Shown here piece after piece: positions 1 to 41,117 of a DNA stretch of 41,117 bases; position 1 is the stretch's first letter, and each line of letters opens with the position of its first letter. The translations under genes were made by a program, and so were the position numbers. The stretch is taken from the NCBI RefSeq assembly GCF_001437155.1, contig NZ_JQAR01000018.1, forward strand, positions 4,803-45,919. Direction: 5' to 3'. Origin of the DNA: Liquorilactobacillus mali (GTDB taxonomy: Bacteria; Bacillota; Bacilli; Lactobacillales; Lactobacillaceae). The notes under the pieces were generated by a model. The model was not told where the DNA came from, did not search any database, and was given only the letters and a program-made list of their open reading frames with translations.

Positions 1-322
1 CCCCTTTCATATTTCTGCCAAATGATTTAAAAATCAATGATAAACCAACACTCACCAAGCAAGCGACTAAAAAGATTGTCCACGTACCTAATCTTTCAAT
101 ACCCAACTCCTTAGCATAAAGTATCACTAAAAAGGCTACCGCAAAAACACTTTGTGAAATTCTCCTGTATATAATTCCTTGAACCAATAAAAATATAAAC
201 AAGACTGTAAGTGCGATTGTCCAGAACTTAAAATGGAAGCTAATAATATCTAATTTTGTCGAGACAAGTAATGTTGCAAGTATCAGAATTATAATTCCTA
301 AAAAAAAACGTTTTGCTCTCAT
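1..322 (-). CDS. Membrane protein downstream of LytTR regulator (partial, runs off left edge)
   Basis: An open frame begins with ATG at 322, three bases after the LytTR stop, and stays open to the window edge, giving about 107 residues. The translation starts MRAKRFFLGIIILIL and holds about four hydrophobic segments separated by short basic loops (for example IYRRIS), so it is an integral membrane protein. Small membrane proteins of the LiaI/LiaF-like or DUF3021 type often sit directly behind stand-alone LytTR regulators in Firmicutes, and the position fits that arrangement. The family assignment is an inference from context and composition. The C-terminal part that would decide it lies outside the window. 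Confidence 0.6.
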   Translation of the reverse strand, partial: MRAKRFFLGIIILILATLLVSTKLDIISFHFKFWTIALTVLFIFLLVQGIIYRRISQSVFAVAFLVILYAKELGIERLGTWTIFLVACLVSVGLSLIFKSFGRNMKG

Positions 323-325
323 ATC

Positions 326-775
326 TTATTTTTCCCTGCTTTCTAATCTCTTTTTTACATCTTTGAAATATCTCCGCGAAACGTACACCTGTTTATACGA
401 CTCATGAAAAGCAATCAGATTACCGGTTAAACTACGCGTTAACGTATATACCTCATCCAGATTAATAATTGCTGATTTCGAAATCCTCATGAAGTTTTGC
501 GGTAATAACTTCTCAAGCTCATATAATCTTAAATGTGTTTCAAATAAGTCATTTCTTGTATGTGCATTAACAATTCTTTCATCAGTTTCAAAAAAAAGTA
601 TATTAGAACTATTTATGTAAAATTCTGTCGTTCCTTGAAATAATTTAATTCTTTTGTTGATAATTTTTCTTGAAATTTCTTCATACAATTTTTTAACATC
701 AGTGGTTTGTTCAGATGCTCGTATAACCACCTCAGTTTCTTTGACCTCTTTATCAATTTCTACTCTAATCTTCAT
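326..775 (-). CDS. LytTR-family DNA-binding transcriptional regulator
   Basis: A 149-residue cytoplasmic regulator. Residues from about 50 to the end form a LytTR DNA-binding domain, with the pattern INSSNILFFETDERIV followed by LEKLLPQNFMRISKSAIINLDEV and YVSRRYF, typical of this fold. There is no N-terminal receiver domain, so it belongs to the stand-alone LytTR class rather than the two-component class. I place the start at ATG 775 because GGAAGGGAAAG lies just upstream. A longer reading would need a TTG 18 bases earlier. It is followed after three bases by a membrane-protein gene that probably forms one unit with it. Such pairs often autoregulate and respond to envelope conditions. The nearby glycerate genes are divergently oriented and are possible but unproven targets. 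Confidence 0.82.
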   Translation of the reverse strand: MKIRVEIDKEVKETEVVIRASEQTTDVKKLYEEISRKIINKRIKLFQGTTEFYINSSNILFFETDERIVNAHTRNDLFETHLRLYELEKLLPQNFMRISKSAIINLDEVYTLTRSLTGNLIAFHESYKQVYVSRRYFKDVKKRLESREK

Positions 776-829
776 AAGATCTTTCCCTTCCAATTAAGTA
801 CACCATATGTTTTTAAAAAGGTAAACTGA

Positions 830-879
830 TTTTACACAAGTGGTCGTTTTTTTTGTTTAAAGTGATTAACTTTTTACAC
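830..879 (-). promoter_or_regulatory. Direct repeats GTGTAAAA upstream of the LytTR gene
   Basis: On the minus strand GTGTAAAA occurs at 879-872 and again at 837-830, 42 bases apart, which is close to four helical turns. Both copies lie upstream of the LytTR gene. LytTR proteins usually bind pairs of direct repeats, so this is a candidate autoregulatory site. The region is AT-rich and chance is possible. Confidence 0.3.
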
Positions 880-991
880 CACCAATTTATTTTTCTCTAT
901 TCGTAAGAACTCCATTGAAATTATTGTGATTAAATTAACTTTAAAAAAGTAAGAAATAACGAATTAATTCAGTAAATACATATTATATAGA

Positions 992-1009
992 ATACTGATT
1001 TAACAGTAT
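992..1009 (+). promoter_or_regulatory. Inverted repeat just upstream of the gntP -35 box
   Basis: ATACTG and CAGTAT form a perfect 6-base inverted repeat with a 6-base spacer (atttaa). It ends 10 bases before the predicted -35 hexamer. The position fits an operator for an activator or repressor of the glycerate genes. The regulator is not known. Confidence 0.4.
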
Positions 1010-1019
1010 ATAAAAGAGC

Positions 1020-1048
1020 TTGTAATTATTATCACATAAAGGTACAAT
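1020..1048 (+). promoter_or_regulatory. Predicted promoter of the gntP-glycerate kinase unit
   Basis: TTGTAA at 1020-1025 and TACAAT at 1043-1048 are separated by 17 bases and resemble sigma-A hexamers (4/6 and 5/6). They lie about 50 bases before the permease start, which has an ideal AGGAGG site at 1087-1092. Confidence 0.6.
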
Positions 1049-1098
1049 ATATTTTGTGTCTTATTTTGATATTTTTTTCACAATTAGGAGGTTTTTAA

Positions 1099-2406
1099 AT
1101 GAGTTCCTCACTTACAATTTCTTGGTGGGCAGCATTAATTGGCTTAGCCATTGCTATTATTTTAATTCTAAAAAAGGTTAATCCTGTCTATTCGTTGATT
1201 TTAGGTGCTATAGTTGGTGCTTTACTTGGTGGAGCAAACTTAGTCCAAACAATTAATATTTTAATACAAGGTTCACAAAGTGTTATGGGGACGGTTTTAC
1301 GCGTCCTCGCAGCAGGAATGTTAGCTGGCGTTATGATGGAATCAGGTGCAGCCGATACAATCGCCCGTGCAATCGTCACTAAACTGGGTGATCATTTTGC
1401 ACTCTTTGCATTATCTTTAGCCACAATGGTCATCACAGCCGTTGGTGTTTTCATTCCTGTCGCTGTTCTAATAGTTGCTCCAATTGCTCTGGAAGTCGGA
1501 CAACGCATGCATATTTCAAAGTTATCCTTGTTAGTCGCACTTTCTGGTGGTGGAAAAGCTGGTAATATCATTTCACCTAATCCCAATACAATTGCCGCCG
1601 CAAAGGGGTTTAACCTACAATTAAGCCAAGTTATGATTGCCGATTTAATTCCCGCACTTTTGGCTCTTGCAATGACCATTTTCTTAGCAAACTTGCTTAA
1701 AAGAAATGGTTCTATGATAACAGAACGTGATTTTGAATTACCTAGTAGTTCAAAATCTCCCAAACAATTACCGACTTTAAAGACTGCACTAGTAACACCT
1801 TTAGTAGCAGTTGTCTTGCTTTTATTGAATCCAATCGGCTCACTTCTTCACATTACTTTTTTGACCAATTTGAACTTGGATGCACTTTATATTCTGCCCT
1901 TTGCTGCCGTTGTTGGTACAATTGCTATGAAACAAGGTCACAAAATTCGTGAATATGCTGCCTCTGGTATAAATCGCATGACAGATGTTGTTCTAATTTT
2001 AATCGGCGCTGGTACTATTGGAGCAACCATTACCTCTTCAAACTTACCGGAACAAATTATTAATTTGATTAAAATCAGTCATATTTCAGGTGTTTTACTG
2101 GCACCATTGTCTGGTATCTTGATGGCAGCAGCTTCTGCCTCAACCTCAACTGGTGTTATCCTAGCAACTGGGTCATTTTCAAAAGCAATCCTAGGATTTG
2201 GAGTTACTCCACTTGCTGCAGCTGCTATGGTCCATACAGGAGCAATTGTAATTGACCAATTGCCACACGGAAACTATTTTCATGTCACTGCAAATGCAAT
2301 GCACATGGACATCAAAGAACGTTCACGCTGTATACTTTATGAATCCATCATAGGTATTACAGCTATGGTAACTGCAACAATTATTTTTGGTTTTCTAAAA
2401 TTTTAA
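1099..2406 (+). CDS. GntP-family gluconate/glycerate-type proton symporter
   Basis: A 435-residue polytopic membrane protein with about 12 hydrophobic segments, matching the usual GntP family length (430-450). The loop SGGGKAGNIISPNPNTIAAAKGF around residues 150-172, and the later stretch LPHGNYFHV near residue 395, are characteristic of the family. The start ATG has AGGAGG seven bases upstream. GntP members import aldonates such as gluconate and related hydroxy acids with protons. The next gene, 15 bases on, encodes glycerate kinase, so the likely substrate here is glycerate. That substrate assignment comes from the neighbour, not from residues I can read. Confidence 0.85.
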   Translation: MSSSLTISWWAALIGLAIAIILILKKVNPVYSLILGAIVGALLGGANLVQTINILIQGSQSVMGTVLRVLAAGMLAGVMMESGAADTIARAIVTKLGDHFALFALSLATMVITAVGVFIPVAVLIVAPIALEVGQRMHISKLSLLVALSGGGKAGNIISPNPNTIAAAKGFNLQLSQVMIADLIPALLALAMTIFLANLLKRNGSMITERDFELPSSSKSPKQLPTLKTALVTPLVAVVLLLLNPIGSLLHITFLTNLNLDALYILPFAAVVGTIAMKQGHKIREYAASGINRMTDVVLILIGAGTIGATITSSNLPEQIINLIKISHISGVLLAPLSGILMAAASASTSTGVILATGSFSKAILGFGVTPLAAAAMVHTGAIVIDQLPHGNYFHVTANAMHMDIKERSRCILYESIIGITAMVTATIIFGFLKF

Positions 2407-2421
2407 GTGAGGTCTTTTATC

Positions 2422-3567
2422 ATGAAATTTGTCATTGCTCCAGATTCATTCAAAGGAAGTCTAACGGCCAAAGAAGTCGCTTTGGCCATAAAAAAAGGAA
2501 TTTCAAAAATTTTTCCCACAGCAATTTTCGAACTTGTTCCAATGGCTGACGGTGGTGAAGGAACTGTTCAGTCACTCGTTGATGCCACAGATGGTACCAT
2601 AATTTCAAGGGAAGTGACTGGTCCTCTCGGAAACAAGGTAACCGCAAAATATGGTCTTCTTGGAAATTCCAAAACTGCTGTAATCGAGATGGCGGAAGCA
2701 AGTGGAATTGGCTATATTGATAAGGCCACTGCAAATCCTCTGATTACAACTACTTTTGGAACAGGACAGCTAATCATCGATGCACTTGATCACAATGTCG
2801 AAGAAATTATTCTTGGCATCGGCGGCAGTGCCACAAATGATGGGGGTGCTGGAATGGCTCAGGCAATCGGAGTACATTTGCTGGATGCAAAAGGAAAAGA
2901 TTTACCGTTTGGTGGTGCAGCCTTATCGCATCTTGCTAAAATTGATATTTCGAACCTTGATGATCGCCTAACCAAAGTCAAGATAGTAATTGCATCAGAT
3001 GTTACTAACCCATTGACAGGAAAAAATGGAGCATCGGCTGTTTTCGGTCCACAAAAAGGCGCGACTCCTGAAATGATCCAACAACTAGATAAAAGCTTGA
3101 TTCATTACTCGGAAATATTGCAAAAATATCTGAATAAAGATGTGGCAACATTACCTGGTGCTGGTGCAGCAGGTGGCTTGGGTGCTGGACTGCTAGCCTT
3201 CACTACAGCACAAATGAAACATGGAATCGACATTGTAGTGAATTATTCGAACTTAAAAAATAAAGTACGTGATGCAGATTTCGTCATTACAGGTGAGGGT
3301 GGAATTGACTTCCAGACCCAGTATGGAAAAACACCATTTGGAGTTGCACAAGCTTCTAAAAGCATTTCTCCTAATACTCCAGTTATTGTCCTTGCTGGAT
3401 ACGTAGGTAAAGACGTTGATGTCTTGTACCAAGATAACGTAATAGATGCAATCTTCTCTACTGTTTCTGGTGCTAAAAGTCTAGAACGCGCTTTTAAAGA
3501 TAGTCAAGATGACATCGCTCAAACTTCTGAAAATATTGCACGTCTAATTAACGCCCTAAGATCTTAG
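2422..3567 (+). CDS. glxK: Glycerate kinase (GlxK/GarK class)
   Basis: A 381-residue cytoplasmic kinase that phosphorylates glycerate to 2- or 3-phosphoglycerate, feeding lower glycolysis. The N-terminus MKFVIAPDSFKGSLTAKE, the motif VPMADGGEGTVQSL, and GIGGSATNDGGAGMAQAIG near residue 130 are diagnostic of the class II glycerate kinase family, whose members are about 375-385 residues. I use ATG 2422, because the GTGAGG just after the permease stop serves as its ribosome binding site; an upstream GTG at 2407 is the alternative start. It shares a transcript with the GntP permease, making a two-gene glycerate uptake and activation unit. Confidence 0.92.
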   Translation: MKFVIAPDSFKGSLTAKEVALAIKKGISKIFPTAIFELVPMADGGEGTVQSLVDATDGTIISREVTGPLGNKVTAKYGLLGNSKTAVIEMAEASGIGYIDKATANPLITTTFGTGQLIIDALDHNVEEIILGIGGSATNDGGAGMAQAIGVHLLDAKGKDLPFGGAALSHLAKIDISNLDDRLTKVKIVIASDVTNPLTGKNGASAVFGPQKGATPEMIQQLDKSLIHYSEILQKYLNKDVATLPGAGAAGGLGAGLLAFTTAQMKHGIDIVVNYSNLKNKVRDADFVITGEGGIDFQTQYGKTPFGVAQASKSISPNTPVIVLAGYVGKDVDVLYQDNVIDAIFSTVSGAKSLERAFKDSQDDIAQTSENIARLINALRS

Positions 3568-3661
3568 TGGCTTTGATACTGACTTTTTGTGCAAGAATTC
3601 TCGCGTCACTACTGGATTTTTGGTAAAATATTACTAATAAGTGATATGAAAGGAGCCATCC

Positions 3662-4501
3662 ATGCCAAAAAATCTCAGAAAAAAACCAATAATTAATTTT
3701 TTGATACTCATCGTAGCACTTGAAATAATAGTTATTTCCATTAATTTTTTCTACTCACCAATTGAGGTCGCTGCTGGTGGATCAACTGGTATCGCAATTT
3801 TGTTAAACGCTGCTTTTGGTATTAATACAGCAACTTCAGTACTAGTAATAAATGTCATTATGATTATTTTGGCTTTTTTCTTTTTGGAAAGAAAAGTCGT
3901 TCAAAAAATTACATTAGGTAGTTTCCTGTTACCTCTTTTCATGTATCTAACACCTAGTTTTAAGCTTGTCGATGATTCCTTTCTTGCTGTTACTATTGGC
4001 GGAATAATTTTTGCATTTGGTATCGCTATGCTTTATCGAATTGATGCTTCTAGCGGTGGAACGACCGTCCCCCCACTAATCATACGCAAATATTTTCACA
4101 TTAACACTGCGATCTCACTTCTGGTCATTGATTTTATCGTAACTTTCTTTAATATTTTTACAATGGGCTTGAATGCCTTCTTTTTAGCCGTTTTCTCGTT
4201 AATTATTACTTCTGTCGTTATGCGCTATATTGAAACAGGGCTAGATCATAAATTTCAAATTCAGGTCATGAGTCTCCATAAGACAAAGGAAATTCAAGAA
4301 ATGGCACTTAACGTTGATCATAGCTTGACCGTGTACGACGTCCGTGGTGGCTACAGTGACAATCAAAAAGAAATCCTGATGCTTGTTGTTGATAATCAAA
4401 GTTATGGCCCTTTGCTTCGTGCAATTCATGCTATTGATCCAGAGGCATTTATTATCACTTCTAATGTTGTTAAAGTCCATGGTGGCCGCTTAGGACTTTA
4501 A
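3662..4501 (+). CDS. YitT-family membrane protein with C-terminal DUF2179 domain
   Basis: A 279-residue protein with five to six hydrophobic segments in residues 10-190, including the motif GGSTGIAILLN and a second glycine-rich DASSGGTTVPPLI. These are hallmarks of the YitT family. The last 80 residues form the soluble DUF2179 domain (KTKEIQEMALNVDHSLTVYD...GGRLGL). The function of these proteins is not established; some family context suggests small-molecule transport. The start ATG has AAAGGAG eight bases upstream. The gap after glycerate kinase is 94 bases with no clear terminator, so read-through from the glycerate unit is possible. A TGGTAAAAT extended -10-like sequence near 3624 could start its own transcript. 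Confidence 0.85.
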   Translation: MPKNLRKKPIINFLILIVALEIIVISINFFYSPIEVAAGGSTGIAILLNAAFGINTATSVLVINVIMIILAFFFLERKVVQKITLGSFLLPLFMYLTPSFKLVDDSFLAVTIGGIIFAFGIAMLYRIDASSGGTTVPPLIIRKYFHINTAISLLVIDFIVTFFNIFTMGLNAFFLAVFSLIITSVVMRYIETGLDHKFQIQVMSLHKTKEIQEMALNVDHSLTVYDVRGGYSDNQKEILMLVVDNQSYGPLLRAIHAIDPEAFIITSNVVKVHGGRLGL

Positions 4502-4517
4502 CATATCCATTTTCAGC

Positions 4518-4660
4518 AAAAGAGGGAGTGTCCGTGACATAAGTTGGTAAAATTGATTATTAACACAAAATCACAAAAAAGAGCCATTTACCATGGCTTT
4601 TCAAAGTTAGACTGAAAATTTTAACTTATGAAACACGTTTATTCCGGAATAAATAGAGGA
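4518..4660. repeat. Intergenic repeat element containing GTGACATAAGT
   Basis: The stretch begins AGAGGGAGTGTCCGTGACATAAGTT (in two halves, at 4521-4545). CATAAGTT there pairs with AACTTATG near 4621-4630 to form a long stem. A smaller hairpin, AAAAGAGCCAT (4577-4587) with ATGGCTTTT (4593-4601), sits inside. The GTGACATAAGT core recurs at 41069-41079 and a related form near 22215, so this is a dispersed intergenic element. It lies between convergent genes and may also help end transcription. Confidence 0.5.
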
Positions 4661-4700
4661 GGCTTGGTCAAAATATAACTTTTGGCCAAGCCCCTTTTTA
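4661..4700. terminator. Bidirectional intrinsic terminator between yitT and hisC
   Basis: GGCTTGGTC (4661-4669) pairs with GGCCAAGCC (4684-4692), nine pairs with one G-T. It is followed by a T-run on the plus strand. It sits between the convergent yitT-like and hisC genes and can serve the plus-strand unit. On the minus strand it lies just past the hisC stop but has no long T-run. Confidence 0.75.
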
Positions 4701-4703
4701 ATT

Positions 4704-5813
4704 TCAAATAACTTCATCTAACTTACTGAGTAAGAAATCATTTTCTTCTTTCTTTCCTACAGTTATTCTCACATACTCAGGATAACCCCAAGCATCACAT
4801 TCACGAATGATGACTCCTTTTGCCATAAGCTGTTCACATATTTCTGCAGAATAAAAGCCATCAGGCAGTTTTGCAAAAATGAAATTTGAACTAGACGGTA
4901 TAACTGTAAATCCTCGTTTGTTTAAGGCGATACTCATTCGCTCACGTTCATTCGAAATAAACTCTTTTACCTTGTAAGCTTGTTTCTGATCCTCTAACAA
5001 AGCAGCCTTTGCAGCAAAAAGCCCAGTCCGATTTACACAAAATGGCTCGGTAATTGTATCAAAGGCACTAATTACAGGAGCTTGAGCCATAATATAACCA
5101 ACTCGTGCCCCAGCCATACCATAGAACTTAGAGAAAGTTCTAATAACAATTAGTTTCTTATTCTTCAGGAGCTCGACTATTTCAGGGCGTTGACCCTCAT
5201 TAATAAAGTCGGCATACGCTTCATCCAAGACAATCCATACATCTTCACCGACACTTTCAATGAATCTTTCAATCTCTCTTCTATCGTTGATTACCCCAGT
5301 TGGATTATTAGGATTACACAGCCAAATCAACTTCGTCTTATCTGAAATACTTTCTTTCATTGCCTCAAAGTCATAGGTAAAATCTGATTTCACTGGAACA
5401 TTCTTGATAACCGCCCCCATTAGAATCGAAACTTCGCGATATAAACGATATGTAGGCTTGGCAACTAGGACCTCATCACCTTCGTCTATTAACAGTCTAG
5501 CTACTGTCTCAATTACATTACCTGCCCCACTCCCTAATGCAACATTTGTGACGTCTAAGTTATTAACTTTGGCAAGTACCTCAGTCAGTTCTACATAATC
5601 ATCTTCAGGATAACGATTAATTACTTTTAAACTTTCTTTCATAGCTCTTTTGGCATTTTCATAAGGTCCAAATGGATTTTCATTTGAGCCTAACTTAACA
5701 ACCTTATCTAACCCATATCTTTTTAACACCGAAGCCTCTGTTTCACCAGCTATATACGGCCTACAATCATCAACTTGCTTTCTTAAGTTCAGACTCATTG
5801 TACTTTCTTTCAT
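4704..5813 (-). CDS. hisC: Histidinol-phosphate aminotransferase (HisC-like)
   Basis: A 369-residue PLP enzyme of fold type I, matching the HisC length of 350-370. Visible motifs are LGSNENPFGP near residue 41, CNPNNPTGV in the middle and the lysine region RTFSKFYGMAGARVGY that holds the Schiff-base lysine. HisC converts imidazole-acetol phosphate to histidinol phosphate and often also handles aromatic amino acids. I use ATG 5813, because GGAGG lies five bases upstream; the longer reading would need TTG. No other his gene is in the window, and the gene stands alone behind the terminator of the preceding catabolic operon. A broad aromatic aminotransferase role is therefore as likely as histidine synthesis. 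Confidence 0.85.
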   Translation of the reverse strand: MKESTMSLNLRKQVDDCRPYIAGETEASVLKRYGLDKVVKLGSNENPFGPYENAKRAMKESLKVINRYPEDDYVELTEVLAKVNNLDVTNVALGSGAGNVIETVARLLIDEGDEVLVAKPTYRLYREVSILMGAVIKNVPVKSDFTYDFEAMKESISDKTKLIWLCNPNNPTGVINDRREIERFIESVGEDVWIVLDEAYADFINEGQRPEIVELLKNKKLIVIRTFSKFYGMAGARVGYIMAQAPVISAFDTITEPFCVNRTGLFAAKAALLEDQKQAYKVKEFISNERERMSIALNKRGFTVIPSSSNFIFAKLPDGFYSAEICEQLMAKGVIIRECDAWGYPEYVRITVGKKEENDFLLSKLDEVI

Positions 5814-5920
5814 GACTACCTCCAAACCTTTTTTGAAAAACTACAAACTTAAAACTTAACTCACAACATTTTTCTTCTACAAGTACAGCAGCCTACTAGA
5901 GATTAGATTTTCAATTAAAA

Positions 5921-5954
5921 GGGGCTGTACCAAAGTAATAATTGGCACCTCCCC
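5921..5954 (-). terminator. Intrinsic terminator of the guanidino/GABA-type catabolic operon
   Basis: GGGGCTGTACCAA (5921-5933) and TTGGCACCTCCCC (5942-5954) form a stem with two internal mismatches and an 8-base loop. On the minus strand it is followed by TTTTAATTG. It lies about 34 bases past the aldehyde dehydrogenase stop and separates that operon from hisC. Confidence 0.7.
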
Positions 5955-5987
5955 GTTGCTGCATCTAATTCAAATTAATGAAATAAA

Positions 5988-7355
5988 TCAGTTAAACACG
6001 ATTATCTTTTCATTAGCAAATTCGTAGAGACCTAGGTCACTCATTTCCCGACCATATCCTGAATGTTTTACTCCACCAAATGGCAGCTCTGGATGCGCAC
6101 CAGAAGGTCGATTAATGAAGACTTGCCCTGTTTCAATCTCAGATGCAACAGTATGTGCTCTTTCTACATTCTGCGAATATACAGCTCCAGCTAATCCAAA
6201 GAAAGAATCATTGGCCAGTTCAATTACAGCTTCATCGTCTGGGACAACATGAACTTGTGCCACTGGTCCAAAGAATTCTTGGTAATAAGCAGGATTCTTC
6301 GGTTTTATATTAGTCAAAACAACTGGTCTGAAGAAGTAGCCATTCCCCTCGACAGGTCCACCTTGGACTAGAACATCTGCTCCATTTGCAACAGCCTCTT
6401 CAACTTGTTTTTGAAGTCCTTCAACGGCCTGTTTTGAAGATAACGGGGCTAATTCAGTATTCTCATCAAGAGGATCACCTAATTTAATATCTGTAAATTT
6501 CTGTTTTATACCTGAAATAAATTTTTCAGCAACACTTTCTTCTACAATATATCTTTTGGCCGAAGTACATACCTGGCCTGCATTTCGCAGACGCGCACCA
6601 ATCGCGTCATTTATTGCCAATTCAAGATCAGCATCATCAAGTACTACAAACACATCGCTACCGCCAAGTTCCATCGTTGACTTAATTAAACTCTTTCCGG
6701 CTTGTCCAGCAATTATACGACCAGCATCTTCAGATCCTGTTAAGGCAACGCCTTGAACTCTTTCATCTGCAATAACCTCGGCAATTTGTTCATGTGACAC
6801 AAAGAGATTTGCAAACGCACCATCATCCAAGCCGGCCTCTATCGCCAACTCTTCAAGCAATTTTGCACACCCCGCAACAATTCCTGCATGCTTAAGTACA
6901 ACCGGGTTTCCTAACAAGTAGTTAGGTGCCAAAACTCTAATAACCTGTGAATATGGGAAATTCCAAGGTTCAATGCTTGCAACAATCCCAATTGAGTGAT
7001 GTTCCAAAAGTGCTTTTTTGCCATTCGCATATTCATAAGGTTTGGGTTCGAGCAAGCTTGGTCCCTTTTCGGCATAATAACGAACCAGGTTCGCACATAG
7101 TAAAACTTCGCCTCTGCCCTCGGCAATTTTCTTTCCCATATTAATTGCAGCCTCATTTGCCAATTTATCTTGATTTTTTTCAAGTATCTCAGCAAAATTT
7201 AACAATTTATTTGCTCTCTGTGAAACTGGAACTTTTTTTTGAGTTTTATAAAACTGCTCAGCCTGGTTAAGCTTTTCTGCGATTTCATCGTCAGACATCA
7301 ATTCATATTCTTTAACTAATTTTCCAGAATATGGATTAATAACCTTATATGCCAT
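5988..7355 (-). CDS. NAD(P)-dependent aldehyde dehydrogenase, succinate-semialdehyde dehydrogenase-like
   Basis: A 455-residue cytoplasmic aldehyde dehydrogenase of the short SSADH (YneI/Sad-type) group. Key sites are PWNFP at 130-134, GVALTGSEDAG in the cofactor fold near 202-212, the general-base glutamate E229 in MELGGSD and the catalytic cysteine C263 in NAGQVCTSAKRY. The expected reaction is oxidation of an omega-semialdehyde such as succinate semialdehyde to the acid. I use ATG 7355, with GGAAGGGG upstream; a longer reading overlaps the preceding gene. It lies 16 bases after the class III aminotransferase, which would produce its substrate, and is the last gene of the operon before a terminator. 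Confidence 0.88.
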   Translation of the reverse strand: MAYKVINPYSGKLVKEYELMSDDEIAEKLNQAEQFYKTQKKVPVSQRANKLLNFAEILEKNQDKLANEAAINMGKKIAEGRGEVLLCANLVRYYAEKGPSLLEPKPYEYANGKKALLEHHSIGIVASIEPWNFPYSQVIRVLAPNYLLGNPVVLKHAGIVAGCAKLLEELAIEAGLDDGAFANLFVSHEQIAEVIADERVQGVALTGSEDAGRIIAGQAGKSLIKSTMELGGSDVFVVLDDADLELAINDAIGARLRNAGQVCTSAKRYIVEESVAEKFISGIKQKFTDIKLGDPLDENTELAPLSSKQAVEGLQKQVEEAVANGADVLVQGGPVEGNGYFFRPVVLTNIKPKNPAYYQEFFGPVAQVHVVPDDEAVIELANDSFFGLAGAVYSQNVERAHTVASEIETGQVFINRPSGAHPELPFGGVKHSGYGREMSDLGLYEFANEKIIVFN

Positions 7356-7371
7356 ATTACGACCCCTTCCG

Positions 7372-8670
7372 TTATTCAACGATACTTCTTGCGATACTTC
7401 GATCAATGATCGCTAATGCTTCATCAATAATATCAGATGAAACTACCAATGGTGGAATAAAACGAATTACATTATGAAAGACACCACAATTTAACAAAAT
7501 TAAATGTTCTTTCAGGGCTTCTTCCCTAATCTTCGCAACTAGTTCCGTATCGGGTTTATTAGTCTGAGGATCTCTAAATTCCATGCCAATCATTAACCCT
7601 AATCCGCGTACACTGCTAATCACATCATATTTATCTGCCAATAATTCTAGTTTTTCTTTGAAATATGCACCTTTCTTACGTACATTTCCTAGGAAATTAT
7701 CATCCATAATATCTAAAACGGCATTTCCCGCAGCACAAGCAAGTGGATTTCCACCAAATGTACCGCCATGTGCTCCAGGTTCCCATTGATCCATATATTC
7801 TGCTTTTCCAATTACTGCACTTAAAGGAATCCCATTTGCGATCCCCTTTGCAGAAGTCAAGACATCAGGTTGAACCCCATAGTAATCTTTTGCAAACAAG
7901 TGGCCAGTTCGTCCATAGCCGCTCTGAATTTCATCAAAAATCAACAGTATTCCATGTTCATCACAAATTGCGCGCAGTTTTTCCAAGAAGATCTTTGGGG
8001 CGGGAAGATACCCTCCTTCACCTTGTACAGGTTCAACAACGATACATGCAACTTGAGATGGTGCCAAAACACTATGGAAGAGACTCTCTAGCTGAGCAAT
8101 ACATCTTTCAACTTCAGCATCAACGCTCAGCTTAGAATTGTAAACATCTGGAAAATCAACATGATAAACAGGTGGTAATACACCCTCATAGTTTTTACGA
8201 TATTGTGCATTCGAAGCTGTCATAGCAGCTGTTAGAAGTGTCCGTCCATGGAAAGAACTTGTAAAAGCAATGATTCCATTTCTCTTTGTAACACTCAGTG
8301 CGAGTTTTACAGCCCCTTCATTAGCTTCAGCACCACTGTTAGAAAAATAAACTTTATAATCTTTTCCAACTCTCTTTACTAGTTTTTCAGCCAGTTCAAT
8401 GTATGACGGGTAATAAACAACATTGTGTCCACCATGCACAAGTTCATGTAATTGTTTTTCAACTGCTGCAACAACTTTAGGATTATTGTGCCCACAATTA
8501 ACAACACCAACACCAGCCGCAAAGTCGAGATACTGTTCGCCATCTTCAGAAGTAAGATAGACTCCTTCACCTTTTGTTACACCAAGTTTGGTTGCTCTTT
8601 TCGCAACAGGAGGCAGTACTTCTAACGAACGCTCATATAAAGACTTAACCACATTATCCACTCCATTCAC
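7372..8670 (-). CDS. Class III aminotransferase, 4-aminobutyrate aminotransferase-like
   Basis: A PLP-dependent omega-aminotransferase of up to 432 residues, the usual length of GabT, ornithine and acetylornithine aminotransferases. Motifs are FSNSGAEANEGAVKLA (109-124), SSFHGRT (138-144), VVEPVQGEGG (211-220), DEIQSGYGRTG (246-256) and the PLP lysine K275 in LTSAKGIANG. It moves an omega-amino group from a substrate such as GABA or ornithine to a 2-oxo acid, releasing a semialdehyde for the dehydrogenase encoded next. The start is uncertain: all candidates are GTG codons (8670, 8661 or 8652). The last has GGAG at the best distance, and 8670 lies three bases after the upstream stop. Similarity to GabT is the best guess, but RocD-like activity cannot be excluded. 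Confidence 0.85.
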   Translation of the reverse strand: MNGVDNVVKSLYERSLEVLPPVAKRATKLGVTKGEGVYLTSEDGEQYLDFAAGVGVVNCGHNNPKVVAAVEKQLHELVHGGHNVVYYPSYIELAEKLVKRVGKDYKVYFSNSGAEANEGAVKLALSVTKRNGIIAFTSSFHGRTLLTAAMTASNAQYRKNYEGVLPPVYHVDFPDVYNSKLSVDAEVERCIAQLESLFHSVLAPSQVACIVVEPVQGEGGYLPAPKIFLEKLRAICDEHGILLIFDEIQSGYGRTGHLFAKDYYGVQPDVLTSAKGIANGIPLSAVIGKAEYMDQWEPGAHGGTFGGNPLACAAGNAVLDIMDDNFLGNVRKKGAYFKEKLELLADKYDVISSVRGLGLMIGMEFRDPQTNKPDTELVAKIREEALKEHLILLNCGVFHNVIRFIPPLVVSSDIIDEALAIIDRSIARSIVE

Positions 8671-8673
8671 AGA

Positions 8674-9414
8674 CTACATCACTTTAGATAAAAATGATTG
8701 CGTCCGCGTATTTTTAGTTTCTTCAAAAATGTACTTTGGATTGCCACTATCAGCAATTCTTCCTTTATCCATAAATAAGACCTTATCTGCAACATTTTGA
8801 GCAAAAGACATCTCATGTGTAACAATAATCATTGTCATTCCATCAGCTGCCAACTTTTCCATTACACCTAGCACCTCTCCAACCACTTCTGGATCAAGCG
8901 CTGAAGTTGGTTCATCAAACAGCATGACTTCAGGATTCATAGCAAGTGCACGTGCAATCGCCACACGTTGCTGTTGTCCTCCAGATAATGATTGCGGATA
9001 AGCATCTGCTTTCTCCGACAAACCGACTTGCTCCAGTAATGAATGCGCATGCTCAATTGCTTTTTGGGGAGTATCCACTTTTAACTTAACGGGCGCAAAT
9101 GTAATATTTTCAAGCACCGTCTTATTTGGAAAAAGATTAAACTGCTGAAATACCATTCCCATTCTCTGTCTAAGGATCCGTAATTTATCCTTACTAGCGC
9201 TATTTAACTCCTCACCTTCAAAAACAACTTTGCCTGAATAATCACCTTCAAGTCTATTTAAGCATCTTAGCAATGTACTTTTGCCGCCACCAGATGGTCC
9301 TATCAGAACAACCTTCTCTGATTTTTTTACTGTAAACGAAATATCTTCAAGAACAACATTATCCGCGTAAGCTTTTTTCAAGTTCTTTACTTCAATAATA
9401 TTTTCTTCTGTCAT
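8674..9414 (-). CDS. Polar amino acid ABC transporter, ATP-binding subunit
   Basis: A 246-residue ATPase of the GlnQ/HisP type. The Walker A motif GPSGGGKST is at 39-47, the Q-loop FQQFNLFP near 89-96, the signature LSGGQQQR at 143-150 and Walker [14 protein letters not shown] from 163, with a switch histidine in VTHEMSFA. All catalytic residues are intact. The length fits amino acid importers. GGGAGG precedes the ATG. It follows the permease gene by 12 bases and precedes the aminotransferase by three, so transport and catabolism are encoded on one transcript. Confidence 0.93.
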
Positions 9415-9426
9415 CGGTTGTCCTCC

Positions 9427-10113
9427 CTAATTACTCTGTGCATATTTGCGTCCCATTTTTTTCTCCATCAGCTGCATCAACTGTGAAAGAACAAATGTGA
9501 GTACGAAATAAATAGCTGCCGCAACAATCAATGGAGGAACAAAATTATACAAGGTTCCACCAACTCCAAGAGCCTGTGCTGTAACCTCTTGAACACCGAT
9601 GTAAAATAACACCGAAGACTCTTTAACCAATGAGATAAATTCATTACCTAATGCAGGTAAAATATTTCTAACTGCTTGTGGCAATATAATTGAAAACATT
9701 GTCGTTTTTTCACTTAGCCCCAATGATATTCCAGCCTCGGTTTGACCTTTGGGGATTGAAATGATACCTGAACGGAAAATTTCAGCGGTATACGCACCAG
9801 AATTTATTCCAAGCGCAATTGAACCAGGGATAACCCTATCCAACCCAGAACCTAAAAACTGAATTTGTGGAACAGCTAATATATTTGAAAGTGTGTAATA
9901 AATCAGCATAACTTGAATCATTGCAGGAGTTCCACGAACAATCGCAATATAAACGCGTGCGATGTAAGAAAGAGCTTTGTGCTTTGATAGTCGGAACATT
10001 ACAAAAACCAGACCCAAAAGGATGCCGATAAATATACCGATTATTGAGATTAAAATTGTTTGTGCAGTTCCTTCAAGAAACACCGGATAGTACTGCTTTA
10101 AAAAATCGAACAT
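9427..10113 (-). CDS. Polar amino acid ABC transporter, permease subunit
   Basis: A 228-residue inner-membrane permease of the His/Glu/Gln/Arg family. It has about five hydrophobic segments, with the amino acid permease pattern YIAIVRGTPAMIQVMLIYY (residues about 54-72) and the EAA loop EAGISLGLSEKTTMFSIILPQAVRN split over residues 130-155. That loop contacts the ATPase. I use ATG 10113, with AAAGGG eight bases upstream; a GTG nine bases earlier is the alternative. Only one permease gene is present, so it probably acts as a homodimer. It lies between the binding lipoprotein and the ATPase genes. Confidence 0.92.
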   Translation of the reverse strand: MFDFLKQYYPVFLEGTAQTILISIIGIFIGILLGLVFVMFRLSKHKALSYIARVYIAIVRGTPAMIQVMLIYYTLSNILAVPQIQFLGSGLDRVIPGSIALGINSGAYTAEIFRSGIISIPKGQTEAGISLGLSEKTTMFSIILPQAVRNILPALGNEFISLVKESSVLFYIGVQEVTAQALGVGGTLYNFVPPLIVAAAIYFVLTFVLSQLMQLMEKKMGRKYAQSN

Positions 10114-10139
10114 TGTCTTCACCCTTTATTATTGTTTAT

Positions 10140-10970
10140 CTATTTACCATACTTTGACTGCAATTCTTGTGCTTGTTTAAACATCTTTGTCATTTCGCCA
10201 CTCTTTTGTAACTTTGTAATTACCTTGTTGACACGTTTAACGAGTGCTTTGTCACCCTTTCTTGCTGCAACGTTAACTGATCTTTGTTCCTTTGGAGTAT
10301 TTAACTTAACCTTTGCAATTGCATACTTGCCAGGGAACTGTTTCAAATAATTATCAGCAATTTCATTTTCAACAACAACACCATCTAATTTTCCTTGTAA
10401 GAGTTCAGTTGTTAGGCTCGTCAAAACACCTTCTGTAACAACATTACTACCCTTTAATTGATTTTTTGCGATTGTTTCTTGAGTCGTCGTCTGCTGTGCC
10501 CCTATTTGCTTTCCTTTAACCGAGGCTACTGTATTAAAACTATCTGCATCTTTCTTTTGTACCAATAGAACATTTTTGACCGTGTAGTACGATTTAGAAA
10601 ATGCAACAACTTTCCTTCGTTCGTTTGTTGAAACCATTCCTGCAAGAACTAAATCTATCTTATTACCCTTCAATTCAGAAATAAGAGATGGGAATTCTGT
10701 ATTTTCGATCTTCAGTTTTACTCCCAAATTATCTGCAATTTTTTGTGCAATCATCATATCGTACCCAACAATTTGCTTTTTACCATTCTTGACTATAGGA
10801 AATTCAAATGGTGCATAATCAGCAGATGTTCCGACAACCAGAGTTCCTTTATCTTGAATCTTCTTAACACTATTATCAGAACTTGAACTACTGCTGCAGC
10901 CAGCTAATACCAATCCAAGAGCAATCGTTGCTCCAATAACTCCCAATCCCTTTTTGAGTACTTTTTTCAT
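10140..10970 (-). CDS. Polar/basic amino acid-binding lipoprotein of ABC transporter
   Basis: A 276-residue extracellular solute-binding protein (family 3). The N-terminus is a lipoprotein signal: basic MKKVLKK, a hydrophobic stretch and the lipobox LAGC with lipidated Cys25. A serine-rich linker follows and then the two-lobe binding domain, with GTLVVGTSADYAPFEF near residue 42 and GYDMMIAQKIADNLG further on. I use ATG 10970, after GGAGGGG. The pattern fits importers of basic or polar amino acids, though the ligand cannot be read from sequence. It is encoded 17 bases after the dimethylargininase-like hydrolase, suggesting an arginine-like or other guanidino ligand. Confidence 0.92.
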   Translation of the reverse strand: MKKVLKKGLGVIGATIALGLVLAGCSSSSSSDNSVKKIQDKGTLVVGTSADYAPFEFPIVKNGKKQIVGYDMMIAQKIADNLGVKLKIENTEFPSLISELKGNKIDLVLAGMVSTNERRKVVAFSKSYYTVKNVLLVQKKDADSFNTVASVKGKQIGAQQTTTQETIAKNQLKGSNVVTEGVLTSLTTELLQGKLDGVVVENEIADNYLKQFPGKYAIAKVKLNTPKEQRSVNVAARKGDKALVKRVNKVITKLQKSGEMTKMFKQAQELQSKYGK

Positions 10971-10987
10971 AAAAACCCCTCCAATTT

Positions 10988-11827
10988 TTATACACGATGT
11001 AGTGGAAATGTCATACAATGCGGTCCGCCACCTGCTTTTAAAGTTTCAGTTATATCTAATTCAATTACCTCCATTCCATGTTCACGCAAAGCATTGTTCA
11101 CATCTTTGTTTTGTTTCAACGACAAAACTCGATGTTGACCTAGGCTTTCCAAGTTGCACCCATGCTGAAATATTGCTTCTTCAGGAACCTTAATGATCTC
11201 AATTTCCAGTTTATTCAACAGTTCCTTGAATTCGGTTGGCAGCCCCTCTTCGTAAGCTACTGCTAAATTATCATCAACTAGATTGAAACACATATCCAAA
11301 TGTAAGTATCGCGAATCCGCAGGTACAGGATATACTTGATATCCTAGAGGTTCTAACCCAGCTTTCAATTCATTGAAGCCTTCCATATTGGTCCTCTCTA
11401 TTATTCCGACTGCAATTATGTTTTCTCTTAAAAAGGCAAAATCCCCACCTTCAAAAAGTCCCTTTTTAACTTCTAAAATCTTAGGAATTCCTAGCTCAGC
11501 CATTTTTTCTTCATACGCTGCGTGCTCCGCATAACGTAACGGTTCCTTAAAACTGCCAAGTATATATCCTTCTTTTACACATCCGCCAAAATCTCTGGCA
11601 AAAACTGAATTAGTCATGCTCTCTTGTGGTGTCAATTGTTCAACTTGGACACCTGCTTCAGCATAAGCATCCAATAACTGCTGATACTCATCCAATAGTT
11701 TTGCTTTATCTAAAGGCTGATCTTGATACTTCTTTGAAATTTCATTAATTGGTGCCGCTTCATCCAGAAAAGTAGGAGGACAGGTCAAAACCTTTTTTAG
11801 TGTTGATGTTCCATTTCTTACAAACAT
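10988..11827 (-). CDS. Amidinotransferase-family hydrolase (dimethylargininase/arginine deiminase-like)
   Basis: A 279-residue enzyme of the guanidino-modifying superfamily, close to the size of dimethylarginine dimethylaminohydrolase rather than the about 400-residue arginine deiminase. The expected catalytic set is present: FARD with Asp79, EGGD at 126-129, HLD with His176, and the nucleophile Cys271 in GGGPHCMTFP. These enzymes hydrolyse the C-N bond of a guanidino group, converting arginine-like substrates to a ureido product and an amine or ammonia. It is encoded between a RocB-like hydrolase (13 bases) and an amino acid ABC importer (17 bases). I am sure of the superfamily. The substrate (arginine, methylarginine, guanidinobutyrate or another) is not known. 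Confidence 0.85.
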   Translation of the reverse strand: MFVRNGTSTLKKVLTCPPTFLDEAAPINEISKKYQDQPLDKAKLLDEYQQLLDAYAEAGVQVEQLTPQESMTNSVFARDFGGCVKEGYILGSFKEPLRYAEHAAYEEKMAELGIPKILEVKKGLFEGGDFAFLRENIIAVGIIERTNMEGFNELKAGLEPLGYQVYPVPADSRYLHLDMCFNLVDDNLAVAYEEGLPTEFKELLNKLEIEIIKVPEEAIFQHGCNLESLGQHRVLSLKQNKDVNNALREHGMEVIELDITETLKAGGGPHCMTFPLHRV

Positions 11828-11840
11828 ATCTTTTATCTCC

Positions 11841-13484
11841 TTAATCTTCCCAAATTTTTTGGGTGTAATTTCTGATTAACTTGGGTAATACCCCAAATGA
11901 ATAAGGTTTGTAAACTCTCTCCTTCCAAGTATGTGCGCCTTTACCGTAAACTCCGATATCGACTGCTGGAATATTTAATTCCCGCATTTTATCATAAGGT
12001 AGAGGATACAGCTGTTCTACAAGTGGAAAATTACTCTTCATTTTTTCTATTTCTTGTTGAGTTTCATCAATCATTAGATAACTGCTATCAGACAAATAAG
12101 GGAAAAATTGTTTCATTGTAAAATTAATTTTTTCATCGCTTTCCCTTAATACACCACTTAAGTCCTGATACACTTTGGAATCTTGTGAAATACTATTATG
12201 CGGACAAAATGGCGGTGCTAAGAATAGAACAACTTTGGCTTCGTTATCGTTAACTTGCTGATCAAGAAAGTCTATCAGCTTAAATCCAGCAGAACGCTTA
12301 TCTAATTCAGAATTATTATTAATGAAGCTTTCAATAAGTGACTGGTAATCTATTCCCAAATCACCCAAGTGATCAAGATATTCTTCGAAGCTGTATACAT
12401 TAAGCTTACGTTCATTATCAACTTTCGGAAAATTCAACTTACTAAGAAATTCATTTTCCCGTCGCTCTGCTTCTTCCACTAACTTCTTACAATCAGCCTT
12501 AACGGCAGTCTTTAACTGCTCAATTATTTCAAAAACAGGTTTCTTATAAGTGAAGGTATTGAAATACATCTCAGTTACTTTTGCAGTTTGAACATTATAA
12601 AAATCCTTTTGATCACGTAGCATCAGACATGAAGATGGCAAGATTTCTTCACCTGGAATGTCTTCAACAAAGTCAGGATTGTTGTTAATCAATAAATTAA
12701 TGCGACTAGCAATTAATGTTGAATCTATCCCAGCATAGGTATTACCCACATGGGTCTCGATTCCCTTAATATAAAAACAGGTCAATGTTTTACCAGCCGC
12801 TCCATAATAAATATATTTCTGTGTGTCACCAGCGTACTTAGGACTAATAAAATCAGTATTTATAGCCACACTATATTGTAATTTCCATTCCTCTTGTAAT
12901 CTCTTCAATTCATCCAGAGCAGCAATTACTCCGCTATGATCATTTTCTTCAACACAGTTGCCCATAAACAACAAATTACCCGTTTGAAGTTCCGGATGTT
13001 CACTGAAATATAATAAGTTGGAAATGTTGACGGCGTCTCCGCTCTTCATATCTAATGCACCTCTACCGAAAAGCCAGTCTCCCGTATTTGCATCATTTTG
13101 AATTTCACGGTCGCTATCATAACTCGAAAAATATTGTTCAAGATAATCGGGATCCAATGCCTTCCCCTTGATTGATCCAAAATCTTCCAAACCAACAGTA
13201 TCAAAGTGAGAATGATATAAGACTGTTTTCTGTGTGCCCTCTTTACCCAAAAAAGCAAAGATATTTTTTCTTCCTAGTGCATCACCCTCTATCTTCTGTG
13301 TCCAAACCCACTCAGGATGCTTTTTAAAAACTGTAAAAGTTCTCAAAATCCTTTCAAGTTTTTCTACTAAGTCAACTTCGCCATTCGTGCCATTAACACT
13401 TTTTGTGGCTACCAGTTCCCTTGTAAGCAACTCTATTCTTTGTTTCTCATCTGTAACTGTCTCCAAATCAAATGCTGAATCCAT
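11841..13484 (-). CDS. RocB-like M20-family metallohydrolase
   Basis: A 547-residue protein matching the long RocB arginine-utilisation group of the M20 peptidase family. Metal-site features are YHSHFDTVG with His91/His93 and Asp95, GRGALDMKSGD with Asp145 and MGNCVEENDHSG with Glu179/Glu180. A second metal histidine may be in HTWKERVYKP near the C-terminus. M20 enzymes remove acyl, carbamoyl or peptidyl groups from amines using two zinc or cobalt ions. RocB in Bacillus belongs to an arginine catabolic operon, but its reaction has not been settled to my knowledge. It is the first gene of the operon, behind a strong promoter, though its ribosome binding site is weak. Confidence 0.85.
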   Translation of the reverse strand: MDSAFDLETVTDEKQRIELLTRELVATKSVNGTNGEVDLVEKLERILRTFTVFKKHPEWVWTQKIEGDALGRKNIFAFLGKEGTQKTVLYHSHFDTVGLEDFGSIKGKALDPDYLEQYFSSYDSDREIQNDANTGDWLFGRGALDMKSGDAVNISNLLYFSEHPELQTGNLLFMGNCVEENDHSGVIAALDELKRLQEEWKLQYSVAINTDFISPKYAGDTQKYIYYGAAGKTLTCFYIKGIETHVGNTYAGIDSTLIASRINLLINNNPDFVEDIPGEEILPSSCLMLRDQKDFYNVQTAKVTEMYFNTFTYKKPVFEIIEQLKTAVKADCKKLVEEAERRENEFLSKLNFPKVDNERKLNVYSFEEYLDHLGDLGIDYQSLIESFINNNSELDKRSAGFKLIDFLDQQVNDNEAKVVLFLAPPFCPHNSISQDSKVYQDLSGVLRESDEKINFTMKQFFPYLSDSSYLMIDETQQEIEKMKSNFPLVEQLYPLPYDKMRELNIPAVDIGVYGKGAHTWKERVYKPYSFGVLPKLIRNYTQKIWED

Positions 13485-13514
13485 CTTATCACTTCATTCT
13501 CTTAATTTAATCGA

Positions 13515-13543
13515 ATTATAATTTATATATTTCTTTACGTCAA
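13515..13543 (-). promoter_or_regulatory. Near-consensus promoter of the rocB-like operon
   Basis: On the minus strand TTGACG (13543-13538) and TATAAT (13520-13515) are separated by exactly 17 bases. It lies about 30 bases before the rocB-like start and would drive the seven-gene operon ending at 5988. Confidence 0.75.
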
Positions 13544-13944
13544 TAAACATCACATCAGATTTATTAATACTTTTCATTCCAAAAAAGTACTTTTTTATGC
13601 GTTTTCGTTCTTTACATCCACCATAAAATGCCTTTAAATGGGGATCGTTAAAAATGGGATCGCTTACTTATTGATTTATAATAAAAAGTATTATTGACTA
13701 TTTATTTTCTTTCAAAATAAATTTTCATTATATACTTATCTTTATCAACCACTTTTTTCTATTATTCATTAGAAAATGAATAGAAAAAATGACACCTGGT
13801 GTTCCTCCTGCTTCTAACATCTTCATCTCTTAAAATTATTTTTTAACTAATCTCCAGCCAATTATCATTGCTGTTCTTGAATTATTGAGCCATCATATAT
13901 CCAAAAATTTCTTAATTCATTTTCTTATATCATTCCCTGCAAAA

Positions 13945-13978
13945 AAAAGGCCATGACATAAATCCGTCATGGCCTTTT
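13945..13978. terminator. Perfect bidirectional intrinsic terminator after gtrA
   Basis: AAAAGGCCATGAC (13945-13957) pairs completely with GTCATGGCCTTTT (13966-13978), with an 8-base loop. On the minus strand the T-run is eight long, ending transcripts from the gtrA-like gene. Confidence 0.85.
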
Positions 13979-14039
13979 AGACATTCTTAAGCTATTCACA
14001 TGCATTCAAACTGCAAAAGAATCATAATATGGAAAAAAA

Positions 14040-14456
14040 TTAATGAATTGTTTTTTTAAAAATATACCACTTGCTAAAGAAATAATTAGCAACGACAACA
14101 ATAATATTATCAATTATCTTGACCAAAAGTGAATTCCATCCTAATAATGAAATCCCCACCCAAGTAATCACAATATCCATTAATAATGTTATTGATCTAT
14201 AGAAAAAAAACGAACTTGATTCACGTGATACGTCCTTAAAGCTTCCAAATGGTGTTTTAAATACCCATAATTTATTGGAAATATATGCAACAAGAACTGA
14301 GACAAACCATGCGATCACATTTCCAATTTGATAATTTAAACCTTGTAAGTGCCAGAGCTCAAATATTCCAATATTGACTACAGTCGTTGTTCCGCCCCAA
14401 AAAAGATAAGCAATAACTTGTTTATATTTTTCAAAAAGTTCAATTAACTTATTCAT
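14040..14456 (-). CDS. GtrA-family membrane protein
   Basis: A 138-residue protein with four hydrophobic segments, typical of GtrA proteins (120-150 residues). The opening pattern YLFWGGTTTVVNIGIF and the loop YISNKLWVFK, plus the C-terminal NYFFSKWYIFKK, are family hallmarks. GtrA-like proteins are thought to help move lipid-linked sugars across the membrane for decoration of wall or surface glycans. I start at ATG 14456, with GAGG upstream. A longer reading needs TTG. No glycosyltransferase is adjacent, so its partner is elsewhere or unknown. It ends at a strong terminator. Confidence 0.85.
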   Translation of the reverse strand: MNKLIELFEKYKQVIAYLFWGGTTTVVNIGIFELWHLQGLNYQIGNVIAWFVSVLVAYISNKLWVFKTPFGSFKDVSRESSSFFFYRSITLLMDIVITWVGISLLGWNSLLVKIIDNIIVVVANYFFSKWYIFKKTIH

Positions 14457-14539
14457 AATAAACCTCAACTAAAAATTAATTAATAGTACCCGTGTAATTG
14501 TACTACAAAAACTGGCACTACCCCAGATTTATTTATAAT

Positions 14540-16333
14540 TTAGAAGGCTCCTCCACCGGATCCTCCGCCAAAGCCACCAGATGAACCTCCACTGAAGCCA
14601 CCAGAACCGCCGCTAGCAGAGCTATTATAATTTGTAATTGCAGAGCCTACACTTGTTGTTAATGCGTCGTTAAAGTTCCAATTTCCACCAATCAAAAGCG
14701 GATAATAAACTCCCATTGTGGAAAGTTCAGCCGCATCAAAATTTATTCTTAGTGCAGCTATTACTTTACTTGCTAATCCTAATGAGACTGCATATGGTAA
14801 TATTTGTTCCCACAATACCAAATCTCCAACTTTTTTCATATCAAAATTTCCAATATCATCAAGCATTTTTCTAAAGCACATAATTTGGTACTTTAATTCT
14901 TTCCCCTTTTCAGAATATAAAGAATGGGAGCGATAATAGTGAATACAGGAAAATAAAAACACAGTATACAGTATCGCCAATAATCCACACATAAGAAAGT
15001 TATTTGCAAATAAAAATAATGTGCCAACGCCCACTAACGTTACTGCAATCAACCATGCCAAAGCTTTCTTCCTTAAACTTATATTCTGATTATCCTTATA
15101 TCCCGTTTTATCAGCGGCTTTTACAATATTTTTCTGCCATAAACAATATGCATCAAAAAGTTGCTTTCCCCCAGTTCCTTTTTTCCCAAACCTCTTTAAT
15201 TCGGACAACGTGAACTGATTTCCATCTCCCACGTTATTAAACATTTCCCTGAAGATACCGTAGTTATGAATGAGCTTAATATCTCTCAAAATAATATTAA
15301 AATCCTTCTTCTTTTCACTTAATTCTTTTACTTCGATTTGATGGCTAGCTGCCCGCTTTAATATAAATGCACTAAAAGCAGCAGTATCCGGTTTCTTATT
15401 CCTATATATGACTTGAGTAACTTCAGGTGAAAGTCGTGGAATTTCATACGAATGAACAATTGGGCGCTTCTTTTTACCTTTATTTCCGGGATTCATGTAA
15501 CTCCACAAAAACCATAAAGCAATCATGATAATCATAAGAACGAACATAATCTTTTTAAAAAATACTTTATTCTGTTCTTCACGTTTTCTTTTTTCATTTG
15601 CTTCTAAAGCTAATGCACGTTCTTTTCTTTGAATAGCCTTTAAAGCATTTTGCTCACTAGTATTTTGATTTAATGCAGTCACGCTCACTGGAAAAACAAT
15701 ATGACTCTCGACAAAAGTATTAGCGGGATTCCTTTTCAAGGATATTTCTACAGTTCCTTGTTTCTTGCTTACTGTCGTCTTCCCACTTAAATCACCGTGC
15801 GTCCACGCCTGCAGTCTTGTGATATTTTTTTTGGGTAGTTCAATATTGATCTTGACATTATTGAGTGCAACATCCCATTTACTTCCGATTATTTTCCAAT
15901 TCAGTTCAGCTGTATCCTTATAATTTTTGATTACACCATGTAACAAATAACGATAGACAAAGGTCACTTCCTTGTCCTCGACACTGTGATAAACTTTTAA
16001 TTTTAATTGGCTGGTCGACTTCGTCTGAGAAAAAGTATTATTGATTTTCTTATCAGATAATGGAATTTTTTCTACATTACCGTCCTCAATTGCTTCAACA
16101 CTAACATCAGAAACACCGTCAATTCCCTTAATATCCTGATTATAGTAGACACCATGAAAAGAGCCATCAAAATCATACCTTATCTTCTGCGTTAACCAAA
16201 CGCTGCCATCCTTTTGAACAGCTGCATTCACATCATAGTTTTTAATATCATAACTATCAGCATTGGCATTAATGAACCCCATTATAATTGCTATAGCAAA
16301 AGTCAAGACCGATATTAGTACTTTTTCATACAT
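14540..16333 (-). CDS. DUF2207 membrane protein with glycine/serine-rich C-terminus
   Basis: A protein of about 597 residues with an N-terminal signal or anchor (VLISVLTFAIAIIMGF). An extracellular beta-rich domain of about 230 residues follows (SYDIKNYDVNAAVQKDGSVW... and NYKDTAELNWKIIG). A transmembrane helix lies near FVLMIIMIALWFLW. A cytoplasmic domain, two more helices (WLIAVTLVGVGTLFLF, LLAILYTVFLFSCIHYY) and a tail of GGSGGFSGGSSGG type complete it. This layout is the DUF2207 family, whose role is unknown. The start is unclear: ATG 16333 has GGGAG too close, and a TTG at 16375 with GGGGGAG inside the frame is the alternative. It follows the oxidoreductase gene by as little as 10 bases. 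Confidence 0.82.
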   Translation of the reverse strand: MYEKVLISVLTFAIAIIMGFINANADSYDIKNYDVNAAVQKDGSVWLTQKIRYDFDGSFHGVYYNQDIKGIDGVSDVSVEAIEDGNVEKIPLSDKKINNTFSQTKSTSQLKLKVYHSVEDKEVTFVYRYLLHGVIKNYKDTAELNWKIIGSKWDVALNNVKINIELPKKNITRLQAWTHGDLSGKTTVSKKQGTVEISLKRNPANTFVESHIVFPVSVTALNQNTSEQNALKAIQRKERALALEANEKRKREEQNKVFFKKIMFVLMIIMIALWFLWSYMNPGNKGKKKRPIVHSYEIPRLSPEVTQVIYRNKKPDTAAFSAFILKRAASHQIEVKELSEKKKDFNIILRDIKLIHNYGIFREMFNNVGDGNQFTLSELKRFGKKGTGGKQLFDAYCLWQKNIVKAADKTGYKDNQNISLRKKALAWLIAVTLVGVGTLFLFANNFLMCGLLAILYTVFLFSCIHYYRSHSLYSEKGKELKYQIMCFRKMLDDIGNFDMKKVGDLVLWEQILPYAVSLGLASKVIAALRINFDAAELSTMGVYYPLLIGGNWNFNDALTTSVGSAITNYNSSASGGSGGFSGGSSGGFGGGSGGGAF

Positions 16334-16385
16334 TCTCCCTGTATTTTTTCGCGTATTCAGTAGAATCTCCCCCAAAATATATTTT

Positions 16386-17291
16386 TTATTGCTGAATTTT
16401 GTTTATTATTTCATCACAAATTTTATGGCTTAGATAGACATTTCTCTGTCTTAAATCACTTGACGTTGTTATTTTGACCGATGTTATGAAATTAGATACC
16501 ATTTGCTCAAAACCTCTAACATATAGTGGATTGTCCCAGTCATCAAATGAAAGTGTCTCAGTGCTGTTTTCTTGATATATCTTTAATTTCGTAAGATTTT
16601 CCAATACATAAGTTCCAGTGCTACTTGTCACTTCATATAGCTCTTGATTGGAGCCGCTATTCAGATCCATTGTCAGGTTAACGAGTGTTTTCGCAGTCTC
16701 CATTGTCACTGTAATCATCTCAAGTTTCCCATCAGTTTGAATCAGCTTACTATCACTCTTGAGGATCTTATCATCAAGCATATAAACGGCTGTATCAACA
16801 AGGTGAATAAAAAGGTCATAAATCACAAATCTTGTATCATTAATCGCATTGACACGATTCTTTTGCAGTGAAATAATTCTTTTATTTTTGACATTTTTTA
16901 ACCTATTGACCATTGGAGCAAAACGCCTGTTAAAACCAATCATTAATATTTTTGATTGGTTCAACGCTAGCAGCTGCAACTCTTTAACTTGTTTCAAGTT
17001 TTCGCTAGCAGGTTTATCTATAAAAACATGAATTCCATTTGCCAAACATCTTTTAGCAAGTTCATAATGAGCGGCAGTTGCACTGTGAATAAAGCAGGCA
17101 TCGATATTTTGTGCAATAAGCTCATCAATAGATTTAACAGTTTTTTTCAAATTATACTGTCTTGTTAGTTTATTTCGAACTTCTTCGTTTCGCGTTGCAA
17201 AAATAAAATCGGCTTGATCCCTTATTTTTGAATATGTTGGCAGATAAGCTTTTTGTGCAATATTGCCTAATCCTATTACTCCTATCTTCAT
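16386..17291 (-). CDS. Gfo/Idh/MocA-family NAD(P)-dependent oxidoreductase
   Basis: A 301-residue cytoplasmic enzyme with an N-terminal Rossmann fold starting KIGVIGLGNIAQKAYLP, where G7, G9 and A12 form the dinucleotide motif. The catalytic-lysine motif reads FIDKPASEN (K93), the equivalent of the usual EKP. The C-terminal half is the substrate domain (GFNRRFAPMV...). Family members oxidise or reduce sugars, inositols and related compounds. The length is at the short end (typical 320-350). I use ATG 17291, with GGAGGG upstream. It probably shares a transcript with the DUF2207 gene behind it. Nothing in the sequence fixes the substrate. Confidence 0.85.
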   Translation of the reverse strand: MKIGVIGLGNIAQKAYLPTYSKIRDQADFIFATRNEEVRNKLTRQYNLKKTVKSIDELIAQNIDACFIHSATAAHYELAKRCLANGIHVFIDKPASENLKQVKELQLLALNQSKILMIGFNRRFAPMVNRLKNVKNKRIISLQKNRVNAINDTRFVIYDLFIHLVDTAVYMLDDKILKSDSKLIQTDGKLEMITVTMETAKTLVNLTMDLNSGSNQELYEVTSSTGTYVLENLTKLKIYQENSTETLSFDDWDNPLYVRGFEQMVSNFITSVKITTSSDLRQRNVYLSHKICDEIINKIQQ

Positions 17292-17435
17292 TAAATACAC
17301 CCTCCTCTTAAATTCCATTCTCTTTTTTATACTTAAAGCCTATCATATTTAGCAGTTATATAATATTTTAGTTTTTAAAAGAAGTTTTCGCTACATCCAA
17401 CAAGATAAATAAGTTCTCTCATATTTACTTCCATA

Positions 17436-17488
17436 CAAAAAAAGTGAAGTAAGTTGTTCATCTCAAAGATGTATCAACTTACTTCACT
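17436..17488 (-). terminator. Strong intrinsic terminator of the gamma-glutamylation operon
   Basis: AGTGAAGTAAGTTG (17443-17456) pairs perfectly over 14 bases with CAACTTACTTCACT (17475-17488), with CATCT/AGATG extending the inner stem. On the minus strand a T-run of seven follows. It lies 22 bases past the permease stop. Confidence 0.88.
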
Positions 17489-17509
17489 CATACTAACATA
17501 TTTAAAACG

Positions 17510-18832
17510 TTAGCCTTTCTTCTTCGGTATAAAAATACCTATTAGCAGCCAAACAAAGACAATATAGGGAAATGTATTCATCGGCCACGCTGGAATCGGC
17601 CACAAGTTACTATAAATAGGGAAAACCATCACTAGAATTGCGATAATAGGTACAATCAAAAATAAAATATTATTTTTACTTTTCTTCCGAAAAAATGCAA
17701 TTGCACCAACACTTACTAAAACATACACCAATAATAAGGCAATCACACCAATCGTTCCCAAATAATTATAGTAATCTCCCGCACTAACTCCCATGCCAAT
17801 TCCAATTATGGCATAGAAAATCAAGGAAAGTATCGTTATCAAATCAAGTGCATGAACCGGTGTTTTCTTCGCTCCTTTTAGCTCGCTCATCCAAGACATC
17901 AGATAGCCCTCTTTTGATAGTGCTTGAATCATGAAAGCACCAGCATTCAAAGCACCAAAATAACAGGCAAAATAACTTGTAACAGAAGCAAAATCAATAA
18001 AAATAGCCATCCATGTACCTACATATCTTATCGATAAATAATTCAATGGAGCTGATGAATTCTGCATTTTTGCAATATTAGCTGTTCCAAAGCCAATAAT
18101 CTCTGTATAACTGACAATAAAATAGAAAATCATTGCAAAAGCAACAGATCCAAAGATTGCAACGGTAATTGCCTTAGCTGGTTTCTTTGCCCTTGGTGCA
18201 ATTGTTGCTGCACCTTCAAAACCCGCAAATGACATCAGAGCAAAAATCATTCCTGCCCCGATTCCAGAAAATGTTCCATTTGCCGGATTCAGAGGTCTTG
18301 CTGTAATTCCAGCATCGCCGCCTTGAATTAATATTGCTGCTGTCAAAACAATCAGTGCACCAACTGCAAATAATTCCAAAATAATTGCAAATTTTGTAGA
18401 GAATTCAATTCCTAGATGACTCAAGGCACCACCAATTAGCAAAACAGCAATAACGTATAGGTAAACCGGAAGATTAATATTGAAATGCTTGAAAAAAACA
18501 TCCAAAAAATTACCAACTACCGCTGAACTGCTAAATGCAAATGTTACGTATGTTAAGACAAGCAGCCAGCCAGAAATAAATCCAGTTTTTTCTCCTAAGG
18601 CTTTAGCATTATATGCATACGCTGATCCCTCACCATCGATGTTTCTTCCTAATGTGACAAAAGAAATACCAACAAATAATATTCCCAAGCCTGCCAGCAG
18701 GAATCCAAGTGGTGCAACAACTCCTGAATTTGCTACTGCTCCGGCTGTATTGAATGCCATTGCCCCAGTTGGTGCTAACATAGCTACTGATAATCCCAAT
18801 ACTTCCAGTAGTGATAGTTTTTTATTTTTCAT
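17510..18832 (-). CDS. APC-family amino acid/amine permease
   Basis: A 440-residue membrane protein with about 12 hydrophobic helices. It shows the APC signature in helix 1 (LSVAMLAPTGAMAFNTAG) and helix 6 (ALMSFAGFEGAATIAPRAKKP). These mark the superfamily of proton-coupled amino acid and polyamine carriers. AAAGGAAAA precedes the ATG. Its start overlaps the amidohydrolase stop by 11 bases, indicating translational coupling, and it is the last gene of the operon. The likely cargo is the amine or amino acid handled by the ligase and hydrolases of the same operon, as PuuP does for putrescine. That cargo is an inference from context. Confidence 0.88.
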   Translation of the reverse strand: MKNKKLSLLEVLGLSVAMLAPTGAMAFNTAGAVANSGVVAPLGFLLAGLGILFVGISFVTLGRNIDGEGSAYAYNAKALGEKTGFISGWLLVLTYVTFAFSSSAVVGNFLDVFFKHFNINLPVYLYVIAVLLIGGALSHLGIEFSTKFAIILELFAVGALIVLTAAILIQGGDAGITARPLNPANGTFSGIGAGMIFALMSFAGFEGAATIAPRAKKPAKAITVAIFGSVAFAMIFYFIVSYTEIIGFGTANIAKMQNSSAPLNYLSIRYVGTWMAIFIDFASVTSYFACYFGALNAGAFMIQALSKEGYLMSWMSELKGAKKTPVHALDLITILSLIFYAIIGIGMGVSAGDYYNYLGTIGVIALLLVYVLVSVGAIAFFRKKSKNNILFLIVPIIAILVMVFPIYSNLWPIPAWPMNTFPYIVFVWLLIGIFIPKKKG

Positions 18833-19958
18833 TTTTCCTTTCGTTTCTCGCTTTCAAATATAAATTAGTACTTGTTTGATAGCAGATCATTCTGATCCAT
18901 TGTTCCTTTTGTTCAACCGGAATATTCCTCAGCTTAGCAAAATGTTGACTTAACGCTTCTTTGAATCTTCTAGCTGCAACACCATACATCTCAGGGTAAG
19001 TACTTGCATCTGATGCAAATAAGTAACGCGAATAGGGTGCTAACTCAAGTGCCTCATCCAAAACACGTTCGACTGAGGCAGTGCCCAACGGATTAATCAA
19101 AGAAGTATCAAAATATAAATTTGGAAATACACTGGCAAGATAGCCTGCCTCACGATGATATGGATAACAGTGTAACAAAACAACTATTAGTCCTTTCACG
19201 CTCCATTCATTCAGAAAAGGACGCATCAATAATGGATTTCCTTCAAACATATCTGTATCAGCATCACCGTACCCCACATGGAATTGTAGAGGCATTTTTT
19301 GCTCGACTAAAACGGGTGCAAGGTTCCATAAAATAAAACAAATAAGCGCTGCATCGGTCAAACGCGTGTTTCCAGATTCTTTCCAGTTAATAAAAGCCTC
19401 TCTTGCCTTTGCAGTGGCTACTTTTTTAAGCCTGAGTCCGAAGCGATATGCTGCAATCGACTTAAAGCCCACGAAACCATTTTCCTTGGCACTTGCAACA
19501 TCGTTTTCCAGTGCTTGCCACCATGTTTCAAAGTCCGCCTCTTTTTGCATCCATGTCTCTGCATGCGTTTCTATTCGATAAATCGTCCGCACTGTGACAC
19601 CTGTTATCTCCTGTGTTTCCGTGATGCTCGTTATGGGATTAGCTGGAACAAAACCTGTATCAATTAAAAGCATTTGATAGTTATAGTGTTTAAAAATAGA
19701 GTGATTATATTCTATATATTCCTGACGTGTAAAGGGCTGTAAGAAATTCTGATCATCTTTTTTGTAAAAACTCTTTGCTTCTTCCTTAAATGACCACCAA
19801 GCTAACCTATTTTTAGTATCTTCAATGGGATAGTTATTATCAGCTTCAGTCGAAACTTGAGCTAACCTTTCCTCTCTGTCTTTAACATCCACACTTATTA
19901 AATAATGGCAATGATGGTCTAGAAGCGGCATTGATTGAATAAATTCTGCTAAATCCAT
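18822..19958 (-). CDS. Amidohydrolase-superfamily protein (FluG N-terminal-domain-like)
   Basis: A 378-residue predicted metal-dependent hydrolase of the amidohydrolase-2 (TIM-barrel) type. Candidate metal ligands are the HxH of LLDHHCH near residue 15, a histidine in LQFHVGYGD near 230, another in LLHCYPYHREAG near 264 and an aspartate in FASDASTYPE near 315. It starts with AGGAGG upstream of ATG, eight bases after the glutamine-synthetase-like gene. In FluG-type proteins an amidohydrolase domain is fused to a glutamine-synthetase domain. Here the two are adjacent genes, which supports a shared pathway. Its actual substrate is unknown. Confidence 0.8.
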   Translation of the reverse strand: MDLAEFIQSMPLLDHHCHYLISVDVKDREERLAQVSTEADNNYPIEDTKNRLAWWSFKEEAKSFYKKDDQNFLQPFTRQEYIEYNHSIFKHYNYQMLLIDTGFVPANPITSITETQEITGVTVRTIYRIETHAETWMQKEADFETWWQALENDVASAKENGFVGFKSIAAYRFGLRLKKVATAKAREAFINWKESGNTRLTDAALICFILWNLAPVLVEQKMPLQFHVGYGDADTDMFEGNPLLMRPFLNEWSVKGLIVVLLHCYPYHREAGYLASVFPNLYFDTSLINPLGTASVERVLDEALELAPYSRYLFASDASTYPEMYGVAARRFKEALSQHFAKLRNIPVEQKEQWIRMICYQTSTNLYLKARNERKNEK

Positions 19959-19966
19959 TTTTCCTC

Positions 19967-21322
19967 CTAGTATATATCACGATGTGCTGCTGCTATTTCT
20001 GCAGCAGTCTTTCCTTCAAAATAAGCAATATCACTCTCTTTGACTTTGGCATATGTTTCAATCCCAACATTTGAGAAAGTTTTGAGCATTACGGAATCTT
20101 CTTTTAGCGCAGCGAGTGCCTCACTTAAAGACTGCGGCAAACGACTGATTTTCTTTTCTTCTCTTTCACCTTCTGTCAATGTTTCTGGAACTACATCAAT
20201 TGGTGTCAAAGGTGTGCTTTTATTCTTAATTCCATCTAAGCCTGCGCTCAGAATCCCAGCAAGTGCCATATAAGGATTAGCAGTTGCATCACTTGCTTTT
20301 AGTTCAATGTTCATTGAACTGGCCCTGTCGCCCCTAAAAGTTGACGGAATTCTAATCGCTGCTTCTCTATTGTCTTTACCAAATGTTGCATAAGCAGAAC
20401 TCCAGTGACCCGGCTGCAATCTTTGATAAGAATTAACTGTTGGACAAGTGAGCGCAAGCAGCGCATTAATGTGTCGTAATAGTCCAGCAACAAAATAGTA
20501 ACCAACTTGGCTTAATTCCAATTGATCCTCCTTATCATAAAGGACATTCGTCCCATCCTTCCATAATGACATGTGGATATGAGCACCATTAGAAGCCGAA
20601 TTCAAATTTGGCTTGGGAGCAAATGTTGCATACAATTCAGTAGCTGCAAAAAATTCTTTTATAACTCTTTTTAATCTGATCTCATTATCCCCAGCAGTGA
20701 GCGGATCAGTTGGAGCAATCGGCAACTCATGCTGTCCTGCACCTGCCTCTGGATAATACTCAACCGGACTTATTCCAATTTCACGCAGGTTTTTTATAAG
20801 TTTTGGCAGAAAATGATACGAATTATCCATTGCTTCAGCTGCAAAACAAATCTTAGGGTTGTATGGCTCCAACGAATTATCTGGCTTTCTTTGATACAAG
20901 GTAAATTCACTTTCGTATGTCATTTTTATCTCAAAACCAAGCTTTTTATATTCAGCAACAATTGCTTGTAAAGAAACACGTGGATCAAATTCCATTTTTT
21001 GATTGTCTTGATCCCTGTAATCGCACATCATTGTCGCAACAGTTGGCGCATATGGCAATATTCGAAGTGACTTCAAATCTGGAACTAGTCGATATTCTCC
21101 AACTGCATTCATACCAGCAACAGAAACAATTTCATCGCGCATTGTCGAAGCTGGCATTGCCTTTGTAATTCCCATGCCAGCACTCAAATGATTTCCCACT
21201 TCAGAAAGAAACATCGTCTTTCCACGAGGAATACCAGTATAATCTACATAAATAAATTCTAGAAGCTCAATTCCCTGTTCATCTAAACGGTCGATTATAT
21301 TTTTAATATTTTCTTCTAGCAT
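19967..21322 (-). CDS. Glutamine-synthetase-like gamma-glutamyl ligase
   Basis: A 451-residue member of the glutamine synthetase fold. Readable sites are YESEF (136-140), PEAGAGQHE (191-199), NGAHIHMSLW (245-254), REAAIRIP (319-326) and the C-terminal IELKASDATANPYMALAG. These hold metal, glutamate and ATP ligands. The DGSS motif that positions ammonium in true GlnA is absent from the N-terminal domain, where GMGITKAMPAST (49-60) occupies the expected area. That suggests an amine rather than ammonium as acceptor, as in PuuA. AGAGG precedes the ATG. It lies between the PuuD-like hydrolase (10 bases) and the amidohydrolase (8 bases). A housekeeping GlnA role is unlikely. Confidence 0.85.
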   Translation of the reverse strand: MLEENIKNIIDRLDEQGIELLEFIYVDYTGIPRGKTMFLSEVGNHLSAGMGITKAMPASTMRDEIVSVAGMNAVGEYRLVPDLKSLRILPYAPTVATMMCDYRDQDNQKMEFDPRVSLQAIVAEYKKLGFEIKMTYESEFTLYQRKPDNSLEPYNPKICFAAEAMDNSYHFLPKLIKNLREIGISPVEYYPEAGAGQHELPIAPTDPLTAGDNEIRLKRVIKEFFAATELYATFAPKPNLNSASNGAHIHMSLWKDGTNVLYDKEDQLELSQVGYYFVAGLLRHINALLALTCPTVNSYQRLQPGHWSSAYATFGKDNREAAIRIPSTFRGDRASSMNIELKASDATANPYMALAGILSAGLDGIKNKSTPLTPIDVVPETLTEGEREEKKISRLPQSLSEALAALKEDSVMLKTFSNVGIETYAKVKESDIAYFEGKTAAEIAAAHRDIY

Positions 21323-21332
21323 ATTCTTGCCT

Positions 21333-22076
21333 CTATTTTTTGATGGCTGATCGCTCTACAAAGTCTGTGAACAACTTGAATTGTTCTTTATCATTTTGCC
21401 ACAAGTTTTCTGGATGCCACTGGACGGCAAGAATCTGATTACTGTTCTCTGATTCAACTGCCTCAACTATCCCGTCAGGAGATATTGCAGCTACCGTCAA
21501 GCCTTCTGCAACTTGTTTGATTGCTTGGTGATGTCTTGAATTAACCAAAGAATTATCCCCTAATAAGCTACTTAGTCGCGAATTGTCCTCAATTTTAACA
21601 TGATGTGTTTTGAAATGGCCTAAGGTTGCTTGAGCATGTTGGATTTTCACATTGGGATTTTGTGCCTTTAGATCCTGATAAAGCGTTCCTCCCAGAGCAA
21701 CGTTTAAAACCTGAATTCCACGACAGATTCCCAATATCGGTTTCCCAACTCTTATTGCTTCTTTTATTAACGCAATTTCAAATTTATCCTCCATTCCAAT
21801 AGTCATTCCAATTTCTGGAATAGGTTCTTCACCATAAAATAATGGATCAACATCTGGTCCGCCCGGAAGCATTAGCCCATCAATCATTGCAACTATATCT
21901 TGAATTGAGTCTTCAACATCGTCAAACTTTTCAGGAAATGGCAAGATGATTGGGATACCACCTGCCGCATAAATTGCTTCTTTTACATCATGTGGAGCAT
22001 ATGCCAAATAATCTCCAGGCATTCGTGGATTTGTTTCAATTAATTGATCGCTGGGCATTCCAATAATTGGTTTCAT
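21333..22076 (-). CDS. Gamma-glutamyl hydrolase, PuuD-like class I glutamine amidotransferase
   Basis: A 247-residue cytoplasmic peptidase C26 enzyme. The start KPIIGMPSD, the motif LMLPGGPDVDPLFYGE, the nucleophile cysteine in ILGICRGIQVLNVALGG and the His-Glu pair in VQWHPE make up the catalytic triad and the family signature. PuuD cleaves gamma-glutamyl-GABA to glutamate and GABA. The same chemistry is expected here on the product of the adjacent ligase. I prefer ATG 22076, because GAAAGGA lies 11 bases upstream; ATG 22088 would leave no spacing. It is the first gene of the operon, behind a promoter and an inverted repeat. Confidence 0.9.
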   Translation of the reverse strand: MKPIIGMPSDQLIETNPRMPGDYLAYAPHDVKEAIYAAGGIPIILPFPEKFDDVEDSIQDIVAMIDGLMLPGGPDVDPLFYGEEPIPEIGMTIGMEDKFEIALIKEAIRVGKPILGICRGIQVLNVALGGTLYQDLKAQNPNVKIQHAQATLGHFKTHHVKIEDNSRLSSLLGDNSLVNSRHHQAIKQVAEGLTVAAISPDGIVEAVESENSNQILAVQWHPENLWQNDKEQFKLFTDFVERSAIKK

Positions 22077-22095
22077 AAGTGGTATCATCCTTTCT

Positions 22096-22114
22096 ATAAG
22101 TGAGCGTTACTTAT
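22096..22114 (-). promoter_or_regulatory. Inverted repeat between promoter and puuD start (operator candidate)
   Basis: ATAAGT (22096-22101) and ACTTAT (22109-22114) are perfect inverted half-sites with a 7-base spacer. The repeat lies directly downstream of the -10 box of the operon promoter, where a bound repressor would block initiation. No regulator gene is adjacent. Confidence 0.4.
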
Positions 22115-22117
22115 CAT

Positions 22118-22146
22118 ATCATAGTAATAAATTAACTTAATTACAA
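22118..22146 (-). promoter_or_regulatory. Promoter of the puuD-ligase-amidohydrolase-permease operon
   Basis: On the minus strand TTGTAA (22146-22141) and TATGAT (22123-22118) are spaced by 17 bases (4/6 and 5/6 to consensus). They lie about 42 bases before the first start codon. Confidence 0.6.
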
Positions 22147-22247
22147 CTATCAATTATTAGCATGACTGCATAAATCAGCTGCTTTTGCCTAAAAGAGCGA
22201 AACAAAAAAGTTTTGACTTATGCAACAATTTTTGGGGAAATCAAAAT

Positions 22248-22289
22248 AATGGAGCCGAATCAAAATTTAGCTTTTGATCCAACTCCATT
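22248..22289 (-). terminator. Intrinsic terminator of the pyruvate oxidase unit
   Basis: AATGGAGCCGAATCAAAA (22248-22265) pairs with TTTTGATCCAACTCCATT (22272-22289), almost complete over 18 bases with G-T and one mismatch. It lies about 90 bases past the small gene downstream of pyruvate oxidase. It resembles the other dispersed repeats in this window. Confidence 0.7.
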
Positions 22290-22376
22290 TGGTAATTCCA
22301 GATAAATATATTTCACTGAGCTGATTAATATTCGGATTTCAAAGAAACTTGTACGCTTATTTTAACCCACAATAAA

Positions 22377-22589
22377 TCAGCCAAGTGTACTATAGTGATT
22401 AAATAAATCAATAATCATTGTGCCCTTAAAATCGGTTAGTGGCTTTCCGTCTAGTGTTACCTTAAAAATTCGATAATAATCTTGTAAATCAGGCACCTCC
22501 AGCTGTTGACGGGCAACAAACTGATCCTCTGAGCTATACTTAATTTCTTCTTTAACTCCTTGATTAAAATATTGAATAATTAACAACAC
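22377..22589 (-). CDS. Small conserved-looking protein downstream of pyruvate oxidase (unknown)
   Basis: A 70-residue frame begins at GTG 22589 with AGAGG five bases upstream, 25 bases after the pyruvate oxidase stop. It ends 88 bases before a strong terminator. Its sequence (YYRIFKVTLDGKPLTDF, GTMIIDLFNHYS) has the mix of beta-strand and polar residues of a folded soluble protein. It has no cysteine or membrane segment. I do not recognise a family. The ribosome binding site, spacing and terminator position support it as a real gene cotranscribed with pyruvate oxidase. Confidence 0.6.
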   Translation of the reverse strand: MLLIIQYFNQGVKEEIKYSSEDQFVARQQLEVPDLQDYYRIFKVTLDGKPLTDFKGTMIIDLFNHYSTLG

Positions 22590-22614
22590 AATCGCCTCTT
22601 TTTAATAATCGATT

Positions 22615-24363
22615 TTAGATTTGCTTCAAAATAGTTGATAGAGCTGGCTGCAATTCTTCACTAATATTATATTGTTTTCTGTATTCTTCGACTGTATCCT
22701 TGCCAAAAATATCTTCATCAACTGTTACAAAACTTGTATCAATTGGATCTACATTCTTAATTTTGGCATCAACTACGATAGGTTTGGTGTTTCCACTTGC
22801 TTGTAGCTCACTAATCTTCTTCATAACGTTATTCAACTCACCAAGATTCGTTACCGTAAAACCAATTGCCCCCATATCCTCAGCCATATGTGCCCAATCT
22901 GCTCCTAACAAATCAATTCCATAAAGTACTTGATTTGCCATCAATTTTTCGTGCTGAATGAATCCAAATGCTTTATTTTCAAGTATTACATTGATAACTG
23001 GCAAGTTATATTTAACTTCTGTCAGTAAATCAGGCATTACCATTGCGTATCCACCGTCTCCCGAAATTGTCCAAACTTCACGATCTGGATAGCTGAGCTT
23101 ACCTGCTAGACCAGCCGGCAGACCAAAACCCATTGTGCCGTACCATGCCGACATTGAGAATCTTTGCTGCTTGTCAAATGGTAACTGACGAATTGCCCAT
23201 TCAGTGTTATTACCAACATCGAGTCCAAAGACTGCATTATCATGCGAATTTTCTTTAATCGCACGCATTACTCCTTCTGCACTCAGACCTGCCTTGTCAT
23301 CAGAAGCAAGCTCATCTAACCAGTTATCCCAATTTTGCTTATTAATTTGTGAGGCCTTGAGAAATGTTCGTTCTTCAACCGAAAAATCTGACTTTAGTAA
23401 TTCCGCTAAAAATAATTTAGAATCTGCCAAAACTGTGATGTCTGCATCTCTTTGTTTTCCCAAATCAGCTAAATTGTTATTTACTTGAATAAACTTTATT
23501 GTTTCTGGCAAATATCTTACAAATGGGAAGTTAGTCCCAACAAAAAGTACAAGATCACTCATTAATCCAGCTTCAAAAGCTGGTTTTGTGCCTAAACGCC
23601 CCCATGATCCCATGAAGTTTTTGTGGTTTGTAGGCATTACTCCTGTCGCTGGGGCAGTAGATAAGACTGGCAAACCGAATTTTTCTGAAACTGCAACGAC
23701 CTCTTTGCGTGCCCCATAAGCTCCTTTGCCGACCCACAAAATAGGATTTTTTGCTTCTTTTAGAGCATTTAACACGGTTGTGACATCTGCTTGCTTTGGA
23801 ACTACTTGAGTTGTAGTTGCCCTCAATGGTTTGGTCTTGAAGCCATTAAAATCAATTTCTTGTCCTGACAAATCATCAGGAATAATCACGACAGAAACAG
23901 ATTTCGTCGCGTATGCAGAGCGAACGGCCTCATCAACAACATAGGGAATCTGTTCAGCACTAACAACCTGCTTATGAAATTCCGCAACATCCACAAACAT
24001 TGGATCTTGGTTCATTTCCTGGAAAAAGTTTGTATTCATAACTCCTGTTGCAGATTGACCAACAATTGCTAATGTAGGCACATGATCCATCTTTGCATCA
24101 TACAAGCCATTCAATAAATGAACCGCACCAGGCCCAGCAGACCCAAAGCTAACACCTATTTTTCCAGTTAACTTAGCATCGGCTGCGGCTGCTAGTGCTC
24201 CTACTTCTTCATGTCTAACTTGAATATAATTTATTTTTGCTTTTTCTTTATAAAAACCATCAACTGTATTATTGATTGAATCTGCAGTAATGCCATAAAT
24301 GTGATCGACATCCCAATCAATCAATACCTTTGCTAGTGCCTGTCCGGCTGTCATTTTTGCCAT
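22615..24363 (-). CDS. pox: Pyruvate oxidase (ThDP/FAD-dependent)
   Basis: A 582-residue enzyme that converts pyruvate, phosphate and oxygen to acetyl phosphate, carbon dioxide and hydrogen peroxide in aerobically grown lactobacilli. The activating glutamate region RHEEVGALAAAADAKLTGK lies at 50-68, SFGSAGPGAVHLLNG at 72-86, and the ThDP-metal motif SGDGGYAMVMPDLLTE from 434. The central domain carries the FAD-type fold (GTNFPFVRYL). Length and motifs match lactobacillus Pox/SpxB rather than acetolactate synthase. I use ATG 24363, with GGAGGG upstream; the longer reading needs TTG. A small gene follows. Its oxygen dependence suggests expression late in aerobic growth, but no regulator site is obvious. 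Confidence 0.92.
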   Translation of the reverse strand: MAKMTAGQALAKVLIDWDVDHIYGITADSINNTVDGFYKEKAKINYIQVRHEEVGALAAAADAKLTGKIGVSFGSAGPGAVHLLNGLYDAKMDHVPTLAIVGQSATGVMNTNFFQEMNQDPMFVDVAEFHKQVVSAEQIPYVVDEAVRSAYATKSVSVVIIPDDLSGQEIDFNGFKTKPLRATTTQVVPKQADVTTVLNALKEAKNPILWVGKGAYGARKEVVAVSEKFGLPVLSTAPATGVMPTNHKNFMGSWGRLGTKPAFEAGLMSDLVLFVGTNFPFVRYLPETIKFIQVNNNLADLGKQRDADITVLADSKLFLAELLKSDFSVEERTFLKASQINKQNWDNWLDELASDDKAGLSAEGVMRAIKENSHDNAVFGLDVGNNTEWAIRQLPFDKQQRFSMSAWYGTMGFGLPAGLAGKLSYPDREVWTISGDGGYAMVMPDLLTEVKYNLPVINVILENKAFGFIQHEKLMANQVLYGIDLLGADWAHMAEDMGAIGFTVTNLGELNNVMKKISELQASGNTKPIVVDAKIKNVDPIDTSFVTVDEDIFGKDTVEEYRKQYNISEELQPALSTILKQI

Positions 24364-24432
24364 AATAATTCCCTCCAAATAAATATTTGTACTTTATGTT
24401 ATTTTGTTGTTACCTTTTTTATTACAAATTCC

Positions 24433-24461
24433 ACTCTAACACCTTTATAAATGCTTTTCAA
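24433..24461 (-). promoter_or_regulatory. Possible pox promoter
   Basis: On the minus strand TTGAAA (24461-24456) and TAGAGT (24438-24433) are 17 bases apart. The -10 match is moderate, so this is tentative. Confidence 0.4.
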
Positions 24462-24490
24462 TAGTAAGTTTATTTTTTTATTTTTACAAT

Positions 24491-24529
24491 AAAAAAAAGA
24501 CCATATTAAAATTTAATTTTAATATAGTC
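24491..24529 (-). terminator. Intrinsic terminator behind the ABC exporter pair
   Basis: GACCATATTAAAATT (from 24499) pairs with AATTTTAATATAGTC (ending 24529). On the minus strand the stem is followed by eight T residues. It lies about 210 bases past the exporter stop. Confidence 0.65.
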
Positions 24530-24742
24530 CTTCATTGACCTTTATAATTGTACTTTACAACTCAAAGAAGCTCAAAGTTTCCGTTCAATTTTAAATTATT
24601 ATGACAAGGAAAACGTTATGTTCCTAATTTTACGCCAGCAATCAAGTACTAACCATTTGCATTAAGCTTAAGCTCCCACAAAAAACAGTTGCTATAGTTG
24701 CTTTTAATAAATGTTACTTTTTTTGTTTCTTGTCGTTACAAA

Positions 24743-26533
24743 TTAATCATTTAATAACTTCTGCGTTGTCTGCAGCTGATACATCTCATAGTATTTACCC
24801 TGTTTCGCCAAAAGTTCATCATGTGTCCCTCTTTCAATAATTCTTCCATCATCCAGAACCAAAATCTGATCCGCATCACGTATTGTTGATAATCTGTGGG
24901 CTATCACAATTGTTGTTCTGCCAGCCCTCATCTTTTTAAGACCTTCTTGGATTAATAATTCTGTTTGCGTATCAATATTAGCGGTTGCTTCGTCTAATAT
25001 CAAAATCTTGGGGTTTCGCACAATTGTCCTCGCGAAAGATAATAATTGTTTTTCACCAGCTGAATATGTTGCTCCACGTTCTATTACTTTTGCATGATAC
25101 TTTTTTGGTAATTTCTCTATAAACTGGTCAGCGTGCACAAATTCTGCTGCTTTTCTAATTTGTGCATCCGAAACATTTTGGTCAAACATCCTGATATTTG
25201 ATGCAATATCCCCATAAAATAGAAACGAATCTTGTAATACCAAACCAATTTTTCGCCGTAACTCCTTTGTACTGAACTCTCTGATGTCTGTTCCATCAAT
25301 CTCAACTTTACCCTTAGCAAATTCATAGAATCTCATTAAAATATTAATTGTGGAACTTTTACCACTACCAGTATGTCCAACCAATGCAATTGTTTGCCCA
25401 GGTTCAACTGTAAAGCTAATATCTTTCAAGACATCTTTGCCTTGTTCATAAGCAAATGTAACATTCTTAAACTCAATTCTTCCTTTTGTAATTTGACTGT
25501 CTGAGTTCTCATCCTGAACCGGTGCTAAAGTTTGATCGTCCATAATTCGCAAAATGCGGCTTCCTGCTACCATCCCATCTTGAAAAACAGTCAACGAGTT
25601 CATTACATCAGACATTGGGTTAAAAAAACTTTGAAGGTAGGACAAGAATGCATATATTACACCCGCCTGTACGAAACTCGTCGTTCCACTTATTCCAAAG
25701 ACCCCTAATGCAATCACTTCAGATAAGATGAATAAGAGTGTTATAACCGGATTGAGTAATAATGAATTCACTTTGATCATTGCCAACCTCATCTTGAGAT
25801 AATCTCCATTTGTTTCTTCGAACTCTCTTAAAATTCTGTTTTCTTGCCTAAATTGCTGAATAATGCTCATTCCTAACAGATTTTCACTCAACTTTGCATT
25901 GATTTCACTCAGATACTCTCTCATCTGACGATAAATTTTTGAGCTGTATAATTGATAATATATAATTACTACAATAACGATTGGTAAAAATAACAAAATT
26001 ATTAGTGCTAACTTCATATTTGTAAAATACATGGCTATAAAAGCAGAAGCACTTGAAAAGAAAGTCACAATCAAGGTTAAAAAGAGCATCCAAAAATCAA
26101 ATAGTGTTTTGGTATCATTGGTGACTCTAGACACTATTGAACCAGCAGGTACCTGATCAAAATAATGCATGCCCAAGTGATGCAGTTTTGCAAATAGCTT
26201 GGTCCTGATCAATTCAAGTGTACGTTCTGAACCCATAGAATAGCAGAAGTTTTGGACAAACTGTGTAAATGCCTTGATAATGGTGCCTAAAAAATAAAGC
26301 CCCGCAAAAAAAAGCATGATATTTAAGGTCGCATTCTTATTGGTAAGAAAATGATCCATGTAGTATTGCAATAACTTTGGCAACAGTATATTAACTACAC
26401 TCAAAATTGCGGCAAAGGCTATGGCGGTAATAAATTGCCATTTGAATTCAATAGCAAACGGCAACAACCTTTTCAAAACTGTGAATTGTTCCTTCAAACT
26501 CATGGTTTTTGCCCATGCAGATTTTTTCTCCAC
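24743..26533 (-). CDS. Heterodimeric ABC multidrug exporter, second half-transporter (LmrCD/BmrCD-like)
   Basis: A 596-residue half-transporter with six membrane helices in residues 30-320 and a C-terminal ATPase. The Walker A motif is GHTGSGKSS, Walker B is ILILDEATANID with an intact catalytic glutamate, and a switch histidine sits in VIAHRLST. The signature reads YSAGEKQLLSFAR, a departure from LSGGQ. In heterodimeric exporters one composite ATP site is degenerate; this altered signature would face the partner's altered Walker B. The start is GTG 26533, sharing one base with the partner's stop (TAGTG), with GGAG upstream. Substrates are probably lipophilic drugs or lipids. Confidence 0.88.
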   Translation of the reverse strand: MEKKSAWAKTMSLKEQFTVLKRLLPFAIEFKWQFITAIAFAAILSVVNILLPKLLQYYMDHFLTNKNATLNIMLFFAGLYFLGTIIKAFTQFVQNFCYSMGSERTLELIRTKLFAKLHHLGMHYFDQVPAGSIVSRVTNDTKTLFDFWMLFLTLIVTFFSSASAFIAMYFTNMKLALIILLFLPIVIVVIIYYQLYSSKIYRQMREYLSEINAKLSENLLGMSIIQQFRQENRILREFEETNGDYLKMRLAMIKVNSLLLNPVITLLFILSEVIALGVFGISGTTSFVQAGVIYAFLSYLQSFFNPMSDVMNSLTVFQDGMVAGSRILRIMDDQTLAPVQDENSDSQITKGRIEFKNVTFAYEQGKDVLKDISFTVEPGQTIALVGHTGSGKSSTINILMRFYEFAKGKVEIDGTDIREFSTKELRRKIGLVLQDSFLFYGDIASNIRMFDQNVSDAQIRKAAEFVHADQFIEKLPKKYHAKVIERGATYSAGEKQLLSFARTIVRNPKILILDEATANIDTQTELLIQEGLKKMRAGRTTIVIAHRLSTIRDADQILVLDDGRIIERGTHDELLAKQGKYYEMYQLQTTQKLLND

Positions 26534-28284
26534 TACTTATCTCCTTCTTCCATTTGCTGTTCTAACTGCTGCATCTCATAAGCCTGCTCATACCAACCCT
26601 TCTCATTAATCAAACTTTTATGCGTTCCTCGCTGGGAAATTCTACCATCCTTAATTACTATTATCTCTTGCGCACTCATTACACTGCTCAAGCGGCTGGC
26701 GACTATGATGGTCGTCTTGTCCGCGCGAAGTCTCTTCACTCTTCTAAGAATATGATTCTCCGTCTTGGCATCGACTGCAGATAATGAATCATCCAGAATT
26801 AATATTTCTGGATTTAGTATCAAGGCTCTCGCGATTGCCAGTCGCTGCTTTTGACCTCCTGAAAGAGAAATCCCCTGTTCTCCAACTTGTGTTTGATATC
26901 CATCTGGCAATTTCAGGATGTCATCATGCAGATCAGCAATGAAAGCCGCATTTTCGACTTCCATAATACTTGCATTCGGTTTTGCAAATCTAATATTCTC
27001 AAAAACAGTTGTGGAAAAAAGAATACTATTTTGTGGTACATATCCAACTGAAGGTAAATAAACATCTAACTTGTAGTCTCTAATATCTACGTTATCTACC
27101 TTGATACTTCCATCATAACTGTCAAATTGGCGTAAAAGAAGTTTCAAAATCGTTGATTTTCCAGCTCCAGTTTTCCCGACAATTCCAAGAGTCTGGCCAT
27201 TTTTTATTTTAAATTTAATTTGTTGGAGTGCTACCTCGTCTGAATCAGGATATTTAAATTTGCCAATCTCATAATTCACATTTCCCTGAGGTGCTTTTGT
27301 AACAGGATTAAAAGCTTCAGTGATTTTACTTCTTTCAGAGAGTAATAATTGAATTCTATCATAACTTGCACTACCCAACTCAATGATATTAAATAAGCGG
27401 CCAATTGCGAACATTGGCCATATTAGGATCCCAATATAGGAAATAAATGAGATTAACTGTCCAATCGAAATTGTATTATTAATTACAAAATATCCACCAA
27501 GTACGATCGTCGCAACATATGCCAACCCAATTATTAAACTTGTTACAGGATCAAATAATGAATCCAAAAAATTTGCTCGGCGATTGGCCCTGATCACTTC
27601 ATCCACATGAGCATCAAAATCATCAATATCTTCTTGTTCTTGTCCAAGTGCTTTTATTACTTTTATCCCTAAAATACTTTCCTGTGTTTTATTATTAATA
27701 GTTGAAAACTCTGACTGTGCTCTATCATAAGCACTGTGAATTATATTACCCAAAATTCGTGATAGTACCGCTAGTAAGGGCAACGGAATAATTGCTATTA
27801 GAGTTAAGCGCCAATTAACGAAAAACATCATTGCAATGATTGTTGAAACACCGGTAATTATTGAATCTGCAAATGTTAAAATTCCCACACCTGCGACCTG
27901 TTGAACGGCAGTGATATCATTTGTTGCATGAGCCATTAGATCACCAATTCTATATTTTTGATAGAAAGTCTCATCCATTGCCGCAAAATGAGTTACTAAT
28001 CTTGTTCGAATCGTTTTTTCTAGCAATGCTGCACTCCCCCAAATGTAGCTTCGCCAAAAATACCTGAAAAGGTACTGCCCAATTCCAACCAGCGTTAGAG
28101 CAGCCAAGAAAAAAAACAATTTTTGAATTGTTAGTTGATGTTGCTGAATACCGTCCACCACGCTACCAATTATTTTTGGTGGAATAATATTGAGCACGGC
28201 AACTAGTAATAAATATAAAACTCCTAGTAAATAAGACTTCTTTTGCTCCTTAAAAAACCATGATAATTTCAGAAAAATCCCCAT
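26533..28284 (-). CDS. Heterodimeric ABC multidrug exporter, first half-transporter (LmrCD/BmrCD-like)
   Basis: A 583-residue half-transporter with six helices (from YLLGVLYLLLVAVLNIIPP on) and an ATPase domain. Walker A is GKTGAGKST and the signature LSGGQKQRLAIARAL is canonical. Walker B reads ILILDDSLSAVD, so aspartate replaces the catalytic glutamate, and the switch position (VASRLSSV) lacks the usual histidine. These are the marks of the degenerate partner in LmrC/BmrC-type pairs. It is translated first, and its stop overlaps the second gene's GTG. The promoter region carries a perfect 20-base palindrome. Confidence 0.88.
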   Translation of the reverse strand: MGIFLKLSWFFKEQKKSYLLGVLYLLLVAVLNIIPPKIIGSVVDGIQQHQLTIQKLFFFLAALTLVGIGQYLFRYFWRSYIWGSAALLEKTIRTRLVTHFAAMDETFYQKYRIGDLMAHATNDITAVQQVAGVGILTFADSIITGVSTIIAMMFFVNWRLTLIAIIPLPLLAVLSRILGNIIHSAYDRAQSEFSTINNKTQESILGIKVIKALGQEQEDIDDFDAHVDEVIRANRRANFLDSLFDPVTSLIIGLAYVATIVLGGYFVINNTISIGQLISFISYIGILIWPMFAIGRLFNIIELGSASYDRIQLLLSERSKITEAFNPVTKAPQGNVNYEIGKFKYPDSDEVALQQIKFKIKNGQTLGIVGKTGAGKSTILKLLLRQFDSYDGSIKVDNVDIRDYKLDVYLPSVGYVPQNSILFSTTVFENIRFAKPNASIMEVENAAFIADLHDDILKLPDGYQTQVGEQGISLSGGQKQRLAIARALILNPEILILDDSLSAVDAKTENHILRRVKRLRADKTTIIVASRLSSVMSAQEIIVIKDGRISQRGTHKSLINEKGWYEQAYEMQQLEQQMEEGDK

Positions 28285-28337
28285 TTCTTAATCCATTCCC
28301 TTCAAAAAATCACACTAAAATCAAGAATAAAGACTAT

Positions 28338-28366
28338 TGTCAAATGAATTAATTATATAATTAATT
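28338..28366 (-). promoter_or_regulatory. 20-base palindrome next to a TTGACA box upstream of the ABC exporter
   Basis: AATTAATTATATAATTAATT (28347-28366) is perfectly self-complementary. It lies three bases upstream of a consensus -35 TTGACA on the minus strand (28343-28338). The matching -10 is weak. A dimeric MarR- or TetR-type regulator is a plausible binder. Confidence 0.4.
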
Positions 28367-28530
28367 TGGCAAAACTAACTGTCTCTTTTTGCAATAACAT
28401 CAATAATACCCCTTGATCATTATAATCAACAAATTTTCTCATCCAAATTACTCTTAAATTTTTTGAGGGAGATTGTGGTTAAATACTACACATCGATTCC
28501 TCTAATTTCTTCACGATTCAAATAATAACA

Positions 28531-28563
28531 AAAAGGACTACCCTATAAGAAAATAGTAGTCCT
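28531..28563 (-). terminator. Intrinsic terminator of the beta-glucoside operon
   Basis: AGGACTAC (28534-28541) pairs with GTAGTCCT (28556-28563), with inner pairing CTAT/ATAG. On the minus strand the stem is followed by TTTTTGTT. It lies 34 bases after the GntR-type regulator stop. Confidence 0.72.
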
Positions 28564-28596
28564 CACCGTACTTTCATTACTTGATTCTTTTACGTC

Positions 28597-29322
28597 TCAA
28601 AAATCATTCACATCTAAAACTGTATAACTTCTTTTGTCGTAGCGATTACGACTTGTCGCATATTCAATATTTTTTCCATTGTTCAACCAAACAATCTCTT
28701 CGAACTCTAGCATTGGATCTGTCTCTTTTGCATTCAAATATTTTTTATCATATTCATTAGGCAACCCCGCTCTAATCTTCCTATAAGCGCCACCAAATTT
28801 GAGTTTCAAATTCTTGTGCAAATATCCGTAAATTGAATTCTTTAATACCTCTTCATTTAGCCCAGGAACCAAATCAACAGGCATAAAAGTGTGCTCTAAT
28901 ATTAAGGGATCACCTTCAAGTATTCTTAACCTGATAATCTCATAAACAGGACAATTTTTTGAAATATCCAACTTTTTTTGAATATCTTCTGATGGAAACT
29001 TAACATTAAAACTTATGATTTTGCTCTCAACTTTTTCCGCACCTTGTTGTTCTGTCATTCCATCAAACGCATTAGCCGGCGAATCACCCACTGCTTTAAT
29101 AGGAATATTTCCCAACACAAAAGTTCCCAAGCCAGATTGCTTGTATATTAGCCCAGAACTTACAAGTCTATCTAATGCCTTTTTTATAGTCATACGACTT
29201 ACATTAAATTCTTCAGCAAGTGTATTTTGATCAGGCATTAACTCACGTGCTGGATAGGTACCCCTAAGAATTCGTTTCTTTATTTCCCCTGCAATCACTA
29301 GATATTTTGCTTTTGTTGCCAT
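28597..29322 (-). CDS. GntR-family regulator with UTRA domain (HutC subfamily)
   Basis: About 241 residues. The N-terminal winged helix-turn-helix reads EEFNVSRMTIKKALDRLVSSGLIYKQSGLGTFV, shown here only to mark the recognition region between residues 35 and 68. A UTRA ligand domain follows (CPVYEIIRLRILEGDPLILEHTFMP). This layout is the HutC subgroup, whose members bind a sugar-phosphate or similar effector. It is the last gene of the beta-glucoside PTS operon, so autoregulation and control of that operon by a phosphorylated beta-glucoside is likely. ATG 29322 is preferred for its alignment with family starts; ATG 29334 is also open. The inverted repeat at 34512-34532 is a candidate operator. 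Confidence 0.85.
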   Translation of the reverse strand: MATKAKYLVIAGEIKKRILRGTYPARELMPDQNTLAEEFNVSRMTIKKALDRLVSSGLIYKQSGLGTFVLGNIPIKAVGDSPANAFDGMTEQQGAEKVESKIISFNVKFPSEDIQKKLDISKNCPVYEIIRLRILEGDPLILEHTFMPVDLVPGLNEEVLKNSIYGYLHKNLKLKFGGAYRKIRAGLPNEYDKKYLNAKETDPMLEFEEIVWLNNGKNIEYATSRNRYDKRSYTVLDVNDF

Positions 29323-29439
29323 AGTTAAGATCATTCCTGTTCACTCTGATTTGGGTCTACATTGTCAAACAAACATTAATTAGTCTCCTACTTAATAATA
29401 ATATGTTAAGAGCAGTCAAAAAGCAAAGGTCTAAATATA

Positions 29440-30948
<1,509 letters not shown>

Positions 30949-31272
30949 CTAATTATTTTCTTTGGCTAATTTCTCATATAGTTCTATAATTTCCTGAGCC
31001 AGATCCTTAAAAGTAATTGCAGTCATTAAATGATCTTGTGCATGCACCATATATAAATTCACTTCATTATGGTGACCCTGTGCTTCTTTTGTTAGCATAT
31101 CAGTTTGTACATTATGTGCTTTACTGAGTGATTCATTTGACTTAGTTAAAAAATCATTTGCTTCAGCAAAATCACCTTGTTTGGCCGCTCTAATAGCTTG
31201 CACAGCAAATCCTTTAGCGTTGCCTCCTTCTATAATGAGTCCCATAATTACTTCCATATTGTCAGAATTCAT
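30949..31272 (-). CDS. PTS lactose/cellobiose-type IIA protein
   Basis: A 107-residue cytoplasmic phosphocarrier, the normal length for the helical-bundle IIA family. The phosphorylated histidine lies in NLYMVHAQDHLMT near residue 78; the N-terminus carries IIEGGNAKGFAVQAIRAA, typical of the trimeric family. It takes phosphate from HPr and passes it to the IIB cysteine. GGAGAGG precedes the ATG, five bases after the IIB stop. A hairpin follows the stop. Confidence 0.92.
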   Translation of the reverse strand: MNSDNMEVIMGLIIEGGNAKGFAVQAIRAAKQGDFAEANDFLTKSNESLSKAHNVQTDMLTKEAQGHHNEVNLYMVHAQDHLMTAITFKDLAQEIIELYEKLAKENN

Positions 31273-31277
31273 TTTAA

Positions 31278-31598
31278 TTACCTCTCCATTAGTTCTTCTG
31301 CAAATTTCAAAACGTTTGCGCCATTCATCATTCCGTAATCAGCCATGTTGATTACATCCATTGGGATTCCTGCTTCATCTGCTTTTTTTTGAACAGTCTC
31401 TCTCATATAGGCAACTTGAGGCCCAAGTAAAAGCACATCTGGTGTATTTGTTTTGAATTCTTGATCAATATCTGCAGTTGATTTTGCGAAAATTTCGTAA
31501 TCCTTGCCGTTTTCTTTTGCTGCAACCTGCATCTTTGAAACAAGCAAAGACGTCGACATACCGGCTGAACATGCGAGCATAATTATTTTTTCTGCCAT
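31278..31598 (-). CDS. PTS lactose/cellobiose-type IIB protein
   Basis: A 106-residue protein (109 if the first ATG at 31607 is used) of the cellobiose IIB fold. The phosphocysteine lies in the N-terminal loop MLACSAGMSTSLLV, the family hallmark. The Rossmann-like pattern DVLLLGPQVAYM and VINMADYGMMNG follow. AAAGGATGG is upstream and is compatible with either ATG. It accepts phosphate from IIA and transfers it to the sugar during transport by IIC. Confidence 0.92.
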   Translation of the reverse strand: MAEKIIMLACSAGMSTSLLVSKMQVAAKENGKDYEIFAKSTADIDQEFKTNTPDVLLLGPQVAYMRETVQKKADEAGIPMDVINMADYGMMNGANVLKFAEELMER

Positions 31599-31618
31599 TC
31601 TAATCATCCATCCTTTTT

Positions 31619-33052
31619 TTATTTATTTTTTGCAGCATTTTCCTGTTCTTGTGCTAGCAAATAATTATCATATTTTTTAGCAAATGGGAAATAGATTGCA
31701 GTTGACATTACAAGTACAATTGTTTGCCAAATTGCCATCTTCCAACCACCAATTAAGAATCCAGAAATGATAGGAGGTGTTGTCCAAGGTGCCGCAACAC
31801 CATTCAGCGGTGGAACAATCCCAAAATAGATTACCAAATATGTTGTCAATGCAACAATTACAGGTGTTAAGAAGAATGGAATTGCCAAAAATGGGTTCAT
31901 AACAAGCGGAAGTCCAAATAAGAATGGTTCATTGATATTAAACAAAGCGGGAATAAACTCAATTTTACCAATTGATTTCATTTGCACTGATTTAGCAGCA
32001 TACAGTGTAAATACTACCAATCCAATCGTAATACCCGAACCTGTTAAATTAATAAAGTTGTTATAAAATTCATTTGTAACAATGTGTGCACCGTTAGCCA
32101 ATGATAACTGATTATGCTGATACAAATTTGCATTATCAAACGTATTTGGTATCAACAGGCCGCTTGTAATAGCTCCCATAATTAGCCCACCATGGACTCC
32201 AAAAAACCAGAAAAATGGCACTAGCAAAGCAATTATTAATGCCCCACCAAGTGAATCTGATAAACCTTGTAACGGTGTTTGCAATAACTTATAGATTAAT
32301 TGCAAAACATCAGTGTTCATTACACCTTTGAAGAACGCATACAGTAACATTGAAATAATAAGAATAACACCGGCAGGAATCATTGCTGTAAACTGATTAG
32401 CAACATTCGCTGGAACTTGTTCGGGCAATGTAATCTTCCAACCCGCACGCATCATTGCTGAATATGACCATCCCACAAGTATTCCAATAATAATTGCTGC
32501 AATCATTCCCTGACCACCCAGCCATGTTGTATTGATAACACCCGTAACAGGCGATTCCAAATAAGATTGGACAACGTGTGGTAATTTATCAATGTTTTCA
32601 CTCAACTTAACCCCTGAGTAGATAACATTACCTGCTGCATCTGTAATCCCGGACCCCGATTTACCCATTGCACTAGTTAACGGATTATCAACCTGTAAAA
32701 ATTGCAACAATAGAAATGATGATAATGAAGTAAGTCCTGCTGGTAGTGCTTCATATCCTTCATTCCTAACATACACATATGCAATTCCAACGGAGGCCCA
32801 AATCGATATGAACCCAAATGAAGTTGTGTATGCCTGATTAAAGAATTCTGACCATCCCGAAGCTTTTAAAGCGCTTGCAACAGAGGGTATCGGAATATTT
32901 GATAAAATCAAGAAAATTGATCCTATGATAATAAATGGTAATGCATAAACCATTCCATCTTTCAATGCAGTAACTGGCTTTGTATTGACGAACTTCATTA
33001 TTGGAGGTAACACTTTATTATTTACAAAATCTCCAAACTTTTTCTTTGCCAT
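31619..33052 (-). CDS. PTS cellobiose/beta-glucoside-type IIC permease
   Basis: A 477-residue integral membrane permease of the lactose/cellobiose PTS family, with about ten hydrophobic segments. Diagnostic stretches are ALPFIIIGSIFLIL near residue 37, FGVHGGLIMGAITSGLL with the HGG motif, and FNINEPFLFGLPLVMNP near residue 365, which forms the sugar site. Its ATG shares one base with the stop of the upstream glycosidase (TAATG), with GGAGATG upstream. It is longer than many IICs (420-450), owing to an extra loop around residues 125-165. The two glycosidases beside it suggest aryl-beta-glucosides or cellobiose. Confidence 0.92.
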   Translation of the reverse strand: MAKKKFGDFVNNKVLPPIMKFVNTKPVTALKDGMVYALPFIIIGSIFLILSNIPIPSVASALKASGWSEFFNQAYTTSFGFISIWASVGIAYVYVRNEGYEALPAGLTSLSSFLLLQFLQVDNPLTSAMGKSGSGITDAAGNVIYSGVKLSENIDKLPHVVQSYLESPVTGVINTTWLGGQGMIAAIIIGILVGWSYSAMMRAGWKITLPEQVPANVANQFTAMIPAGVILIISMLLYAFFKGVMNTDVLQLIYKLLQTPLQGLSDSLGGALIIALLVPFFWFFGVHGGLIMGAITSGLLIPNTFDNANLYQHNQLSLANGAHIVTNEFYNNFINLTGSGITIGLVVFTLYAAKSVQMKSIGKIEFIPALFNINEPFLFGLPLVMNPFLAIPFFLTPVIVALTTYLVIYFGIVPPLNGVAAPWTTPPIISGFLIGGWKMAIWQTIVLVMSTAIYFPFAKKYDNYLLAQEQENAAKNK

Positions 33053-34434
33053 TATAATTCATCTCCATTTTTTTCAAGAATTGTCTTAAACCAATAAAAC
33101 GACTTTTTAGGCACTCTCTTCAGTTTCTTTAAATCATAATTTGTCCGATCAACATACACTGCCCCGTAACGTTTTTCCATATCGCCATGCGAGCTTGGAA
33201 TATCTATCAAACCCCAGCCTAGATATCCTAAAACTTTTGCACCATCAATGAAAATCGAATCTTTCAGTGCTTTAATATGATCTTGATGATACTTGATCCT
33301 CACATTATCTTCTATTTGATTGATTCCATCCCAATGCTCACGCAGACCAATTCCATTTTCTATCGGAAAAACTGGTAAACGATAGCGATTGTATATCTTT
33401 GTTATGACATTTCTGAATCCAAGCGGATCAATAGTCCAGTTCCATTCGTTGGTTTCCAGAAAACGATTAAGTTCTCCACCAAACTTCAGATAATTATTGG
33501 GTGGTGTCCCTTTAGGGATCTTATCAGCATTTATAACATCCGTACGATAGTAACTAAATGCCAAAAAATCCGCATGCATTTTTGAAATAACTTCCATATC
33601 CTCAGGTAAAAAATCACTGTCAATTTTGTGTGTTTCAATAAAATGCATAACCTCATTAGAATAATGGCCATTTGTGAATGCATCACATAGATTATTGTTC
33701 ATAAACTCTTGAATTTTTCTAGCAGCAAAAACATCATTTGGTTTTGATGTAGCAGGATAAACCTCTTCATATGCTAACATGCCCCCCAAAAGTAATTTGG
33801 GATAATTATTATGCAAGTATTCATCAATCTCAGCATGTGCCACCATTGTATGATGAAAAATTTGATACATTTCGGGGACAGTCTTTTCACCTTTTAAATA
33901 TCCTGAAATATTAAAAACCTCCTCCTGAAAGTAGAGGTTGTGTTCATTAAAGGTTATCCAATATTTCACTCTATCAGCAAAACGGTCAATAACTTTCTTG
34001 GCAAACCTCACAAATGCATGCTGAGTGTTACGTGATAAAAAACCATTTTCCTTTTTGGCCAAATTTAATGGCATATCAAAGTGATACAAGCATATCATCG
34101 GTGTGATTTTTCTCGCTAACATGGCATCAATTAATTTGTCATAAAAGGTAAACCCCTCTTCACTAAATTCCCCATCACCTGTTGGATTACATCTAGACCA
34201 AGATATCTGAATACGATACATATTGAAGTGCATCTCTTTCATTAAATCGAGATCTTCTTCATATCTATGGTATTCATCAATCGCAACTTTCCAGTCACTA
34301 GCATTGTTGGTTGCTTTTCGCACATCATACACTGATTTTCCTTTACCACCGATATTCCATGCTCCTTCAGTTTGCATACTTGAAACTGAATTACCCCAGA
34401 AAAAATTCATTGGTAACTTCCGTACATTCGACAA
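33052..34434 (-). CDS. GH1 6-phospho-beta-glucosidase (first copy)
   Basis: A 460-residue GH1 enzyme, the first gene of the PTS operon. The nucleophile E359 is in FPIENGIGLREH and the acid-base E164 in WITFNEHNLYF, where histidine stands in the place of the usual proline or isoleucine. The C-terminal SSHGDMEKRYGAVYVD matches the phosphate-binding S-K-Y pattern. The N-terminus WGNSVSSMQTEGAW diverges from the usual WGGAxAAxQxEG. The start is TTG 34434, with AAAGGAG about 10 bases upstream; ATG 34410 would cut into the first strand. The differences from the second copy suggest a different aglycone preference. Confidence 0.88.
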   Translation of the reverse strand: MSNVRKLPMNFFWGNSVSSMQTEGAWNIGGKGKSVYDVRKATNNASDWKVAIDEYHRYEEDLDLMKEMHFNMYRIQISWSRCNPTGDGEFSEEGFTFYDKLIDAMLARKITPMICLYHFDMPLNLAKKENGFLSRNTQHAFVRFAKKVIDRFADRVKYWITFNEHNLYFQEEVFNISGYLKGEKTVPEMYQIFHHTMVAHAEIDEYLHNNYPKLLLGGMLAYEEVYPATSKPNDVFAARKIQEFMNNNLCDAFTNGHYSNEVMHFIETHKIDSDFLPEDMEVISKMHADFLAFSYYRTDVINADKIPKGTPPNNYLKFGGELNRFLETNEWNWTIDPLGFRNVITKIYNRYRLPVFPIENGIGLREHWDGINQIEDNVRIKYHQDHIKALKDSIFIDGAKVLGYLGWGLIDIPSSHGDMEKRYGAVYVDRTNYDLKKLKRVPKKSFYWFKTILEKNGDEL

Positions 34435-34451
34435 CTCTAATCATCTCCTTT

Positions 34452-34465
34452 TTCAAGCGCTTTCA
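34452..34465 (-). promoter_or_regulatory. Possible CcpA cre site in the leader of the beta-glucoside operon
   Basis: On the minus strand TGAAAGCGCTTGAA matches the cre core (TGNAANCGNT) with a CGC-centred dyad but misses the last C of the right arm. It lies 18 bases downstream of the -10 box, a position where CcpA would block elongation. Confidence 0.55.
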
Positions 34466-34483
34466 CATCCTAGGAATATCTAA

Positions 34484-34512
34484 AGTTTAGTTGTTTACTT
34501 TGCAAATGTCAA
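34484..34512 (-). promoter_or_regulatory. Promoter of the beta-glucoside PTS operon
   Basis: On the minus strand a perfect -35 TTGACA (34512-34507) and TAAACT (34489-34484) are spaced by 17 bases. The operon start codon lies 50 bases further on. Confidence 0.7.
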
Positions 34513-34532
34513 TACTTTTTCTATAAAAGTAT
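34512..34532 (-). promoter_or_regulatory. Inverted repeat touching the -35 box (candidate GntR operator)
   Basis: ATACTTTT (34512-34519) and AAAAGTAT (34525-34532) form a perfect 8-base inverted repeat with a 5-base spacer. It overlaps the first base of the -35 TTGACA. Its place fits the operator of the GntR/UTRA regulator encoded at the end of the operon. Confidence 0.5.
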
Positions 34533-34609
34533 AGTCTTTTATAAAAAGCAACATAACTTAACTTACTGCGTCCTATAGACCGCATCATTTAATACTTTAA
34601 ACAAAATGC

Positions 34610-34638
34610 TTGCAAAATCGTCTAATAATCTCCATAAT
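34610..34638 (+). promoter_or_regulatory. Predicted promoter of the tRNA-dihydrouridine synthase gene
   Basis: TTGCAA (34610-34615) and CATAAT (34633-34638) are spaced by 17 bases, 71 bases before the GTG start. The matches are 4/6 and 5/6 to consensus. Confidence 0.45.
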
Positions 34639-34709
34639 TAGTGAGCGATTATCATATGCTTGTTAGTGCAATTTTTTAGTCAAATTAGAGATAGAGGAGT
34701 GTATTTTTA

Positions 34710-35762
34710 GTGCCAACAGAAAACACCGATTTTTGGAAAGACATCGTGGCTAATACTACTGATAATGAGGGGAATAAGCGGCCATTCATAAGCCTTGCAC
34801 CCATGGAAGCCGTAACAGATACTGTTTTTCGACGAGTTGTAGCTCAGGCTTGCGCACCGGACGTATTTTATACAGAATTTACTCATGCCAGATCAGTAAC
34901 CCATCCACAAGCAAAATTTTCTGTACAGGGACGTTTATATATTGACCCATCAGAAAAACAAATTCCTGTTGCTCAATTATGGGGAGATAAAGGGGAGGAT
35001 TTTGCCAAAGCCGTGCAAGAAGTAACAAAACTTGGGTATCGTGCAATTGATTTGAATATGGGCTGCCCAGATGGAACGGTTGTTAAAAACAATGGCGGCA
35101 GTGACTTGATTCGCCACTTTGATAAAGCAAAAGAAATCATTGCATCTGCAAAGACTTGCGGTTTGCCAATCAGCGTAAAAACTAGATTAGGTTTTAGTGA
35201 TACTAAAGAATTTGAAGAATGGATTCCATTTTTATTGAAACAAGATATCCGTGTCTTAACGGTTCATCTTAGAACTCGGCAAGAGATGAGTAAAGTACCA
35301 GCACATTATGAATTTATTGATAAAATTATTGCAATGCGTGATGAGATAGCACCTCAAACGTTGATTCAGATTAATGGTGATATCAGCAATGCGGTTGAGG
35401 GACTAGAACTTGCGAAACAGCACCCAGGTATTGATGGAATCATGATTGGTCGCGGAGTGTTCGCAAATCCATTTTGTTTTGAAATTACACCGCAACAACA
35501 TACCCTTGCGGAAACATTCAACTTGTTGCGTACTCAACTTGATCTCTTTGATGACTTCTATGCACGTTTCGAGTCACGTAAGTTCGTTGCTTTACGCCGC
35601 TTCTTTAAAATTTATGTTCGTGGCTTACGAAATGCGCATCAGCTTCGTGAACAATTAATGAGTGCCAAAAGTACAGATGAGGTTCGTGCACTTCTTGATG
35701 ACTTAGAGGCTCGTCAAGGAACAGATGTGTTAGATCCACGTTTTCAAACATTAAATAATTAG
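34710..35762 (+). CDS. dus: tRNA-dihydrouridine synthase
   Basis: A 350-residue flavoenzyme that reduces uridines in tRNA D-loops to dihydrouridine with NADPH. The FMN TIM barrel begins FISLAPMEAVTDTVFRRVV near residue 26. The active-site region DLNMGCPDGTVVKNNGGSDLI lies from 114, with the conserved cysteine at 119, followed by ISVKTRLG and the phosphate-binding GIMIGRGVFANPF. The C-terminal helical part is the tRNA-binding domain. The start is GTG 34710, with GAGGAG ten bases upstream. It is a single gene, divergent from the PTS operon and ending at its own terminator. Confidence 0.92.
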   Translation: MPTENTDFWKDIVANTTDNEGNKRPFISLAPMEAVTDTVFRRVVAQACAPDVFYTEFTHARSVTHPQAKFSVQGRLYIDPSEKQIPVAQLWGDKGEDFAKAVQEVTKLGYRAIDLNMGCPDGTVVKNNGGSDLIRHFDKAKEIIASAKTCGLPISVKTRLGFSDTKEFEEWIPFLLKQDIRVLTVHLRTRQEMSKVPAHYEFIDKIIAMRDEIAPQTLIQINGDISNAVEGLELAKQHPGIDGIMIGRGVFANPFCFEITPQQHTLAETFNLLRTQLDLFDDFYARFESRKFVALRRFFKIYVRGLRNAHQLREQLMSAKSTDEVRALLDDLEARQGTDVLDPRFQTLNN

Positions 35763-35783
35763 TTACCTCTTAAATAAACATTA

Positions 35784-35849
35784 AAAGAGACTGGATCTTT
35801 TTAGCTTTTGTGGGTGTGCCGCAAAAGTTATGTTTGACCCAATCTCTTT
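35784..35849. terminator. Terminator between dus and queT
   Basis: AAAGAGACTGGATC (from 35784) pairs with GACCCAATCTCTTT (to 35849). An inner stem CTTTTG/CAAAAG (35805-35810, 35822-35827) extends it. A T-rich tract follows on the plus strand. It lies between convergent genes and resembles the dispersed repeats elsewhere in the window. Confidence 0.7.
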
Positions 35850-35950
35850 ATTTAATTACATACAAAAGTGTTCTATTTTGCAAGTTAGCATATATTCATC
35901 TAACTTCAAATTACTCAAAATCCAATCATTGATGTACTACTCACTACTTG

Positions 35951-36448
35951 TCAATTCATTATTTCCCGCAAATTTATTGCCTTGTTGATAAATTTGAAAA
36001 TCACTGCACCAATAACCTGCGCCACTAGTTGACCACAAATCAAATAAACATAGGTAATTAATAATGGTGCTTTACTAATGTAAAAGAGTTCAAGTGCCAC
36101 AAAAATCATTCCTAAAGATACACACATTCCCACAACCAGCAAGCGAATATTGATATTTTTGATTTTCCTATTTATAAAAATTGCAATTGCTAGTCCCAAA
36201 CCAGTTACTCCTAATCCGACTGGAATATCAATCAAACCGAACGGGCTCATAAGTAAATTGGCGACAACCACACCTAAAACCATTCCCCAATAATATTTTT
36301 TATTAAATGCTACTAGTTGATATAATGCTGTAGCAATCCTTACTTGAATAACTCCAAACGAAAACCTTGAAAACATTATAGTAACAACCACGTAAATTGC
36401 TGCTAACACAGCATTTATAGCCATAGATCTTATTTTATTTCCACTCAT
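35951..36448 (-). CDS. queT: QueT-family queuosine precursor transporter
   Basis: A 165-residue membrane protein with five to six hydrophobic helices, the size of the QueT (COG4708) ECF-type substrate-binding component. The stretches VRIATALYQLVAFNKKYYWGMVLG and SPFGLIDIPVGLGVTGLGL, read in parts, are family-like. In Firmicutes QueT imports queuosine precursors such as preQ0 or preQ1. It is the last gene of the queF-queC-queT operon, 44 bases after queC. De novo genes queD and queE are not in the window, so uptake may complement synthesis. Confidence 0.88.
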   Translation of the reverse strand: MSGNKIRSMAINAVLAAIYVVVTIMFSRFSFGVIQVRIATALYQLVAFNKKYYWGMVLGVVVANLLMSPFGLIDIPVGLGVTGLGLAIAIFINRKIKNINIRLLVVGMCVSLGMIFVALELFYISKAPLLITYVYLICGQLVAQVIGAVIFKFINKAINLREIMN

Positions 36449-36492
36449 TTATTTAACCCATCCATTTATTTTTTGTCTATAATTTGCTAACT

Positions 36493-37194
36493 TTATTCCC
36501 AGTCAATCTGAGTAGCATATTCAATTGGATCTTTCAAACCGTTTTCTTTAAATGCTCTGATACGATCTCGGCATGTTCCGCATTTGCCACATGATACACT
36601 ATCAGTCTCATAACAAGACCGAGTCAACTCAAATGGAACATTTAGATCCGTCCCAAGTTTAACTACACCCGCCTTATTATTTTCGATTAACGGTGCGATT
36701 AAAGTAACTTTGCCAGCCGTACCAGCAGAGATAGCCGAGGCCATTGCTCCAAAAAAAAGAGGTGAACAATCTGGATATGCACTTCCGGCAGCATCATCTG
36801 AGTGGGCGCCATAGGAAACTTCCGCTAACTCTTGACTGTATGCAAGTGCAGCAGCCTGTGACAACATTAATCCATTTCTAAATGGAACATATGTATCAAC
36901 TGTTCCTCCTCCACTTTCTTTAAGAATTTCTCCGTAACTTTTATGCTCAATCGGTCCATTACCTTGCAAAAGTGTTGAATCAGAACCCTGGAAGATTTGC
37001 GTATCGACACTTGCGATCACTATTTTTACGCCAAAATAATTTGCAACGTTGCGTGCATTTTGAATTTCACTAGCATGTTTTTGACCATAACTAAATGCTA
37101 ATGCGATAACATTTTCTTTATTATACTTTTTAATAGCCAGCGCAAGACAAACAGCAGAGTCCATCCCACCTGACAATAATACAACTTGTCCCAT
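36493..37194 (-). CDS. queC: 7-cyano-7-deazaguanine (preQ0) synthase
   Basis: A 233-residue cytoplasmic ATP-dependent enzyme that converts 7-carboxy-7-deazaguanine and ammonia to preQ0. The PP-loop SGGMDS is at 8-13, and the zinc ligands are Cys194, Cys202, Cys205 and Cys208 in CYETDSVSCGKCGTC. SYGAHSDDAAGSAYPDC is a substrate region typical of QueC. The length is normal (220-235). It follows queF by 11 bases and precedes queT, so preQ0 synthesis, reduction and precursor transport are coexpressed. Confidence 0.95.
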   Translation of the reverse strand: MGQVVLLSGGMDSAVCLALAIKKYNKENVIALAFSYGQKHASEIQNARNVANYFGVKIVIASVDTQIFQGSDSTLLQGNGPIEHKSYGEILKESGGGTVDTYVPFRNGLMLSQAAALAYSQELAEVSYGAHSDDAAGSAYPDCSPLFFGAMASAISAGTAGKVTLIAPLIENNKAGVVKLGTDLNVPFELTRSCYETDSVSCGKCGTCRDRIRAFKENGLKDPIEYATQIDWE

Positions 37195-37205
37195 AGACTG
37201 AACTC

Positions 37206-37733
37206 CTATCTGATTGAACGACCGTAATTTTGAATGTTACCTAAAAATTGTAACTTTCTCTGAAAAGCCAATTGTTCAATCTCATTATTTGAAAAATCCG
37301 GATTTACACGATTTACAAAGGGATATATTGAAATTCCTCCACGAGGAGTAAATAGTCCAAAAACTTCAATATACTTAGGGTTCATTAGTTTGTATAAATC
37401 ATCCAAAATAATATTCATGCAGTCTTCATGGAAATCTCCATGATTCCTAAAACTAAATAAGTATAATTTAAGGCTCTTGCTTTCGACCATTTTTTCAGTG
37501 GGAATATATGATATAAAAACATTGGCAAAATCAGGCTGCCCAGTCTTAGGGCAAAGGCTTGTGAATTCATAACCATCAAATGTAACAAGATAATCATTTT
37601 CAGGATGTTTATTTATAAAAGTCTCAAGGACTTGAGGGGTGTAATCTTGAGGATATGATGTGTGCTGCTTTCCTAGTTGTGTTATGTCCTCCATTTCACT
37701 AGGCATTCTTGAAGGACTTGTAGTTTTATTCAT
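37206..37733 (-). CDS. queF: NADPH-dependent 7-cyano-7-deazaguanine reductase
   Basis: A 175-residue single-domain QueF of the Bacillus type, reducing preQ0 to preQ1. The nucleophile Cys61 lies in [12 protein letters not shown] with Asp68. The QueF motif ESKSLK (84-89) binds NADPH, and His98 with Glu103 (RNHGDFHED) completes the site. The length fits the short YkvM group. AAGGAG lies upstream of ATG 37733. It is the first gene of the operon and stands behind a structured leader that can sequester this ribosome binding site. Confidence 0.95.
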
Positions 37734-37742
37734 TTATATTAT

Positions 37743-37790
37743 CTCCTTTTTGTTTTTTTCCGGAGGTTTTAAGGATGTACCATACTCCGC
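37743..37790 (-). promoter_or_regulatory. Candidate preQ1 riboswitch in the queF leader
   Basis: On the minus strand CGGAG (37789-37785) can pair with CTCCG (37765-37761). The loop holds GGTACATCC, which resembles the preQ1-I core (aGcUACAcCC). An A-rich tail follows and ends in the queF ribosome binding site AAGGAG (37748-37743). TCCTT in the loop (37775-37771) can pair with AAGGA, the pseudoknot that would hide the site when preQ1 is bound. The loop is longer than in classical preQ1-I aptamers, so this is a divergent or new variant. Confidence 0.5.
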
Positions 37791-37815
37791 TATAGTGTGA
37801 ATAAAAATTCCAACT

Positions 37816-37821
37816 ATTATA
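37816..37821 (-). promoter_or_regulatory. Possible -10 box of the queF operon
   Basis: A consensus TATAAT on the minus strand lies just upstream of the structured leader. No good -35 box is seen 17 bases away, so it is tentative. Confidence 0.35.
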
Positions 37822-37836
37822 ATATACAACAAAAAG

Positions 37837-37868
37837 TAGCATATTTATATAAGAATCTGAATATGCTA
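37837..37868 (-). terminator. Intrinsic terminator behind pxpB
   Basis: TAGCATATT (37837-37845) and AATATGCTA (37860-37868) are perfect inverted repeats with a 14-base loop. On the minus strand CTTTTTG follows. It lies 24 bases past the pxpB stop and insulates the queF operon. Confidence 0.65.
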
Positions 37869-37892
37869 ATATAAAGAAATTATTTTATTTAA

Positions 37893-38618
37893 TCATATGC
37901 TTTCCATGTGCTCGTTCATTTTGAAGCCGCCCTTAATATCCAAATCCTTAATTCGATAGAAGTCAGTTTTTGAAATAGGATAGAAGTGAAGATAGTCGCC
38001 CGCTTCATACCTCGTTCGAGGATTGCGTGGATTATATAATTCAATCGGTGTTCTGCCTATTATTCGCCAGCCACCAGGTGATTCAACCGGATATATTCCT
38101 GCCTGTTTCCCAGCTAGAGCAACACTGCCCGCAGGAACCTTGGCTCGAGGACTTTCAAGCCTTGGCATCCCGATTCTGTCAGGTGTCGTTCCAAGGTACG
38201 GATAATAGGGCATAAAGCCTAACATATAAATAAAATAATTAACTTTTGAATGTAATTCAATTAAATTTGCAATACTCATATGTGCAAAAGATGCAATTTC
38301 TTCAATATCGATTGCAAATTCACGATCATAACAGACGGGAACCTCAATAATTTTTGCTCTTGCATCTTCCTGAGAAAAGTCGAAATTATTAATCACAGTT
38401 TTAAGCTGTTCAACAATTTCTCTAAAAGTAATCTTAAAAACATCAAAATTTATCATTATACTACAATAAGCAGGCGTTACTGCAGTGATATAAGGAATCT
38501 TATTACTAATAATTTTTGTCAGCTTATGAATTATTAAATTTTCGGTGATATCAATTTTTTCTTCAAAGTGGATAAGAATTGTTTGCTCCCCAACTGGAAC
38601 ACAATCGTATTCAATCAT
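37893..38618 (-). CDS. pxpB: 5-oxoprolinase subunit B (PxpB/KipI family), without its usual partner
   Basis: A 241-residue member of the allophanate hydrolase subunit 1/KipI family. The N-terminal domain starts EYDCVPVGEQTILIHFEE. The C-terminal cyclophilin-like domain holds FMPYYPYLGTTPD, RLESPRAKVPAGSVALAGKQ and YPVESPGGWRIIGRTP, all diagnostic. PxpB works with PxpC (KipA) and PxpA to open 5-oxoproline with ATP. In Bacillus KipI also inhibits the sporulation kinase KinA. No pxpC or pxpA is adjacent, and the gene is flanked by a terminator on one side and a divergent gene on the other. It may partner a distant subunit or act alone. Confidence 0.9.
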   Translation of the reverse strand: MIEYDCVPVGEQTILIHFEEKIDITENLIIHKLTKIISNKIPYITAVTPAYCSIMINFDVFKITFREIVEQLKTVINNFDFSQEDARAKIIEVPVCYDREFAIDIEEIASFAHMSIANLIELHSKVNYFIYMLGFMPYYPYLGTTPDRIGMPRLESPRAKVPAGSVALAGKQAGIYPVESPGGWRIIGRTPIELYNPRNPRTRYEAGDYLHFYPISKTDFYRIKDLDIKGGFKMNEHMESI

Positions 38619-38757
38619 ATAAATTTTTCTCCTTATAAAATTATATAATAATTAGAATTTCCATAATTAATGATAAACACACACTTTTAAAATTGTCTAC
38701 TTTATAATCGTTTAAATATAAGCATTTATTCTAAGCTTTCCAAAATATAATATAATC

Positions 38758-38786
38758 TTGTCAAAAATTATATAGTCATATAAATA
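38758..38786 (+). promoter_or_regulatory. Possible promoter of the aminotransferase-dehydrogenase pair
   Basis: TTGTCA (38758-38763) and TAAATA (38781-38786) are spaced by 17 bases, 57 bases before the start codon. The region is so AT-rich that other -10 boxes (TATAAT at about 38795) are possible. Confidence 0.35.
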
Positions 38787-38843
38787 ACAATGTTATAATT
38801 TGTTTTAATTCAATTATAATTTAATTTCAAAGGAGTCTTTCAA

Positions 38844-40022
38844 ATGGTCAAAGCCTTAAATAATAATGTCACAAAGAATCTTCAAAGAACTGGCATTCGT
38901 CGCTTCAATGAACTTGTTGCCAAAGTACCTGGAGCAATCAAACTAACGGTTGGTGAAATTGACCTACCTACACCAACAAATACCAAACTTCGTGGAATTA
39001 ATGCAATTACTGAAAATGTTACGAAATATACTCCTAATGCAGGTGATCTTGAATTAAGAACCACCATTTCTGAGTATCTTGCAGCCCATTACCATCTAAA
39101 CTATTCTGCAAAAGACGAAATCATCGTAACAGTCGGTGGTTCCGAAGCAATCGACACAAGTTTTAGGACAATTCTCGAACCCGAAGATGAAATCATCATA
39201 CCTGCACCTTGCTTCCCTGGTTATCTTGGATCTGGCATCTTATCCCAAAGCAAGATCGTCCTAGTTGATACAAGTTCTTCTGGTTTCAAATTAACGCCAG
39301 AACAACTAGAGAACTCTATTACAGATGCAACTAAACTCGTCGTCCTAAACTATCCTAATAATCCAACTGGTTCCATTTTGACGACTGAAGAACTTGAAGC
39401 ACTAGCAAAAATTATTATTAAGCATGATTTGTATGTCTTAACTGATGAAATGTATGCAACGCTAGTCTATGACGGAATTGACATCGCTCCATCAATTGCT
39501 GCAATTGATGGTATGAAGGAACGTACAATTATTGTTAACGGTGTTTCAAAATCCAGTTCAATGACCGGCTGGCGTGTAGGCTACATTGCAACCTCGGCTG
39601 CAATCGTTGAACAGGCATTAAAAGTCCATCAATACGCAGTTGCAAGCCCTGCTTCAATGGCACAAAAGGCTGCAATTACGGCATTAACAACCGACTTTCC
39701 TGAAACACAAAAAATGTCCGCCTTATTCGAGCATCGTCGTGATGTACTAGTATCATATCTAAGCAGGCTCGACTTAAAATTCAATCGTCCTGTAGGAGCA
39801 TTTTACTGTTTCCTAGACATCTCAGAATTTGGGATGGATTCTTGGAGCTTTGCTGAGAAGATGCTGTATGATTACAAATTGGCGGTAGTACCAGGAAATT
39901 CCTTCTCAGAATATGGAGATAATTATGTACGGCTTTCCTTTGCTGTCGATGAAAAGATTATTGTTGAAGCAATGAAACGTTTGACAGCGGGAGTCACTGA
40001 ATTAAGAAAGAGGAATGTTTGA
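38844..40022 (+). CDS. Class I/II aminotransferase (PatA/AspC-like)
   Basis: A 392-residue fold-type-I PLP enzyme. IKLTVGEIDLPTP is the N-terminal substrate loop, VTVGGSEAIDTSF the cofactor phosphate region, and NYPNNPTGS the family motif. The Schiff-base lysine is in NGVSKSSSMTGWRVGY and the carboxylate-binding arginine in YVRLSFA. The group includes aromatic, aspartate and N-acetyl-diaminopimelate aminotransferases, and I cannot choose among them. AAAGGAG precedes the ATG. It lies one base before a 2-hydroxyacid dehydrogenase gene, so the 2-oxo acid made here is probably reduced next. Confidence 0.88.
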   Translation: MVKALNNNVTKNLQRTGIRRFNELVAKVPGAIKLTVGEIDLPTPTNTKLRGINAITENVTKYTPNAGDLELRTTISEYLAAHYHLNYSAKDEIIVTVGGSEAIDTSFRTILEPEDEIIIPAPCFPGYLGSGILSQSKIVLVDTSSSGFKLTPEQLENSITDATKLVVLNYPNNPTGSILTTEELEALAKIIIKHDLYVLTDEMYATLVYDGIDIAPSIAAIDGMKERTIIVNGVSKSSSMTGWRVGYIATSAAIVEQALKVHQYAVASPASMAQKAAITALTTDFPETQKMSALFEHRRDVLVSYLSRLDLKFNRPVGAFYCFLDISEFGMDSWSFAEKMLYDYKLAVVPGNSFSEYGDNYVRLSFAVDEKIIVEAMKRLTAGVTELRKRNV

Positions 40023-40023
40023 C

Positions 40024-40935
40024 ATGCAATTAGTTTATGTTGTTGATCCAATCGCCGATGATGGTATTATTTTACTTAAAGAAAAAGGCTTTGATGTATT
40101 TTGCTTGCCCAAATCACAGTCATTTGCAGAAAGTCTAGAATCAATCGAGCCTGCCAAAGTAACAGCAATGATAATTCGTGCGACCAAAATTACTCCTTCC
40201 GAGTTAGCGTTATTTCCAAATCTGAAAATAATTGCTCGTCATGGAGTGGGAATTGATAATTTGCCACTTGATTATATTAAGAAAAATAAAATAAGGTTAA
40301 CCTATACACCAGGGTTTAATGCCATGTCAGTTGCAGAATTAGCATTAACGCTTATGCTTGATTTATTAAAAAAAATTCCAGTTAACCGCAAGGACAACTT
40401 TTATGACGGTGAACTACTAGCAGGTAAAACAATTGGTTTGATTGGTTATGGTAAGATTGCACAAAAATTGAGCCTTGTTTTGCGACCTTTTGGGGTCAAT
40501 CTTTTAGTGTACAATCACCGTCCAAAACAACTCACATATGGAACTCAAGTTGATTTAGATGAAATTGCTAAAAATTCTGATATCGTCAGTCTGCATATTC
40601 CCGCAACGCCTGAGACCAGTCGAATAATCGACAAAAGTTTTTTCAACAAGATGAAACCAAACGCTTTTTTGATCAATACAGCGCGCGGAGCATTAGTTGA
40701 TAGTGACTCTCTATATTCTGCTTTAACTGAACATAAAATTGCAGGCGCCGCATTAGATGTTTTAGATTCTGGAGAATCTCATTCAACTGAAGAATTTCAA
40801 GCATTTAAGAATGTTATTCTTACTCCACATATTGGTGCAAGTTCACTTGAAGTCTTGCAACAATCATCATTAAGGTGTGCTAAAGAGATCCTTCTTTTCG
40901 AAAATGGAGAACCACCTATCCAAAGTTATTTTTAG
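40024..40935 (+). CDS. D-isomer-specific 2-hydroxyacid dehydrogenase
   Basis: A 303-residue NAD-dependent dehydrogenase. The Rossmann motif is GKTIGLIGYGKIAQKL, and NTARGALVDSDSL holds the substrate-binding arginine. The glutamate lies in the region after AALDVLDSGES, and the catalytic histidine in LTPHIGASS. It lacks the C-terminal ACT domain of long phosphoglycerate dehydrogenases. Both serine-pathway and amino-acid-derived hydroxy acid roles remain open. I use ATG 40024, with AGAGG ten bases upstream; ATG 40015 leaves almost no spacing. It is translationally coupled to the aminotransferase. Confidence 0.88.
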   Translation: MQLVYVVDPIADDGIILLKEKGFDVFCLPKSQSFAESLESIEPAKVTAMIIRATKITPSELALFPNLKIIARHGVGIDNLPLDYIKKNKIRLTYTPGFNAMSVAELALTLMLDLLKKIPVNRKDNFYDGELLAGKTIGLIGYGKIAQKLSLVLRPFGVNLLVYNHRPKQLTYGTQVDLDEIAKNSDIVSLHIPATPETSRIIDKSFFNKMKPNAFLINTARGALVDSDSLYSALTEHKIAGAALDVLDSGESHSTEEFQAFKNVILTPHIGASSLEVLQQSSLRCAKEILLFENGEPPIQSYF

Positions 40936-41061
40936 ATAGTGCTGCCTAAAACATCAATAATTTTGCACGCTAAATGCTAATTTGCGAATTGCATTCTTTT
41001 GCATCATGGTAATCTGAAATGAATAATTTTCAACTTACGGAACTATCCGAAATAAGAAACA

Positions 41062-41117
41062 AGAGGCTGTGACATAAGTCTCCATAATAAAGGCCGGTTT
41101 GGAAAAATCTTTGGTTT
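41062..41117 (+). repeat. Start of a dispersed intergenic repeat with GTGACATAAGT
   Basis: AGAGGCTGTGACATAAGTC at 41062-41080 shares GTGACATAAGT with 4534-4544 and the same AGAGG lead. The element continues past the window edge, so its second arm is not seen. The stretch from 40936 to here holds no gene. Confidence 0.5.

Follow-up and report, generated by a model that had tools for sequence, protein, structure and literature searches.

What does the seven-gene operon of Liquorilactobacillus mali take up, and what is made of it? The operon lies in a window of 41,117 nucleotides, the whole stretch of DNA analysed here, and a preliminary description had proposed that its products convert a guanidino compound into an acid by way of a ureido intermediate.

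A conserved operon with an amino acid importer

Positions 5988 to 13484 hold seven genes, all on the minus strand, whose families were confirmed as described earlier by an ORF check and Pfam. In order they encode a RocB-like M20 metallohydrolase, a short pentein hydrolase resembling dimethylargininase (DDAH) and arginine deiminase (ADI), the binding protein, permease and ATPase of an ABC importer, a class III aminotransferase and an aldehyde dehydrogenase (ALDH). The intergenic gaps are 13, 17, 26, 12, 3 and 16 bases, values that assume ATG starts for the binding protein, the permease and the ALDH; with these starts the 3-26 bases originally given are exact. None of the seven proteins passes an NCBIfam equivalog cut-off among the matches listed. 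A search for the gene order in relatives, which the preliminary description had called for, found RocB-hydrolase-binding protein-permease-ATPase kept in 12 of the 13 Liquorilactobacillus genomes that have the hydrolase (RocB is split in one of the 12). The grouping is therefore not due to chance, and the possibility that these genes never occur together in genomes can be set aside for these relatives; the seven genes are a real, conserved operon.

A promoter-like TTGACG-17-TATAAT element (13515..13543, minus strand), recognized by consensus match only, terminates 30 bases ahead of rocB. It agrees with the consensus at 11 of 12 positions and is the sole site to do so between 4500 and 14200 in a pattern scan, in which sites with at least 9 of 12 positions were not in excess (21 found vs 30.2 expected in shuffles). 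At the other end, a hairpin between the ALDH gene and a hisC-like gene (5900..5970, minus strand; −23.1 kcal/mol, z −3.63) is a possible terminator or attenuator. It is absent from the sites of the pattern scan, and no structured RNA reached the Rfam gathering score in the window.

The importer is complete, its three minus-strand genes encoding together a family 3 substrate-binding lipoprotein (10140..10970; ATG start, in an ORF that reaches 11018), an amino acid permease (9427..10113; ATG start, with a GTG at 10122 possible) and a GlnQ-like amino acid ATPase (8674..9414, assigned by Pfam and NCBIfam), with Pfam scores of 115.8, 81.4 and 134.2 bits, respectively. The binding protein keeps a clamp Arg in 35/35 rows and a clamp Glu or Asp in 35/35, residues that presumably hold the α-carboxylate and the α-amino group. 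It thus appears to retain an α-amino-acid clamp, and its predicted ligand is of this kind.

The putative guanidino hydrolase and the proposed ureido-cleaving step

The pentein hydrolase (10988..11827, minus strand) is the proposed arginine deiminase. By alignment, the catalytic Asp79, His176 and Cys271 assigned in the preliminary description are right, and the active site also includes Glu126 and Asp178, with Asp79 lying in a FARD motif and Asp178 in an HLD motif. In an alignment of 96 rows (the window, 15 order-level loci and 80 named loci) D79, E126 and H176 are present in every row, D178 in 95 (L069 has Met) and C271 in 95 (L068 ends early); R98 and R145, which align with Arg residues of arginine deiminase and DDAH, are each found in 96/96. 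FARD and HLD align with the two guanidino-binding aspartates of solved arginine deiminases, and the FxRD and HLD aspartates, the His and the Cys of the arginine deiminase ArcA are all present. These two aspartates are kept by guanidino enzymes, whereas the putative citrullinase CtlX has Asn, as set out in part of the CtlX report (PMC9007349).

The best Pfam match of the hydrolase is DDAH (121.6 bits; ADI, 80.9 bits), which favours a true dimethylargininase that would turn methylarginines into citrulline and methylamines before the same later steps. The aligned Pseudomonas aeruginosa DDAH, however, has FVED and HLK where the window enzyme has FARD and HLD; to our knowledge HLK is also the motif of other DDAHs, and it is not found at the catalytic His here. 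Three DDAH NCBIfam equivalogs likewise score far below their cut-offs (99.6/300, 74.5/340 and 49.9/450 bits). Given the HLD motif and these model scores, we rejected a true DDAH identity, which leaves this reading very improbable; of the simpler substrates mentioned earlier, methylarginine is disfavoured because of HLD, while arginine becomes the first choice. The best NCBIfam match is the model DdahMtb, which we take to stand for Rv2323c of Mycobacterium tuberculosis. That DDAH-annotated gene is described, in part of the source, as required for growth on arginine (PMC4569260).

A structure search returned the cyanobacterial arginine dihydrolase ArgZ, DDAH and ADI as fold neighbours, ArgZ being the nearest solved fold (TM 0.86, 22% identity). 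In the alignment ArgZ has Asn at the place of D79; this Asn (ArgZ position 71) is not found in the hydrolase family, D79 being present in 96/96 rows, and the ArgZ NCBIfam model scores 64.3 of 450. A dihydrolase needing no RocB was therefore rejected, and because D79 replaces the ArgZ Asn a second enzyme would be needed after the hydrolase. The arcA model gives 53.4 bits against a cut-off of 489.1, the protein having 279 aa vs about 400 aa; the L. mali genome holds no arcA above cut-off, the sole match to the model being this hydrolase. From its residues, the enzyme is best read as converting arginine to citrulline.

RocB (11841..13484, minus strand) is the candidate for the second enzyme, a proposed citrulline or ureido hydrolase. 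It falls just under the Pfam M20 gathering score (24.0 vs 24.6), and a fold search with its AlphaFold2 model (pLDDT 92.9) returned M20 enzymes, carboxypeptidase G2, DapE and ArgE being closest among solved folds. H93, D95, D145, E179, E180, D211 and H518 are invariant in 35 rows, which we take to be the canonical M20 residues; the dinuclear metal ligands and catalytic Glu of M20 enzymes are present. No carbamoylase-type fold (HyuC, AllC or β-ureidopropionase) is among the best 50 PDB matches listed, which counts against the proposed route. RocB is already called a 'probable citrullinase' in print, in part of one source (PMC4813224), and is best read as hydrolysing the ureido group after the deiminase step.

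The neighbours of the hydrolase in relatives bear on this coupling. RocB lies within 9 kb of it at 56 of the 80 named loci; CtlX with OCD does so at 8 (adjoining the hydrolase in Moritella and Psychromonas) and OTC with carbamate kinase (CK) at 3, neither pair occurring at any of the 56 loci with RocB. OTC and/or CK are found at 9 of the 15 order-level loci, an M20 carbamoylase partner at one locus, and an AguB-like amidase after the importer at L108 and L109. The hydrolase thus adjoins five alternative ureido-cleaving systems, which lifts the ureido intermediate well above guesswork. On the tree of these relatives few changes of partner are seen (three or more), so that the loci are far from independent; three is a floor because L108 and L109 are unlabelled in the tree, their AguB-like gene having been found later. 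The tree keeps 8 of 27 distant Bacilli rows and omits L055 and L056 as repeats of L135 and L145. In L. mali itself OTC sits in argCJBDF, and a role for it in an ADI pathway was rejected on the grounds that it closes that cluster.

Two further features of the survey may be recorded here. In Lentilactobacillus the AguB-like partner suits carbamoylputrescine no less than citrulline, a point against the arginine reading, and L062 pairs the hydrolase with a YfcC-family carrier too.

Proposed fate of the two amino groups

The class III ω-aminotransferase (7372..8670, minus strand; Pfam, 426.8 bits) is GABA-aminotransferase-like, with V54 at the place of GabT I50. In the relevant part of a review, Tyr or Ile at the place of Tyr85 of ornithine δ-aminotransferase (OAT) decides between ornithine and GABA (PMC13327489). 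At this position, fixed in the alignment by the I50Q entry, 20 of 22 rows have Val, one has Ile and one a gap, the Tyr expected of OAT being in none; R143, E218, R403 and K275 are in 22/22. The GABA aminotransferase model TIGR00700 scores 429 bits, below its cut-off of 506.65, and the best 25 of 69 matches do not include the OAT model TIGR01885. The ALDH (5988..7355, minus strand; ATG start, in an ORF that reaches 7406; Pfam, 415.9 bits) scores highest with succinate semialdehyde dehydrogenase (SSADH) models, at 438/730 and 395.4/855 under the cut-offs of the SSADH NCBIfam equivalogs.

Two partners are absent from the preliminary description. One is a HisC-like aminotransferase (4704..5813, minus strand), a proposed α-aminotransferase that scores 324.5 with the histidinol-phosphate aminotransferase model TIGR01141, above the cut-off of 276.55. 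Its gene lies outside the his operon, which carries a separate hisC 34% identical to it, and a role as the histidine gene alone was accordingly judged improbable. The other is a D-2-hydroxyacid dehydrogenase (2HADH) that accompanies the operon in many relatives. Runs were defined by gaps under 200 bases on the same strand, and 76 loci were covered; L126, L128, L132 and L152, where the hydrolase frame was lost to the ORF/cluster filter, stand outside these 76 and within the 96 rows. Spurious-ORF overlaps shorten some runs (for example L102, L104, L105 and L148), and the start of an ORF in the locus surveys may lie upstream of the real one. The HisC-like enzyme is in the same run at 37/76 loci, lying within the operon in Ligilactobacillus ruminis (L034/L105), and 2HADH at 34/76, 31 of these 34 with an α-aminotransferase. 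The class III enzyme is in 16/76 runs, 14 of them with ALDH or alcohol dehydrogenase (ADH), which never occur in a run without it. The Fisher p values for the two associations, 1e-10 and 2e-13, are not corrected for kinship. At L150 and L171 the α-aminotransferase is of another family, PRK06348 (at L150, 602.9 over 549), and L171 also has a distant 2HADH (28%).

The simplest arginine route would run through citrulline and ornithine to glutamate semialdehyde by ornithine δ-transamination and on to glutamate by the ALDH, with the HisC-like gene and 2HADH serving something else. OCD or OTC beside the hydrolase in relatives indicates an ornithine product, and the roc logic of Bacillus, as given in part of one source, runs the same way (PMC4813224). 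Against this stand Val or Ile in 21/22 rows where OAT has its ornithine-selecting Tyr, the GABA-type score of the class III enzyme, the absence of the OAT model from its best 25 of 69 matches, the SSADH-like ALDH and, left unexplained, the α-aminotransferase and 2HADH in the runs. We regard it as a rather unlikely alternative.

The 4-guanidinobutyrate route of the preliminary description, through 4-ureidobutyrate, GABA and succinate semialdehyde to succinate, accommodates the GABA-type aminotransferase and SSADH-like ALDH, the carbamoylase or AguB-like partner at three loci and the NMT1-type binding protein of the Propionispira locus L174, a hint at a different guanidino substrate for some homologues. 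The α-amino-acid clamp, R98 and R145 of the hydrolase and the OTC/CK and CtlX/OCD partners, which handle citrulline and ornithine, argue against it, as do the α-aminotransferase and 2HADH of the runs, and it has no use for the HisC-like aminotransferase. Import, guanidino deimination, decarbamoylation, ω-transamination and oxidation hold up as the outline of the route, whereas 4-guanidinobutyrate as the substrate is improbable.

We also think it unlikely that the HisC-like enzyme and 2HADH act ahead of the hydrolase, making deaminated arginine (2-oxo- or 2-hydroxyarginine) the guanidino substrate. 2HADH adjoins the hydrolase even in OTC-type loci (6/9 order-level loci), but OTC and CtlX/OCD presuppose citrulline and ornithine, and the importer clamp suits an α-amino acid, although uptake could precede deamination.

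The route that we favour starts from arginine. The importer would take up arginine, the hydrolase would yield citrulline and ammonia, and RocB would cleave the ureido group to ammonia and CO2, leaving an ornithine-level amine. Before or after RocB, the HisC-like enzyme would remove the α-amino group and 2HADH would reduce the 2-oxo acid, giving 5-amino-2-hydroxypentanoate; because the class III enzyme has Val or Ile rather than the OAT Tyr, the α-amino group would be removed and the product reduced before the ω-amine is touched. The class III enzyme would then convert the ω-amine to an aldehyde and the SSADH-like enzyme the aldehyde to 2-hydroxyglutarate. In other species an ADH would reduce the aldehyde instead, or the pathway would be cut short, its hydroxy acid perhaps leaving the cell through an AEC-type carrier. 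In favour of this route, the L. mali genome has a 2HADH homologue (52%) at C21, where the open stretch spans 337 codons.

Several observations weigh against this arginine route. In L. mali 2HADH is outside the operon, and a distance of 174 bases with the stable hairpin separates the hisC-like gene from the operon. The OTC-type order-level loci with 2HADH have no α-aminotransferase called; the four OTC-type 2HADHs compared are 46-51% like the RocB-type enzyme, so their role may be another. The Agrilactobacillus 2HADH is only distantly related (30-33%), and six Trichococcus loci have the hydrolase and RocB alone in the run.

The genes, the coupling between them and the logic of guanidino and ureido chemistry are backed by sequence and context; the steps after citrulline are all inferred. 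Arginine degradation through citrulline, with the proposed order of steps as a whole, has about an even chance of being correct. More tentative is the wider proposal of an undescribed arginine fermentation in Liquorilactobacillus, Ligilactobacillus, Streptococcus equinus and its kin, Lachnospiraceae and selenomonads, in which deimination, decarbamoylation, α-deamination and reduction would lead to 5-amino-2-hydroxypentanoate and then to 2-hydroxyglutarate (ALDH type), 2,5-dihydroxypentanoate (ADH type) or an exported hydroxy acid (AEC type). Such a fermentation would act as a nitrogen source, acid neutralizer and electron sink.

Relation to known arginine pathways

No account of the assembled route turned up in the literature searched, in which the matches listed on the hydroxy acid concern 'argininic acid' only. 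That compound appears as one of the uremic solutes in a source whose relevant part gives no hydroxy-acid route (PMC8745165). Most likely the operon takes up arginine and degrades it through citrulline along a side road that is not known to have been described as a whole, RocB as 'probable citrullinase' being already in print. If true, the proposal would provide a route for arginine use in lactobacilli without arcA, help to explain RocB function and lead one to expect hydroxy acids made from arginine, so far unmeasured, in fermented drinks and in the rumen. For lactobacilli and gut anaerobes it offers a new path of nitrogen and redox metabolism that can be tested. In this side road enzymes of unrelated origin seem to replace each other. 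The proposal further suggests that five different ureido-cleaving systems work with a single deiminase family, which makes function prediction testable for many 'DDAH' annotations.

Like the arginine deiminase pathway (ArcA-ArcB-ArcC-ArcD), the operon would deiminate arginine to citrulline, and some relatives pair the hydrolase with OTC and/or CK. In contrast, the hydrolase is short and below the arcA cut-off, and the ureido group would be hydrolysed rather than phosphorolysed, so that this step would yield no ATP. With the Bacillus roc arginase pathway the operon shares RocB, an aminotransferase and an aldehyde dehydrogenase; it differs in having deimination instead of arginase, which is absent from the operon, in its GABA-type aminotransferase and SSADH-like ALDH, and in the α-aminotransferase and 2HADH of relatives. 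CtlX, described in part of its report as an arginine deiminase relative with Asn for the two Asp (PMC9007349), belongs to a citrulline utilization system that occurs with OCD beside the same hydrolase at the 8 loci noted above, whereas the window operon uses RocB. Rv2323c is similarly DDAH-annotated and, from the relevant part of its source, belongs to an arginine-induced roc cluster (PMC4569260), but its partner genes differ from those of the window and its enzyme activity is putative. Finally, cyanobacterial ArgZ/AgrE provides the nearest solved fold, while the window hydrolase has D79 for the Asn and consists of the single domain alone.

Gene content and conservation of the operon

Seven genes, all called on the complementary strand, occupy positions 5988-13484 and encode, in 5' to 3' order, RocB, a short DDAH/ADI-like hydrolase (10988-11827), the binding protein, permease and ATPase of an importer, a class III aminotransferase and an aldehyde dehydrogenase (ALDH). 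The intergenic gaps are 13, 17, 26, 12, 3 and 16 bases, and a pattern scan located a promoter match (11 of 12 consensus positions) 5' of the first gene. The tightly packed, promoter-led operon of the preliminary description is thus borne out, as are its gene families in profile searches. Upstream lie genes for a GtrA-family protein (14040-14468) and a DUF2207 membrane protein (14540-16375, − strand). An Rfam scan of the window returned no family at gathering score. The closest hydrolase among named records, in a search from which the window's own record may be absent, is that of Liquorilactobacillus mali (97% identity).

The hydrolase was matched in 16 of 301 genomes of the family sample and 17 of 345 of the order sample (both E 1e-20), and in 77 of 398 of the class sample (E 1e-25), most of the latter at ∼30-35% identity. 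The family matches come from 13 of 14 listed genomes of the same genus and from three genomes in two other genera. A search for the same gene order in other Lactobacillaceae, proposed in the preliminary description, recovered the segment from RocB to the ATPase in all but one of the 13 congeneric genomes with the hydrolase, RocB being split in one of these 12. Ten of the 13 continue into the aminotransferase and ALDH, one has the aminotransferase without ALDH and one lacks both; the remaining one, L036, has the hydrolase but no other gene of the operon. RocB of Liquorilactobacillus sucicola is broken into two open reading frames (L104:6673-8321), and relatives carry intact copies.

Predicted substrates and ureido-cleaving partners

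The binding protein has R134 in 35 of 35 rows and, at E217, Glu in 20 and Asp in 15, residues that we take to hold the α-carboxylate and α-amino group, respectively, in this fold. Among solved structures it is most closely related to 4i62, 4ymx and 4h5f, presumably all arginine-bound; together with the retention of R134 and E217, these structures point to arginine as the imported substrate.

The hydrolase is a short pentein with the motifs F-A-R-D and H-L-D, both of which also occur in the two solved arginine deiminases (ADIs) aligned. In the same alignment the corresponding motifs of Pseudomonas aeruginosa DDAH are FVED and HLK, and the first Asp is an Asn in ArgZ; the entry title of a solved ArgZ variant at this Asn, N71S, gives a covalently bound intermediate. 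D79 is present in 96 of 96 alignment rows and D178 in 95, and both Asp are retained in 27 of 27 more distant Bacilli rows. The AlphaFold2 model (pLDDT 96.2) best matches the ArgZ N-domain (TM 0.86), NnhA, AgrE and DDAH, with ADI further down the list. According to PMC9007349, guanidino-specific members retain both Asp, whereas the putative citrullinase CtlX has Asn. Hence, because both Asp are kept, as in ADIs, and the ArgZ Asn is absent, the alignment and fold matches suggest that the hydrolase would convert guanidino to ureido groups and go no further. No arcA above cut-off was found in the 2.44 Mb host genome, both weak matches being the hydrolase gene itself.

RocB has a confident structure model, and its presumed metal-site residues are unchanged in 35 of 35 rows. 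It is named a probable citrullinase in a review (PMC4813224), an assignment taken here as a published guess; its nearest folds, CPG2, DapE and ArgE, count against a ureido hydrolase role. Among the best 80 of 153 confirmed named loci, surveyed within 9 kb of the hydrolase, RocB is a partner in 56. CtlX with ornithine cyclodeaminase occurs in eight and ornithine carbamoyltransferase (OTC) with carbamate kinase in three, RocB being found in 0/8 and 0/3. Identity was confirmed by model score on one member per type (CtlX, 424.3 over 334; cyclodeaminase, 459.3 over 350; OTC, 346 over 280.85; carbamate kinase, 407.7 over 358.25). In two Lentilactobacillus loci (L108:6554-9709; L109:6526-9732) RocB's place behind the importer, which is divergent from the hydrolase gene, is taken by an AguB-like amidase (scores of 447.4 and 446.5, cut-off 410.25). 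The ureido compound might therefore not be citrulline, which counts against the route proposed below. In Propionispira arboris (L174:9980-15032) a 48% hydrolase homologue occurs together with an M20 carbamoylase (287.5 over 204) and a binding protein of the NMT1/THI5 type, perhaps a system for a different guanidino compound. The other ten RocB-less loci of the best 80 have no ureido-cleaving partner in view; eight end at a contig edge ≤2.5 kb from the hydrolase, and L147 and L172 have no such near end. Fifteen order-level loci, two of them (L055, L056) repeats of named loci, include nine with OTC and/or carbamate kinase and three with RocB. A quick tree built from 102 rows implies at least three switches of partner type; partner exchange is real, and the loci are non-independent.

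A candidate route from arginine

In the OAT/GABA-AT enzymes one position decides between ornithine, selected by Tyr, and GABA, selected by Ile (PMC13327489). Val or Ile occupies this position in the class III aminotransferase, and an ω-amino acid without an α-amino group is therefore its expected substrate. Tight same-strand runs around the hydrolase, at 76 loci, include RocB in 52, a HisC-like aminotransferase in 37, another α-aminotransferase (PRK06348) in 2, a D-2-hydroxyacid dehydrogenase (2HADH) in 34, the class III aminotransferase in 16, an AEC carrier in 14, ALDH in 9, an Fe-ADH in 4 and a YqhD-like ADH in 1. An α-aminotransferase accompanies 2HADH in 31 of its 34 runs. All 14 runs with ALDH or ADH contain the class III aminotransferase, which occurs without either in two of its 16 (L101, L171). 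The PRK06348-type enzyme is in L150 and L171, the latter with a distant 2HADH (28%). The HisC-like gene lies within the operon in Ligilactobacillus ruminis; Agrilactobacillus has a distant 2HADH (30-33% identity) 3' of ALDH in L038 and, by profile, in L110 and L111. In the window a HisC-like gene (4704-5813, − strand) follows ALDH, and a 2HADH homologue (52%, L191) is encoded elsewhere in the genome. The possibility that this HisC-like gene is the HisC of the his operon was rejected, the latter being a separate gene.

We propose that arginine is imported and converted to citrulline by the hydrolase, and that RocB would then hydrolyse the ureido group. The α-aminotransferase and 2HADH would supply 5-amino-2-hydroxypentanoate, a fitting substrate for the class III aminotransferase, after which the SSADH-like ALDH would yield 2-hydroxyglutarate or, in other species, an ADH a diol acid. 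α-Deamination possibly precedes RocB: the ornithine-level 2-oxo acid would cyclise, and the step would therefore be chemically easier with citrulline. Several observations count against this route. In the window a stable hairpin downstream of ALDH (5900-5970, − strand; z −3.63) may separate the HisC-like gene from the operon, the runs of six Trichococcus loci consist of hydrolase and RocB only, and 2HADH occurs in six of nine OTC-type order-level loci with an α-aminotransferase called in none.

L059-L066 are OTC-type clusters, six of the eight with 2HADH and L062 with a YfcC-family carrier. A Lactobacillales MAG locus (L055, the same as L135) encodes the hydrolase, a HisC-like aminotransferase, 2HADH, an Asp/Glu/hydantoin racemase, a polysaccharide-deacetylase-family protein and an argininosuccinate-lyase-like protein.

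Relation to known arginine routes

A proteome paper on the congeners L. nagelii and L. hordei describes an ADI pathway in which the fate of carbamoyl phosphate is unclear (PMC6413804). No published account of the present enzyme combination was found in searches of the open-licence PMC literature; the ADI, roc, CtlX and ArgZ routes each have one part in common with the operon.
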